A stretch of DNA of 64,000 nucleotides from Acidipropionibacterium sp. (GTDB lineage: Bacteria; Actinomycetota; Actinomycetes; Propionibacteriales; Propionibacteriaceae): NCBI GenBank assembly GCA_022647765.1, contig JALCLH010000004.1, positions 186,001-250,000 of the forward strand, given 5' to 3'. A program made the translations under genes and the position numbers. Shown here piece by piece: positions 1 to 64,000 of the stretch. Positions within the stretch are counted from its first letter, which is position 1. The number at the start of each line of letters is the position of its first letter. The notes under the pieces were generated by a model, which was not told where the DNA came from, made no database searches, and was given only the letters and a program-made list of their open reading frames with translations.

Positions 1-339
1 CGCCCGGCTGTAGAGCGCGGAACCGCCCACCACCAGGGGGAGGACGCCGCGCGCCAGGCAGTCCTCGATGGCCCGGCGAGCGAGCGACTGGACCAAGACG
101 ATCGAGGAGCTCTGGGTGACGTCCAGCACGTCGACGAGATGGTGCGGCACCCGCGCTAGCTCGTCGGAGCCGGGTTTCGCGGTGCCGATGTCCATGCCGC
201 GGTAGACCAGCATCGAGTCGGCGTTGACGATCTCGGCCGGGGTCCCGGAGAGTCCGAGTCTGATGGCGATCTCGATCGCCAGTGCAGACTTACCGCTGGC
301 GGTCGGCCCGAGGACCGCGACGACTGCGGGCAATCCCAT
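1..339 (-). CDS. miaA: tRNA dimethylallyltransferase MiaA, N-terminal part (runs off window start)
   Basis: Minus-strand translation from ATG at 337-339: MGLPAVVAVLGPTASGKSALAIEIAIRLG, P-loop plus MiaA-type N-terminus (VNADSMLVYRGMDIGTAK). Confidence 0.9.
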   Translation of the reverse strand, partial: MGLPAVVAVLGPTASGKSALAIEIAIRLGLSGTPAEIVNADSMLVYRGMDIGTAKPGSDELARVPHHLVDVLDVTQSSSIVLVQSLARRAIEDCLARGVLPLVVGGSALYSRA

Positions 340-482
340 CCAGATCCTCCTGCTCCCCGGCCGGCTCCACCCGTCTCATATTCTGAGAATCTTCGGCCCG
401 GGCTCTTGCTCTTCGGACCGGGCGTGACGACACTGTACTCAATCCGAGGGAGGGGCTGGTCCCCTCCGGGAAGGAGGGGCCT

Positions 483-683
483 ATGGGACTCTTTGACAAG
501 GCGAAGGACGCCGTGATCAACAATCAGGACAAGATCAAGGACGCCGTCAACAGCCACGAGGAGCAGATCGACGGGGCCGTGGACGCGGCCGGTGACAAGT
601 TCGACGAAGCCACCGGAGGCAAGTTCGCGAGCCAGGTCGATACGGCCCAGGACGCTGTCAAGGAGAGGACGGGAAACCTCTGA
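483..683 (+). CDS. MT0933-like (Rv0909-type) antitoxin family small protein
   Basis: 66 aa MGLFDKAKDAVINNQDKIKDAV...DEATGGKFASQVDTAQDAVKERTGNL; RBS ggaaggagg upstream. Confidence 0.7.
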   Translation: MGLFDKAKDAVINNQDKIKDAVNSHEEQIDGAVDAAGDKFDEATGGKFASQVDTAQDAVKERTGNL

Positions 684-835
684 GGTTCCCTTCTCCGATG
701 ATGGCCCACTGATCTTGATGAGGTGTCACCCGGCGGTTCCGCCCCGGCGGAGGCCCGCCCGGTGACACGACGGAGGGGTGACAGCGCATGGCTGTCGCCC
801 CTTCGTCATGCTTGGAGCAGTCCGGCCCGAGGGAC

Positions 836-2311
836 TCAGTGCACAGGCGCGCCGATGGTGGGCATTCCCAGCGGGACACCGACGACGGTCGCCGGATCGG
901 GCGCCTCGTTGCGAGCCTGCCAGGCGTCGCCTCCCCGGGTGCGGCGCAGCTCGAGCAGACCGGCGTCGGCGATGAGATGGTGCGGAGCGGCCCGCCCGAT
1001 GCGCACCGTCGCGATGTCGCCGGGGCGCGGGCGCTGATCGTCGGGGGACAGCCGGACGTGGACCAGTCGGTTGTCCCGGGAGCGCCCGGTGATCCGGTGG
1101 GTCTCCTCGTCCTTGCGGCCCTCCCCGGCCGAGAACATCACCTCGGCGGTGCTGCCCTCCAGCCGGCGGTTCTCCTGCCAGGCGATGTCGTCGACCAAGG
1201 CGAGCAGCCGTTCGTAGCGCTCCTGAACGACGGCCTTGGGCACCTGATTGGTCATCTCGCCGGCCGGGGTGCCGGGCCGGATGGAGTACTGGAAGGTGAA
1301 GGCGGCCGAGAACCGTGCCCGCTCGACGACCCTCATGGTCTCCTCGAAGTCCTCGTCGGTCTCCCCGGGGAAGCCGACGATGATGTCGGTGGTGATGGCG
1401 GCGTCCGGAATGGCGTCGCGCACCCGGTCCAGGATGCCGAGGAACTTGTGGCTGCGGTAGGAGCGCCGCATCTCGCGCAGCACCCGGTCGGAGCCCGACT
1501 GCAGGGGCATGTGGAGGCTCGGCATTACATTGGAGGTCTCGGCCATCGCCTCGATGACGTCGTCGGTGAAGGCGGCCGGGTGCGGGGAGGTGAACCTCAC
1601 CCGTTCCAGGCCGTCGATCTCACCGCAGGCGCGCAGCAGCTTCGCGAATGCGGCGCGATCACCGAACTGGACGCCGTAGGAGTTGACGTTCTGGCCCAGC
1701 AGGGTGATCTCCTGGACTCCCTCGTCGACCAGGGCGCGGATCTCGGCGAGGATGTCTCCGGGACGCCGGTCGGTCTCCTTGCCGCGCAGCTGCGGGACGA
1801 TGCAGAAGGTGCAGGTGTTGTTGCAGCCCACCGAGATCGACACCCAGGCGGAGTAGGCGGACTCGCGATGGGTGGGCAGGTTGCTGGGGAAGGTCTGGAG
1901 GGCCTCCTTGATCTCGACCTGGGCCTCCTGCAGGGAGCGGGAGCGCTCCAGCAGGGTGGGCAGGGAGCCGAGATTGTGGGTGCCGAAGACGACGTCCACC
2001 CAGGGCGCCCGGTCGACGACGACCTGCTTGTCCTTCTGCGCCATGCAGCCGCCGACGGCCAGTTGCATGCCGGGATGGGCGGCCTTCACCGAGGCCATCT
2101 GGCCCAGGGTGCCGTAGAGCCGGTTGTCGGCGTTCTCACGGACCGCGCAGGTGTTGAAGACGACGACGTCGGCCGGATCAAGGCTGCCGGTGCGCGGATC
2201 GGGGACGTAGCCCGCCGACTCGAGCAGGCCGGCGATGCGCTCGGAGTCGTGGACGTTCATCTGGCACCCGTAGGTGACGACCCGGTAGGTCGGTGAGTCT
2301 GTCTGGATCAT
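836..2311 (-). CDS. miaB: tRNA-2-methylthio-N6-dimethylallyladenosine synthase MiaB
   Basis: [18 protein letters not shown]-terminus, radical-SAM CNNTCTFC motif, TRAM-like C-terminus; start at [11 protein letters not shown]. Confidence 0.95.
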
Positions 2312-2403
2312 GGCCCGGCCACTGTACTTCCCATCGGCGTCAAATCCCATCTGGAAGGCCCCGCTCTCGTCCGAAACACTCAGTCCCATCTAGAGTTGCC
2401 GCC

Positions 2404-3333
2404 ATGGACTCAATGACCGAATCCGTGACCCAGCCTGTGGCGGGCACCGTGCTGCCCACCGGGCGCCAGTACGAGATCTCCGCCGCCGGATACCGGGTCG
2501 TCGTCTGCGAGCTGGGCGCGACGATCCGCAGCCTCAGCCACGACGGCGACGAGCTGCTGCTGACCTTCTCCGACGACCAGATCCCGGCCGGTTCCCAGGG
2601 GATGCATCTGCTGCCCTGGCCGAACCGGATCCGCGACGGCCACTACGTCTTCGACGGCGTCGCCCAGCAGTTGCCGATCAACGAGATCCCCTTCAACAAC
2701 GCCATTCACGGCCTGACCCGGTGGCAGGCCTGGACGCTGGAGGAGCTGACCGACGACCGGGTGTCGCAGTCCCTCCTGCTGCTGGCCCAGAAGGGCTGGC
2801 CGGGCTGCCTCCGGCTCACCCTCACCCACCGGGTGTCGGCCGACGGGCTGACGGTCGAGGTGGGGGCGGTCAACATCGGGCCCACCGCGGTGCCCTTCGG
2901 CTATGCGGCCCATCCCTATCTCACCGCGGGCGATCTACCGGTCGACCAGTGGTCGGTGACGGCTCCCTTCGGCTCCTTCCTGGAGGTCGACGACCGGTTG
3001 CTGCCGGTGGCGCTGCACCCGGTGGACGGACGTCCCGAGGACCTTCGCGGCGGCGGCCCTCTTGGCGACCGGGTCCTCGACACCGCATTCACGGGCGCCT
3101 CGGACCGAGCCGGCTGGCGGATCGAGGTGCAGGCCGGGGACCGTCACCGCGCAATGTGGGGCGGGCCCGGCCTGGACTGGGCGCAGATCTACACCCCGGG
3201 CGGCCGGGCCTCCCTGGCGGTGGAGCCGATGAGCTGCGGCCCGGACGCCTTCAACGAGGGCCCGACCCACGACTCGATGCTGCGACTGGAGCCCGGCGAC
3301 GAGGTCCATCTCGAGTGGGGGCTCAGTATCTAG
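2404..3333 (+). CDS. aldose 1-epimerase family protein
   Basis: Translation MDSMTESVTQPV...; galactose mutarotase fold signatures (GMHLLPWPNRIRDGHY, NNAIHGLTR, GYAAHPYL). Confidence 0.85.
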   Translation: MDSMTESVTQPVAGTVLPTGRQYEISAAGYRVVVCELGATIRSLSHDGDELLLTFSDDQIPAGSQGMHLLPWPNRIRDGHYVFDGVAQQLPINEIPFNNAIHGLTRWQAWTLEELTDDRVSQSLLLLAQKGWPGCLRLTLTHRVSADGLTVEVGAVNIGPTAVPFGYAAHPYLTAGDLPVDQWSVTAPFGSFLEVDDRLLPVALHPVDGRPEDLRGGGPLGDRVLDTAFTGASDRAGWRIEVQAGDRHRAMWGGPGLDWAQIYTPGGRASLAVEPMSCGPDAFNEGPTHDSMLRLEPGDEVHLEWGLSI

Positions 3334-3402
3334 CGAGCAGATTTCACAGGCCAGCGCGGCGGACCCTAACCACCTGCAAAGCCCCCGCCACGAGGGGGTG
3401 CA

Positions 3403-3420
3403 GGGGGAGGCGTCTCCCCC
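3403..3420. terminator. hairpin between convergent galM-like and rny genes
   Basis: GGGGGAG-GCGT-CTCCCCC perfect 7-bp stem, preceded by a second C5/G5 hairpin at about 3382-3398. Confidence 0.55.
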
Positions 3421-3434
3421 GCCGGCGGCACAGT

Positions 3435-4958
3435 TCAGTCTCTGGGACCCGACTGGCCGGCCACCTCCACGGCTCTGGTCTCCCGGATGACGGTGACCCG
3501 CACCTGGCCCGGCACCATCACCCGCACGCCGATCTCCTGGGCGATCTCCCGGGCCAGTGTCCGGGTGGTGGAGTCGTCGATCTGGTCGGGCTCCACCATC
3601 ACCCGCAGGTCCCGGCCGGCCTGGACGGCGAATGCCCGCTCCACCCCGGGGTGGGCGGTGGCCAGCTGCTCGAGCTCCTCGAGCCGCTGGACGTGCGACT
3701 CCAGGGACTCGCGCCTGGCCCCGGGTCGCGAGGCCGAGATGGCGTCGGCGGCCTGGGTGAGGACGTCGACGATGCCGTCCGCCTCGATCTCGTCGTGGTG
3801 CGCGGCGATGGCGTGCACGACCTGCTCGGACTCCCCGTAGCGGCGGGCAAGTTCGGCGCCGACCGCGGCGTGCGACCCCTCCACCCGTGGGGTCAGCGAC
3901 TTGCCGATGTCGTGCAGCAGGCCGGCTCTCCGGCAGGTGTCGACGTCGGCCCCGATCTCGGCGGCGATCAGGCCGGCCAGCCGGCCGCACTCGACGCTGT
4001 GGGCCAGCACGTCCTGTCCGTAGGAGGTCCGGAATCTCAGCGATCCGAGGATGGGTCGCAGGCCCTCCGACATGTCGGTGATGGACAGCTGGTGAAGGGC
4101 GTCGTCGGCCGCCTCCAGGCAGAGCTCCTCGATCCGGGAGACCGCCTTGGCATGGGCCGCCTCGATCCGCGCCGGGTGAATCCGGCCGTCCTGCACCAGG
4201 TCGATCAGCATGCGCCGGGCCACCTCGCGGCGGACCGGATCGAAACAGCTCACCAGCACGATCCCGGGCGTGTCGTCGACGATGACGGTGGTGCCGGTGA
4301 CCTGTTCGATGGTGCGGATGTTGCGACCCTCCCGGCCGATGATCCTGCCCTTCATCTCATTGGAGGGAAGATCCACCGCGGCCACCACGGAGTCGGCGGT
4401 GACATCCCCGGCGTGGCGCTGGATGGCGGTGACCAGCACCCGCCGGGCGCGCTCGTCGGCCTGCTGGCGGGCGTCCTCCTCGATCCTTCTGGCCAGCGCC
4501 TCCGCCTCGGTACGGGAGTCCGCCTCGGCCTTCTCCAGGACCGTCTGGCGGGCCTCCTCGGCGGTGAGTCCGGCGATCCGGGCGAGCTCGGCGCCGACCT
4601 GCTCGCGGTCCTGGGCCACCGCCTCCTCTCGGACCTCCACGGCGTGGGCCTGCTGCCGGCCGGCCTCCTCCAGGGCGCTGCTGCGACGCCGGTAGTCGGC
4701 CTCCAAGGTCTCGCGACGCTCATCGAGGCCGGCCTCGAGATCTCCTCGACGCCGTTCCAGCTCCTTCTCCAGGCGGCTGCGGTCGCGGGCCAGATCGCGC
4801 CGCGAGGCGCTGAGCAGCGTGCCGGAGCGACGCCGGGAGATCATGTCTCCGATCACCACGACGATCAGCACGACCGCCAGCACCACCGAGGCGATCGGCC
4901 ACGCAGATATCAGAACCAGCTGTGGCGCGATGGCCACCAGCCCGAGGGATTCTGTCAT
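3435..4958 (-). CDS. rny: ribonuclease Y
   Basis: N-terminal TM helix, coiled coil, KH domain (MKGRIIGREGRNIRTIEQVTGTTVIVDDTP), HD domain (GLLHDIGKS). Confidence 0.95.
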   Translation of the reverse strand: MTESLGLVAIAPQLVLISAWPIASVVLAVVLIVVVIGDMISRRRSGTLLSASRRDLARDRSRLEKELERRRGDLEAGLDERRETLEADYRRRSSALEEAGRQQAHAVEVREEAVAQDREQVGAELARIAGLTAEEARQTVLEKAEADSRTEAEALARRIEEDARQQADERARRVLVTAIQRHAGDVTADSVVAAVDLPSNEMKGRIIGREGRNIRTIEQVTGTTVIVDDTPGIVLVSCFDPVRREVARRMLIDLVQDGRIHPARIEAAHAKAVSRIEELCLEAADDALHQLSITDMSEGLRPILGSLRFRTSYGQDVLAHSVECGRLAGLIAAEIGADVDTCRRAGLLHDIGKSLTPRVEGSHAAVGAELARRYGESEQVVHAIAAHHDEIEADGIVDVLTQAADAISASRPGARRESLESHVQRLEELEQLATAHPGVERAFAVQAGRDLRVMVEPDQIDDSTTRTLAREIAQEIGVRVMVPGQVRVTVIRETRAVEVAGQSGPRD

Positions 4959-5065
4959 TGAACGCCCCTCATCCCCCTGAGTACCGCCGGGACCCTGCGC
5001 CTCGGTTGCCGACCAGCCTGCCACACCTGCACCTGCGGGGACCGTCAGGTCCATCCCCGCAGGGA

Positions 5066-5620
5066 TCAGACCCAGTACCCGTCGGGCCTCTGCACGGCGT
5101 CCGGATCCTCCTCGAGCAGCCCTTCGGCGAGCAACTGATCGGCCCGATGCAGCGCCTCCCAGCAGACGTCGGGCCCGTACCCCTTGCGGGCCAGGGCCGA
5201 CAGCACCCGACGCTCAAGCCGGGTTCGTTCGACCCCCGATCCGGCCCGCAGCCGGGCGAGGGCGAGCCCGGTCGCCGCCGACAGCTCATCCTCGTCGGAA
5301 ACCTCCCCGACCGCTTGCGAGATGATCTCCTGGTCGACCCCCTTGAGACTCAGCTCCTGGCTGAGAGCGCGCCGCGACAGCCCGCGGGAGCCGTGCCGGG
5401 ACCGCACCCACTGCTCGGCGAAGTCGGCGTCGTCGATCAGGCCGAGCTCCTCGAACCGGTCCAGCACCGCGGCGCGGACCTCCTCGGGAACCTCCTTGTC
5501 GCGCAGGGCGCCGGCCAGCTCGCTGCGGGTCCGGGCGCGCACGTCGAGGCGACGCAGTACGACCTCGCGGGCGAAGACGTACCACTGCTCGCCGGTGCGC
5601 TCGACCGGCTCCCGGCTCGT
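5066..5620 (-). CDS. recX: regulatory protein RecX (start codon uncertain)
   Basis: RRLDVRARTRSELAGALRDKEVPEEV...DDADFAEQWVRSRHGSRGLSRRALSQELSLKGV; directly downstream of recA. Confidence 0.85.
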   Translation of the reverse strand, partial: TSREPVERTGEQWYVFAREVVLRRLDVRARTRSELAGALRDKEVPEEVRAAVLDRFEELGLIDDADFAEQWVRSRHGSRGLSRRALSQELSLKGVDQEIISQAVGEVSDEDELSAATGLALARLRAGSGVERTRLERRVLSALARKGYGPDVCWEALHRADQLLAEGLLEEDPDAVQRPDGYWV

Positions 5621-5628
5621 GCGCCGGT

Positions 5629-6704
<1,076 letters not shown>

Positions 6705-6818
6705 GGGCCCTGCTCCAGTCCTATTGGCCGGGCTCCGCTGGTCCCGGCCGGTCGGCCGGGTCTGTCATGGTGAACTGTAGGGGCGAGCACCGACACTTTT
6801 CAGATCGCGTTCACCGGC

Positions 6819-6827
6819 TGTGGACAA
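6819..6827 (-). promoter_or_regulatory. candidate DnaA box TTGTCCACA
   Basis: TGTGGACAA on + strand; matches the actinobacterial DnaA-box consensus. Confidence 0.45.
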
Positions 6828-6851
6828 CCAGCCCGGCAATCTCGGCCCGCC

Positions 6852-6860
6852 TGTGGACAA
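6852..6860 (-). promoter_or_regulatory. candidate DnaA box TTGTCCACA
   Basis: Second identical TGTGGACAA, 33 bp from the first, same orientation. Confidence 0.45.
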
Positions 6861-6878
6861 CTTCGGGGTCCGGACGCC

Positions 6879-7073
6879 TCAGCGCAACCGGTCGGGCAGC
6901 TCCAGGACGGCCCAGCAGGCGCGCCAGATCGCCTTGATCTCGAGCCCGTCGGCCAGCGCCTCCTGGACGGTGCGCCCGCCCAGCTCCGCCATCACCTGGG
7001 AACTCGCCCAGGAACGGACGTAGTCCGGGCCCAGTTCGGCCTCCAGTCGTCGCCACAGTTCCGTCTCACGCAC
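6879..7073 (-). CDS. DUF3046 family protein
   Basis: VRETELWRRLEAELGPDYVRSWASSQVMAELGGRTVQEALADGLEIKAIWRACWAVLELPDRLR; located upstream of recA, as is common in actinobacteria. Confidence 0.8.
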   Translation of the reverse strand: MRETELWRRLEAELGPDYVRSWASSQVMAELGGRTVQEALADGLEIKAIWRACWAVLELPDRLR

Positions 7074-7234
7074 CCGGCCAGCATATGGGCCCCGCAAAGC
7101 AGGACCGGCAACGGCCGGACCAACACGGCCCCAGCCGGGATCGCGCATCCTCGGAGCCGAGTGAGTGAGCGAATGAGTCCGCAATGGTGCCTGCATCATG
7201 AGCATGGTGATCAACTATCATCATTGAGGCTGAG

Positions 7235-7267
7235 TGAGCGCTCACAATATTGAGCGCGGCTGAGCGC
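7235..7267. promoter_or_regulatory. TGAGCGC repeat cluster / palindrome TGAGCGCTCA, candidate operator of the DeoR-family gene
   Basis: TGAGCGC at 7235, 7251 and 7261; TGAGCGCTCA perfect palindrome at 7235-7244, 19-50 bp upstream of the start. Confidence 0.45.
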
Positions 7268-7285
7268 CCAGAGAGGAGCAGCGAG

Positions 7286-8096
7286 ATGTCCTTTCCCACC
7301 ACGGAGACGGCCACGCCGTCTCGGCGCAATGACCGGATGGTGGCCCTGCTGGCCATTCTCCGCGATCGCGAGGAGATTCAGCTCCGGGAGCTGGCGGAGC
7401 TGCTGGGCGCCAGTGCGGCCACCATCAGGCGGGATGTCGCGGCCCTGGCCGATCAAGGACTGCTGATCCGGACCCATGGCGGGGCGCGCAGCGCCGGGGT
7501 GGGGGCCGAGCTGCCGGTCAACCTGCGTGACGGCCGTCACCGGCCGGCGAAGGCGGCGATCGCGCGGGCTGCGGTGAGCGAACTGCCGCTGGGCAAGCAC
7601 GCGATCGCGCTGACCGGGGGCACGACCACGGCCGAGGTGCTGCGGGCTCTGCACCACCGTCACGACCTCACCATCGTCACCAACTCGGTCGGCATCGCCC
7701 TGGAGGCGGCCAATCAGGGTCAGCAGCGGGTCCTCATCGCCGGCGGCATTCTGCGCCCAAGCTCGCTGGAGCTGGTCGGCTCACTGGCCGAGGCGACCTT
7801 CAAGCAGATCAATGTCGGCACCGCGATCGTCGGCTGCGACGGCCTGTCGGTCAGCGGCGGGCTCACCACCCACGACGACATCGAGGCCGGCCACCAATCA
7901 CGCGATGCTCGAACGGGCCTCGCGGATCATCGCCGTGGTGGACGGCTCGAAGATCGGCAAGGTCACTCTGGCCAAACTCGCGGACATCTCCGACATCGAC
8001 CTCGTGGTCACCGACGAGAGCGCCGATGCCGAAGAGGTCGGAAGGATCAGGGCGGCCGGCGTTCCGGTCAAGATCGTGCAGGCTCACGAGAACTGA
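7286..8096 (+). CDS. DeoR/GlpR-family transcriptional regulator, frame break near 7893
   Basis: RNDRMVALLAILRDREEIQLRELAELLGASAATIRRDVAALADQGLLIRTHGGA; continues as NHAMLERASRIIAVVDGSKIGKVTLAKLADISDIDLVVTD in another frame. Confidence 0.85.
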
Positions 8097-8143
8097 CTCG
8101 CGAGCCGGCCGATCCCGCCCGGACTGACGGACGCCCGATGATC

Positions 8144-8419
8144 TCAGGCGGCGACGGTGACCTGACGCTCGGCCTTCGTCTCGGCCTTGAGCAGTTTGGC
8201 GCTCACCATCCGCATCAACTCCGACTGCGGCAGCTCGAGAGCGGTGCAGATCGCCAGAATCAGCTCGCTGGAGGCCTCCTTCTGGCCTCGCTCAACCTCT
8301 GAGAGGTATCCGAGCGAGACTCTCGCTCCAGACGACACCTCGCGCAGTGTCCTCCCCTGGCTGAATCTCTGCTCGCGCAGCGCCTCGCCAAGCATTTCCC
8401 GAAGCAGGGCAGCCTTCAT
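8144..8419 (-). CDS. ClgR-like XRE-family regulator
   Basis: [64 protein letters not shown]; next to cinA and pgsA as in other actinobacteria. Confidence 0.8.
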
Positions 8420-8575
8420 GATGTCTCCTCGTCGTCGATCTCGGAGGTGACAACACGGGTCTCGGCCCATTCATTCCCGCTGAACGCGAAAAGAGCCACA
8501 TTCTGTGGAGGACCATACCAACCGGCCCACGGGAGTGATCGGGGCACCCCCCGTTTTAGAGCCCCGGACCCTCTC

Positions 8576-9058
8576 TCAGGAGCGCGCGCGGACCAGCTCG
8601 AGACCGGCCTCGAGCAGTGATCGCACGGTCTGACGGCGGATCTCCTGGCGTCCGCCCGACAGCGCCAGCCGCGCCGGAACCGCACCCCAGGAGGCCCACG
8701 CGCACACATACACCGTGCCGACCGGCTCGCCGTCCTGCGGTTCCGGACCGGCGACGCCGGTGCAGGCCAGTCCGATCGACGCCGAGCAGGCCCGCGCACA
8801 GCCCTGGGCCATCATCTGCGCGGTCTCGGCGTTGATCACCCCGTGGCTGGCGATCCACTCGGCGTCCACCCCGGCCAGGCTCGCCTTGAGGTCGGAGGCG
8901 TAGGTGACCAGGCCTCCGCGGTAGGCAGCCGATGCCCCCGGCACCCCGGTGAGGGTGGCCCCCACCAGTCCCCCGGTCAGCGACTCGCAGGTGGCGGCGG
9001 TGAGCCCGCCGTCAATCAGCGCCCCGATGAGCCTGGCGGCCAGCGGATCAGGACTCAT
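8576..9058 (-). CDS. cinA: CinA C-terminal domain (nicotinamide-nucleotide amidase-like) protein
   Basis: TAATCESLTGGLVGATLTGVPGASAAYRGGLVTYASDLK...GVINAETAQMMAQG. Confidence 0.88.
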   Translation of the reverse strand: MSPDPLAARLIGALIDGGLTAATCESLTGGLVGATLTGVPGASAAYRGGLVTYASDLKASLAGVDAEWIASHGVINAETAQMMAQGCARACSASIGLACTGVAGPEPQDGEPVGTVYVCAWASWGAVPARLALSGGRQEIRRQTVRSLLEAGLELVRARS

Positions 9059-9060
9059 CG

Positions 9061-9655
9061 TCATCCGTGCCGCGGGCCGCCGTTTCCGGCCAGCGCATCG
9101 CGCCGGATCCGCAGGGCGTCGACGACGTACATCGCCCCGGTGACCACGGTGAGCCCGAAGGCGACGATCATCGCCGCCCAGGCGATGACGTCGACCCACG
9201 TCGGCGTCCGCCACAGGCCGATGCAGAACAGCACGATGGCCAGGGACTGCATCGCGGTCTTGAGCTTGCCGCCCTTGTTGGCCGCCATCACCTCGTACTT
9301 GAGCATGAAGACCCGCATCACCGTGATGCCCCACTCGCGGACCAGGATGAGGATGGTCATCCACCACGGCAGTTCGCCGATGATCGACAGGCCGATGAAG
9401 GCCATCCCGGTGAGCCCCTTGTCAGGCCACCGAGTCCCAGATCTTGCCGAAATCGGTGATGAGGTTGTACCGGCGCGCGATCCGCCCATCGAGGAAGTCG
9501 GTGAAGATGGCCAGGGCGAAGACCACCGTGGTCCAGGTGCGCCAGGTGCCGTCGAGAGGGTGGGACAGCAGCATCCAGCCGAAGACCGGTACCGCGATGA
9601 GCCGGAGCACGGTGAGCGCGTTCGGCACGTTGATGTTGCTCGGACGATCACTCAT
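9061..9655 (-). CDS. pgsA: CDP-diacylglycerol--glycerol-3-phosphate 3-phosphatidyltransferase, frame break near 9425
   Basis: NVPNALTVLRLIAVPVFGWMLL...TDFLDGRIARRYNLITDFGKIWDSVA | DKGLTGMAFIGLSIIGELPWWMTILILVREWGITVMR in a second frame. Confidence 0.9.
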
Positions 9656-9731
9656 CCTGCAGCTCCTGACGACATGACCAGGTCCCTGTTGACATGGTCT
9701 GTGCCCAGTATCCCGGTCCCGCGGCGCGCCG

Positions 9732-11171
9732 TCATCTCAACTCGCCCAGCAGGTCGGCGCCCTCGGATCCGATGAACCGGACATCGACCATCTGGCCGAC
9801 GCCGGCTCCGCACCCGGCGGGCAGCAGCACGGTCCCGTCCACCTCGGGCCCCTGGTGCGGGGCCCGGCCGACCACCGCGTCGGGTCCCACCTCCTCGACG
9901 AGCACCCCGGCCTGCTCACCGATCCGCTCCTCGGCGCGCTGGCTCACCAGCTCATCGACGAGGTCGGCGAGCCTCTCCCGGCGCTCGGCGATGACGTCCT
10001 CGTCGAGGTGGCCGTCCAGGCCGGCTCCCTCGGTGCCCTCCTCATCGGAGTAGGCGAAGATCCCGGCGACGTCGAGCCGGGCACGCTGCAGGAAGTCGCT
10101 GAGGATCTCGACGTCCTCCTCGGTCTCACCGGGGAAGCCGGTGATGAAGTTCGACCGGAACCCGGCGGCCGGGCAGCGGTCGCGAATGCCGTCGATGATG
10201 CCGAGGAAGGACTCGGCGTCCCCGAACCGGCGCATCCGGCGCAGCAGCGGACCGGAGGCGTGCTGGAAGGACAGGTCGAAGTAGGGCACCACCTTGTCGG
10301 TGGCCAGCATGGCGTCGACCAGGGAGGGCCTCAGCTCGGCGGGCTGGAGGTAGGAGATCCGGATCCACTCCAGGCCGTCGATCCGGTCGAGCTCGCCCAG
10401 CAGTTTCTCCATGTGGCGCAGGTCGCCCAGGTCCTTGCCGTAGGAGGAGGAGTTCTCCGAGACCAGGAACAGCTCCTTGACGCCGTGGCCGACCAGCCAG
10501 CGGCCCTCCTCGACGATCTCCTCGATGGGTCGCGAGAGGTAGGACCCGCGGAAGCTCGGGATGGCGCAGAATGCGCAGCGCCGGTCGCAGCCCGAGGCGA
10601 TCTTGAGCGGGGCGCTGGGGCTCGAGGAGAGTCTTCGCCGGGTGGCGGCCCGGGGCCCCGAGGAGGGCGTGATGCCGACGGGCAGGTCGGGGGCGGTGTG
10701 GATGCCCGGCACCGAGACTCCTGCGGCGGCGCCGGGACGATCCACCGGCGACAGGGGCAGCAGGGCGCGCCGGTCATGGGGCACGTGGGCCTCGATCGAT
10801 CCACCGGCGAGAATGGTCTGGAGTCGCCCGGAGATGTCCTGATAGTCGTCGAAGCCGAGCACCGCATCGGCCTCGGGCAGGGCGTCTGCCAACTGATTGC
10901 CGTAGCGCTCGGCCATGCATCCCACGGCGACCACCGACTTCGTGGTGCCGCCGGACTTGAGGTCGGCGGCGGCCAGCAGGGTGTCGACCGAGTCCTTCTT
11001 GGCCTGCTCGATGAATCCGCAGGTGTTGACCACCACCGTCTCGGCCTGCTCGGCGTCGTCCACCAGCTGGAATCCGCCGGCCTCCAGACGCGCCGCGAGC
11101 TCCTCGGAGTCGACCTCGTTGCGGGCGCATCCCATCGAGACGAGGTGGACGGTCATGAGGTGGTCTGTCAT
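9732..11171 (-). CDS. rimO: ribosomal protein S12 methylthiotransferase RimO
   Basis: [52 protein letters not shown]. Confidence 0.93.
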
Positions 11172-11274
11172 GAATCTCCTGTTGATGAACCAAACTGCGT
11201 TCGGGCCGGTGCTGTGGTGCTGTACGGAAAGTTCGGTGCGGGCGGCCGATCGCGCCAAGTCTACGGTGGGTGGC

Positions 11275-12072
11275 ATGGATGTCTTCAGAAAGTCCGACCA
11301 CCGTCCCGGCCGCATCCTCTACGAGGTCGCCGGGCTGGCCTGGCTCGCCGACGCCGGCGAGGAGGCCGCCCCGGTGGTTCGCGTCAGCGCCCACGGCGAG
11401 GACTGGCTGGAGGAGCCCAGACTCCCCGAGACCCGGCCCACCGCGGCTGCGGCCGAGGAGTTCGGGCGGCGGCTGGCCCACACACATGCCGCCGGCGCCT
11501 CCCACCTGGGCGCTCCCCCGCCGGCCAACCGCGGCCAGGGCTGGATGGGAATGGCGAGACTGCCGCTGGCCGCGACTCCGGCGGAGTCGACGGCGTCGTG
11601 GGGGGACTTCTACGCCCGCTACCGGCTGGCACCCTATCTGGACGCGCCGGCGTTCACCCGCGACGACCGGGCCCTGCTGGGCAGACTGCTCGACAAGCTG
11701 TCCTCGGGGGTCTACGACCACGACCAGCCCCGGCTGGTGCGCGAGTCCGGCCCGGCCGGCGACACGAACTGGGCCGCGCGCACCCACGGTGACATGTGGA
11801 ACGGCAACATCCTCTGGACGCCGTCGGGGGCCACCCTCATCGATCCGGCGGCCCAGGGCGGCCATGCCGAGGAGGATCTGGCGGCCCTGGCGGTCTTCGG
11901 CGCCCCGCAGATGGAGCGGATCTGGGCGGCCTACGACGAGGAGTCGCCGCTGGTCGACGGCTGGCGGGACCGGATCGAGCTGCACCAGCTGCACATGCTG
12001 ATGGTGCACTGCCAGCTGTTCGGGCGCAGCTACGTGCCCGGGACCATCGCGATCGCGCGACGCTGGGTGTGA
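11275..12072 (+). CDS. fructosamine kinase family protein
   Basis: [28 protein letters not shown]...[11 protein letters not shown]...[16 protein letters not shown]. Confidence 0.85.
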
Positions 12073-12128
12073 GCCTTCGAGGAAGCCTTGTCGGACCGTC
12101 CGACGTCGATCGCTGGTCGTGAACAAAT

Positions 12129-12186
12129 CACTCGCCCAAGAGCCGCTTCCCGGGAGTTCGCCCCGGATCGGGCTCTTAGACGAGTG
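12129..12186. terminator. 58-bp imperfect palindrome between convergent genes
   Basis: CACTCG-ccc-AAGAGCC ... GGCTCTT-aga-CGAGTG. Confidence 0.45.
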
Positions 12187-12217
12187 AAAGTGTCACCGGA
12201 AACCGGTCGGCAACCCC

Positions 12218-12868
12218 TCAGTGGGCGTCCGACCAGGCCTGGGGGTCGGCCGACCAGGTGGCCAGGGCCTCCTGCTGAGAGGCGGTGATCTGGCCGGAAG
12301 CGGCGGCCACCTCGATCAACGTCGGGTAGTTCGACAGGGTGTAGAGCGGCAGACCAGCCTTCTCGAAGGCCCGGTGACCCTTCTCCAGCTCGTAGGAGAA
12401 GATCGCCAGCACCCCGAGCACATGGCCCCCCTCGCGCTCGACCGCGGCGGCGGCGTCCAGCACCGAACCGCCGGTGGAGATGAGATCCTCGACCATCACC
12501 ACCGAGGAACCCGGCGCCAGCCGGCCCTCGATCTGGTTGCCCTTGCCGTGATCCTTCGGCTTGGAGCGGACGTAGACCATCGGCCGGCCGAGCCGGTCGG
12601 CGGCCAGCGCGGCGTGGGCGATGCCGGCCGTGGCGGTGCCGGCCACCACCTCGGCCTGCGGGAAGTTCTCGGAGACCAGGGTGGCCAGTCCGCCGGCGAT
12701 GAGCGACCTCACCGCGGGATCGGAGAGGGTGACCCGGTTGTCGCAGTAGATCGGCGAGTGCATCCCCGAGGCCCAGGTGAACGGGTCGTCGGGCGACAGC
12801 GAGACGGCGCCGACCGACAGCAGGCCCTGCGCGATGCTGCGGGCCAGGGTGGGATTCGAGATCGTCAT
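12218..12868 (-). CDS. pyrE: orotate phosphoribosyltransferase
   Basis: [26 protein letters not shown]...[19 protein letters not shown]...[13 protein letters not shown]. Confidence 0.93.
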
Positions 12869-12948
12869 ATGTGCTCCTTGAAAGAGGTGCGGGGCGCCCG
12901 ACGACGGGATGCCGTGGAGACGCCGGGGAAAGGACCGGAGGGAAGAGG

Positions 12949-13659
12949 TCAGCTCTGGAGGCCGGAGTTCCAGGCCTGCTTGATGGCGTGATACGCCGCC
13001 ACCGGGTCGTCGGCCTGGGTGATCGGGCGGCCCACCACGATCGCGCTGGAACCCATCGAGGAGGCCTTCTCGGGAGTGGCGACGCGCGCCTGGTCACCGA
13101 CCGCCGCGCCGGCGGGGCGGATTCCCGGGGTCACCCGCAGGAAGGACCCATCGGTGGCCTCGGAGATCCGGCCGGCCTCCCAGGCCGAGCAGACCACCCC
13201 GGCGAGTCCGGCGGACTGGGCGAGCTGCGCGTAGTGGACCACCGACTCCGCCAGCGGCGCCTCGATGAGCTGCTCGGCGTGCATCGCCTCCTCGGAGGTC
13301 GAGGTGAGCTGGGTGATCGCCACCACCGCGGGGTCGTTGGACGCCGCCGACAGCCCCTCCAGAGCTGCCTCCATCATGGCCTTTCCGCCGGCGGCGTGCA
13401 CGGTGAGCAGGTCGGCGCCGAGCCCGGCCAGGCTGGCGGCGGCGCGCTTGACGGTGTTGGGGATGTCGTGGAGCTTGAGGTCGCAGAAGACGTCGTGGCC
13501 GGCCTCCTTGAGACTGGTGACGATGCCGGGCCCGGCGGCGTAGAACAGCTCCATCCCGACCTTGACGAACAGCGGTTCGTCGCCGAACCGGGCGACCAGG
13601 GCGAGGGCCCGGTCGGCGGTGGGCAGGTCGAGGGCGATGATCGGGCGGGTGGTGTCCAT
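12949..13659 (-). CDS. pyrF: orotidine 5'-phosphate decarboxylase
   Basis: [42 protein letters not shown]...[15 protein letters not shown]. Confidence 0.93.
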
Positions 13660-13678
13660 CGGTTCCTTCTTCTCGGGG

Positions 13679-15486
<1,808 letters not shown>

Positions 15487-15495
15487 GGCTGCGCC

Positions 15496-18400
15496 TCAGA
15501 TCACCTCGGTGGAGAAGGCCCGCGACTCCATCACCCGGCAGATCGCCGAGGCGGTGTCCAGGGAGGTGAACAGCGGGATGCCCCGCCCGATCGCCGCCCT
15601 GCGGATCTGCTTGCCGTCGATGATGGTCTCCTGCCCGTTGGTCATCACGTTGATGACGGCGTCGCACCCGTTGCGCCCGATGAGGTCGAGCACCGACTCG
15701 GTGGAGCCGTCGGCGGTCGATCCGATCTTATGGGCGACGTCGATGTTGAGGCCGGCGTCGCGGAAGTACTGGGCGGTGCCCTTGGTGCCGACCAGCTGGA
15801 AGCCGATCCGGTCGAACCGGCGGGCCAGCTCCAGGGCCTCGGCCTTGGCGTCGTCGGCCACCGTGAAGAGCACCTTGCCGTAGTCGGGCACATGCAGCCC
15901 GGCCGCCTCGAAGGCCTTGTAGAGGGCCTTGGCGACGGTGTCGTCGGAGCCCATCACCTCGCCGGTGGACTTCATCTCCGGGCCGAGGTGGGAGTCGACC
16001 AGGTCCAGCTTGGAGAAGCTGAACACCGGGGACTTCACATGGATCCGCGTCGACTCGGGCATCAGGCCGGGTTCCAGGCCGAGGCCGGCGAGGGTCTCGC
16101 CCAGAATCACCCGGGTGGCGATCTCGGCCATCGAGGCCCCGGTCACCTTGGACAGGAAGGGCACCGTGCGCGAGGCCCGCGGGTTGGCCTCGATGACGTA
16201 GACCACCTCGTCCAGGACGACGAACTGGATGTTGAGAATGCCCTTCGTGTTGAGCCCCAGAGCCAGTTTCGTCGTCACCTCGACGATCCGCTGCTTGACC
16301 TGATCGCTCATCCGCTGGGGAGGGTAGACGGCCATCGAGTCGCCCGAGTGCACCCCGGCGCGCTCGATGTGCTCCATCACCCCGGGAATGAGGACCTGCT
16401 CGCCGTCGCAGATGGCGTCGACCTCGCATTCCAGGCCCTGTAGGTAGCGGTCGATGAGGATGGGCCGGTCCGGGCTGACGTGGACCGCCTCGCGCATGTA
16501 CTTCTCCAGCTCATGGGGGGCGTTGACGATGGCCATCGCCCTCCCGCCGATGACATAGGAGGGGCGCACCAGGACCGGGTAGCCGAGGGTGCCGGCCACC
16601 TCGAGGGCCTCGGCCGGATTGTGGGCCATGCCGCCGGGGGCCTGCGGAATGTCGAGGGTCTGCAGCAGCCCCTCGAATCCCTCGCGGTCCTCGGCGCGGT
16701 CCAGATCCTCCAGCTGGGTGCCGAGGATCGGCACTCCGTGAGCGGCCAGCGGGCCGGCCAGGTTGATCGCGGTCTGGCCGCCGAACTGGACGATGACCCC
16801 CTCGGGCTGCTCGAGCTCGACGACGTCCAGGACGTCCTCGACGGTGAGCGGCTGGAAGTACAGCTTGTCGGAGATCGAGAAATCGGTGGAGACCGTCTCC
16901 GGGTTGGAGTTCATGATGATGGCCTCGTAGCCGGCCTGCTGAATGGCCTGCACCGAGTGCACGGTGGCGTAGTCGAACTCGATGCCCTGGCCGATCCGGA
17001 TCGGCCCCGAGCCCAGCACCAGGATGCTGGGGACGGTCCGAGCGCACCGACTCGTTCTCCTGCTCGTAGGAGGAGTAGAAGTACGGGGTCTCGGAGGCGA
17101 ACTCGCCGGCGCAGGTGTCGACCATCTTGTAGACCGGCCGGAAGCCGGCGTCCTGACGGGCCTGGCGCACGGCGTCGGGGGTGCGACCCCACAGCCGGGC
17201 GATCGCGGAGTCGGAGAAACCGTTGCGCTTGGCGATCCACAGCGACTCGGTGTCGCCGGGGGTCACCCGCAGCCGGTCCTCGATTTCCAGGATGTGGGCG
17301 ATCTTGTCGAGGAAGAACAGGTCGATCCCGGTCTGCTCGTGCAGTTCGGCGATGGTGCGCCCGCGCCGGATCGCCTCGGCCAGGCAGAACAGCCGGTCGT
17401 CGCGGGCGTGCAGCAGGCGCTCCTCCAGGATGTCGTCGGGCAGATTCGCCACCGAGGCGTCAAAGATGTGATCGGTCCCGATCTCCAGGGAGCGCACCGC
17501 CTTGAGCAGCGACTCCTCGATGCTGCGCCCGATCGACATCACCTCTCCGGTGGCCTTCATCTGGGTGCCCAGACGGCGGTCGGCCCGGGCGAACTTGTCG
17601 AAGGGCCAGCGCGGGATCTTGGCGACGACGTAGTCGAGCATCGGCTCGAACATCGACCAAGTCGTGCCGGTGACGGGGTTGCGGATCTCGTCGAGAGTGA
17701 GTCCCACGGCGATCTTCGCGGCGATCTTGGCGATCGGGTAGCCGGTCGCCTTGGAGGCCAGCGCCGAGGAGCGCGAGACCCTCGGATTGACCTCGATGAC
17801 GTAGTAGCCGAAGGAGTTGGGGTCCAGGGCGAGCTGGACGTTGCAGCCGCCCTCGATGCCCAGCGCCCGCACGATCGTGATGGAGGCGTCGCGCAGCATC
17901 TCGTGCTCGCGGTCGGTGAGGGTCTGGGTGGGGGCGAAGACGATGGAGTCGCCGGTGTGGACGCCGACCGGGTCGAAGTTCTCCATATTGCACACCACCA
18001 TGGTGTTGTCGGCGGAGTCGCGCATCATCTCGTACTCGATCTCCTTGTACCCGGCGATCGACTGCTCGACCAGGCACTCGGTGATCGGGGACAGCTCCAG
18101 CCCCTTGCCGACGACGCGGACCAGTTCGGCCTCGTTGGCGCAGATGCCGCCGCCGGTGCCGCCCAGGGTGTAGGCGGGGCGCACGATGAGCGGGTAGCCG
18201 ATCCGGGCGCCGACCTCGACCGCCTCGACCACGGTGTGGACGATGTCGGAGTCGGGCACCGGCTGGCCGAGTTCGGCCATCAACTGCTTGAACAGGTCGC
18301 GATCCTCGGCCTTCTGGATGGCGTCCAGCCCGGTGCCGAGCAGTTCGATGCCGAGCTCGTCGAGGATCCCGGAGCGGGCCAGCTGGGCGGCCATGTTGAG

Positions 18401-18685
18401 GCCGGTCTGCCCGCCGAGGGTGGGCACGATGGCGTCGGGGCGCTCCCGGCGCAGGATCTGGGAGACGAACTCCAGGGTGATCGGCTCGATGTAGACCCGG
18501 TCTGCGATCTCCCGGTCGGTCATGATGGTGGCCGGATTGGAGTTGACCAGGACGACCTCGTAGCCCTCCTCCTTGAGCGCCAGGCAGGCCTGGGTGCCGG
18601 CGTAGTCGAACTCGGCCGCCTGGCCGATGATGATCGGCCCCGATCCGATGACGAGGATGCGGTGCAGATCGCTGCGGCGTGGCAT
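15496..18685 (-). CDS. carB: carbamoyl-phosphate synthase large subunit, frame break near 17035
   Basis: Two abutting ORFs: [44 protein letters not shown] ... | [36 protein letters not shown]; extra C in GACCGTCCCCAGC. Confidence 0.95.
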
Positions 18686-19896
18686 CAGTTGTTCCCTTCA
18701 GTGGCTGACAGTTCGAGGGCTGACTTGTCGAGGGCTGACTGGTCCGGCGCGGGCATCAGGGCCGGGGTCACGGCGCCGCGCGCAAGCACCGGCTGGGACA
18801 GGTCGCGCTGCGCCGGCCGGGCGGCTCGCGCGGCGTCCATCAGAGCGATGAAGTCGTCGAAGATGTGCGCCGCATCGTGCGGCCCGGCGGCGGCGTCGGG
18901 GTGATACTGCACCGACATGGCGGGCAGCCGTTTGTGCACGATCCCCTCGACGGTGCCGTCGTTGAGCTCGATCTGGGTGATCTCCAGCTCGGTGCCGGGG
19001 ATCGACTTCGGGTCCACCGCGTAGCCGTGGTTCTGGCTGGTGAAGTCGATCCGGCCCGAGCGCAGATCCTTGACCGGGTGGTTGAAGCCGCGATGGCCGA
19101 AGGGCAGCTTGTAGGTGTCGGCGCCGTTGGCCAGGCAGAGCAGCTGGTGGCCCAGGCAGATGCCGAAGACGGGATACTCCTCCTCAAGCTCGGCGATCAC
19201 CTCGCCGACGCCGTTCAGGCTCTTCGGGTCGCCGGGGCCGTTGGAGAGCATGATCCCGTCGGGGGCCAGGGCGCGCACCCGCTCGGCGGTGATGTCGTAG
19301 GGGACGACGGTGACCGCGCAGCCGCGCTTGGCCAGTTCCCGCAGGATCGAGTGCTTGAGGCCGAAGTCGAACAGCACCACCGAGTAGCCGCCGAGCGGGC
19401 TGGGGTAGGCGGTCCGGGTGGACACCTGGGCGACCTGGTCGGTGGGCAGCTCGGCGGCCCGCAGCTTGTCCAGCTCGGCGTCCAGATCGGCGTCGGGGCC
19501 CAGCAGCGCCCCTTTCATGACCCCTTCGGTGCGAAGCCTGCGGACCAGGGCGCGGGTGTCGATGCCGGCCAGGCCGGGGATGTGATGGAGGCGCAGGAAG
19601 GCGTCCAGGCTGGTCCGGTTGCGCCAGTTGGAGGCCAGCCGCGGGATCTCCCGACAGATCACCCCGGAGGTGGTCGGGAAGAGGCTCTCCATGTCGTCCC
19701 GGTTGATGCCGGTGTTGCCGATCAGCGGGTAGCTGAAGGCGACGATCTGCCCGTTGTAGGACTGGTCGGTGAGGGTCTCCTGGTAGCCGGTCATGCCGGT
19801 GGTGAACACCACCTCGGCGGTCACCTCCGCCTCCCCGCCGAAGGCCTCGCCGGCATATCTGGTGCCGTCGGCCAGCAGCAGTGTTCGAGTGGTCAT
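18685..19896 (-). CDS. carA: carbamoyl-phosphate synthase small subunit
   Basis: [56 protein letters not shown]. Confidence 0.95.
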
Positions 19897-21230
19897 GCCC
19901 GGTCCTTCCGATCACAGGTGAGATCTGTGGGTTCTGGGGTGGTGAATCTGTGGACGACGGCGCCGTCCACCATGGTGAAGACGCAGTCGCCGAGCACCCG
20001 GCGTCCCGCGAAGGGGGTGTTGCGCCCCTTGCCGGAGAACCGGTCGGGGTCGATGGCGACCTCGCGGGTGAGGTCGAAGGCGGCCAGGTCGGCGGGCCCG
20101 CCGACCCGGATGCGGCCGGCGTCTCCCAGTTGGTAGGCGTCCGACGGGCCCTCGGTGAGCCAGTGGACCAGTTGGTCGAGGCGGAATCGCCCGGCCAGCA
20201 CGAAGGAGGTGTAGAGCAGCGCGAAGGTGTGCTCGTTGGTGATGACGCCGAAGGCCGCGTCGCGGAAGGAGCAGTCCTTCTCGGCGGCGGTGTGCGGGGC
20301 GTTGTCGGTGGCGATGGCGCACAGGGTTCCGTCGCGCAGCCCCTCGACAATGGCCTCGACGTCGCAGCGGGCGCGCAGCGGCGGGTTCATCTTGTAGAAC
20401 CCGTCGTCGGCAGGGATGTCGGCGTCGGCCAGCAGGAGGTGGTGCGGGGAGGCCTCGGCTGTGGCGCGGACGCCGTCGGCCTGAGCCCGGCGCAGCGCCC
20501 GGATGGACTGCCGGGTGGAGGCGTGGCACAGGTGGTAGTGGGCGCCGGTGACCTCGGCGATCGCCAGGTCGCGGACCACCTGGACGGTCTCGGCGAGCCC
20601 CGTGATGCCGGGCAGGTCGAGTTCGCGGGCCTTCGGGCCGTCATTGATCACCCCGCCGCGCACCAGCGAGTTGTCCTCGGCGTGGGCGGCGACCGGTCGT
20701 CCGTGGTGGGCGGCGGCGCGCATCGCGTCGTACATCACTCCGGCGCTCTGGACGCCCTTCCCGTCGTTGGAGAAGGCCACCGCCCCGGCGTCGACCATCG
20801 CCTCGGGGTCGACCGGCTCCTCACTGGTGAGCCCGACCGTGATCGGGGAGTAGGGCAGCACCTTGACCTTCGCCGAGGAGGCGATCCGCTGCAACAGCCG
20901 GGCCATCAGCTCCGGGTTGTGCGGATCGGGATCGGTGTTCGGCATCGCGCAGACGGTGGTCCAGCCGCCCCGGGCCGCCGCGGCGGTGCCGGTCGCGATG
21001 GTCTCCTTCTCCTCCTGACCGGGCTCGCGCAGATGATCGTGCAGATCGACCAGGCCGGGGGTGAGCAGCGCCCCGCCGAGGTCGATCCGGGTGGCCTGGA
21101 CGCCGTCCAGAGCGCTACTGCGCCCGCGCGAGATCGCCTCGACCCGGCCGTCGGCCACCAGCAGCTGGGAGGGCACCGGGGTGCCGCTCTCCAGCATCGT
21201 CAGGTTGCTGAGGAGGATGCGTTCGCTCAT
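19893..21230 (-). CDS. pyrC: dihydroorotase
   Basis: LTPGLVDLHDHLREPGQEEKETI...HICHASTRQSI-like; NAPHTAAEKD. Confidence 0.93.
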   Translation of the reverse strand: MSERILLSNLTMLESGTPVPSQLLVADGRVEAISRGRSSALDGVQATRIDLGGALLTPGLVDLHDHLREPGQEEKETIATGTAAAARGGWTTVCAMPNTDPDPHNPELMARLLQRIASSAKVKVLPYSPITVGLTSEEPVDPEAMVDAGAVAFSNDGKGVQSAGVMYDAMRAAAHHGRPVAAHAEDNSLVRGGVINDGPKARELDLPGITGLAETVQVVRDLAIAEVTGAHYHLCHASTRQSIRALRRAQADGVRATAEASPHHLLLADADIPADDGFYKMNPPLRARCDVEAIVEGLRDGTLCAIATDNAPHTAAEKDCSFRDAAFGVITNEHTFALLYTSFVLAGRFRLDQLVHWLTEGPSDAYQLGDAGRIRVGGPADLAAFDLTREVAIDPDRFSGKGRNTPFAGRRVLGDCVFTMVDGAVVHRFTTPEPTDLTCDRKDRA

Positions 21231-21792
21231 CGGCCTACCGCCTTTCTGATGGCCACCTCGTCGCGGCCGTCGACCTCGGTGACCCGCACGAGGACCTGTT
21301 CCTCGAGCGAGGTGGGGAGATTCTTGCCGACGAAGTCGGCCCGGATGGGGAGTTCCCGGTGGCCGCGGTCCACCAGGACGGCCAGCTGGACGGCGGCGGG
21401 GCGTCCCACCGCCATCACCGCGTCGATCGCGGCCCGGGTGGTGCGGCCGGTGTACAGGACGTCGTCGACGATGATGACGGTCAGCCCGGACAGGTCCTCG
21501 GGAAGGTCGGGATTCGGGGCGGCGAACCGGGCCTCGTAGCGGTCCGGGGCCAGATCGTCGCGGTAGGCCCGCACGTCCAGGTCCACCGCCGGCACCGCGA
21601 CCTTCTCCACCTCGGCGAGCCGGGCCGCCATCCGGGCGGCGAGCTGGGCTCCCCTGGTGCGAACCCCGGCCAGCAGCAGATTCTCGGCTCCCCGGTTGCG
21701 CTCGACGATCTCGTAGCAGATCCGGGTGAGAGCCCTGCGCATCGCATCGGCGTCCATGACGAGCACGGCATCATCACGCTGCTGACCGGCCA
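21227..21792 (-). CDS. pyrR: bifunctional pyr operon regulator / uracil phosphoribosyltransferase PyrR
   Basis: RALTRICYEIVERNRGAENLLLAGVRTRGAQLAARMAARL...DLSGLTVIIVDDVLYTGRTTRAAIDA. Confidence 0.92.
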
Positions 21793-21813
21793 TCGGGCTC
21801 CTTCCCGGCGCAT

Positions 21814-21843
21814 GAAAAAGGCCTCCCACCGCGGGTGGAAGGC
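21814..21843 (-). terminator. leader terminator/attenuator of the pyr operon
   Basis: Minus strand GCCTTCCACC-CGC-GGTGGGAGGC-CTTTTT, hairpin followed by a T run, ending about 20 nt upstream of the pyrR ATG. Confidence 0.75.
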
Positions 21844-22012
21844 GGAGCGTCGAGGTGGACCGAACCCGAGGGTTCCGATTCCTGCTGAGCTGGCGACCTT
21901 GCCGACCTCACGGGATCGACCTTAAAGGGCGTTGCCCGCACCCTAGCACGTCGTCGCGCCCCGGAGCCGCTGGGCTTCAGTCTTCCTCATACTCACTCGG
22001 GGCGGTTCAAGG

Positions 22013-22327
22013 CATGGCCACCATCATGCTGGACCCGGACATGGCCACAGACGGGCCGAGCCCTGGAATATCCGGTCCGCGGTCGCCATGTGGCCATTTC
22101 CAGGAGAACCTCAGACAGGCCTTCACTGAAATCGGCCATACACGGCCCGACCTGTGGATTATCCAGAGGGCGGCCAGTATGTGGCCGATTCCATCACCAT
22201 GGGGCCCGGGCCGAGAGACCCGAGCACCGGAATCTGGACCCTCACAACGACGAGGCGCCCCTTCCGCCACGAGACGCCTCATCTAGCGGGCGTCTCGTCG
22301 ACGAGGAGGCGCCTCGTGGTCTGGAGA
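22013..22327 (+). repeat. composite dispersed repeat, copy 1 (two 65-bp palindromic units, linker, 68-bp nested hairpin)
   Basis: Aligns to the reverse complement of 38872-39097 over its whole length except one ~91-98-bp extra unit. Confidence 0.9.
22250..22317. repeat. nested four-arm hairpin of repeat copy 1
   Basis: ACGAGGCGCC...ACGAGACGCC-tcatctagcg-GGCGTCTCGT...GGCGCCTCGT. Confidence 0.85.
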
Positions 22328-22369
22328 CGGGACTCCCCGGATGGGGTGAGCGCTCGCTGGAGGACGCCG

Positions 22370-22831
22370 TCAGCTCAGCGCGGCGCGCACCAGCTTCGCG
22401 GTCTCGCCGCCGTCGAAACGGCCCTTGGTGCGGGCCTGGACGGCCTTCATCACCTTGCCCATCAGCTTCATGGTGGGCTTGGCGTCCCCGGCCGCGGCGG
22501 CCACCTCCTCGTCGACGATGGCGGTGACCTCCTCGGCGCTCAGACCCTTGGGCAGGTACTTCTCCAGAACGGCGATCTCGGCCTCCTCGGAGGCGGCGAG
22601 CTCCTCGCGGCCCCCTTCCCGGTAGGCCGCCGCGGAGTCCTTGCGGCTGCTGACCTGCTTGGCCAGTACGGCAAGCTCCTCGTCAGCGCTGAGATCGCGG
22701 GCCTCCTCACCGGCGACCTCTTCCGACTGAATCGCCGAGATGGCCATCCGAATAGTGGACTTGCCCACCTCGTCGTGGGCCTTCATGGCCGCGACCAGGT
22801 CGGACTTCAACTGGGTCTTGATGGCTCCCAT
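22370..22831 (-). CDS. GatB/YqeY domain-containing protein
   Basis: MGAIKTQLKSDLVAAMKAHDEVGKSTIRMAISAIQSEEV...EKYLPKGLSAEEV. Confidence 0.9.
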   Translation of the reverse strand: MGAIKTQLKSDLVAAMKAHDEVGKSTIRMAISAIQSEEVAGEEARDLSADEELAVLAKQVSSRKDSAAAYREGGREELAASEEAEIAVLEKYLPKGLSAEEVTAIVDEEVAAAAGDAKPTMKLMGKVMKAVQARTKGRFDGGETAKLVRAALS

Positions 22832-22866
22832 GGGGGATACCTCCTGAAATGGTGGGATGTGTGGTG

Positions 22867-23880
22867 TCAGCGGCGCTCGGCCAGAACGGTCTCGATGCGG
22901 ACGAGCTCCTCCTCGGTGAAGGGGTTCGTGTTGAGCGCGTCGATGTCGGAGTCCAGCTGGGTGATCGAGGATGCGCCCACCAGGACGCTGGTGATCATGG
23001 GATTGCGCAGGATCCAGGCCAGCGCCATCTGAGCGAGGGTCTGGTCGCGATCCTTGGCGATCTCGGTGAGCGCGGCGACCGTCTCCAGGGTCGACCGGTC
23101 GATCTGCTCGGGGGCCAGCGAGCGCGACCCCATCCCGGCCCGCGATCCCGCCGGGATCCCGTTGAGGTACTTGGTGGTGAGCAGCCCCTGGGCCAGCGGG
23201 GAGAAGCAGATGATGCCCATCCCCTCCTGCTCGCAGGTGTCGACCAGGCCGTCCTCGATCCAGCGGTCGAACATGTTGTAGCGGGGCTGGTGGATGAGGA
23301 TCGGGGTGCCCAGGTCCCGGGCGATCTCGGCCGCCCGGGCGGTCTGCTCGGGATCGTAGGAGGAGATGCCGGCGTACAGCGCACGCCCGGACCTCACGAT
23401 CCGATCCAGCGCCCCCATCGTCTCCTCCAGCGGAGTGTCCGGGTCGAACCGGTGGGAGTAGAAGATGTCGACGTAGTCCAGTCCCATCCTCTTCAACGAC
23501 TGGTCGCAGGAGGCGATGAGGTACTTCCGCGATCCGCCGCCCTGGCCGTAGGGCCCGGGCCACATGTCGTAGCCGGCCTTCGAGGAGATGATGAGCTCAT
23601 CCCGGTAGGGCTTGAAATCGGCGGCGAAGATCCGGCCGAAGTTGAGCTCGGCCTGTCCGTACGGCGGGCCGTAGTTGTTGGCGAGGTCGAAATGGGTGAC
23701 GCCGCGGTCGAAGGCCTCGCGCAGGATGGCTCGCTGAGTACCTCCCGGATGCAGATCCCCGAAGTTCTGCCACAGCCCCAGCGACACCTCCGGCAGCATC
23801 AGTCCCGAGGAGCCGCACCGCCGGTACTTCATCTGGTCGTATCGGTCGGGAGCGGCGAGATAGGAGGTACAGACAGGCAT
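22867..23880 (-). CDS. aldo/keto reductase (YghZ/GPR-like)
   Basis: MKYRRCGSSGLMLPEVSLGLWQNFGD...THFDLANNYGPPYGQAELNFG...KAGYDMWPGPYGQGGGSRKYL. Confidence 0.9.
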   Translation of the reverse strand: MPVCTSYLAAPDRYDQMKYRRCGSSGLMLPEVSLGLWQNFGDLHPGGTQRAILREAFDRGVTHFDLANNYGPPYGQAELNFGRIFAADFKPYRDELIISSKAGYDMWPGPYGQGGGSRKYLIASCDQSLKRMGLDYVDIFYSHRFDPDTPLEETMGALDRIVRSGRALYAGISSYDPEQTARAAEIARDLGTPILIHQPRYNMFDRWIEDGLVDTCEQEGMGIICFSPLAQGLLTTKYLNGIPAGSRAGMGSRSLAPEQIDRSTLETVAALTEIAKDRDQTLAQMALAWILRNPMITSVLVGASSITQLDSDIDALNTNPFTEEELVRIETVLAERR

Positions 23881-23896
23881 ATGTGTAGTCTAGTGG

Positions 23897-24301
23897 TCAG
23901 CGCCTGGCGCCCTTGGGCCGAACCACCTTGTGGGCCTGCCAGTCCTCGGAGACGTTGTGGGTGGAGGTGAGCACCATCCCGGCGGTCTCGGCCCCCTCGG
24001 ACAGGTCCGAGGCGTCCACCGTGCCCGAGCGCCCCACCTTGGGGGTGAGCAGCACGACGAAGCCGTCCTCGGACAGGTCGCGGATGGCGTCGACCAGCCC
24101 GTCGGCCACATCCCCGTCGTCGGCGCGCAGCCACAGCCAGACGACGTCCACGGCGTCATCGGCGTCCTCAATGAGGTCGCCGTCGACGACCTCCATCACC
24201 TTCTGGCGCAGGTCCTCGTCGGCATCGTCATCCCAGCCGAGCTCCTGGACGACCTGACCGCGATGCAACCCGATCTTCTCGAAGTCAGTAGCGGTTTCCA
24301 C
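23897..24301 (-). CDS. DUF3052 family protein
   Basis: FEKIGLHRGQVVQELGWDDDADEDLRQKVMEVVDGDLIEDADDAVDVVWLWLRADDGD. Confidence 0.8.
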   Translation of the reverse strand: METATDFEKIGLHRGQVVQELGWDDDADEDLRQKVMEVVDGDLIEDADDAVDVVWLWLRADDGDVADGLVDAIRDLSEDGFVVLLTPKVGRSGTVDASDLSEGAETAGMVLTSTHNVSEDWQAHKVVRPKGARR

Positions 24302-24491
24302 GAGTGTTCCAGCTCCCCAATCTCCTTGCCACCGCACCAACGGCAGCACTGTGATCCTCAGCCTGCCAGATCATGACCCCCGGGGCCAACGTGGGGCGGC
24401 CGAATCCCGGCATCGAACACCGCGACCGGCCGCCCCACCGACAACTCGCCACCAACTCACGGACGACGATCAGACGAGGGCCGGACAGCAA

Positions 24492-27247
24492 TCAGGCGTC
24501 TCCCCCGGCATTGCCGGAGGCGCCCGCGTTGACGTTGAGCAGGTCGTACTTCTGCGCGGCCTGCAGCGCCCACTCGCCGGGCACCTCTCCCCTGGCGGCC
24601 AGCATCTGGAGCACCCGCACCGCGATCGAGGGGCCGTCGATGTGGAAGAACCGGCGCGCCGCCGCCCGGGTGTCCGAGAAGCCGAAGCCGTCGGCCCCCA
24701 GCGAGGCGTAGTCGCCGGGCACCCACTGGGCGATCTGGTCGGGCACCTGCCGCATGTAGTCGCTCACCGCGACCACCGGACCGGGCGCGTCGGCCAGCCG
24801 GGAGACCAGATAGGGGGTGCGGCGGGCTTCCTCGGGGTGCAGGAAGGCCTGCTCGTCGGCGTCCATCGCATCGCGGCGCAGCTCGGTCCAGGAGGTGACG
24901 CTCCACACATCGGCGACGATCCCGAAATCGGACTTGAGCAGCTCCTGGGCCTCCAGCGCCCACGGCACAGGCGACTCCCGAGGCGAGGATCTGGGCCCGC
25001 CTGGCGTCCTCGTTGACCCCCTCGAAGGATCCCGGGTGGACCAGGTGCATGCCTTTGACGATGCCCTCGGCGTCGACCCCCTCGGGCTCCTTGGGCTGGA
25101 CGATCGGCTCGTTGTAGACGGTGAGGTAGTACATCACCGACTCGTCGGCCGGGCCGTACATCCGCTGCAGCCCGGACTCGACGATGTGGGCGATCTCGTA
25201 GGCGTAGGCGGGGTCGTAGCTCACCACGGCCGGGTTGGTGGAGGCCAGCAGCGGCGACTGGCCGTCCATGTGCTGGGTGCCCTCGCCGGTCAGGGTGGTG
25301 CGTCCGGCGGTGCCGCCCAGGATGAACCCGCGGGTCATCTGGTCGGCGGCGGCCCAGAAGGAGTCGCCGGTGCGCTGGAAGCCGAACATCGAGTAGAAAA
25401 TGTAGACCGGCACCATCGCGACGCCCTGGGTCGAGTACGCCGTCCCGGCCGCGATGAAGGCCGCCGTGGAGCCGGCCTCGTTGATCCCGGTGTGCAGGAT
25501 CTGACCGTTGCGGGCCTCCCGGTAGCTGAGCATCAGCTCATGGTCGACCGGGGTGTAGTTCTGGCCGTGCGGGTTGTAGATCTTGATGGTCGGGAAGAAG
25601 GAGTCCATCCCGAAGGTGCGCGCCTCGTCGGGGATGATCGGCACCACCCGCGGGGCGAAGCTCTTGTCGCGCATCAGATCCTTGAGCAGCCGCACGAAGG
25701 CCATCGTGGTGGCCACCTGCTGCTTGCCCGATCCCCGCTTGACGCCGTCGTAGTGGCTCGCATCCGGCAGCGCCAGCGCCTTGTGGGCGGTGCGCCGCTC
25801 GGGGACGAAGCCGCCGAGGGTGCGACGCCGCTCCAGCAGGTACTCGATCCTCTCGTCGCCGGGCCCGGGGTTGTAGTAGGGCGCCCGGTACGGATCGGCC
25901 TCCAGCACGGCGTCCGAGATCGGGATGCCGAGCCGGTCCCGGAAGGCCTTGAGATCCTCCAGGTTCAGCTTCTTCATCTGGTGGGTGGCGTTGCGCCCGG
26001 CGAAGTGGGAACCCAGGTCGTAGCCCTTGATGGTGCAGGCGAGCACCACGGTGGGGGCGCCCTTGGTGTCGACGGCGGCCTTGTAGGCGGTGTACATCTT
26101 GCGGTAGTCGTGACCGCCGCGGCGCAGCGCCCAGATCTGATCGTCGCTCCACCCCTCGACCATCGCCAGGGTGCGCGGGTCGCGGCCGAAGAACTCGCGT
26201 CGGACATAGCCGCCGTCGTTGGCCTTGAAGGTCTGGTAGTCGCCGTCGCGGGTGTTGTTCATCAGGTCGACCAGGGCGCCGTCCTGGTCGGCGGCCAGCA
26301 GCGGATCCCAGCCCGAACCCCAGATCACCTTGATGACGTTCCAGCCGGCGCCGCGGAAGGTCGACTCCAGCTCCTGGACGATCTTGCCGTTGCCGCGCAC
26401 CGGCCCGTCGAGACGCTGCAGATTGCAGTTGATGACGAAGGTGAGGTTGTCCAGCTCCTCGTTCGCGGCGACCTGCAGGAATCCGCGGGACTCCGGCTCG
26501 TCCATCTCGCCGTCGCCGAGGAAGGCCCAGACGTGCTGGTCGGAGCAGTCCTTGACGCCGCGATTGGTGAGATACTTGTCGAAGGACGCCTGGTAGATCG
26601 CGTCCATCGGCCCCAGGCCCATCGAGACCGTCGGGAACTGCCAGAACTTCGGCAGCATCCGCGGGTGGGGGTAGGAGGGCAGGCCGTGCGGGGCGGCTGA
26701 CTTCTCCTGACGGAAACCGTCCAGATCGGCCTCGCTCATCCTCCCCTCGAGGAAGGCGCGGGCGTACATGCCGGGAGCGGCGTGGCCCTGGAAGAACACC
26801 TGGTCGCCGCCTCCGGGGGCGTCCTGACCGCGCCAGAAGTGGTTCATGCCGACTTCGTAGAGGGTCACCGCCGAGGCATAGGTGGAGATGTGCCCGCCGA
26901 CGCCGACTCCCGGGCGCTGCGCCCGCTGCACGGTGATCGCGGCGTTCCAGCGCAGCAGCCGGCGGATGTCGTGCTCCAGCTGCTCGTCTCCCGGATAGGG
27001 GGCCTCGTCGTCCGCCGAGATGGTGTTGATGTAATCGGTGGAGGTCAGCGCGGCCACGTCGAGCTTGCTGCGGCTGCGGGCGTGCTCCAGCAGCCTCAGC
27101 AGCACCGTGCGCGCCCGGCCCTCGCCATCGGCCCGGACCATCGCGTCGAGCGACTGGAGCCACTCGCGGGTCTCCTCGGGATCGACGTCTGGCAGGGTGG
27201 TCGGGCAGGCCGTTCAGGACGGGTCCGAGTTCTTCGCGTGGGATCAC
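24492..27247 (-). CDS. aceE: pyruvate dehydrogenase (acetyl-transferring) E1, homodimeric type; frame breaks near 24970 and 27195
   Basis: STDYINTI...[57 protein letters not shown]. Confidence 0.95.
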
Positions 27248-27397
27248 GCCGGGTCCTTTCTCATCGACGGTGACGCGGGACCTGGGTCTCCGGTCGGCAT
27301 GACACAAGACATTGTGGACCCGCACGCCACAAAAATCACGGCTCCCCGGCGGATGTTCTCGCTAGGCTCGAAGCCGACATCCAGAGGGGAGACGCCC

Positions 27398-28639
27398 GTG
27401 GCATCCAGGAGTTCCCAGGCCAACGAGGAGGCGCGCCGGGCAGGCATGTCCAGCACCGGCCGCACCATCGTCTCCTCCGACCGTACCCGAAGAGCGATGG
27501 CCAAACGGCTCGCTTCGCGCACCTCGACCATGACGACGGCGACGCTGGCCGAGATGTCGGCCCGGCACTCCTGGTTCCGCGAGCTGTCGGCCGACGACCG
27601 GTCGTGGATCTCGATCGTGGCCCGCAGCGGCATCGACGGGTTCGTCCGCTGGTTCGCCGACGACGAGGCCGAGCCGTACTCCCCCACCGACGTCTTCGAC
27701 GTCGCTCCGCGCTCGATGACCCGCAAGATCTCGCTGCACCAGACCGTCGACCTGGTGCGCACCACCATCGACGTCGTGGAGGACCAGATCTCCAAGATGC
27801 CGCGCGGGGACCGCCAGGTGCTGGCCGAGGCGATCGTGCACTACTCCCGGGAGGTGGCCTTCGCCGCCGCCGAGGTCTACGCCCGGGCCGCCGAGCAGCG
27901 CGGCACCTGGGACGAGCGGCTCGAGTCCCTGGTGGTCGACGCCATCGTGCGCGCCGACACCGACGCCGACCAGCTGGTCTCCCGCGCCTCCACCCTGGGC
28001 TGGCGGCGCGGCAACAGCCTGTGCGTGCTGGTCGGCCCCTGCCGCCGGAGCCAGACCCTGTCCGGGCTGCGGCACGCCGGCGAGCGGATGGGGCTCAGCG
28101 TGCTGGCGGCGGTGCAGAGCGACAAGGTGGTGGCGGTGCTGTCTGGGGAGGCGGTGGCCGACGACGCCGCGGCCCTGGCGACCGCGACCGCCCTGGCCGA
28201 GCATCTCGGCGAGGGACCGGTGGTGATCGGCCCGGTGGTCCAGGACATGGTGGACGCCCCCGCCTCCGCCCGCGCGGCGCTGTCGGGAGCCGGGGTGGCG
28301 GCCGGCTGGCCGGAGGGCCCCCGGGTGCTGTCGAGCCTGGACCTGCTGCCCGAGCGGGCCCTGTCGGGGGATCGGGAGGCGGTCGCCTGGCTGGTCGAGC
28401 AGGTCTACCGGCCGCTGGCCGAGTCCACCGGGGACCTGCTGGACACCACGGTCTCCTTCCTGGACCACGGCTGCTCGGTGGAGGGCACCGGACGCGCGAT
28501 GTACATCCACCCCAACACGGTCCGGTACCGCCTCAAGCGGATCCAGGACGTCTCCGGGTACTCGCCGTCGGCCCCGCGGGAGGCCTATCTGCTCCACCTG
28601 GCGATCACCCTGGGCCGGCTGGCCGGTCAGGGGGCGTGA
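27398..28639 (+). CDS. PucR-type helix-turn-helix regulator, FasR-like
   Basis: C-terminal STGDLLDTTVSFLDHGCSVEGTGRAMYIHPNTVRYRLKRIQDVSGYSPSAPREAYLLHLAITLGRL; lies upstream of fabD-fabH-acpP-fabF as in Streptomyces. Confidence 0.8.
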   Translation: MASRSSQANEEARRAGMSSTGRTIVSSDRTRRAMAKRLASRTSTMTTATLAEMSARHSWFRELSADDRSWISIVARSGIDGFVRWFADDEAEPYSPTDVFDVAPRSMTRKISLHQTVDLVRTTIDVVEDQISKMPRGDRQVLAEAIVHYSREVAFAAAEVYARAAEQRGTWDERLESLVVDAIVRADTDADQLVSRASTLGWRRGNSLCVLVGPCRRSQTLSGLRHAGERMGLSVLAAVQSDKVVAVLSGEAVADDAAALATATALAEHLGEGPVVIGPVVQDMVDAPASARAALSGAGVAAGWPEGPRVLSSLDLLPERALSGDREAVAWLVEQVYRPLAESTGDLLDTTVSFLDHGCSVEGTGRAMYIHPNTVRYRLKRIQDVSGYSPSAPREAYLLHLAITLGRLAGQGA

Positions 28640-28667
28640 GACCGCCGCGACGCCATAGGGTGGCGCC

Positions 28668-29012
28668 ATGAACCTGATGATCCCGGTGCGCCCGGACGGA
28701 ACAGTTGAGCCGCGGTTCGGCAAGGCGCCGATGGTGGCGGTCGCCACGGTCGGTGAGGACGGCTCGATCCAGCAGTGGGACACCTTCCAGGTGGGCTGGG
28801 ACGAGCTCCACGATCTGGGCACCGAGGGGTCCCATCACGCCCGGATCGTCACCTTCCTGCGCGAGCACGAGGTGGACGCCGTCGTGGCGACCCATGTCGG
28901 GCCGGGGATGCAGCGCACCCTCACCTCGATGGGGCTGCCGATGCTGCTGGCCACTCTCCCGGACGCCAAGGCCTCGGTGAGCGCCGCGGTGACCCGGGCG
29001 GGCGGCCGCTGA
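28668..29012 (+). CDS. NifB/NifX-like (dinitrogenase Fe-Mo cofactor biosynthesis fold) protein
   Basis: MNLMIPVRPDGTVEPRFGKAPMVAVATV...HHARIVTFLREHEVDAVVATHVGPGMQRTLTSMGL. Confidence 0.65.
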   Translation: MNLMIPVRPDGTVEPRFGKAPMVAVATVGEDGSIQQWDTFQVGWDELHDLGTEGSHHARIVTFLREHEVDAVVATHVGPGMQRTLTSMGLPMLLATLPDAKASVSAAVTRAGGR

Positions 29013-29921
29013 TGCGCATCGCGGTGATCGGGGCCGGGGCGATCGGCGGGTTCTACGGGGCCCGGTTGGCGGCGTCCGGCCAGGACGTCGTCTTCCTGGC
29101 CCGCGGCGCCACCCTGGCGGCGCTGCGCGCCAACGGGCTGCGGCTGACCGGCGCCGAGCAGCTCAGCCTGCCGGTGCGCGCCACCGACGATGCGGGCGAG
29201 GTGGGCCCGGTCGACGTCGTGCTGGTCTGCACCAAGACCTTCCAGGTGGCCGGGGCCGCCGCCGACTACCTGCCCGGCCTGATGGGCCCCGAGACCCTCG
29301 TGGTCTCCACCCAGAACGGCGTCCAGGCCCCCTACGTGCTGGCCGATGCGGTCGGCCGCGAGCACGTCGTCCCCCGGCGTCTGCCGGGTCTGGACCAGGA
29401 TCTCCGAACCGGGGGTGATCGACCTCATGGGAGGCCCGCAGAGCCTCATCGTCGGCACCTGGACCGACGCCGTCACCCCCACCCTGAGCGCCCTGCGGCA
29501 GGCCCTGCGCGACGCCGGGGTGCGCACCACCGACTGCTCCGACATCTGGACCGAGCTGTGGACCAAGGTGATCCACGTCGTGCCCCAGGGGGCGGTCGGC
29601 GCCCTGCTGGACGCCCCTCTGGGCGATCTGCTGGACCGGCACCTGCCGATCTACCGGCGGTGCATGGAGGAGACGGCGGCGGTGGCCCGGGCCCACGGCG
29701 CGCGGCTTCCCGACGACATCGTCGAGCAGACCCTGGCCTTCCTGTCCACCCAGGATCCGGCGTCCACCACCTCCTTCCAGCGCGACATCGCCGCCGGGCG
29801 GCCCAGCGAGCTGGAGGCCCAGGTGGGGGCGATCCCGGCGCTGGGCGACGAGGCCGGCGTCGACACCCCGTTCTGCGACCTCATCACCGAGACCCTGCGA
29901 ACGCGCGCCGAACGACGCTAG
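29012..29921 (+). CDS. 2-dehydropantoate 2-reductase family protein, frame break near 29380
   Basis: MRIAVIGAGAIGGFYGARLAASGQDVVFLARG...VVSTQNGVQAPYVLAD | RVWTRISEPGVIDLMGGPQ. Confidence 0.85.
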
Positions 29922-30070
29922 CGCGCCCCCTTCCGTCCAGGATCGACAACCATTTGGGCCCGGAGGCCGTCTGCGGCCCTACCCCGTTGTCGACTTCCCA
30001 CAACGGGCGTCACGGGTATTTCGTACCTGCGCACATCGCACGGCGTCCCGGGATGGGGAAGGGTGGAACC

Positions 30071-31006
30071 ATGCTTGCAATCGTCGCGCCAGGTCAGGGT
30101 GCCCAGAAACCCGGACTCCTCACCGCCTGGCTGAAGGATCCCGCATTCGCGGCCCATCTGGCCTGGTTGTCCGCTGTCGCCGACATCGACCTGTCGGCCC
30201 ACGGCACCGTCTCCGACGAGGCGACCATCAAGGACACCGCGGTGGCCCAGCCCCTGCTGGTGGCCTCCGCCCTGGCCACCGGCTGGGCGGTCTCCGAGGA
30301 CCTGTTCTCCCGCGCCGACCTGCTGGCCGGTCACTCGGTCGGTGAGATCGCCGCCGGCGCCGCCGCCGGGGCCTTCTCCCCGGAGGCCGCGATGGTGCTG
30401 GTGCGTGAGCGCGGACGCGCGATGGCCGAGGCCGCCGCAGCCTCCGAGACGTCGATGACCGCCGTGATCGGCGGCCAGCCCGAGGAGGTACTGGCGGGGA
30501 TCGACGCCGCCGGCCTCACCCCGGCCAACTACAACGGCAAGGGCCAGATCGTGGCCGGCGGCACGGTCGAGCAGCTGGCCGCCTTCGCGGAGAACCCGCC
30601 GGCCCGCACCCGGCTGTTCCCGCTGGCCGTGGCGGGCGCCTTCCACACCGTGCACATGGAGCCGGCGGTCCGGCACCTGGGCGAGGTGGCCGCGGCGATG
30701 CCGACCGGGACGCCGGGCACCGCCCTGCTGTCGAACCTGGACGGCGCCGTGGTCGATGACGGCCGCGCCTTCGCCGACCGCCTGGTGCGCCAGGTGGCCC
30801 ACCCGGTGCGCTGGGACCTGTGCATGGACACGATGGCCGAGCGGGGCGTCACCGGGCTGATGGAGCTCACCCCGGCCGGGACCCTCACCGGTATCGCCAA
30901 GCGCAATCTCAAGGGCGTGGAGTTGTTCAACCTCAACACGCCCGACCAGCTCGACGACGCCCGCGCGTTCGTCGAGAAGCATTCCAGCAAGACCGCGGAG
31001 GTCTGA
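30071..31006 (+). CDS. fabD: malonyl CoA-ACP transacylase
   Basis: [21 protein letters not shown]...[18 protein letters not shown]. Confidence 0.93.
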
Positions 31007-32019
31007 TGTCGTTGTCCACCCGTCCCCAGATCGTTCAGGCGCAGGGATCGCCCAGCTCGCGCATCCTGGCCACCGGCCATGTGCGCGGCTCGCGCGTCGT
31101 CTCCAACGAGGAGATGTGCACGATGATCGACTCCACCCCGGAGTGGATCGAGCAGCGCACCGGCATCAAGGAGCGCCGCTGGGCGACCGAGGAGGAGACG
31201 CCGCGCTCGATGGCCGTCGAGGCCGGCCGCAAGGCCCTGGCCAAGCTCGGGCTGAGCGGGTCCGATGTGGACGCGGTCATCTGCGCCACGGTCTCCCACC
31301 ACCGGCCCTCCCCCTCGCTGGCCACCTATGTGGCCCACGACCTGGGCGCCTTCACCGCGGCCGCCTTCGACACCAACGCCGCCTGCGCCGGGTTCTGCTA
31401 CTCGCTGAACCTGGCCGACGCGATGATCCGCAACGGCTCCGCCGCCACCGTCCTGGTGATCGGCGTCGAGAAGCTGTCGGAGATGATCAACATCGCAGAC
31501 CGCGGCACCGCCTTCCTGTTCTCGGACGGCGCCGGCGCCGCCGTCGTCGGCCGCTCGGAGTCCGTCGGGGTCGGTCCCGCGGTCTGGGGCACTGCCTCCG
31601 ACCAGGTCGAGACCATCGAGATCGAGGACTGGAGCCAGGTCGCCGGCCACCCCGAGCAGAATCATCCGCTCATCGCGATGGACGGCCGCGCGGTGTACAA
31701 GTGGGCGATGACCACGGTGACGGCGAAGGCCGCCGAGGCGATCGAGAAGGCCGGGATCACCCCCGCCGATCTGGACGTGTTCATCCCCCACCAGGCCAAC
31801 GACCGCATCACCGATGCCCTGCTGCGCCACCTCAAGCTGCCCGAGTCGGTGACCGTGTGTCACGACATCGCCGACATGGGCAACACCTCGGCGGCCTCGA
31901 TCCCGATCGCCATCGACCGGATGCTGGAGCGCGGCCAGGCCCACAGCGGCGACCTCGCCCTCATCATCGGATTCGGCGCCGGGCTGGTGTACGCCGGCCA
32001 GGTGATCGTGCTTCCCTGA
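31006..32019 (+). CDS. fabH: beta-ketoacyl-ACP synthase III
   Basis: [49 protein letters not shown]. Confidence 0.95.
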
Positions 32020-32143
32020 GACACATTCCGGCCGGACCGTCTATTCTCCTTCAGGCTGCTTCATCCAGCAGACCTGCTTTCCCATCAAGCCGCACCACAC
32101 AACCAGTTCGCTGAACAGCTCACTACATAAAGGAACATCAATC

Positions 32144-32389
32144 ATGGCTGACAATGCTCAGATCCTCTCCGACATCGCCGACATCGTCAACGACATCACC
32201 GGCGTCGACCAGGCCGAGGTGACCCCCGAGAAGTCCTTCATCGACGACCTGGACGTCGACTCGCTGTCGATGGTCGAGATCGTCTACGCCTGCGAGGAGA
32301 AGTTCGGCATCGAGATCCCCGACGACAAGTCCAAGGACCTCAAGACCGTCGGCGACGCGATCAACTTCGTCACCGCCGCCAAGGCCTGA
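32144..32389 (+). CDS. acpP: acyl carrier protein
   Basis: SFIDDLDVDSLSMVEIVYACEEKFGIEIPDD. Confidence 0.95.
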   Translation: MADNAQILSDIADIVNDITGVDQAEVTPEKSFIDDLDVDSLSMVEIVYACEEKFGIEIPDDKSKDLKTVGDAINFVTAAKA

Positions 32390-32464
32390 GTTCTTCGGCT
32401 CGGTCGCACCATCAGTTTCCGCACCATCAGTATTTCGGCGCAATCAATCCATCAGGAGAGACCC

Positions 32465-33740
32465 ATGAGTGACGTCGTCATCACCGGCTTCGGAGCCACC
32501 ACCCCGCTTGGGGGCGACGCCCCGAGCACCTGGGAAGGGCTGGTGGCCGGCCGCAACGGCGTCCACACCCTCACCGAGGACTGGGTCGAGGGCCTTCCGG
32601 TGCGGTTCGCCGCACAGGTCGTCGACGAGCCGACAAACCACATCCCGCACCCCAAGGCCCGCCGGATGGATCGCAGCTCCCAGCTGGCGATGGTGGCCGC
32701 CCAGGAGGCCTGGGCGGACGCCGGTCTGGAACTTCCGCACGACGCCGACGGCGATCTTGTCGACAACGGGATCGATCCGGAGCGCCTGGTGGTGTGCTGC
32801 GCCACCGGTATCGGCGGCCTGCACTCCCTGCTGGGGCAGTGGGACATCCAGAAGGATCGCGGTTTCCGGCGGGTGAGCCCGTTCACCATCCCGATGCTGA
32901 TGGCCAACGCTCCGGCCGCCAATATCGGGCTGCTGGTCAACGCCAAGGCCGGGGTGCACACCCCCGTGTCGGCCTGCGCCTCGTCGTCGGAGGCCATCTC
33001 GCTGGGGCTGGACCAGATCAATCTGGGCCGGGCCGATATCGCGGTGGTGGGCGGCACCGAGGCGGTCATCCATCCGCTGCCGCTGGCGGCCTTCTCCCAG
33101 ATGCAGGCGCTGTCGAAGCGCAATGACGATCCGGAGCATGCGTCGCGGCCGTGGGACACCGACCGGGACGGCTTCGTGCTGGGCGAGGGCGCTGCGGTGA
33201 TGGTCATCGAGACTCTCGAGCACGCCCGGGCGCGCGGCGCGAAGATCTACGGCACGCTGGCCGGGGGCCGGCATCTCGGCGGACTCCCACGACCTCGTCC
33301 AGCCCGACCCGACCGGTGCCGGGCAGGCGTCCGCGATGCGCAAGGCGCTGGTGGCCGCCGGCCTGTCGCCGGCCGACATCAATCACGTCAATGCCCATGC
33401 CACCTCGACCCCGCAGGGCGACATCGCTGAGGCCCACTCGATCCGCAGCACCCTTGGGGACGCCGCCGATCAGGTCCTGGTCAACGGCACCAAGTCGATG
33501 ACCGGACACCTGCTGGGCGGTGCGGGGGCGTTGGAGTCCTACGCGTCGGTGATGGCCCTGCTCACGCGCAAGGTGCCCGGCACGATCAATGTGGAGCACC
33601 TGGAGGAGGACCTTCCGGTCAACGTGGTCCGCCAGACCACCGAGTTGCCGGCCGGTGACCTGGCGGCCCTCAACAACTCCTTCGGCTTCGGCGGCCACAA
33701 TGTGACCCTGGCGTTCACCAACGCCAACTCGACCCGCTGA
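32465..33740 (+). CDS. fabF: beta-ketoacyl-ACP synthase II, frame break near 33275
   Basis: VVITGFGATTPLGGDAPSTWEGLVAGRNGV; TPVSACASSSEAI; continues in another frame as NHVNAHATSTPQGD...NNSFGFGGHN; extra G in GCCGGGGGCCGGC. Confidence 0.95.
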
Positions 33741-33750
33741 TTGTCCGTCG

Positions 33751-33796
33751 CACGCGCAGGTGCCCCCGTCCGATGGGACGGGGGCACCTGCGCGTG
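33751..33796. terminator. 46-nt perfect hairpin 3' of fabF
   Basis: CACGCGCAGGTGCCCCCGTCC-GATG-GGACGGGGGCACCTGCGCGTG, 21-bp perfect stem, 4-nt loop, 10 bp after the fabF stop. Confidence 0.7.
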
Positions 33797-33963
33797 TGCG
33801 CGCCTTGAAGAGTCGGGTAGCTGCGCGACTGGTTCTCCCGGGCGACGCTGCATCACAATTCCATCACGATCGCCACAACGGCGGCCGTGACCGTACGCAC
33901 AGGTTAGTCTCAACCTATAAAGGACACCATGACATCGACGGATGCCATCAGCAAGGGACTGTC

Positions 33964-34614
33964 ATGACCGCACACTCATTTAGCCGTCGCAGCCTGCTCT
34001 ACGGCGTGGCCCTTGCCGCATTGGCCGGATGCGCTGGTAAGGGGGAGGGCGACCGATCAGCCAGTACCAGCGCAACCTCCGATAGTTCTGGTAGCAGTCA
34101 CTCGGGCCCCACATACGACTCGGTAGACAGCATAGGGGCGGTTAGCAACTCTGTTATTGTTGGTCGATTCACAACCTTTGACAAGGCAGTCGACGACGGC
34201 GGAGATCCCAACGGGGACGTCAAGCTTCCAATGCGAATCGGCACATTCAAGGTTGATCAGTCTGGCTCCGAGTTGCCCCCGGAAGTTCAAGTGGCCCTTC
34301 CTGTCTCAGGAGAAGGAGATGAGGACGATCCTCTTCTCGGAAAACTCAACGGAGTCAAGACTGGTACTACTTATCTATTCTTCGGCGAGAAGGTAGCAAA
34401 GAGCGAGAGAGGAGGCCTCCAACAATACGGGGATCTCTACAATATCGTGGGCCACGCCGATGGTATTTTTGAAGTTGATGGCGAGAAGGCAACTCCCGTT
34501 GGCCCCGGCATCCCTCGCACATCAGCACAGGTGAATACCAAGACCGCCACAAATTCAACCAAGTCTCAGACGTATTTGTTGGATGATCTTCTGAGGATCA
34601 AGACTAAGTCTTGA
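33964..34614 (+). CDS. putative lipoprotein, unknown function
   Basis: MTAHSFSRRSLLYGVALAALAGCAGKGEGDRSAS, SRR-signal with lipobox LAGC; visibly lower GC than neighbours. Confidence 0.65.
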   Translation: MTAHSFSRRSLLYGVALAALAGCAGKGEGDRSASTSATSDSSGSSHSGPTYDSVDSIGAVSNSVIVGRFTTFDKAVDDGGDPNGDVKLPMRIGTFKVDQSGSELPPEVQVALPVSGEGDEDDPLLGKLNGVKTGTTYLFFGEKVAKSERGGLQQYGDLYNIVGHADGIFEVDGEKATPVGPGIPRTSAQVNTKTATNSTKSQTYLLDDLLRIKTKS

Positions 34615-34760
34615 CGCAGATCGGCGATCTCAGCCCGCAGATTGATCCCCTCGCGGCAGGCCTCGGCTCATTCTCGTCACACAGCGCTCTGATGTCCCCG
34701 TCCCTGTGAGGACGGGGACACAAGGATCATTGAGCATCAACGGTTGGTGGGATCTATGAG

Positions 34761-35019
34761 TTATCGGTCGTAGACCTCGCGACGATGGCCGAGAGTCCAC
34801 CACGACGACAAGCAGCCTGCTGTCTTCGACGGTATAGATCACCCAGTAATTGCCGACACGGATTCGAAGCCCATCACGACCTTTCAGAGCTTTCGCTCCC
34901 GGCGGCTGAGGGTCGACCGCGAGAAGGGTGATGGCGCCGTGGATGCGGGCCTGGTCCTGACGGTCGATCTTCTTCAGCGCGCGCAGGGCGGCGGGGCGTA
35001 CCTCGATGTCATATGACAT
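34761..35019 (-). CDS. RelE/ParE-family toxin, apparent frame break near 34788
   Basis: MSYDIEVRPAALRALKKIDRQDQARIHGAITLL...LKGRDGLRIRVGNYWVIYTVEDSRLLVVVV; the canonical C-terminus TLGHRREVYDR* is present in the adjacent frame. Confidence 0.8.
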
Positions 35020-35027
35020 GGTCCGGT

Positions 35028-35273
35028 TCACCAGCCCAGGTCTGCCTTGACCTGATCCCATGGAATGTTCGGGTCTTCCTCCGCCATAGCGGCGTCAAAG
35101 GCGGCGATATCGTCTACTTCTTCTGCCGCCTCCACGAGACGGTTGTACTCAGCCGCAGAAATGACGACCGCCTGAGCCTCCCCGCGGCGCTCGATGATGA
35201 CCGGCTCACGCTGGGCGGGCTGGATGACGGCAGCGAAGCTCTTGCGGGCTTCGGAAGCGGTGACCGTAGACAT
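35028..35273 (-). CDS. Phd/YefM-family antitoxin
   Basis: MSTVTASEARKSFAAVIQPAQREPVIIERRGEAQAVVISAAEYNRLVE; 9 bp upstream of the toxin start. Confidence 0.85.
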   Translation of the reverse strand: MSTVTASEARKSFAAVIQPAQREPVIIERRGEAQAVVISAAEYNRLVEAAEEVDDIAAFDAAMAEEDPNIPWDQVKADLGW

Positions 35274-35327
35274 GCTTGAATTGCACAAGATTGAGGCAGG
35301 ACTGTACATCAGACGACCTCCCGTTCG

Positions 35328-35822
35328 TCAGATCAGATCGAGATGCATGTCGTAGTTGGGGAGGTTCTGACCCCGTATCCAGTTCTGTTCGTTCACTCGG
35401 TCGACCACAAAACCGAGCCTCTCGAACACCGGCCGGGCGGTTCTACTCGCGTGCGTGTGCACGCGGCTGAGACCCAGATCTTCGGCTTGAGCGATCACCC
35501 GCTGCACCAGAAGGCGGGCCGCTCCACGGCATCCCCAATCGGGATGGACGAACAACATGTCGAGCAATCCCTCATCAGTGACGTCGACGAACCCCACTAC
35601 GACTTCGTTCTCGACGGCGACGAAGGTGTGGGAACCGAGCCGCCGCCGTCGCCATTCCGTGAGATTGATCGAATCGGGAGCCCATGCGACAACCTGTTCA
35701 GGAGAGTAGTCCGCCACCGCCGTCTCGCGTACTGCAGCGTAGAACACATTCCATGTCGCGAGCGTGTCCCGAGCACCGAATCGGCGCACCACAATAGCAG
35801 CTGACTGACTACTCATCGTCAT
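35328..35822 (-). CDS. GNAT family N-acetyltransferase
   Basis: VVGFVDVTDEGLLDMLFVHPDWGCRGAARLLVQRVIAQAEDLGLSRVHTHASRTARPVFERLGF. Confidence 0.85.
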   Translation of the reverse strand: MTMSSQSAAIVVRRFGARDTLATWNVFYAAVRETAVADYSPEQVVAWAPDSINLTEWRRRRLGSHTFVAVENEVVVGFVDVTDEGLLDMLFVHPDWGCRGAARLLVQRVIAQAEDLGLSRVHTHASRTARPVFERLGFVVDRVNEQNWIRGQNLPNYDMHLDLI

Positions 35823-36303
35823 CTTCTTGCCCGTCTCGTGGTGATCGAGATTGCATCACGACATGGGTGGCGGTCTCGCCAACCGGGCTGAAGCCTTGGC
35901 GTTCGTACAGCGCCCGTGCGCGAAGGTTGGCCTTGTGCACCTGGAGTGTCACCGGCAGGTCTGCTTTCGCTGATTCAGCGACGGTCCATTCGATGGCGGC
36001 CGATCCAGCTCCTTGCCCCTGGTGGTCCGGGTGTATTTCGAGGCTCTCGATGAAGACGCCGTCCGGCCGACGTTCAAGGTAGATGGCGCCCACATCGGTA
36101 CCATCCTCGCTGATGATGTGCACATCGATGGGGTGGGCCGTGCGCGCGGTGAAGAAACCTCTCTCCCACGCTGCTGCGCGCTCGTCGTAGAGTTCGCCGC
36201 TCAGCACTGCATAGGCGGCCTTGTGAAGGTCACGGAGCCAGTCACGATCCGGGCTCGTGGCCGGGCGCACACCGAATGGCGGAACCGCTGCGGTGATGTC
36301 CAT
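35809..36303 (-). CDS. GNAT family N-acetyltransferase
   Basis: GVFIESLEIHPDHQGQGAGSAAIEWTVAESAKADLPVTLQVHKANLRARALYERQGFSPVGE. Confidence 0.85.
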   Translation of the reverse strand: MDITAAVPPFGVRPATSPDRDWLRDLHKAAYAVLSGELYDERAAAWERGFFTARTAHPIDVHIISEDGTDVGAIYLERRPDGVFIESLEIHPDHQGQGAGSAAIEWTVAESAKADLPVTLQVHKANLRARALYERQGFSPVGETATHVVMQSRSPRDGQEDDDE

Positions 36304-36355
36304 GACGAGTTGCTCTCCCCTCTGGGTATGCGCATGTGTCCGATCACATCGAAGG

Positions 36356-37509
36356 TTATCGGCGCTGAAGCGCGACCGTGAGGGCGACGGCGATGATGAG
36401 CGCCCCGATACTGGCGATGAGCGCCCACCCCGGGAGAACGGTCGCGTGCGCGTTGGCGTGGAGGATGAGAGTTCCGGCGGCCGATCCGACAGCGGAGCCG
36501 ATGTACATGGCCGCCATCAGCCAGGCGACGATCTCAACCGATCGGCCGGGCCGCACGCTGGTGAACGCCGCCTTGCCCGATGGCCACCGACGCCCAGCCC
36601 GCCGCGCCCCAGACGAGCGCCGCCACGATCCACAGCACCGGATTGCGGGTGAGCCAGAGCAGCAGGAACGCGACCGTGAGCAGAGCGGGCGCGACCAGCA
36701 GCAGGCGTCCGCCATCGACCCGATTGAGGACCTTGCCCGCGCTCCAGGAGCCGAGCACCCCGCCGATGCCCCACGCCCACACCAGAGCGAACCCGAGGCC
36801 ATGAGTGCCCGGCATCGGCGGCAATAGGCATCAGGTAGGTGTACAGGCCCAGGGACCCGATGCCGAGCAGGAACGCCAGCACCACCCCGCCCGCCAGCAC
36901 CCGCGTCGCATGTCCTGTCGCAGCGCTGTCGGCGGCGGCCTGCGGCGCGGCGGCCAGGGGCGGGATCATCGCGCCGCGGGCGGCGATCGCCGCCAGGCCG
37001 ATCAGCGCGAGCACCACGATGAGGCCGATGGTGGCGCGCCATCCGATGCGCCCGGCGATGAGCATGCCGATGGGCACCCCGGCCACGGTTCCCAAAGACA
37101 GCCCGAACGTGACCATCGCCATGGCCGCTCCACGCCTGCCGGGCAGCATGACGCCGGCGGCCCCGGTCGCCAGCGCGGTGAGCGCCCCGGCTCCGGCGCC
37201 GGCAACTGCGCGGGCGGCGAGGAACACGCCCAGCGACGGGCTGGCGGCAGTGATCGCGCTACCGACGGTGAACACGGCCAGGGCGATGAGCAGGGCGCGG
37301 CGGGTGGTGCCGGTGCGGGTCAGGACGCCGGGCAGCCACGGTGCGCTCAGGGCGTAGGCCGCGGTGAACGTGGCGACGCCCAGTCCGACGGAGCCCTGGC
37401 TGACGTGCAGCGAGGACGCGATGTCGGGCAGGATGCCCGCGATGACGTATGAGTTGATTCCCAGTGCCGTGGCGGACAGCACCAGAGGCCACAACTTCTT
37501 GAACAACAT
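36356..37509 (-). CDS. MFS transporter, frame breaks near 36575 and 36815
   Basis: MLFKKLWPLVLSATALGINSYVIAGILPDIASSLHVSQGSVGLGVATFTAAYALSAPWLPG; remainder in two other frames. Confidence 0.8.
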
Positions 37510-37674
37510 GCTTTCCAATTCTCGGTATTCAGTTGCTGTTCCCGCACCGTTCACCGGTGTGGACATGACCAACTGTTGTCGCTCATGCGCGTCTGAGCGA
37601 GATCCAAACCACGAAGACAGTGATCGTTCATCACGATCAGTACAGTGTGGTGATGAGCGAGATAAGGAGACAGG

Positions 37675-38558
37675 ATGGCTGATTTCGAGTTGCGGCAGGT
37701 GCGCATCTTCGTCACCGTCGCCGAGGAGCTGCACTTCCGCCGGGCGGCCGAGCGCCTGTACCTGCCGCAGTCAGTGGTCAGCGAACAGGTCAAACGGCTG
37801 GAGCACGTGCTCGGCGTCGAACTGTTCGACCGCACCCGCAGGAACGTCGCCCTCACCCCGGCCGGAGCGAGCCTCCTGCCGCGCGCCCGCACCATCCTCA
37901 ATGACGCGGCCGCATTCAGCGCCGCGGCCAGCCAGTACCGGCCCGAGCCGGTGCTGCGACTGGGGACCGGGTGCGAGATGGGCCGACGGCTCCCGCTGGT
38001 CCTCAAGGAACTCGCCCGCCAAGGCTATGCCGCGCGCGCCGATGAACTGCCGCCGAAGCAACGAGCGACTGCTCTTGTGGACGGCGCGCTGGACGCCGCA
38101 TTCTTCCGAGGCCGCGTCCAGAACTCGATGCTGCGCGGCGAGCACGTGTGGGACGAGCGGCTCATCGCCGCCATGCCGGAGAACCATCCGCTCGCCAGCC
38201 GAAATCGGCGTCGATCGAGGAACTCGCCGAATGGCCGGTGGCGCTTGCACCCTATGACGCCAATCCCGCGCTCAACGATCTGATGCGCAAGGCCTACGAG
38301 AACCACGGGCTGAAACTGGACGTGAGCATGCCGTTCACCACCGTCGAGGCCACATTCGCCGTGCTGGCCGCGAGCCCGACGCCGGCGTGGACGCCGGTCT
38401 ACGACACCTACGAGGCCGAACACCAGTACGAAGGAATCCGAGTCATCGGAATTGAGCCGGCCATCACAATCCCCACCTTCCTGGCGGCCGCGCCCACGAT
38501 CCAGGACCGTTGGTACAACGATCTCGAAGACGCATGCCAGGCGATCGCCCCCTGGTGA
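37675..38558 (+). CDS. LysR-family transcriptional regulator, frame break near 38205
   Basis: MADFELRQVRIFVTVAEELHFRRAAERLYLPQSVVSEQVKRLEHVLGVELFDRTRRNVALTPAG; C-terminal part in the +1 ORF 38148..38558. Confidence 0.88.
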
Positions 38559-38571
38559 TGCTTGGTAGTTG

Positions 38572-38677
38572 CTATGCGGCTCTGTGCACTTGTAGCGCAC
38601 GCGAATCCGCTCTAGATGGCGCTATCAGCGGGTTTCAGACCGATCTGGTCCCGCCACAAATGCACAGAGCCACATAG
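38572..38677. repeat. 106-bp element with ~17-bp near-perfect terminal inverted repeats (MITE-like or terminator)
   Basis: CTATGcGGCTCTGTGCA ... TGCACAGAGCCaCATAG. Confidence 0.6.
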
Positions 38678-38871
38678 GCACTCTGCCCATGAGTTTCTCA
38701 AGACAGCGCAGCCAGGAATACGCGACCGCGCAGACACAGACGACAGAGACTGAAGGCAGGGGCCTCAACCCACCTGACTGGACAGCCAGCTGACGTCCAG
38801 CTCAGGAACACCAACGCGACCCGCTGAGCGAGTTCGCCTCTCGGCTCCTTCTCAGCTCGTCGCGCGGCAAC

Positions 38872-39097
38872 TCGCCAGGCCACGAGGCGCCCCTTCGTCG
38901 ACGAGACGCCCGCTAGATGAGGCGTCTCGTCGCGGAAGAGGCGCCTCGTCGTTGGGGTGGGTCGAGATTCCGGTGCTCGGGGCCGTCGACCCAGGTCCCG
39001 TGGTGATGGAATCGGCCACATGGCGGTCGCGGACCGGATATTCCAGGCCCTGCCCCACCACTGGCCATTTCCGGCATCCAGCACGATGGTGGCCATG
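38872..39097 (-). repeat. composite dispersed repeat, copy 2 (one 65-bp unit, linker, 68-bp nested hairpin)
   Basis: Reverse complement aligns to 22013-22327. Confidence 0.9.
38882..38949. repeat. nested four-arm hairpin of repeat copy 2
   Basis: ACGAGGCGCC..GACGAGACGCC-cgctagatga-GGCGTCTCGTC..GGCGCCTCGT. Confidence 0.85.
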
Positions 39098-39158
39098 TCT
39101 GCCGGGGTGTGGTGCTCACCGGACGCCGACCACCAATGGCCCCCCTGGAATCACTCAT

Positions 39159-39569
39159 CTAGTCATTAGCGGGTCCTGGACCCTCGAAGGGCGGCGGCGC
39201 AAACCATCCATACTCTTCGCCCGGTTGATGCCAGGACGGCACGTCGGGGGATGGACTAGCTTCCGGGGAGAGTCCGTCAGAATCACGGTGCTCGTCGATG
39301 ATGTCGCATTGCGGCGCCGCTATCCGCAGCAGCTGGATCAGCTGAGTCCCCTCCCGATCCGACCAGTCGAGTGCCTCCTGCGTATCCCAGTCGCCAAAGT
39401 CGGGATGATGCACCTCCCAGTGGCTCTCCCACGCCTTCAGTCGGTCAGCCAACTCATCATCGTCACAAAGCCCCAACTCATCGGGATACGCCTCCCCCAT
39501 CTCGCCCCACAACGGCCACGGATGACTCCAGTCCGCGAAGAACCGGAACCTCTGCCTGCGCTCTGCCAT
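39159..39569 (-). CDS. hypothetical protein
   Basis: 136 aa, MAERRQRFRFFADWSHPWPLWGEMGEAYPDELGLCDDDELADRLKAWESHWEVHHPDFGDWDTQEALDW; acidic/aromatic, no family recognised. Confidence 0.6.
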   Translation of the reverse strand: MAERRQRFRFFADWSHPWPLWGEMGEAYPDELGLCDDDELADRLKAWESHWEVHHPDFGDWDTQEALDWSDREGTQLIQLLRIAAPQCDIIDEHRDSDGLSPEASPSPDVPSWHQPGEEYGWFAPPPFEGPGPAND

Positions 39570-39582
39570 GGGTCGCGCACCC

Positions 39583-40104
39583 TCAGCCCACCTGACTCGA
39601 CAGCCAGCTCACGTCCAGCTCGGGATCGCGGGCGCGGTATGCCTCCAGCTCGACATCCCAGGGCTCCCCCAGCAGATCTGCGAGATCGGCCTGCAGATCG
39701 GTGCCCTCCCGGCGGGCCTGGAGCATCGCCAGCCGCAGCCGGTTCTCGTCCACGAGCACGTCGCCGGCCGCACTGGTGGTGGCGGAGAAGACGCCGAGGG
39801 ATGGCGTCACGCTCCAGCGGTGCCCCAACCCGTCGCAGCCCTCGGCGCCGGCGTCCACGGTGAGTTCGAACCGAAGCCGACCCCAGCCGGCCAGCGTGGA
39901 CACCAGCCCGGCGGCCTGCTGCTGACTGCCCTGCCATGCGACCTCGCAGCACCAGCTGCCCGGCTCCACCGGCTGGCGATCCCACTGCATGGGCGAAGAC
40001 ATACTGACGGCGGCGGTGGCTGACCACTCGATGTGGCTGCGCAGCGCCGTCGGTGCCGAGTGGATGAAGAGCATCCCACTCGCATCGTGTGCGTAATTGT
40101 TCAC
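39583..40104 (-). CDS. DUF3145 family protein
   Basis: GMLFIHSAPTALRSHIEWSATAAVS...WCCEVAWQGSQQQAAGLVSTLAGWGRLRFELT...RWSVTPSLGVFSATTSAAGDVLVDENRLRLAM. Confidence 0.75.
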   Translation of the reverse strand: MNNYAHDASGMLFIHSAPTALRSHIEWSATAAVSMSSPMQWDRQPVEPGSWCCEVAWQGSQQQAAGLVSTLAGWGRLRFELTVDAGAEGCDGLGHRWSVTPSLGVFSATTSAAGDVLVDENRLRLAMLQARREGTDLQADLADLLGEPWDVELEAYRARDPELDVSWLSSQVG

Positions 40105-40228
40105 GGCCGTCCTCCCCTTGGTCCACGCATCTTCCCCAACACGTGGCGTCCGGAAGGACGAACAACGCCCAGTCTGCCCCGTCGCAGGTGCGGGCTTCAA
40201 CCCCGCCCGGCGAGTCGGCGTCAAGAAT

Positions 40229-40933
40229 TTACGAGTAGTCCCTGGCGCCGAAGATCGCGGTGCCCACTCTCACCACCGTCGCGCCGTGGCTGATGGCCTC
40301 CTCGAAGTCCCCCGACATCCCCATCGACAGCTCATCCCACGAGCTGGTCTTCGGCGCCTCCTCGCGCAACCGGGCCTGCAGATCCTGCATCCGCTGGAAA
40401 CAGGCCGCCACCCGGGAGCGGTCCGGGGAGTTGATCGCCACCGTCATCAGGCCCTTGACATTGAGGGCGTCGAAGGCGGCCAGCTCGCGGGCCAGTGCCG
40501 GGGCGTCCTCGGGTGCGATGCCGGACTTCTGCGGCTCCCCCGAGGAGTTCACCTCCACCAGCACATCCAGCTGCCGTCCCTCACGTTCCAGCCGCTTGGC
40601 GAGCTCGCGGGCGAGTTTCAGCGAGTCGAGGCTGGACACCTCGGTGGCGAAGCGCGCGGCGTCGCGGGCCTTGTTGGTCTGAAGGTGACCGATGATCACC
40701 CATTCGATCCCGGGGTGGGTCTCGCGCAGCTCACGCCACTTGCCGATCGCCTCCTGCACCCGGTTCTCCCCGAACCGCGTGCAGCCGGCCTCGATGGCGT
40801 CCAGCACCGCGGCGACCGGGTGAGTCTTGCTGACCGGTAGCAGGCTCACTTCGGAGGGATCGCGTCCGGCCTGCAGGCAGGCGGCGTCGATCCGGGCTCG
40901 TACGGTGGCCAGGTTGTCAGCGATGGAGGTCAT
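40229..40933 (-). CDS. YggS family pyridoxal phosphate-dependent enzyme
   Basis: SLLPVSKTHPVAAVLDAIEAGCTRFGENRVQEAIGKW...WVIIGHLQTNKARDAARFATEVSSLDSLKLA...LSMGMSGDFEEAI. Confidence 0.93.
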   Translation of the reverse strand: MTSIADNLATVRARIDAACLQAGRDPSEVSLLPVSKTHPVAAVLDAIEAGCTRFGENRVQEAIGKWRELRETHPGIEWVIIGHLQTNKARDAARFATEVSSLDSLKLARELAKRLEREGRQLDVLVEVNSSGEPQKSGIAPEDAPALARELAAFDALNVKGLMTVAINSPDRSRVAACFQRMQDLQARLREEAPKTSSWDELSMGMSGDFEEAISHGATVVRVGTAIFGARDYS

Positions 40934-40970
40934 GCCCCCGACTCAACCACACCCCACGGCCGGCCGCGCA

Positions 40971-41981
40971 TCAGGGCCATCTGGCGGCCAGCGAGACGAC
41001 GCCCAGTCCGGCCAGCACCGCCAGCAGCAGGGCGTAGCCGACGTAGCGGTCGGTGACCTCGGTGTAGACCTTCTCCTGGCCGACGGCCCTGGCGATCGAC
41101 TTGTAGACGTCGGTGAGCTGTCCCAGGGACTCCGCGGAGAACTTCTCCCCGCCGGAGGCCTTGGCGACCGCCGCCAGTTCGTGGTGGTTGACCGGGACGG
41201 GCTGACGGCGTCCCTCCTCGTAGACGTATCCGCCCGCGGTGCCGTAGGCGATCGTGTAGATCGGGACGCCCTGCCGCTTCGACTGCTGGGCAGCGGCGAG
41301 CGAGGGCCGGCCGACATTCGTCGCCCCGTCCGAGAGCAGCACGATCGCAGCGGGCGGCTTGGTGCCGGGGTGGCCGGGATCCTCGGGGGCCAGCTTGAGG
41401 GCGTCCAGCGAGGCGTAGATGCCTTCCCCGATGGCGGTGGAGGGCAGCACTTGAAGATTCTCAATGGCAGAGGAGACGGCAGCCCGGTCAGTGGTCGGCG
41501 GCACCACCAGCTGGGCGCTGGCGGCGAACTTCACCAGCGCCACGTTGAACCGGTCGGGCAGCTCGTTGAGAAACGACTTCGCCGCCGATTTCGCGGCCGA
41601 GAGTCTGGAGGGTTCCACATCGGTGGCGATCATCGAGCGCGAGACGTCCATCGTGATGACGACGGTCGCACGGTCGCGGGGCACCTCGCGGTAGGCCTGC
41701 GGCTGGGCGAAGGCCAGCACCAGTGACGCCATCGAGGCCACCGAGCAGAGCACCGCCAGGTGCCTCTTCCAGGCCTTGTCGCGGGGCACCAGGCGGCGCA
41801 GGTCGACCCGGCTGACCGCTCCGGCGGGCGCGCGCCGGGCGGACAGGCCGATATAGCCCAGGGCCACCGCCAGCGGGACCAGCAGCCACCAGAGCCGGCC
41901 GGGGCGCTGGACGTGGATGAACAGGACCGGGTCGGCGAGCAGGGCGGCCGCGGCGTTTCCAAGGACTGTCATCACGGCCAC
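40971..41981 (-). CDS. VWA domain-containing (BatA-like) membrane protein
   Basis: VVITMDVSRSMIATDVEPSRLSAAKSAAKSFLNELP (MIDAS DxSxS), flanking TM helices. Confidence 0.88.
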   Translation of the reverse strand: MAVMTVLGNAAAALLADPVLFIHVQRPGRLWWLLVPLAVALGYIGLSARRAPAGAVSRVDLRRLVPRDKAWKRHLAVLCSVASMASLVLAFAQPQAYREVPRDRATVVITMDVSRSMIATDVEPSRLSAAKSAAKSFLNELPDRFNVALVKFAASAQLVVPPTTDRAAVSSAIENLQVLPSTAIGEGIYASLDALKLAPEDPGHPGTKPPAAIVLLSDGATNVGRPSLAAAQQSKRQGVPIYTIAYGTAGGYVYEEGRRQPVPVNHHELAAVAKASGGEKFSAESLGQLTDVYKSIARAVGQEKVYTEVTDRYVGYALLLAVLAGLGVVSLAARWP

Positions 41982-42955
41982 CTCGTCGCCATCGAGACCA
42001 CTCCCAGGCCCGCCACGATCGCGAATCCCAGGGCGTAGAAGGCCCAGCGGGCGGTGACCTCCTTCTTGACCTCTTCATAGCCCACCGACCTGTGAACATC
42101 CTGATAGACGTCCTTGAGGTCTCCGGCGGACTCGGCGGTCCACGACTTGGCCCTGGTGCGCTCGGCGATCTGGGAGAGCAGCTTCGTGTCGGGGGCCACC
42201 CTCTCGCGGGCACCGTCGACGTCGACATAGCCGGTCTGGGTGCCGAAGGCGATGGTGTACACGGGGACCTTCGCCGCAGCCGCAGCATTGGCCGCGTTCA
42301 TCGGGTCGGAGCCGTCGGTGTTGCCGCCGTCGGACAGCAGCACGATGGCGGCCGGCACCGGCTCCTTCGAGCCACCGGCGGGGGCCTGCTTGATGGCTTG
42401 CAGACTGACCGTGATGGCATTGCCGATGGCGGTGCCGTCCTCGGTCTCGATGGCGTCGATGGCCCTCTTGGTGGTGGCCCGGTCGGTGGAGGCCGGCATC
42501 ACGACGCGGGGGTTGGCGGACACCGTGACCACCGCGACGTTGAATCCGGCGGGCAGGCTGTCGATGAAGGTAGTCGCCTGGGTCTTGGCGGCGGCCAGCC
42601 GGTTGGGTTCGACATCGGTGGCGCTCATCGACAGCGAGTTGTCGATCGCCACCACGATGGTGGCCCGTTCCCGGGGCACCTTCTCGATGCCCATCGGGCG
42701 GGCCCAGGCGAAGCTCACCGCGGCCAGCGAGCACAGCGCCATGGCGACCGCGACGTGGCGCTTCCACTGCGACTGCGATCGCACCACGGCGCCGAGGACG
42801 CCGGTGTTGGTGAACCGGATCCCGGTGCGGCTGCGGTGGCGCAGGGCCAGCAGGTAGAGCGCCAGCAGGGCGGGGATCGCCAGCAGGGCCCAGAGCCGGG
42901 CCGGATCCTTGACCTGCGGCAGGCCCAGGACCAGGACTGTGAGGACGCCGTTCAC
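41972..42955 (-). CDS. VWA domain-containing (BatA-like) membrane protein, paralogue
   Basis: IVVAIDNSLSMSATDVEPNRLAAAKTQATTFIDSLPAGFNVAVV; tandem paralogue of 40971-41981. Confidence 0.88.
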   Translation of the reverse strand: MNGVLTVLVLGLPQVKDPARLWALLAIPALLALYLLALRHRSRTGIRFTNTGVLGAVVRSQSQWKRHVAVAMALCSLAAVSFAWARPMGIEKVPRERATIVVAIDNSLSMSATDVEPNRLAAAKTQATTFIDSLPAGFNVAVVTVSANPRVVMPASTDRATTKRAIDAIETEDGTAIGNAITVSLQAIKQAPAGGSKEPVPAAIVLLSDGGNTDGSDPMNAANAAAAAKVPVYTIAFGTQTGYVDVDGARERVAPDTKLLSQIAERTRAKSWTAESAGDLKDVYQDVHRSVGYEEVKKEVTARWAFYALGFAIVAGLGVVSMATRWP

Positions 42956-44034
42956 TTGGCCACCCCCTGGGGCGGCTGGTGCAGCATCGAGGCGACCCGG
43001 CGGTAGCCGAGCACGAAGCGGGCGATGTCGGTGACCCAGTCGGAGTCGGTGCGCAGCCGGATGTGGCCGGCCCCGGCCCGCCGGATCGCGGTGGCCACCC
43101 GGGCGCGCTGGGCCGCGGAGGCGGCGTCCATCCGCTGCTTGGCCGCCGGATCGGAGGTGTTGACGTAGCGGGCGAAGTTCGTCTCGGGGTCGCGGATGAG
43201 GATCTCGCCCATGTCCGGGAAGTCGGTCTCGGCGGCGTCGATCACCTCGATGCACAGCACCTGGTTGCGCACCGACAGCCGCCGCAGCGACCGTTCCCAC
43301 TCCGGGGGCACCGAGGCGTCGAGCTCGTGGTCGCCGGGGGTGAGGAAGTCGGAGACGACGACCCTCATCCCGCGACGCCGTTCGGTGCGGTTGAGCTGCT
43401 CGATGCCGCGGGCCAGGGTCATCTCGCCGGTGGCGTGGTCGGGGACGATCGGCTCGGTGAGCATGCTGCGCAGCAGCCCGTAGAGGGCGGTGCGCCCGCT
43501 GCGGGCCGGTATCCGGCGGATCGAGTCCTGGCGCATCACCAGGCCGCCGAAGCGGTCGCCCATCCGCTGGGTGAGGAAGCCGATGGTGGCGATCCCGGCG
43601 ATTCCCAGGTCGCGCTTGGTCATCCCCTGGGTGCCCCAGTTCATCGACGGGGTGACGTCGAGCAGGGCCCAGACCTCCAGCTCGCGATCCGCGATGGTGT
43701 CGCGGACGTGCGGCTCGGTGGTGCGGGCGGTGACCGCCCAGTCCATCCGGCGCACGTCGTCCTGCCCGGGCTGGTAGGGCCTGGCGTCGTTGATGTCGGA
43801 GCCGGCGCCGGGCAGCAGGCCGATGTGGTCGCCATGCAGGAATCCCTCCAGGCGGCGCACCACGGTCAGCTCAAGACGCCGCAGCGCCGCCTCGGGGGCC
43901 AGCTGGCTCAGCGGCAGGGTGGCTCCGGTGGGTGGGTGCAGGACGGTCTCGGCCACTCCGAGGCCCGAGGGCGCATTCTGGGCGGACGGCGTCCACGCGG
44001 GTTGCGGGGGGCCGAAGCTGGGAGGAAAGGACAT
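42952..44034 (-). CDS. DUF58 domain-containing protein
   Basis: GDHIGLLPGAGSDINDARPYQPGQDDVRRMDWAVTARTTEPHVRDTIADRELEVWALLDVTPSMNWG. Confidence 0.88.
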   Translation of the reverse strand: MSFPPSFGPPQPAWTPSAQNAPSGLGVAETVLHPPTGATLPLSQLAPEAALRRLELTVVRRLEGFLHGDHIGLLPGAGSDINDARPYQPGQDDVRRMDWAVTARTTEPHVRDTIADRELEVWALLDVTPSMNWGTQGMTKRDLGIAGIATIGFLTQRMGDRFGGLVMRQDSIRRIPARSGRTALYGLLRSMLTEPIVPDHATGEMTLARGIEQLNRTERRRGMRVVVSDFLTPGDHELDASVPPEWERSLRRLSVRNQVLCIEVIDAAETDFPDMGEILIRDPETNFARYVNTSDPAAKQRMDAASAAQRARVATAIRRAGAGHIRLRTDSDWVTDIARFVLGYRRVASMLHQPPQGVAK

Positions 44035-44042
44035 CCGCGCCC

Positions 44043-45359
44043 TCAGTTGCGGTACTCGGGCTGGTGGCGGTGAGACTCGTGGGCCTCGGAGCGCTGCTGG
44101 GCGTTCCACACCGGGGTGGGCGGCGGCACCATCGCGAGGATCCGCTCGATGACCTGGGAGGGCTCGACATTGTCGGCGATGGCGTCGAAGCCGAGCACCA
44201 TGCGGTGGCACATCACGTCCTTGGCCACGGCCTGCACGTCGGTGGGAAGCACGTAGTCGCGGCCGTGGATGAGGGCGAGTGCCCGCGCAGCGGCCACCAG
44301 ACCGAGGGTGGCGCGGGGCGAGCAGCCGATCTGGATCACCGGCTCCAGGTCGGGCATGCCGAAGTCGGCCGGGGTGCGGGTGGCCAGCACCAGCCGGACC
44401 ACGTACTCGGCGACCAGATTGTGCACGAAGACGTTGGAGGCCATCTCCTGCAGCTGGATGACCTTCTCAGGGTCGAGGACCCGCTCGGGCTGCGGGGTGC
44501 GCACGCTCATCCGGCGCAGGATCTCGAACTCCTCGTTGCCGCGCGGGTAGGGCACGTCGATCTTGAGCAGGAAGCGGTCGCGCTGGGCCTCGGGCAGGGG
44601 GTAGACGCCCTCGGACTCCACCGGGTTCTGGGTGGCGAAGACGCTGAACGGGGCCTTGGCGGGGAAGGTCTGGCCCGCGATGGAGACCTGGCGCTCGGCC
44701 ATCAGCTCCAGCATCGCCGACTGGACCTTCGCGGGGGCTCGGTTGATCTCGTCGGCCAGCACGAAGTTGACGAAGACCGGGCCGAGCTCGATGTCAAATG
44801 TCTCCTTGGAGGCCGAGTAGATGCGGGTCCCGACGATATCGGAGGGCACCAGGTCGGGGGTGAACTGCACCCGGGCGAAATCGCCGCCCAGCACGGTGGC
44901 GAAGGAGCGGACGGCCAGGGTCTTGGCGACGCCGGGGACGCCCTCCAGCAGGATGTGGCCCTTGGCGAGGACGCCGACCATCATCTGCTCGACCATGTGC
45001 TCCTGGCCGACGATGACGTGCTGCACCTGGCCGATGGCCTCGCCGATGATGATGGCGGCCTGCTCGTTGCTCAGCGGGGAGTCGGCGTTGCCGGTGCCGA
45101 TGTTCTGTCCCCCGGACAGCGGGGGCTGATTCTGGGGATCTGCGGCCTGCCGGTCCTGGGCCTGGGGACTCTGCGTCTGAGGATTCTGCGGAGCCTCGGC
45201 CCGATGGGCCGGCGCCGACGGCCACTGGGCCGGGGGCTGCTGGGCCGCTTGCGGGAGGCCGCGCTGTGGCGCCTGCTGAGGGCGCCCCTGGGGCGGTGGC
45301 CAGGACCCTGGCTGGCCCGATGGCTGCTGGGCGCCCGGCTGCATGCCTGCTGTGCTCAC
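44043..45359 (-). CDS. MoxR-family AAA+ ATPase with Pro/Gln-rich N-terminal extension
   Basis: HILLEGVPGVAKTLAVRSFATVLGGDFARVQFTPDLVPSDIVGTRIY; about 100-aa PQ-rich N-terminus. Confidence 0.9.
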   Translation of the reverse strand: MSTAGMQPGAQQPSGQPGSWPPPQGRPQQAPQRGLPQAAQQPPAQWPSAPAHRAEAPQNPQTQSPQAQDRQAADPQNQPPLSGGQNIGTGNADSPLSNEQAAIIIGEAIGQVQHVIVGQEHMVEQMMVGVLAKGHILLEGVPGVAKTLAVRSFATVLGGDFARVQFTPDLVPSDIVGTRIYSASKETFDIELGPVFVNFVLADEINRAPAKVQSAMLELMAERQVSIAGQTFPAKAPFSVFATQNPVESEGVYPLPEAQRDRFLLKIDVPYPRGNEEFEILRRMSVRTPQPERVLDPEKVIQLQEMASNVFVHNLVAEYVVRLVLATRTPADFGMPDLEPVIQIGCSPRATLGLVAAARALALIHGRDYVLPTDVQAVAKDVMCHRMVLGFDAIADNVEPSQVIERILAMVPPPTPVWNAQQRSEAHESHRHQPEYRN

Positions 45360-45559
45360 TCGTTGCTCCTGCCTTGGCCCGGATCACGGGCCTCTCCGCG
45401 GTGCTGGCCACGATACCGTGCACCAGCATGGGTGAGCTGTGCGACGGCGGCGATGAGCTGTGCGACACCGTACGGCGCTATGTGGTTGCTGTGTAATCTC
45501 TGTGTGATCCGGAGTCGTGGTGGCGGACCGGCGACGGGTTCTACCGGCGATGTGGTGAG

Positions 45560-46540
45560 ATGGTGGCGATGTCAGACTCCCAGTCCCCCAGTGATCCGCC
45601 GCTCAGCGGCGATGGCGCGCCCGCGCTGTCTCCCCTATTGGCCTCCGATCCGCCGAAGATCGGGGATTTCTGGCTTGACGCCCGGATGCTGGCGGCCCCC
45701 GCCGGGGTGACCTTCATCGGTCATGACGACGCCGACACCCCGGTGCTGCTCATCCTGCTGTCCGAGGGGGCCGCGGCCGATGCGGCGGCCAGGGACCGGT
45801 TGAGCGGAGAGGTGAATCACCTGCACGCCGAGACCGTGGTGGCCCGCGGCGGGCAGGGGCAGGACGAGGGGCGTCTGGGATATCTGTTCCGCAGCGAGGA
45901 CGACGACCCGGAAGGGCCTGATCAACTCCCGCTGGCGCCCTGGGTGGCACTCGTCAACGACGGGACGCCGTCGGCCAGGGCGGAGGCGCTGCGGATCCTG
46001 CAGGCGATCGACCTGTCGATGACCAACCCGGTCGGGGACCCCTCGGGTCCGGGCTATCGGCTGCACTGGGCCGATCGCAGCGGCACCGGGACCTCGCGGA
46101 CCTGGCCGTTGCCCTGGCCCGGCCGTGGTGACCGGGCGGGCTGGTCGAGTGTCGGCATCGCCTGGTTGCTCATCCTGCTGATCGCCGCCCTCGGCCTGCT
46201 CATCGCGGTGCTTCTGTTCCAGAATGTTCCGCCCAGCCCTCCCCCGCCGCCGGTGCCGACCTCGGCGTCCGGCTCCGGTGGCGGATCGGGCTCGCCCAGT
46301 TCTCCTTCTTCCGGTTCTGGATCTGGATCTGGTTCGCCGTCGTCCGGCTCACCATCCTCGGGTTCCCCGGCGTCTCCCTCGTCGGGATCGGGCTCGCCGC
46401 AGTCGGCGTCCGCCACGCCCTCGGGATCCGGGGAGCCTCGTGATCGGCCTCCCAGCACTCCGCCGACGATGCGCTCTCCCGGCGGCTCCGGGTCCAGCGG
46501 CAGTGCCACCCCCACGCCCACGACGAATACGAAGCTGTGA
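45560..46540 (+). CDS. membrane protein with Ser/Gly/Pro-rich C-terminal tail, unknown function
   Basis: Single TM (GIAWLLILLIAALGLLIAVLLF) then SGSGSGSPSSGSPSSGSP low complexity. Confidence 0.65.
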   Translation: MVAMSDSQSPSDPPLSGDGAPALSPLLASDPPKIGDFWLDARMLAAPAGVTFIGHDDADTPVLLILLSEGAAADAAARDRLSGEVNHLHAETVVARGGQGQDEGRLGYLFRSEDDDPEGPDQLPLAPWVALVNDGTPSARAEALRILQAIDLSMTNPVGDPSGPGYRLHWADRSGTGTSRTWPLPWPGRGDRAGWSSVGIAWLLILLIAALGLLIAVLLFQNVPPSPPPPPVPTSASGSGGGSGSPSSPSSGSGSGSGSPSSGSPSSGSPASPSSGSGSPQSASATPSGSGEPRDRPPSTPPTMRSPGGSGSSGSATPTPTTNTKL

Positions 46541-46542
46541 TC

Positions 46543-47394
46543 ATGGCGCCTTTAGAACTCATCGCGTCCGATCTGGACCAGACCTTCCTGGGCGACGACA
46601 AGGAGCCGTCGGCGGAGAACATCGCGGCCGTGATGGACGCCGCGGCTGCCGGTGTGCGGATCGTCTTCGCCACCGGACGTCCCTACCGGTGGCTGGATGT
46701 GCTGGGGCAGCTGGCTCCCGCCGACCCGACCGTCATCGCTTTCAACGGGGCGGTGAGCGTCGACGCGCGGACCGGTGAGGTGATCCACCAGCAAAGCATC
46801 GACCCCGGGATTCTCGCCGATATCGTCACCGACGTGAGACGGGTGGTGCCGGAGGCCCTGTTCTGCGCCGAGGAGGCTCAGCACTGGGGAATCGAGGCCG
46901 GCTTCGAGAGGTCCTCGGAGAAGGGCGAACCCGATCTGGTGGCTCCGGTGGAGGAGCTGGTCGGCGTGGACCATCGCGTCGTGAAGTTCCTGATTCGCGC
47001 CTGGGGCATTCCCAGCGAGGAGCTGTGCCGGGTGGTGGCGCCGGTGATCGGAGAGAGGGGCACCACGACCTTCTCGTTCAGCGGGCCGGACGGGATTCTG
47101 GAGGTCAGTGCGGCCGGGGTCTCGAAAGGCGCGGCGCTGGCCCAGGTGTGCTCCGATCTGGGTGTTGATCCGGCCCGAGCGGCCGCCTTCGGGGACATGC
47201 CCAATGACATCTCGATGCTCGATCTGGTCGGGCGGCCGTTCGCCGTGGCCAATGCCCACCCCGATGTGCTGGCGCGCGGGTATCCGGTGATCGGCGATCA
47301 CGACGACAGTGCGGTCGGGCGCACCATCACCGCGCTGCTGGCCGGGCGTCCGGGGGTCCAGGGCGAGCCGACGCCGTTCAGCGGGAGCCGCTGA
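46543..47394 (+). CDS. HAD-IIB (Cof-type) hydrolase
   Basis: MAPLELIASDLDQTFLGDDK...GVRIVFATGRPYRW...AFNGA...AAFGDMPNDISMLDLVG. Confidence 0.9.
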   Translation: MAPLELIASDLDQTFLGDDKEPSAENIAAVMDAAAAGVRIVFATGRPYRWLDVLGQLAPADPTVIAFNGAVSVDARTGEVIHQQSIDPGILADIVTDVRRVVPEALFCAEEAQHWGIEAGFERSSEKGEPDLVAPVEELVGVDHRVVKFLIRAWGIPSEELCRVVAPVIGERGTTTFSFSGPDGILEVSAAGVSKGAALAQVCSDLGVDPARAAAFGDMPNDISMLDLVGRPFAVANAHPDVLARGYPVIGDHDDSAVGRTITALLAGRPGVQGEPTPFSGSR

Positions 47395-47436
47395 CTTCCC
47401 GATAGAGTGCATCCCGCGACGCCATCGGTGCCGCAA

Positions 47437-47510
47437 GGGGCGTTAGCTCAGCCGGTCAGAGCAGGGGACTCATAATCCCTGGGTCGTGGGTTCGAGCCCC
47501 ACACGCCCCA
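47437..47510 (+). tRNA. tRNA with anticodon CAT (elongator Met, or Ile2 if lysidine-modified)
   Basis: GGGGCGT TA GCTC...GAGC A GGGGA CTCATAA TCCCT ... GTGGG TTCGAGC CCCAC ACGCCCC A cloverleaf. Confidence 0.93.
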
Positions 47511-47556
47511 CCCGTCGACGAGGCTGTGATTGGCCTTGTCAAACGCAAGTTCTGCC

Positions 47557-47583
47557 CATCCCGAGTAGTGCCGGGATGGGCCG
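47557..47583. terminator. hairpin downstream of tRNA
   Basis: CCCATCCCG-agtagtgc-CGGGATGGG. Confidence 0.5.
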
Positions 47584-47664
47584 GGGTGGTTGATTTCAGG
47601 TTGGGGAGTGAGGCTCCGACCGGCGCAGGTGCGTCAGACACTCCTGCACCAGCGCGACTCGGGA

Positions 47665-48396
47665 TCAGGTGGGTTGAGAAATGAGTCCTGCCAGACCGGC
47701 AATCACCCGAGCTAGCCCGAACTCCCATGCCTGCGCGGCATCATAGGGAGCGTTCATTGCCTCACCAGCGACCCCTCCGACTCTTTGAGCGAGCGGGAAA
47801 TCATCCGCCAGATACTTCGCCAATCGGTGAGCTGATTGTTCCCAAAAGGCACCGAAATCCGGGACCGATGACGGCGTCCTGACAATCCTGCCGGCTGAGG
47901 ACCGCACGAAGTCAAGCAGGAACGTCAATGCAGCGTCGCGGTGAAGGTCGTTGAGGGTCGTGCCGTCGAAAATACGGAGCTCATGGTCGTACTTGGCGAT
48001 GGTGCCTGGGCCGAGCGCTGTCCGTGGGTCGTCGATGTCGAGCAGCCAGGCATGAGCGGAGAGAAGGGCGAGGTTGTCCTCGGCGACACGGCGCGCACGC
48101 GTGTGCCAGGCTGAGCGTCCGAACGATGCCTTGGGCATCTGCGCATACGCATGGTCAGCCATCAACACGAGCAGGTCATCGCGGCTGTTGACGTGGGTGT
48201 ACACCGACATCGCCGTCATATCGAGGGCCTGAGCGAGCCCCCGGACGGTGACCGCGGCGAGGCCGCCCGCATCTGCAATGTCGATGGCCTTGCTGACGAT
48301 GTCGCCGGTCGAGTAGCGGGCCTTGGGGCCACGACGGCCACCGCCTGGCGCGCCCGGGCTGTCTCGCCACATCAGGTCAATCAGCGGTCTCGGCAC
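47665..48396 (-). CDS. TetR/AcrR-family regulator with TetR_C-like C-terminal domain
   Basis: YSTGDIVSKAIDIADAGGLAAVTVRGLAQALDMTAMSVYTHVNSRDDLLVLMADHAY. Confidence 0.87.
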   Translation of the reverse strand: MPRPLIDLMWRDSPGAPGGGRRGPKARYSTGDIVSKAIDIADAGGLAAVTVRGLAQALDMTAMSVYTHVNSRDDLLVLMADHAYAQMPKASFGRSAWHTRARRVAEDNLALLSAHAWLLDIDDPRTALGPGTIAKYDHELRIFDGTTLNDLHRDAALTFLLDFVRSSAGRIVRTPSSVPDFGAFWEQSAHRLAKYLADDFPLAQRVGGVAGEAMNAPYDAAQAWEFGLARVIAGLAGLISQPT

Positions 48397-48425
48397 TTCT
48401 GAACCTTCTCGCGGCTACTATTACA

Positions 48426-48440
48426 ATGTACACTGTACAT
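48426..48440. promoter_or_regulatory. palindromic operator ATGTACA-C-TGTACAT
   Basis: Perfect 7-bp arms between divergent TetR and VOC genes. Confidence 0.65.
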
Positions 48441-48462
48441 AGTTTAGCATAAGGAGCCTCCC

Positions 48463-48843
48463 GTGAACATCACTCAGACCGCCATCTCTCTCAACGTCTC
48501 CGACATTGATGCATCGGCGTCGTTCGCCAAGACGCACTTCGGCTACGAGGAGGCAATGGCGACAGACGGATTCGTGTCGCTCCAGCACGCCACGGCTGGC
48601 CCCAACCTCATCTTCTTGGCGACCGGCCTGGCTACCTTCAAGCCGAGCGAGATCGCCGGACCGGCTGGCCAGGGCCTGCTGCTCGTTTTCGTGGTGGACG
48701 ATCTCGACGAGCAGTTCAAGCGCATCGAGAAGACTGGAGCCCGCGTTGTGACACCGCCGGAGACCGAGCCATGGGGTGAGCGTTACTGCCAGTTCGCGGA
48801 CCCGAACGGGCTCATCTGGCAGCTCGTGCAGTGGGTCAACTGA
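48463..48843 (+). CDS. VOC (glyoxalase/bleomycin resistance-like) family protein
   Basis: AISLNVSDIDASASFAKTHFGYEEAM...FADPNGLIWQLVQW. Confidence 0.87.
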   Translation: MNITQTAISLNVSDIDASASFAKTHFGYEEAMATDGFVSLQHATAGPNLIFLATGLATFKPSEIAGPAGQGLLLVFVVDDLDEQFKRIEKTGARVVTPPETEPWGERYCQFADPNGLIWQLVQWVN

Positions 48844-48935
48844 CGTGCCCCGACTAGCGATCCCATCGCCAGGCTCGATATCAATGACAGCTGTACCGGC
48901 ACTTGCCAGGTCTTCTCACGTCGCAGCGGGAGGGG

Positions 48936-49511
48936 CTATGCGCCCTCGTCGCTGGATGGGCGAGCAGGATCGGTGGTGCTGTCCTGTCGGTGTGATACTT
49001 CCAGCTCTTTGGCCCATTCCTCGACCCGCTTGACGCTCTCCTCTTCACTGAGGTCTTCGACACGCGTCATGATCGACCAACGCACTCCGAAGGGGTCGCG
49101 GATCGAGGCGTAGCGGTCGCCGGAGACGAAGGTGCTGAGTGGTTCACGGATTGTCGCGCCAGCGCGCTCCGCCCGCTCCACGACAGCGTCAGCGTCTTCG
49201 CAGTACAAGCCGATCGAGTAGCAATCGCCGTCACCTTCAGGGGCTGGCACGACGCCGAATGCGGCATTCGGTTCTCCGATCTGGAGCCGCCCGTCACCGA
49301 AGTCGAGTTCCGCGTCGATGACGACGCCCTCAACTTCGGTCACGCTCAGGATGCGGGCGCCGAAGACTGACTGGTAAAACTCAATCGCCTGCGCCGCCCG
49401 AGGAACAGCCAGGAAGGGTGTCAGGCTTGTGAACCCGTGTGGCACTCCGGCGGTCGTGTGGTCACCTGTGACGCCTACCTGGCGCGAGCTATCGTCGTTC
49501 ATAGGCTCCAA
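48936..49511 (-). CDS. VOC/PhnB-like family protein
   Basis: LTPFLAVPRAAQAIEFYQSVFGARILSVTEVEG...RYASIRDPFGVRWSIMTRVEDLS. Confidence 0.85.
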   Translation of the reverse strand: MEPMNDDSSRQVGVTGDHTTAGVPHGFTSLTPFLAVPRAAQAIEFYQSVFGARILSVTEVEGVVIDAELDFGDGRLQIGEPNAAFGVVPAPEGDGDCYSIGLYCEDADAVVERAERAGATIREPLSTFVSGDRYASIRDPFGVRWSIMTRVEDLSEEESVKRVEEWAKELEVSHRQDSTTDPARPSSDEGA

Positions 49512-49571
49512 GCTATTGCTGGGCTGGGCGTACTGTCTTGAAGATTCGCGACCAGTTCAAAGGGAGGACAG

Positions 49572-50376
49572 ATGCCCCACCCCATTCACGGCAGAGGCAT
49601 TCTCTACCCGACCAGGCTCCCGACGTTCCAGCGAGTCGCCGCACCCGCCGAGCTGGCCGACCTGATCCGATGGTTCTGGATACCCCGTTGGGACATACCG
49701 CCGGGGCGTTCTTCTCGGCAACACGTGCTGGCTTTCCCGGCGTCCAATCTCGTCATCGAAAGCCATGGCGTAACCCTTGCTGGTCCAACTACAAAGAGTT
49801 CTTATCGGGATTTGCGTGGTACTGGATGGGCTGTTGGTGCATTGCTTCGGCCAGCCGCGATTGAGTCGTTGTGCGACGACCCGAGCGCCATCCGGGACAC
49901 CGCGATCGCATTCGAAGCGCCCGACCTCCATCGCACCTGTCTTCGCGGCCATGGAAGACGACGACAAGGAGACTACTATCGGGCGCGCAACTGCTGCATA
50001 TGCGACCTGGGTTCAGTCGCGATTGACGCCGCCGGATGAGCGGGGCATACTCGCTAATGCGATTGAGGACTTGATCGCTTCCGATCCAGGGATTATGCGA
50101 ATCGGCCAGTTAGCCGAACGCTTCCACATCACTGCTCGCCACGTTCAACGTCTGATGCATCGCTACGTGGGACTCTCACCAGTGGCCACCATCCGCCGCT
50201 ACCGTCTTCAAGAAGCTATTGAGCGGCTGCGGGAGGATAGCTCGCTCACGATAGCTCAGATCGCGGCCGAACTCGGGTACGCCGATCATGCGCACCTGAC
50301 TCGGGACTTCCGTCAAGCTCTTGGTCTTGCTCCGGTCAACTACCGACGCGACTCCCGCGCCGATGCCCCGGACTGA
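49572..50376 (+). CDS. AraC-family transcriptional regulator, frame break near 49930
   Basis: N-terminal DUF6597-like region in frame of 49572; C-terminal HTH AERFHITARHVQRLMHRYVGLSPVATIRRYRLQEAIERL...AAELGYADHAHLTRDFRQALGLAPVNYRR in frame of 49777. Confidence 0.82.
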
Positions 50377-50609
50377 GACGATACAGGTAGGTGTGCCGCT
50401 ATCGATGCCACACCACCAGCCCGTCGACCACCGTGCTTGCGTGTCGGCGTCGACTCCGTCGGAAATCACCTTTCCAACGACGCCCACGCTCCCAATCTCG
50501 GCACCCAGTCCATCAGCCGGAGCAACCTGAAGAGCCTAGTCCCTTCGCAATCTTCGCAGTCTTATACGTCCTCCGACGCCGGCCCGACATCGTCGTCGAG
50601 TACTTCGGG

Positions 50610-53250
50610 ATGCCGACGGCCAAAGCCTTCTGCCTTCCGTTCAAGCTCGACACACCACTGGTTCCTGCGGCCGACGCTGTTGCCGTGCGAGAGGCCTTAG
50701 CCCGTACCCCCGAAGTCGCCACCGACGCCCAGGCCCTCTTCGACCAAGCGGCCGGGACAGAGAATTCTCCGCAGGCTTTGGAGCTCGTGGAGGCCGGGCA
50801 AACGAAACTCCGCGATGCCGGATTCGGCCCCCACGCGGCACAGCACAACAAAGACCGCTACCGACTCCTGGCGGCCGTGGGCCGTGCAGATGAGGCAGCA
50901 CGCGATGTCCTGGCGCAGTTCTGGACCGCATTGGACCAGGGCCTATCCACCACCGCACAACTCACCCAGACCCAATTCACAGAGCTAGCCAAAGTCGCCG
51001 CGACTAATGAGACAACTGATGCCGAAGATCACGCGAGCGTCAGCGAACGGATCAAGCTGTGCCAACGCTTCGCCGAAACTGCGACCGCGCTGTATTCCAA
51101 CCCGCTGGCCCAGCTTCCCCATATCGAGACACTGCGGATCGGGGAGCCCCTCGACCAGATCCGACTCTTTCTGCTTCGCCGGCGAAGCAGCTCTCGCCAA
51201 CGACGCCCGCGAATGGCTGATCAGCGCTGTCCCCGCCCTCACCGAACTCGCGGGAGCCTCCTCGGCAGACCCGGTACTGCACACCCGGTTACGACTCCTG
51301 CTGGCCGAGACAACCGCAGAATGGGCAGACCTGCTGGCTGACGTACGACAAGTCAACCTCGGCTACGCCCTCCTCGGACTGGTCACCGCTCGTTACGCGC
51401 GCGACCTCGCCCTCCACCAACGATTCAGCGAAGCCGACCTCGCCTGGGACGAAGCATCCGCCGCTGCCTCACTCGCACGGCAGTGGCGCGAAGCATCGAC
51501 CCGGGTCCTGAGCCGTCGCGCCTTCCGATCGCATTGGAACCCGTTCACTAGCAACGACCTTCTCCCCATGCAAACCGCGCTGCAGCAAATGGGAACCTCC
51601 ACGCCGCTCATTCCCAATGCCGAGCACGCCTACGAAGACGCGCTGGCCGACCTGAGCGATCAGAAGCTGCGATCGGCCGCGATATCGGCGCAACGCGCGC
51701 TACGCGACGCCATCACGATCAGCGACTGGGCCGGGGAGGACCGTGCACGCCGTGCGCTTGCCGCGATCCTTATCGAGTCCGACGAGCCAGTCCGGGCCGC
51801 CCACCACCTAGCCCGCGCCGGAGCCGCCAAAGCGATCGAAGCCTTGGGCGCATCTCATCCGCTCGAGTTCGTCAACATCGTCGAGGACCTTGACTCGCCC
51901 AACTACTGGACCGTCGGCACGACCTACCGGCTCCTGGCCGTCCAAGCCGATCTCATCCCCGACGACCTCATCGGCGCTCTCACCACTCACCTCGTCGGCG
52001 AACTGACTGCGGCCGAGACTGGTACCAGGCCGGACCTACGTTCCTTCGCAACCTCCCGCTACAACAACGCCATCAAACTCCTGGCTGGCATCGCCGACCG
52101 CCTCCAAGCGTTGGCCGCCGACGAGGTGCTCTGTCATTTCGAGAAACAACCGCCGGTCGAGCCGAACCACTACCGCTACCACGACGAAGACGAAGCCACC
52201 ACCGTGGCCAAGATCGCAAACACTCACCCCCAACTGGCCACCCGAGCCATTGCACACCTCGTGGCCCTGCTCAGTCGCTCGCAGCCCGCACGCACTTCCA
52301 CCGCCATCGACGCTGTCGAGCGCAACCACCCCATCGCTCATGACGCGTTAGCCGCGCTCGCAGCCACAGACGACCGATGGGCACAGGAGATGCTCGCATT
52401 CCATGACACCCGCGAGGTCGACCCCATGGCGGCCACTGCAGCGCTAAGCTGGCTAGCCACCCCACTCCACCACGTCGATGGTGTCTACTCCGTCGGCACC
52501 GGCACGGTCGGTGACTCCCTACTCGTTCGGCACCTTCCCGCCACGGACGTCGACGCTGCCGTGACCGAACTCCTCCAACGCGCCGACGATCCCCACGTCG
52601 GCTCCGGTGATCGCGGGCAGTACCTCATCGCCGCCAACAACCTCGCGCGCCACATCACGCCAACCAAGCGCGCCGACTATTTCGCCACTGCAGCGCGTCT
52701 AGCCACCTCGCCGACACCCTCGGACCACGACAAGCTCGACGAACAGTTCACCCACAAACTCGGCGCCGTCCGCATCAACGGCACCCCCCACGACGCTCGC
52801 GGCGAAGCAACCACATTGGCCGCCGCTCTCGCCGCCGACGATGCACAACGTAGCGAAGCCCGACGCCTGGCCTACTCACTGCTCGGCACAGACTCCGACT
52901 ACTGGCCCACCAGAGCATTGCACCAACTCGGCGACACCCTCAACGACGACCTCGCGTTCCTCGCCACCCAAGGCTGGGCCATTCGCAGCCTCGCAGCCAG
53001 CCTCTGGCCCGAGCACGGCCAGCCGGCCCATCTCGGAGCACGACTGGCGGCTGATCCCGACGTCCGAGTCCGGGGCGCCCTCGCTCGCGCGCTCTCGGAG
53101 CAGTCGGGTTCAACGCACCCGGCGGTGCGCGAACAACTTGCCAATGACCCAGCCCACAGTGTCCGCGAAGCCGTCAGCAAGACGTCATCCTCTCCCTTCG
53201 CCGAGACCGCGACACAACCTTCGACCCACTCCCAAGCGCCAGCTCACTAG
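50610..53250 (+). CDS. large HEAT/TPR-repeat-like protein of unknown function, frame break near 51165; true start unclear
   Basis: Two overlapping ORFs (50391..51341 and 51007..53250) join at DQ-RLFCFAGEAALANDAREW; helical repeats, C-terminal LGARLAADPDVRVRGALARALSEQ...REQLANDPAHSVREAVSK HEAT-like. Confidence 0.6.
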
Positions 53251-53522
53251 GAGCCGACTTAGCATCCGAGCCCCTTGAGCGCCGGTAGATCGGGGCCGAG
53301 ACACGGCTACGACTCACGAAAATCCCTCCCGTGCAAGACCGTCACCGGCGCGCCCTCGTCCCGGCGTCAATGCGCCACTGCCCACCGGCGATGTCCTTCA
53401 GGCGGCGACAAGGCAATCCCGAGGGCGATCTTCCTTGCAGGTCCTCTACTCGGGCTCTCCGATCCTCCGTGGTCTCCTTCCGCACGGACGAAGACTGCCA
53501 CCGGCAGCAACAACGGCCGTGC

Positions 53523-54290
53523 TCACTCCTTTCCATGCGGGTCAAGCTGATTGAGGCTGGCGACGACCTGGTCGTAGTCACCGCGGATCTCGCCGTAGCG
53601 GAGGAACTTGACGCGCTCGACTTGGATCTCCTTGGCGGCTGGCTGGGTTTCGATCAAGCCGACGACCTCGCTGACGAAGTCATCGAGGGGCATCGCGAAG
53701 CTGCTGTCGCGCTGCCCTGGCATTAGGTCGGTGGCGACCGATGGCGGTTCCAGCTCCAGCACCTTCACGTTCGTGTCGGCGAGTTGGAGGCGAAGAGATT
53801 CGCTTAGCATGTGGACCGCTGCCTTGGTCGCGTTATAGCTGGGTGTAACGGCCAGCGGCGCGAACGCCAGCCCGGAGGAGACAGTCAGGATCGTGGCATC
53901 CGGCCGGGAACGCAGATGTTCGATGTAGGCCGCGATCAGGCGGATCGGGCCGAGGAGATTGGTCGTGACGGTGGCCTCGGCATGGGCGAGGAAGCCGTCG
54001 GAGGTTGTCCAGTCCTCAACGCCCATGATCCCCGCCATCGTCACCAGTACATTCAGATCCGGGTGCGCGGCGAGCACCTTAGTAGCAGTCTCCCGGATGC
54101 TCTCAGGGTCGGTGGTATCGATCCGGACCGCGTCGATACCGGGGTGGTCGGCGGCGATTTGTTCCAACAGCTCGGTGCGCCGGCCGCCCACGACGACCGT
54201 GTTGCCCTTCTCCCGAAGCCGGAGCGCGAGAGCGAGCCCGATGCCGCTGGTGGCACCAGGAATGAAGATGGTGTTCCCTGTGATGTTCAT
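53523..54290 (-). CDS. SDR family oxidoreductase
   Basis: MNITGNTIFIPGATSGIGLALALRLREKGNTVVVGGRR...YNATKAAVHMLSESLRLQL. Confidence 0.9.
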   Translation of the reverse strand: MNITGNTIFIPGATSGIGLALALRLREKGNTVVVGGRRTELLEQIAADHPGIDAVRIDTTDPESIRETATKVLAAHPDLNVLVTMAGIMGVEDWTTSDGFLAHAEATVTTNLLGPIRLIAAYIEHLRSRPDATILTVSSGLAFAPLAVTPSYNATKAAVHMLSESLRLQLADTNVKVLELEPPSVATDLMPGQRDSSFAMPLDDFVSEVVGLIETQPAAKEIQVERVKFLRYGEIRGDYDQVVASLNQLDPHGKE

Positions 54291-54390
54291 GGTTGAAGTA
54301 TTCGGCGCTCAAGAGGTCAGTTCCAGGGAGCGGTTATAGGGGGATCACCGCTCCCTCTCTCACATCTCGGCGAACGACGATACTGGGAGA

Positions 54391-55272
54391 ATGGATCGTG
54401 ACGCGCTAGCCGACTTCCTCCGCCATCAGCGCGAGGGCCTGCAACCGGCCGACATCGGCCTGAGCGTCGGGCCGCGCAGACGAACCAGCGGGCTACGCCG
54501 GGAAGAGGTCGCCCAGCTGGCGGCGATGTCGACGGACTACTACACCCGGTTGGAACAGCGCCGCGGCCCACAACCAAGCGTGCAAATGGTCGCATCCCTC
54601 GCCCGCGCCCTACGATTGAGTCCGGAGGAGCGCGACTACCTATATCAGGTCTCCGGTTACAGCGCTCCCGACCGCGTCACCAGCGGGGACTACATTCCCC
54701 CAGGGCTCTTGCGCGTGCTTGACCGCCTCACCGAAACCCCCGCACTGATCATCTCGGCCATCGGAGAGACCCTCGTGCAGAACGAACCCGCGAAGGCACT
54801 GTTCGGCGACGTCAGCCAGCTGACCGGCATGGAACGCAGCAGCATTTACCGCTGGTTCATCCACCCCAAGCAGGAACGCTGGCGCTACCCGGAAAGTGAC
54901 CGTGACCGGCAGAGTCGAGCCCAAGTTGCCTCGCTGCGCGCCGCGCTGGGTGCCATGGGAAAAGACTCGCGCGCCGGCGCGCTTGCCAGAGAACTGACCC
55001 AGCGGAGTACCGAGTTCGCGACCCTCTGGGCCGCACACGAGGTGAGCCGCCGATTCGAAGACCACAAGACCCTCATCCACCCAGAAATCGGAGAAATCGA
55101 GGTAGATTGCCAAGCCCTATTCACCGAGGACGAGACCCAGGTCCTGCTCATCCTCACCGCACCGCCCAGAACTGAGGCCGCAAGCAAGCTCGACCTCCTC
55201 GCAACCCTCGGCACCCAGCAGTTCCAAGGCAACCGACAATCAGACAACACATCCTCCACCCCTCCCAAGTAG
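54391..55272 (+). CDS. XRE-family regulator with MmyB-like ligand-binding domain
   Basis: RRRTSGLRREEVAQLAAMSTDYYTRLEQRRGPQPSVQMVASLARALRLSPEERDYLYQVSGY. Confidence 0.9.
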   Translation: MDRDALADFLRHQREGLQPADIGLSVGPRRRTSGLRREEVAQLAAMSTDYYTRLEQRRGPQPSVQMVASLARALRLSPEERDYLYQVSGYSAPDRVTSGDYIPPGLLRVLDRLTETPALIISAIGETLVQNEPAKALFGDVSQLTGMERSSIYRWFIHPKQERWRYPESDRDRQSRAQVASLRAALGAMGKDSRAGALARELTQRSTEFATLWAAHEVSRRFEDHKTLIHPEIGEIEVDCQALFTEDETQVLLILTAPPRTEAASKLDLLATLGTQQFQGNRQSDNTSSTPPK

Positions 55273-55314
55273 GACTCACACGCAACTGCCCAGACGACCT
55301 GGCGCGTTCTGCGG

Positions 55315-55908
55315 TCACTTCCGACGTGTCGACGGCGACGGCATCAAACGCAGGCCGTCGATGAGCAATGCGATCATCCGGCGAGCTTGGTCGCGCTGCT
55401 CCGGTTCTCCGGCCATATAAGCGATTCCCCCTAGCTGAGCCAATACGTCTGACGCAGCCACGTCGGATCGGAAACGGCCACTGCCGATGCCAGCAGCGAT
55501 GAGCGTTTGCGTTGCGCTGATGAGTCTGCCGAGCGTCTCGTTGTACAGAGGAGAGCCAGTCGTCATCATCGCTTGCAATGTGTCGACCATCCCATGCTTC
55601 GTGGTCATGTACTCAAGAAAGCGCTCCATCCACGACGCCATCGCCTCATCGGCGGACAACTCAGCGGACAGTTCGGGAGCGGCATCGCAGAGCCGAGCCA
55701 ACTCATTTCTGAAAGTGGCCTCGATAAGTGCTTCACGGGTGGGAAAATGGCGGAACAAAGTGGCTATGCCCACGCCTGCCTCGCGGGCGATTCCGTTCAA
55801 TGAGGTCTGAACCCCGTCACGGGCGAACACCTTTGCCGCCGCCGTCAACAGCCTCTGCTGGTTGCGCCTCGCATCCGCCCGCCGGTTCGGCTGCGTCTTG
55901 TCAACCAT
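55315..55908 (-). CDS. TetR/AcrR-family regulator
   Basis: RADARRNQQRLLTAAAKVFARDGVQTSLNGIAREAGVGIATLFRHFPTREALIEATF. Confidence 0.9.
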   Translation of the reverse strand: MVDKTQPNRRADARRNQQRLLTAAAKVFARDGVQTSLNGIAREAGVGIATLFRHFPTREALIEATFRNELARLCDAAPELSAELSADEAMASWMERFLEYMTTKHGMVDTLQAMMTTGSPLYNETLGRLISATQTLIAAGIGSGRFRSDVAASDVLAQLGGIAYMAGEPEQRDQARRMIALLIDGLRLMPSPSTRRK

Positions 55909-55935
55909 CTCTCCATCCTCACATCTGCTTGCAAA

Positions 55936-55976
55936 CGGAACGCACTCCGATTATTCTGTAACCGGAGGCTGCTCCG
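55936..55976. promoter_or_regulatory. tandem operator-like inverted repeats (CGGA-N6-TCCGATT; CGGAG-N4-CTCCGATT)
   Basis: ACGGAACGCACTCCGATT and CCGGAGGCTGCTCCGATT spaced 27 bp, between divergent TetR and SnoaL-like genes. Confidence 0.5.
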
Positions 55977-56028
55977 ATTGAGTCTACTCGTTTGGAGAAG
56001 CCAGACGACACGGCAGAGAGGACACAGA

Positions 56029-56526
56029 TTGACCACGCCGGAGACCAAGCACGGATTTGAGACCGGGCCGACGAGCGTCAGCGAAGATCAGGTGGCTGAC
56101 AGACTCTCAATCCGCACGCTCATCGACGCCTATGCCCACTACGCGGATTCTCGCGAGCCCGAACTCCAGTACGGACTGTATACTCCGGACGGTCGGACCC
56201 TCGTCTATCGTGAATCCGGCGAAAGCGAGCCGGTTCAGGTGCTCACCACTCACGATCAACATGTAGAAGGATTCGCGGCACTTTCTCAATACATCGCGAC
56301 AACACACTTCAACGGGCAATCGGTGATCACATCACTGACTTCCAGTACTGCCACAGTCGAGAGCTATTGCTTCGCCCATCACGTCCTCGCAAACGACGAT
56401 GGACGCACCCTCATCGTCATGTCGATTCGCTACGAGGACTCGCTCGTCAAGACTACGAGAGGGTGGCGGTTCGCCGAGCGCAAACTCGTGATCGTGTGGA
56501 CCGACAATCGCCCATTGCGACCGTGA
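56029..56526 (+). CDS. nuclear transport factor 2 / SnoaL-like family protein (TTG start likely)
   Basis: DRLSIRTLIDAYAHYADSREPELQYGLYTPDGRTLVY...TRGWRFAERKLVIVWTDNRP. Confidence 0.78.
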   Translation: MTTPETKHGFETGPTSVSEDQVADRLSIRTLIDAYAHYADSREPELQYGLYTPDGRTLVYRESGESEPVQVLTTHDQHVEGFAALSQYIATTHFNGQSVITSLTSSTATVESYCFAHHVLANDDGRTLIVMSIRYEDSLVKTTRGWRFAERKLVIVWTDNRPLRP

Positions 56527-56683
56527 ACCCCGAACTGGACTGAATTTTGATGCTGACATGATGCGATTCAACTTGATTCTCGAAATTGTGATTTTCTCCA
56601 AGAGTCTGGAACGCTTCACTCAGTCCATAGCTCAATCGCAACGCGAATGTAGTGCCCGGAACCGTACGGTCGTGTAGGCGATT

Positions 56684-56956
56684 TCATGCTGAACGGCTGT
56701 AGCGTTGACGGGCGGCTTCGCCGCTGGTGCCGATCGCCTCACCCACCTCGCGCCAGGACAGGCTCTGCTCGCGCGCAGCGCGCACGGCCTCGGCCAGTTC
56801 TTTCTCGGCGGTATCGCGCCGCCAGGCGGCGAGCTTGACCGCCATCGTGGGTGGAAGGGGTGCGTCCTGGTCGCCAGGCTTCGGGTCGTAGTTCTCGAAG
56901 GCATCGGCGAACTCGTCGGCACGAGCCTTGATGTCTTCAATGGAGCGTCGAGTCAT
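56684..56956 (-). CDS. small HTH-containing protein, unknown function
   Basis: KLAAWRRDTAEKELAEAVRAAREQSLSWREVGEAIGTSGEAARQRYS. Confidence 0.65.
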   Translation of the reverse strand: MTRRSIEDIKARADEFADAFENYDPKPGDQDAPLPPTMAVKLAAWRRDTAEKELAEAVRAAREQSLSWREVGEAIGTSGEAARQRYSRSA

Positions 56957-57112
56957 GGTGGTTCACCTCAGATACTTGGTTCGGGCCGGGCGCATGGCAT
57001 GAGCGATGGCGCCGTGATTCGGTGAGCCCCGAAATGACGCGCCAGCGTGTTCACGCTCGCGGCCCGAGCCTGGTCTGTTCGCATCGCGTCCACTTCCTCC
57101 TCAGCCAGCCAT

Positions 57113-57583
57113 TCAATCCCAGGAGTATCCGAGGAACTTGCCATCGAACTCGATATGGACGCGGTCACCGTGGGGATCCTCGCGCCGGGAAAATGAGACG
57201 TTGAAAGCGATGGCACTCATGATTCCGTCGCCGAATTCCTCGTGGATGAGTTCCTTCAGTGCGGGACCATAGACCTGAATCGCCTCGTAGAGCCGATAGA
57301 CCGTGGGGTCAGAGGGCGGCGCCGACGGATCAAAACTACCCCGCCACGGGACACGGACGAGCTGCGGGAGCAGGCCCTCGTCAAGATCGAGCAATGTGAT
57401 CAGATGGTGCGCGGTCTCCTCATCGAAGGGCTGTTGGCCCAACAATGCCGAGGTCATCCAGACAAGCGGCTTGTCCAGCGCCTCCGCAACGTCTGCGTAG
57501 GTGAGACCTTTCGCGGTTCTCGCAGCAAGCAGCGTTGTGGCGACTTCAGTGGCTGTGCGCGGATCTTCGGGAACTCCAGACAT
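57113..57583 (-). CDS. cynS: cyanate hydratase (cyanase)
   Basis: AARTAKGLTYADVAEALDKPLVWMTSALLGQQPFDEETA...YRLYEAIQVYGPALKELIHEEFGDGIMSAIAFNV...GDRVHIEFDGKFLGYSW. Confidence 0.93.
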   Translation of the reverse strand: MSGVPEDPRTATEVATTLLAARTAKGLTYADVAEALDKPLVWMTSALLGQQPFDEETAHHLITLLDLDEGLLPQLVRVPWRGSFDPSAPPSDPTVYRLYEAIQVYGPALKELIHEEFGDGIMSAIAFNVSFSRREDPHGDRVHIEFDGKFLGYSWD

Positions 57584-57798
57584 GACCCTTGTCCCTTCCT
57601 TCCTTGAGGCGGTCTTGGGGATGACCCCGGAGACAGACCTCCCGGGGGGCTTCGAGATACAAGATATCGCAGGAGGCGCTGCAACGGTCGCTGACGATCT
57701 GCCCCAGCTTGTCCTCGGCCGCCCAACTCAGCAATGAGCATCAATCGGGACTACCGAACTGCCCGGCATACCCATTCTGACAGCGCTAGAGTCGGCAT

Positions 57799-58272
57799 AT
57801 GCGAAATTGGCGGGCCGATCGCGTCGGATCAGCATTGCGCGGGCACAATCCGACAGTCATCGCCCACCTGTCTGCCTCCTTCGCAGCCATCGGAGACGTG
57901 CAGTTCCTGCCCGGCTATTGCATCGCACTGACCGACCAGCTCGGCATCCACGGCCTCAGCGACCTTTCGTCTACCCGACGCCTGGAGTTCCTGGCAGACA
58001 TGGAGCTGCTGGGCCGGGCCGTCGAACAAGTCTGCCGGGCCAGGGATCCCGCGTTCCGCAGGATCAACCTGGAGATTCTGGGCAACACCGATCCCACTCT
58101 GCATGCCCATGTCTGGCCCCGCTACGACTGGGAGCCACCAGATCTGGTCGGCATGCCAGTGTGGCTATATCCGCAGGATCGTTGGACCGATCCCAAGTGG
58201 CGCCTCTCACCAGCACACGACGACATCCGAAGCCAGATCGCAGCAGCCCTCAACGACCTTCGGCACCACTAG
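57799..58272 (+). CDS. HIT-like family protein
   Basis: FLPGYCIALTDQLGIHGLSDLSSTRRLEFLADMELLGRAVEQVCRARDPAFRRINLEILGNTDPTLHAHVWPRYDWEPPDL. Confidence 0.85.
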   Translation: MRNWRADRVGSALRGHNPTVIAHLSASFAAIGDVQFLPGYCIALTDQLGIHGLSDLSSTRRLEFLADMELLGRAVEQVCRARDPAFRRINLEILGNTDPTLHAHVWPRYDWEPPDLVGMPVWLYPQDRWTDPKWRLSPAHDDIRSQIAAALNDLRHH

Positions 58273-58308
58273 AACCGCTCCGGGACAGCCGAGAAAATCG
58301 CTCAGTGC

Positions 58309-58453
58309 ATCATGAATAGTCTCTTCGACGTTCGACGAGGCGTCGGAGGACCCATTCGGAGAATACGTACTGGCAGGCGTGGATGGGCCAGTCGCGCGCT
58401 TGGCGACGAATGTCCTGGCGGATGTGCTGGGGCGTGGGCCGCGGCTGGCTCAT
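58309..58453 (-). pseudogene. truncated AbiEii-type toxin N-terminal remnant (48 codons)
   Basis: MSQPRPTPQHIRQDIRRQARDWPIHACQYVFSEWVLRRLVERRRDYS*, overlaps the end of the AbiEi gene; no nucleotidyltransferase motif follows. Confidence 0.5.
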
Positions 58454-59076
58454 GCTGCGGCCGCCGGATTCGGAGTATCGACAAAGGGCAGGGCATCACG
58501 GGTGGCGTCAGGTCCGAGGAGACCAGCGACCCGGTCGAGAGACCAGTGACGCTCAGTGACGAGAAACCGGACCCAGCGGGCGAGATGCTCGCCGTCGATG
58601 CCCACCGCACCGAGATCTCGGGTCGTGCGCTCCAGAGTGGTGACAGGCAGACCGTTGATCCAGGTGATGTCTCCCGGTTCCAAAGACGCGACGTGCTGGA
58701 TGCCCCACGGGGTGTCACGGGGAACGGCGACACTCCAATGCCCGTCGGTGGGCATGTCACTCACACCATGAAGCCATGCGGCGTCTCCATGGCTGATAAC
58801 ACCGTCACGAACGAGCGAGCCTGGCCGGGCGCGCTCGGCCAGGAACTCACGCGGATTGAGAATCCACCACGCCACGCGCTGCTCCAGAAAAGAGTCAAAC
58901 AGCGGCGGGACGCCGTAGATGCCTCGGTCCAGACGCACGAGCCCATCCTCGTCGAGGGTCATCCGATGCAGGGACGAAGCCGTGATCGACAAGCGGAGGA
59001 TCTGCGCCCGGGTGACGACGCCATGCTGAGGCGCTGCGGCGGTAAGAACCCGAACATAGTCCTGATAGGTGGTCAT
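58450..59076 (-). CDS. AbiEi-family (type IV TA) antitoxin
   Basis: YQDYVRVLTAAAPQHGVVTRAQILRLSITASSLHRMTLDEDGLVRLDRGIYGVPP...GVISHGDAAWLHGVSDMP. Confidence 0.8.
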   Translation of the reverse strand: MTTYQDYVRVLTAAAPQHGVVTRAQILRLSITASSLHRMTLDEDGLVRLDRGIYGVPPLFDSFLEQRVAWWILNPREFLAERARPGSLVRDGVISHGDAAWLHGVSDMPTDGHWSVAVPRDTPWGIQHVASLEPGDITWINGLPVTTLERTTRDLGAVGIDGEHLARWVRFLVTERHWSLDRVAGLLGPDATRDALPFVDTPNPAAAA

Positions 59077-59088
59077 GGTGCCATTGTC

Positions 59089-59120
59089 GCATGAATGGTT
59101 CATATATGAACCTTTCATGC
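59089..59120. promoter_or_regulatory. 32-bp near-perfect palindromic operator upstream of the AbiEi gene
   Basis: GCATGAA-t-GGTTCATATATGAACC-t-TTCATGC; 13 bp upstream of the ATG. Confidence 0.7.
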
Positions 59121-59156
59121 ACTGGAGGTCACCCCCTCCGCCGCTCCCCGGCTGCG

Positions 59157-60914
59157 TCAGTCGTCGGCGGCGGACCAGGCAGAGCCCCCGCTCGCCGTTG
59201 CGGAACCGGCGTGCTCGGCGTCATCCGAAGACTCAGCCCCACCCCGGCCCGGATGAGCAACGGCGTACTCCCCGGCAGCCTCGGATTCCGCGGCGGCAAT
59301 CTCCTTGGCCCGGAGCGCGGCCTCCTGCTCATCGGTGTCGTAGATGGTGGTCCGCAGCGGCTTGTTCCTGATGAACAGGGTCAGGACGATCGCGAGCACG
59401 ATGAACGGGACGGCGGTCCAGAACACCGAGTGCATCGAGTCAGCCATACCGTCGCGCACGGCGGTCAGCATGATCTCCGGCAGCTTCGCCACCTTGGAGG
59501 TGTCCAGCGCCGAGCCGGCGTCGATCGACGCGCCGGACGCGGCGATCTTGGCCTGAGCGGCGGCCGGGAGATGGCTCATGATGTTGCCCTGCAGCGAGGA
59601 GCTCATCACGGTGCCGAGAATCGCGGTGCCCACGGTCGCGCCGAGGTTGCGGAAGAACTGCACGGCGGACGTCGCGATGCCCATCTCGGAGCGCTTCGCG
59701 TTGTTCTGCACCACCAGGGTGAAGACCTGGAGGGACATGCCGATCCCCAGGCCGATGACGACCAGCAGGCCGGACAGCGCCAGCTTGGAGGACTCGGCGG
59801 TCAGCCGGGTGAGTCCCAGATAGCCGATCAGCACGACCGCCAGACCGCCGATCATGAAGCCCTTGTAGCGACCGGTCCTGGTGATGAGCAGGCCGACGAT
59901 GATCGAGGTGATGATCAGCGCGACGCTCAGCGGCATCAGGATGATGCCGGAGTTCGTGGCGGAGGAGCCGAGCACCACCTGGGCGAAGACCGGGATGTAG
60001 ATGACGGCGCCGAACATGGCCACCGACAGCATGAAGGAGGCGAGCACCGACATGGTGAAGATGTTCTGGCTGAACAGCCGAAGCGGCAGCAGCGGGTTCG
60101 GGGCCTTGAACTCGGCCCAGACGAAAAGCCCGATCAGCACCGCACCGGCGATGTACATGCCGATGATGGTCGGAGAGCCCCACGCATAGCTGGTGCCGCC
60201 CCAGGTGGTGGCCAGCAGGATCACGACCAGGGCCGGGACCAGGCTCAGCGCACCCCACAGATCGAAGCTGTTCTGCGAGGCGGTGTGCGGGATGTGCAGG
60301 AACCGGAACACGAAGTACAGCGCGATAAGACCGACGGGCACCGGCAGGAAGAACAGCCAGCGCCAGTTCATGTTGTCGGTGATCCAGCCGCCCGCAAGCG
60401 GGCCGAGCACCGAGGTGACGCCGAATACGGCGCCCATGATGCCCTGGTACTTGCCACGGTGACGGGCCGGGATGATATCGCCGATGATGGTCTGCGAGAG
60501 CGGCTGCAGGACGCCCATGCCGAGCCCCTGGACGGCGCGGGCGCCGACCAGGAACCAGAAGCTGTTGGCGAATCCCGACAGGATCGAGCCGATCATGAAG
60601 ACCACCAGCCCGGCGATGTAGAAGCCGCGCCGGCCGTACATGTCGGACAGCTTCCCGACGATCGGGACGACGACCGCCGAGGCCAGCATGGCGGCAGTGG
60701 CGATCCACGAGTAGTGCGCCATGCCACCGAGCTCGGCCACGATCCTCGGCATCGCCGGGCCGACGATGGTCTGGCTGATCGAGCTGACCAGCATGCCCAG
60801 GACCAGGCCGAGAAAGACATTGCGCTGCGCCGGCGTCATCTTGAAGTCCCCGGCGTCTCCCCGGGACCTCACTGCCTCTCCCCGCGATGGGCGCGCACTG
60901 ACTGCACTGCTCAC
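59157..60914 (-). CDS. DHA2-family MFS multidrug exporter
   Basis: VFLGLVLGMLVSSISQTIVGPAMPRIVAELGGMAHYSWIATAAMLASAVVVPIVGKLSDMYGRR; GTG start with GGAGG RBS. Confidence 0.93.
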   Translation of the reverse strand: MSSAVSARPSRGEAVRSRGDAGDFKMTPAQRNVFLGLVLGMLVSSISQTIVGPAMPRIVAELGGMAHYSWIATAAMLASAVVVPIVGKLSDMYGRRGFYIAGLVVFMIGSILSGFANSFWFLVGARAVQGLGMGVLQPLSQTIIGDIIPARHRGKYQGIMGAVFGVTSVLGPLAGGWITDNMNWRWLFFLPVPVGLIALYFVFRFLHIPHTASQNSFDLWGALSLVPALVVILLATTWGGTSYAWGSPTIIGMYIAGAVLIGLFVWAEFKAPNPLLPLRLFSQNIFTMSVLASFMLSVAMFGAVIYIPVFAQVVLGSSATNSGIILMPLSVALIITSIIVGLLITRTGRYKGFMIGGLAVVLIGYLGLTRLTAESSKLALSGLLVVIGLGIGMSLQVFTLVVQNNAKRSEMGIATSAVQFFRNLGATVGTAILGTVMSSSLQGNIMSHLPAAAQAKIAASGASIDAGSALDTSKVAKLPEIMLTAVRDGMADSMHSVFWTAVPFIVLAIVLTLFIRNKPLRTTIYDTDEQEAALRAKEIAAAESEAAGEYAVAHPGRGGAESSDDAEHAGSATASGGSAWSAADD

Positions 60915-60941
60915 GTGTTTCCTCCACAAAGACAAGCGCCA

Positions 60942-60999
60942 CGGACGTTCGTCCGCAGCGACGTAGAATGACTATACTCGAACTTGCAGTTGATGCAAG
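60942..60999. promoter_or_regulatory. two operator-like inverted repeats in the MFS/TetR divergent region
   Basis: CGGACG-TT-CGTCCG (60942-60955) and CTTGCA-gttga-TGCAAG (60983-60999). Confidence 0.55.
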
Positions 61000-61035
61000 A
61001 TTGCGCTTGATGAAAATTTGGAGGTTCCTCACAGC

Positions 61036-61686
61036 ATGGCCGACAGCTCCGGCGTCACCCAGTCCGCACCCACGAAGGAGGCCCGGCCCGGGTCGGGACC
61101 GGAGCCGCGGTGCGGCCTGCGGGAGCAGAAGAAGCGCCAGACCCGGCACGACATCCATCGCGCCGCGCTGGAGCTGGTGCTGGCCGACGGAATGGAGAGT
61201 CTCACCATCGAGAAGATCGCCGAGCGGGCCGGAGTTTCCCAGCGCACCTTCTTCAACTACTTCCCGAGCAAGGACGCCGCGGTCCTCGGGCTGCCTCCGG
61301 ACCTGGGGCAGCGCATCGCCGAGTCCTTCGCCTCCCGGCCCGCCGACGAGCAGGCCTGGGACACCGTGGTGGAGCTGGTCCGGGAGAACCTCAATCGCGA
61401 TCCCGTCGAGCACCAGCTGCGCCGGCAGGTGGGGATGGCCTACCCGGAGTTGCTGCGCGGCGTCATCACGGCGATGTCCGAGATGCAGGCCTCCGGCCAG
61501 GACGCCCTTGCCGAGAGGCTGAGGGCTCAGGGAGTCGACGAGGTCGATGCGCGGCGCCTCGCCATCGTCTACTTCAACCTCTCCGGCGTCCTCACCCTCA
61601 CCACCGCCCAGATCGCCCACCGGGAGTCGATCAGCTCCGACGAGGCGCTCAACGTCGTCCTGGGCATCCTGGCGGTCACCGGCTGA
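61036..61686 (+). CDS. TetR-family regulator
   Basis: LREQKKRQTRHDIHRAALELVLADGMESLTIEKIAERAGVSQRTFFNYFPSKDAAVLG. Confidence 0.92.
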   Translation: MADSSGVTQSAPTKEARPGSGPEPRCGLREQKKRQTRHDIHRAALELVLADGMESLTIEKIAERAGVSQRTFFNYFPSKDAAVLGLPPDLGQRIAESFASRPADEQAWDTVVELVRENLNRDPVEHQLRRQVGMAYPELLRGVITAMSEMQASGQDALAERLRAQGVDEVDARRLAIVYFNLSGVLTLTTAQIAHRESISSDEALNVVLGILAVTG

Positions 61687-61772
61687 GTTCACAGCGGGCG
61701 GTAGCCCTGCGGTACCGGCCCGCGCAGACCGCCTGATGCCAGAGGGGGCAGACGCCACTCGGGCCACCGGCG

Positions 61773-62480
61773 TCACCCGAAGGCCCGGTACCAGTCGACG
61801 GCGATCTGAACCCGGTCGCGCAGATGCAGTTTGGCGAGAATGCGGCTCACATTGCGCCTCACGGACGCCGGTTCGAGAACGAGTCTCTCGGCGATCTCGG
61901 CATTGGAGAATCCCTGGGCGATGAGCCGGACGATGTCGTCCTCGCGGGGGCTGAGTGTCTCGAAGCGCTCCCGGATGCGCCGTCTTCCGGCATCGGGCAG
62001 CAGCCTGGGAATGCCGCGCCGAATCACCTCACCGGTGATGCGCGGGGTGAGAACGGCGTCTCCCTCAGCAATCGCATGAATGGCATCGACGAGCTGAGAC
62101 GCGCGGACGTCCTTGAGCAGGAAGCCGGACGCACCGGCCTGGAGCCCGCCGAACGCGTAGTCGTCCTCGTCATAGGTGGTGAGGATGAGCACCTTGACGC
62201 TCGGCCAGCGCCGGGTGATCGTCCGGGTGGCGTCTATCCCGTCGAGGACGGGCATCCGCACGTCCATCAGGACGACGTCCGGGCACGCGCCGGCCTCTGC
62301 CAGACCGGCGATGGCGTCGATCGCCTCCTGCCCGTCCCCGGCCTCGGCGGCGACGCGGAGGGCCGGGTCCTTGCGGATCATGAGCGCGAAGCCGGCCCGG
62401 GCATACCGCTGGTCGTCGACCAGGACGACCGCGATCCGGTCTCCGGAAGCGGAGTCGCGTTGCGCGGAAGGCACGGTCAT
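61773..62480 (-). CDS. NarL/LuxR-family response regulator
   Basis: VVLVDDQRYARAGFALMIRKDPALRVAAEAGDGQEAIDAI...DVVLMDVRMPVLDG...LSPREDDIVRLIAQGFSNAEIAERLVL. Confidence 0.92.
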   Translation of the reverse strand: MTVPSAQRDSASGDRIAVVLVDDQRYARAGFALMIRKDPALRVAAEAGDGQEAIDAIAGLAEAGACPDVVLMDVRMPVLDGIDATRTITRRWPSVKVLILTTYDEDDYAFGGLQAGASGFLLKDVRASQLVDAIHAIAEGDAVLTPRITGEVIRRGIPRLLPDAGRRRIRERFETLSPREDDIVRLIAQGFSNAEIAERLVLEPASVRRNVSRILAKLHLRDRVQIAVDWYRAFG

Positions 62481-63722
62481 CGGATCTCCTGACGGTCGCG
62501 GTCCGACGCCGGGAGAACGGCGGTGACGACCCAGCCCTGATCGACGCCGGGCCCCCATTCGAGGATTCCGCCGGCGGCCTCGACCCGAGCCCGGAGGCGC
62601 ATCAGCCCGGTGCCGGCCTCCCGCCCCCTCGGCGACATCCTCGTCACCCTCGTCAACGGGAGCGCCGTCGTTGCGGATGGCGGCGGCCAGGGAGCCGTCG
62701 CAGCGATGATCCCAGGAGACGACGACGGAGGTGAGCCCGCGGGTGTGCCGGACCGCATTGGTGAGGGCCTCCCGGGTGAGGGTGAAGCACAGGTCGGCCT
62801 GGACGGGGTCGCCGGGGCGATGCCCGGTCTCGGTGAGCGCGGCGGTCACCCCCAGCGCCCGGACATGGGCCAGCACACCGGAGATCTCGGCCCATCCGTG
62901 CCCCTCGCCGCCGGTGCCATGGGCGTCTCCGGCCAGGGCCCGGACCGCCCGGCGGGTGTCGGCCAGACTCTCCCGGGCGACCTGGTTGATCCCGGCCAGG
63001 GCGTCGTCGATCTGGGGATCGCCGGTGGCATCGGCCAGCCCCTCGGTGAGAGCGATGATGGTGGTGAGACCGTGTCCCACCGAGTCGTGGAGCTCGGCGG
63101 CGATCTGGGAGCGGAAGACCGCGCGATCGCGCTCGGCGCCGAGGCGGCGACTGCGCTCCTGCTCCTGGTCGGCGCGACGACGGGCAAGACGCCATCCGCG
63201 GACACTGCGGGCGGCGATCGCCACCGCCGTCGCGGCGACAGCCGTCACCAGCTGTCCGGCGAACTCGATCGCGAATCCTCCGGCCGGACTCACCAGGACG
63301 GCACTCGCGGTCATCACCGCCACGACCGCCGCCAGTCCGGACAGCAGCCGTCGGAAGTCGGCCCGGGACACGCAGCCGTACAGGGCGAACAGCAGCGGGA
63401 ACACCAGGGAGTTGTTGCTCTGCATCGCCGATGCGGCGGCGTACAGCCCGCACTCCACGAGCAGCACCATCAGCGGCCGGCGAGGCGACCAGAGCAGCAG
63501 GAACGCCGCGCCGATCAGCACCACGACGAGCGAGACGCTCCCCCACCATGTCTGCGGGACCGCGCCGACCGGGGCGTCGGAGAGGAAGATGCTCGCCACG
63601 AGAAAGGTCTGATAGCTGGCACAGATCGCCACGGCCACCGATGAACCGACGGTGGGCCGGGCGGCGGGGGCCGACTGCCGCAACCACTCCGCCAGCACTC
63701 GGCGGACGCCGGTCGGAGTCAT
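62477..63722 (-). CDS. histidine kinase (HisKA_3-type), frame break near 62635
   Basis: RDRAVFRSQIAAELHDSVGHGLTTIIALTEGLAD...LTREALTNAVRHT; the C-terminal ATPase end is in another frame (GTGLMRLRARVEAAGGILEWG). Confidence 0.88.
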
Positions 63723-63994
63723 GTCGGTCCTCTCAGTCCAGCGGCGGGCTCGCGGCGCAGCGCCGGTCGCAGTTGCACCCATTGTGCGGCGAAGAGCACC
63801 GCCCAGCAGAGGAGTCCGGCGGCGCCGATCCCGATCCAGGGGGCGTCGACTACGGCATGCCCGCGGCCCGGCATCGGCCAGAGCGCGATGGTGGTCGAGG
63901 CGACCGCGACGGGAACCAGGCCGAGGATCACGGCGCAGATCGCGAGCAGGCCGCTCTGCCAGCCGCACCAGCTCGTCGCCTGGCGGGGAGTCAT
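63719..63994 (-). CDS. small membrane protein
   Basis: 91 aa with two hydrophobic segments; ATGA overlap with the kinase start. Confidence 0.5.
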   Translation of the reverse strand: MTPRQATSWCGWQSGLLAICAVILGLVPVAVASTTIALWPMPGRGHAVVDAPWIGIGAAGLLCWAVLFAAQWVQLRPALRREPAAGLRGPT

Positions 63995-64000
63995 GCCGGC

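Follow-up and report, generated by a model that had tools for sequence, protein, structure and literature searches.

Between two minus-strand features of the window (the whole 64,000-nt stretch of DNA analysed here), the end of a YqeY-like gene and a PyrR leader, lies a composite palindromic element, termed K. The question raised by this locus is what such an element is and how its copies come to be in the genome. An earlier, sequence-only reading had placed it correctly between the yqeY end and the pyr leader and had described it as a modular palindromic element that was neither a CRISPR nor an IS end, a description with which the searches reported here agree. To follow the element beyond the window, searches were carried out against G000, the draft genome containing the window (~87% complete), and against four congener genomes (G001–G004).

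Anatomy and copies of the composite element

The features of K are collected in Table 1. Two palindromic units were present as described in the earlier reading, with dyads of 69 bp in place of the 65 bp it had assigned to them, and the 68-nt hairpin that it had placed after them was recovered at exactly that length. In K copy 1, the dyads are separated by 22 bp, and their centre-to-centre pitch is exactly 91 bp. Four copies of K were found in G000, two in the window and one on each of contigs C10 and C1. Approximately 75 bp beyond the left end is common to K copy 2 and the C1 copy, and part of this sequence is also found in the C10 copy, which has an inverted, diverged version of the outer left sequence beyond its H end. 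A likeness of 30 bp between the left end of K and a carB-like sequence was judged to be coincidence.

Table 1. Features of the composite element K and its copies; positions without a contig name are those of the window.
Feature	Position	Strand	Basis
Composite element K copy 1 (P-P-linker-H)	22013..22327	+	genome search
P unit 1, 69-bp palindrome	22035..22103	+	alignment and covariance model R1
Linker of 22 bp joining the two P units (91-bp pitch)	22104..22125	+	spacing shared by most P dimers in the genus
P unit 2, 69-bp palindrome, centre TGGATTATCCA	22126..22194	+	alignment and covariance model R1
Conserved linker CCCGAGCACCGGAATCT...GACCC, confined to composites	22195..22249	+	composite alignments
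H hairpin, 68 bp: 29-bp arms, 10-nt loop TCATCTAGCG	22250..22317	+	model R2, 84.5 bits
Composite element K copy 2, minus one 91-bp period	38872..39098	-	genome search
H hairpin of K copy 2	38882..38949	-	model R2, 89.8 bits
Single hybrid P unit of K copy 2	39006..39074	-	model R1, 58.1 bits
Outer left sequence of K, start near GACTAGATGAGTGATTCCA	39099..39167	-	BLAST, 76% over 79 bp and 80% over 51 bp
Further K composite	G000 C10:149363-149670		genome search, 87-89% identity over shared length
Further K composite, H truncated	G000 C1:402822-403098		genome search, 87-89% identity over shared length

At the site of K copy 1, the flanks, once joined, can be aligned through the junction in G002, G003, and G004, and the element is therefore absent from these three congeners. 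H is likewise missing at single orthologous sites in G003 and G004. Empty sites in relatives, a possibility raised in the earlier reading, were thus seen as absence of the element, but at K copy 1 and at the two H sites the intergenic alignments are too divergent for an exact empty site or an insertion junction to be located at base resolution.

Two further observations concern neighbouring sequences. To the left of the C10 copy (L082), the outer left K sequence is interrupted by ~1.07 kb of coding DNA that resembles a transposase gene, has inverted ends (GGTCTGGTCGAGTTCGGGG), and looks IS1380-like. In G003, the site orthologous to H site L161 of G000 (L328, C15:10600-11800) carries another long palindrome, GTGCGCAGATCACTCCGCAGACG...CGTCTGCGGAGTGATTTGCGCAC, perhaps belonging to another repeat family.

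Two dispersed palindromic families

The composite had been taken as one element in the earlier reading; it is a mosaic of two independent dispersed palindromic families, P and H. Approximately 40 P units were found in G000, mainly as dimers with a 22-bp linker, and the family is present in all four congeners searched. H has 34 copies in G000, 4 of them partial, and a few in three congeners, with none in G003 in the same congener search. The repeats are thus not limited to the two copies first seen, either in this genome or among its relatives. The P consensus is roughly CTGAAAnCGGCCA-N16-TGGATWATCCA-N16-TGGCCGATTTCAG, and 19 instances of its centre, TGGATWATCCA, were counted in the genome versus 0 for a reversed-pattern control; with copy numbers so far beyond chance, the observation of the composite itself is confirmed. 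When public genomes were scanned with the P pattern, true matches came only from Acidipropionibacterium thoenii and A. jensenii, from which the host genus is taken to be Acidipropionibacterium; other bacterial and viral matches look like chance.

These repeat counts are approximate because, in G000, contigs C9 and C22 have an element and its flanks in common, as do contigs C11 and C19. Each pair represents the same locus, repeat and flanking genes included, with small differences, which suggests either a mixture of strains or sequence duplicated in the draft.

According to a rough gene call, copies of P and H are intergenic or lie at gene ends, in convergent, tandem, and divergent settings, and the copy sets of the repeat families differ strongly between species. 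For P units, the nearest neighbour came from the same genome in 55% of cases versus 28% after shuffling.

Partner genes in the genus

In G000, H copies lie within 2.3 kb of each other more often than expected (6 gaps versus 0.7), mostly flanking ordinary genes. Close pairs include those at C3:271030/273131, C5:137803/139745, and C12:102861/103866. It was the H pairs 1-2 kb apart that led to a partner gene. In three species (G000, G004, and G001), an AbiEi/DUF559-like gene was found between two H copies, its stop codon falling inside or beside the downstream H. The G000 gene is frameshifted in the assembly, and the neighbours of the H-type gene differ between G001 and G000/G004. P arrays were found just upstream of another DUF559 gene in all 5 of the 5 genus genomes, on one side only. 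Being located elsewhere in the genome, these partner nuclease genes were out of reach of the sequence-only reading.

Other AbiEi/DUF559 paralogues have palindromes of their own, often on both sides. Those named p2 and p4 are dispersed in G000, and p1, p3, p5, and p6 are dispersed in G001 and G002. In G018, which belongs to a different genus, p9 is dispersed, p7 has one other copy among the matches listed, and p8 has no other copy among the matches listed. The outer motif is identical between the gene-side P array and the dispersed P units in both G004 and G001; in G000, it is TGCCA in the gene-side array and GGCCA in most dispersed P units. Several P units of G004 (L187, L188, and L195) measure 70-71 bp and have a pitch of 92 bp, in the DUF559-side array as well as among the dispersed copies. 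As part of the explanation favored below, P probably has one cognate AbiEi–Vsr-like (DUF559/MTES_1575) gene, and H another.

A different arrangement was also weighed, in which the full mobile unit is palindrome–gene–palindrome, solitary palindromes are solo-LTR-like footprints left after end-to-end recombination, and the protein may be a homing-type nuclease. The near-identical palindromes on both sides of a gene, the clustering of H, the differing neighbours of the H-type gene, and the resemblance of the nuclease half to the homing endonuclease I-Bth0305I are all in keeping with such a unit, but G000 has 34 H copies for one H-type gene, the other close H pairs inspected enclose ordinary genes, and the P arrays are one-sided; we therefore regard this arrangement as unlikely. 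A cassette or composite transposon made up of paired H copies was rejected because the intervening genes inspected, the DUF559 gene excepted, are ordinary.

The AbiEi–Vsr-like protein

In an alignment of 28 sequences, the nuclease half was found to contain an invariant Asp and near-invariant Glu residues (the conserved acidic residues of the G004 protein include D230 and E241), with matches to PF18741 in 23 of the 28 members and to PF04480 in 18 of them. The predicted structure has a mean pLDDT of 88. A fold search matched the N-terminal half of this model to AbiEi (6y8q, E 3.7e-6), followed by I-Bth0305I (3r3p) and Vsr with weak E-values, and sequence-profile matches to 3hrl, 3r3p, and Vsr back the nuclease assignment. 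PADLOC AbiEi profiles matched the N-terminal half in four of six members. These comparisons show an AbiEi-like fold joined to a predicted Vsr/I-Bth0305I-like PD-(D/E)XK nuclease fold with conserved acidic residues. Among the neighbouring ORFs of ten loci, none was recognized by eye as an AbiEii (DUF1814) toxin.

AbiEi antitoxins autoregulate by binding inverted repeats in their own promoters (PMC7319586), so that the AbiEi-like half may plausibly recognize the flanking palindromes. The same precedent would also suit a regulatory reading, in which the palindromes are operators, the AbiEi-like protein is a repressor, the dispersed copies form a regulon or act as decoys, and the nuclease half serves another purpose. 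Although palindromes do lie upstream of their cognate genes, and P copies do occur in divergent intergenic regions, the whole 68-74 bp, loop included, is common to the copies, which therefore arose by descent and not as converged binding sites. Copies are also located on the downstream side of the gene and between genes that converge, and the strong differences in copy sets between species likewise count against operators, a role that we consider improbable.

Generality across the actinomycetes

The test set consisted of 65 AbiEi–Vsr-like genes from the genus and the class, including 40 further class loci. In a scripted flank test, similarities of ≥17 were counted, the 99th percentile of the controls being 16.3; the 167 control genes were drawn from the genus genomes only, whereas the test genes were also class-wide. 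This similarity was reached in 39 of 65 genes, and the scripted test gave no significant flank repeat in 26 of 65. Matching palindromes on both flanks were found for 26 of 65 genes versus 1 of 167 genus-only controls (Fisher p = 1.2e-15). Downstream palindromes often start at the DUF559 stop codon. With up to 20 candidates per genome scored, 8 of 11 class palindromes (q1, q2, q4-q8, and q11) had copies beyond the gene flanks, and the other 3 (q3, q9, and q10) had copies only beside the gene.

Gene and palindrome are paired in H, in P, and in many further families class-wide, and most of the tested palindromes have copies scattered through their own genomes. The association of palindrome families with AbiEi–Vsr-like genes is thus well supported.

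The sole positive control gene encodes a sugar-isomerase-like TIM barrel and lies between two near-identical P-dimer segments (L152:11707-13167). At five loci (L257, L268, L271, L283, and L287), DUF559 genes were accompanied by short direct-repeat arrays (e.g. GTGATCATGCA units) and not by palindromes.

Borders, strand symmetry, and target sites

Copies of q1 show 93% identity in the arms, 79% in the loop, and 38% in the flanks; the corresponding values are 83%, 67%, and ~30% for p1 and 86%, 80%, and ~30% for H. All three families have sharp borders and unrelated flanks, and because the loop is conserved as well as the arms, the copies derive from one another. In p1, q1, and H, the three families tested, flanking duplications of the kind that target-site duplication would leave were not in excess. 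Many small bacterial repeats are MITEs, and the diverged inverted outer ends of one K copy could be read in the same way; P and H would then be MITE-like and derive from ordinary DDE insertion sequences, and their proximity to DUF559 genes would be incidental. Against such an origin stand the lack of target-site duplications and an association with DUF559/AbiEi genes that is far above controls and involves unrelated palindrome sequences class-wide, so that it appears very unlikely.

A role mainly as RNA, whether as terminators, mRNA stabilizers, or small RNA, would be in line with the compensatory changes observed (23 P pairs and 9 H pairs altered on both sides) and with the start of many downstream palindromes at the DUF559 stop codon. 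Paired changes can, however, also arise through DNA quasi-palindrome correction. G·T and A·C mismatches are about equally frequent (69 versus 74 in P and 27 versus 30 in H), so neither RNA strand is favored; pairing that is symmetric between strands argues for a DNA palindrome and against an RNA selected on one strand. Rfam returned no match at gathering score over the composites when positions 21-40 kb of the window were searched by E-value, and none above gathering score in 12 gene loci. The occurrence of copies in convergent, tandem, and divergent regions also speaks against RNA function, to which we assign the lowest probability of the readings weighed.

The structured ncRNA suggested in the sequence-only reading consequently finds no favor, whereas its suggestion of a non-autonomous mobile element fits best, given dispersed copies, sharp borders, and presence or absence between species. 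The interpretation offered there is partly supported overall.

Proposed spread of the repeats

With somewhat better than even confidence, we propose that P and H are REP-like elements that are recognized, and probably spread, by cognate AbiEi–Vsr-like nucleases. Alongside the gene–repeat association observed in the genomes, spread or maintenance of the copies by the nuclease is the most likely process. The AbiEi half would recognize the palindrome beside its own gene as well as the dispersed copies, and it would probably autoregulate its own gene too, in the manner of AbiEi antitoxins at promoter inverted repeats. The nuclease half may nick or cut at the palindrome, and copies could then spread by a repair-like or single-strand route that leaves no target-site duplication. 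P and H copies would have come together and later been duplicated as one unit, K.

Chances are about even that this extends to a second, independent class of REP-like mobile repeats across the Actinomycetes, in which AbiEi–Vsr-like nucleases, and not HUH transposases, recognize and copy their cognate palindromes. If so, RAYT-type partnerships of repeat and nuclease arose at least twice, from unrelated enzymes. A candidate role would be provided for many actinomycete DUF559/AbiEi-type proteins, which are listed in databases as of "unknown function" or as antitoxins, and palindromic repeats in genomes that lack RAYTs would have a candidate cause. Because a DNA substrate is predicted for each gene, binding and cutting are directly testable.

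Comparison with known systems

The closest anatomical likeness is to REP/REPIN elements and their RAYT (TnpA-REP) genes. Both systems have dispersed intergenic palindromes, often as dimers with set spacing, and families that are gene- and lineage-specific, and in both a single gene is flanked by its own palindromes, the layout described for REP/RAYT (PMC3733652). The enzyme here combines AbiEi with a Vsr-like nuclease, unlike the Y1 HUH transposase that defines RAYTs, and the palindromes, at 50-80 bp, lack the fixed GTAG tag. No common GTAG/CGTC tag of the kind located at the base of a 20-40 bp stem-loop was found in aligned P, H, p1, and q1 (68-74 bp). A RAYT/Y1 transposase as partner was rejected for want of a PF01797 match in G000 (~87% complete); this Y1 (HUH) profile also had no match in G001, G003, or G004, and its one match was in G002. 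The P and H systems are REP/RAYT-like by anatomy but are not members of REP/RAYT. CGTC-tagged REPs, reported mostly from alpha-Proteobacteria, include palindromic families for which no dedicated transposase was found (PMC3733652), in a study that covered transposase genes. They differ in their tag from the repeats examined here.

The N-terminal AbiEi fold (6y8q) is shared with AbiE type IV toxin–antitoxin systems, which, in contrast, have neither the extra C-terminal nuclease domain nor repeats dispersed genome-wide; an AbiEii toxin gene was not apparent, by eye, beside the loci inspected. Vsr and the Vsr-like homing endonuclease I-Bth0305I share the catalytic domain, by sequence profile and fold, but differ in that the proteins described here have an AbiEi-like fusion and a tie to dispersed palindromes, with no intron or mismatch-repair context seen. 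No report linking DUF559, AbiEi, or Vsr to palindromic repeats was found in the open-access papers searched, a scope outside which lie preprints and most subscription journals; an earlier description of the repeat–nuclease link may therefore exist elsewhere.

MITEs and BIMEs resemble the present repeats as short non-coding dispersed units. MITEs are set apart by the absence here of target-site duplication in three families, with no parent DDE transposase identified, whereas K, as a mosaic of several repeats, is BIME-like.
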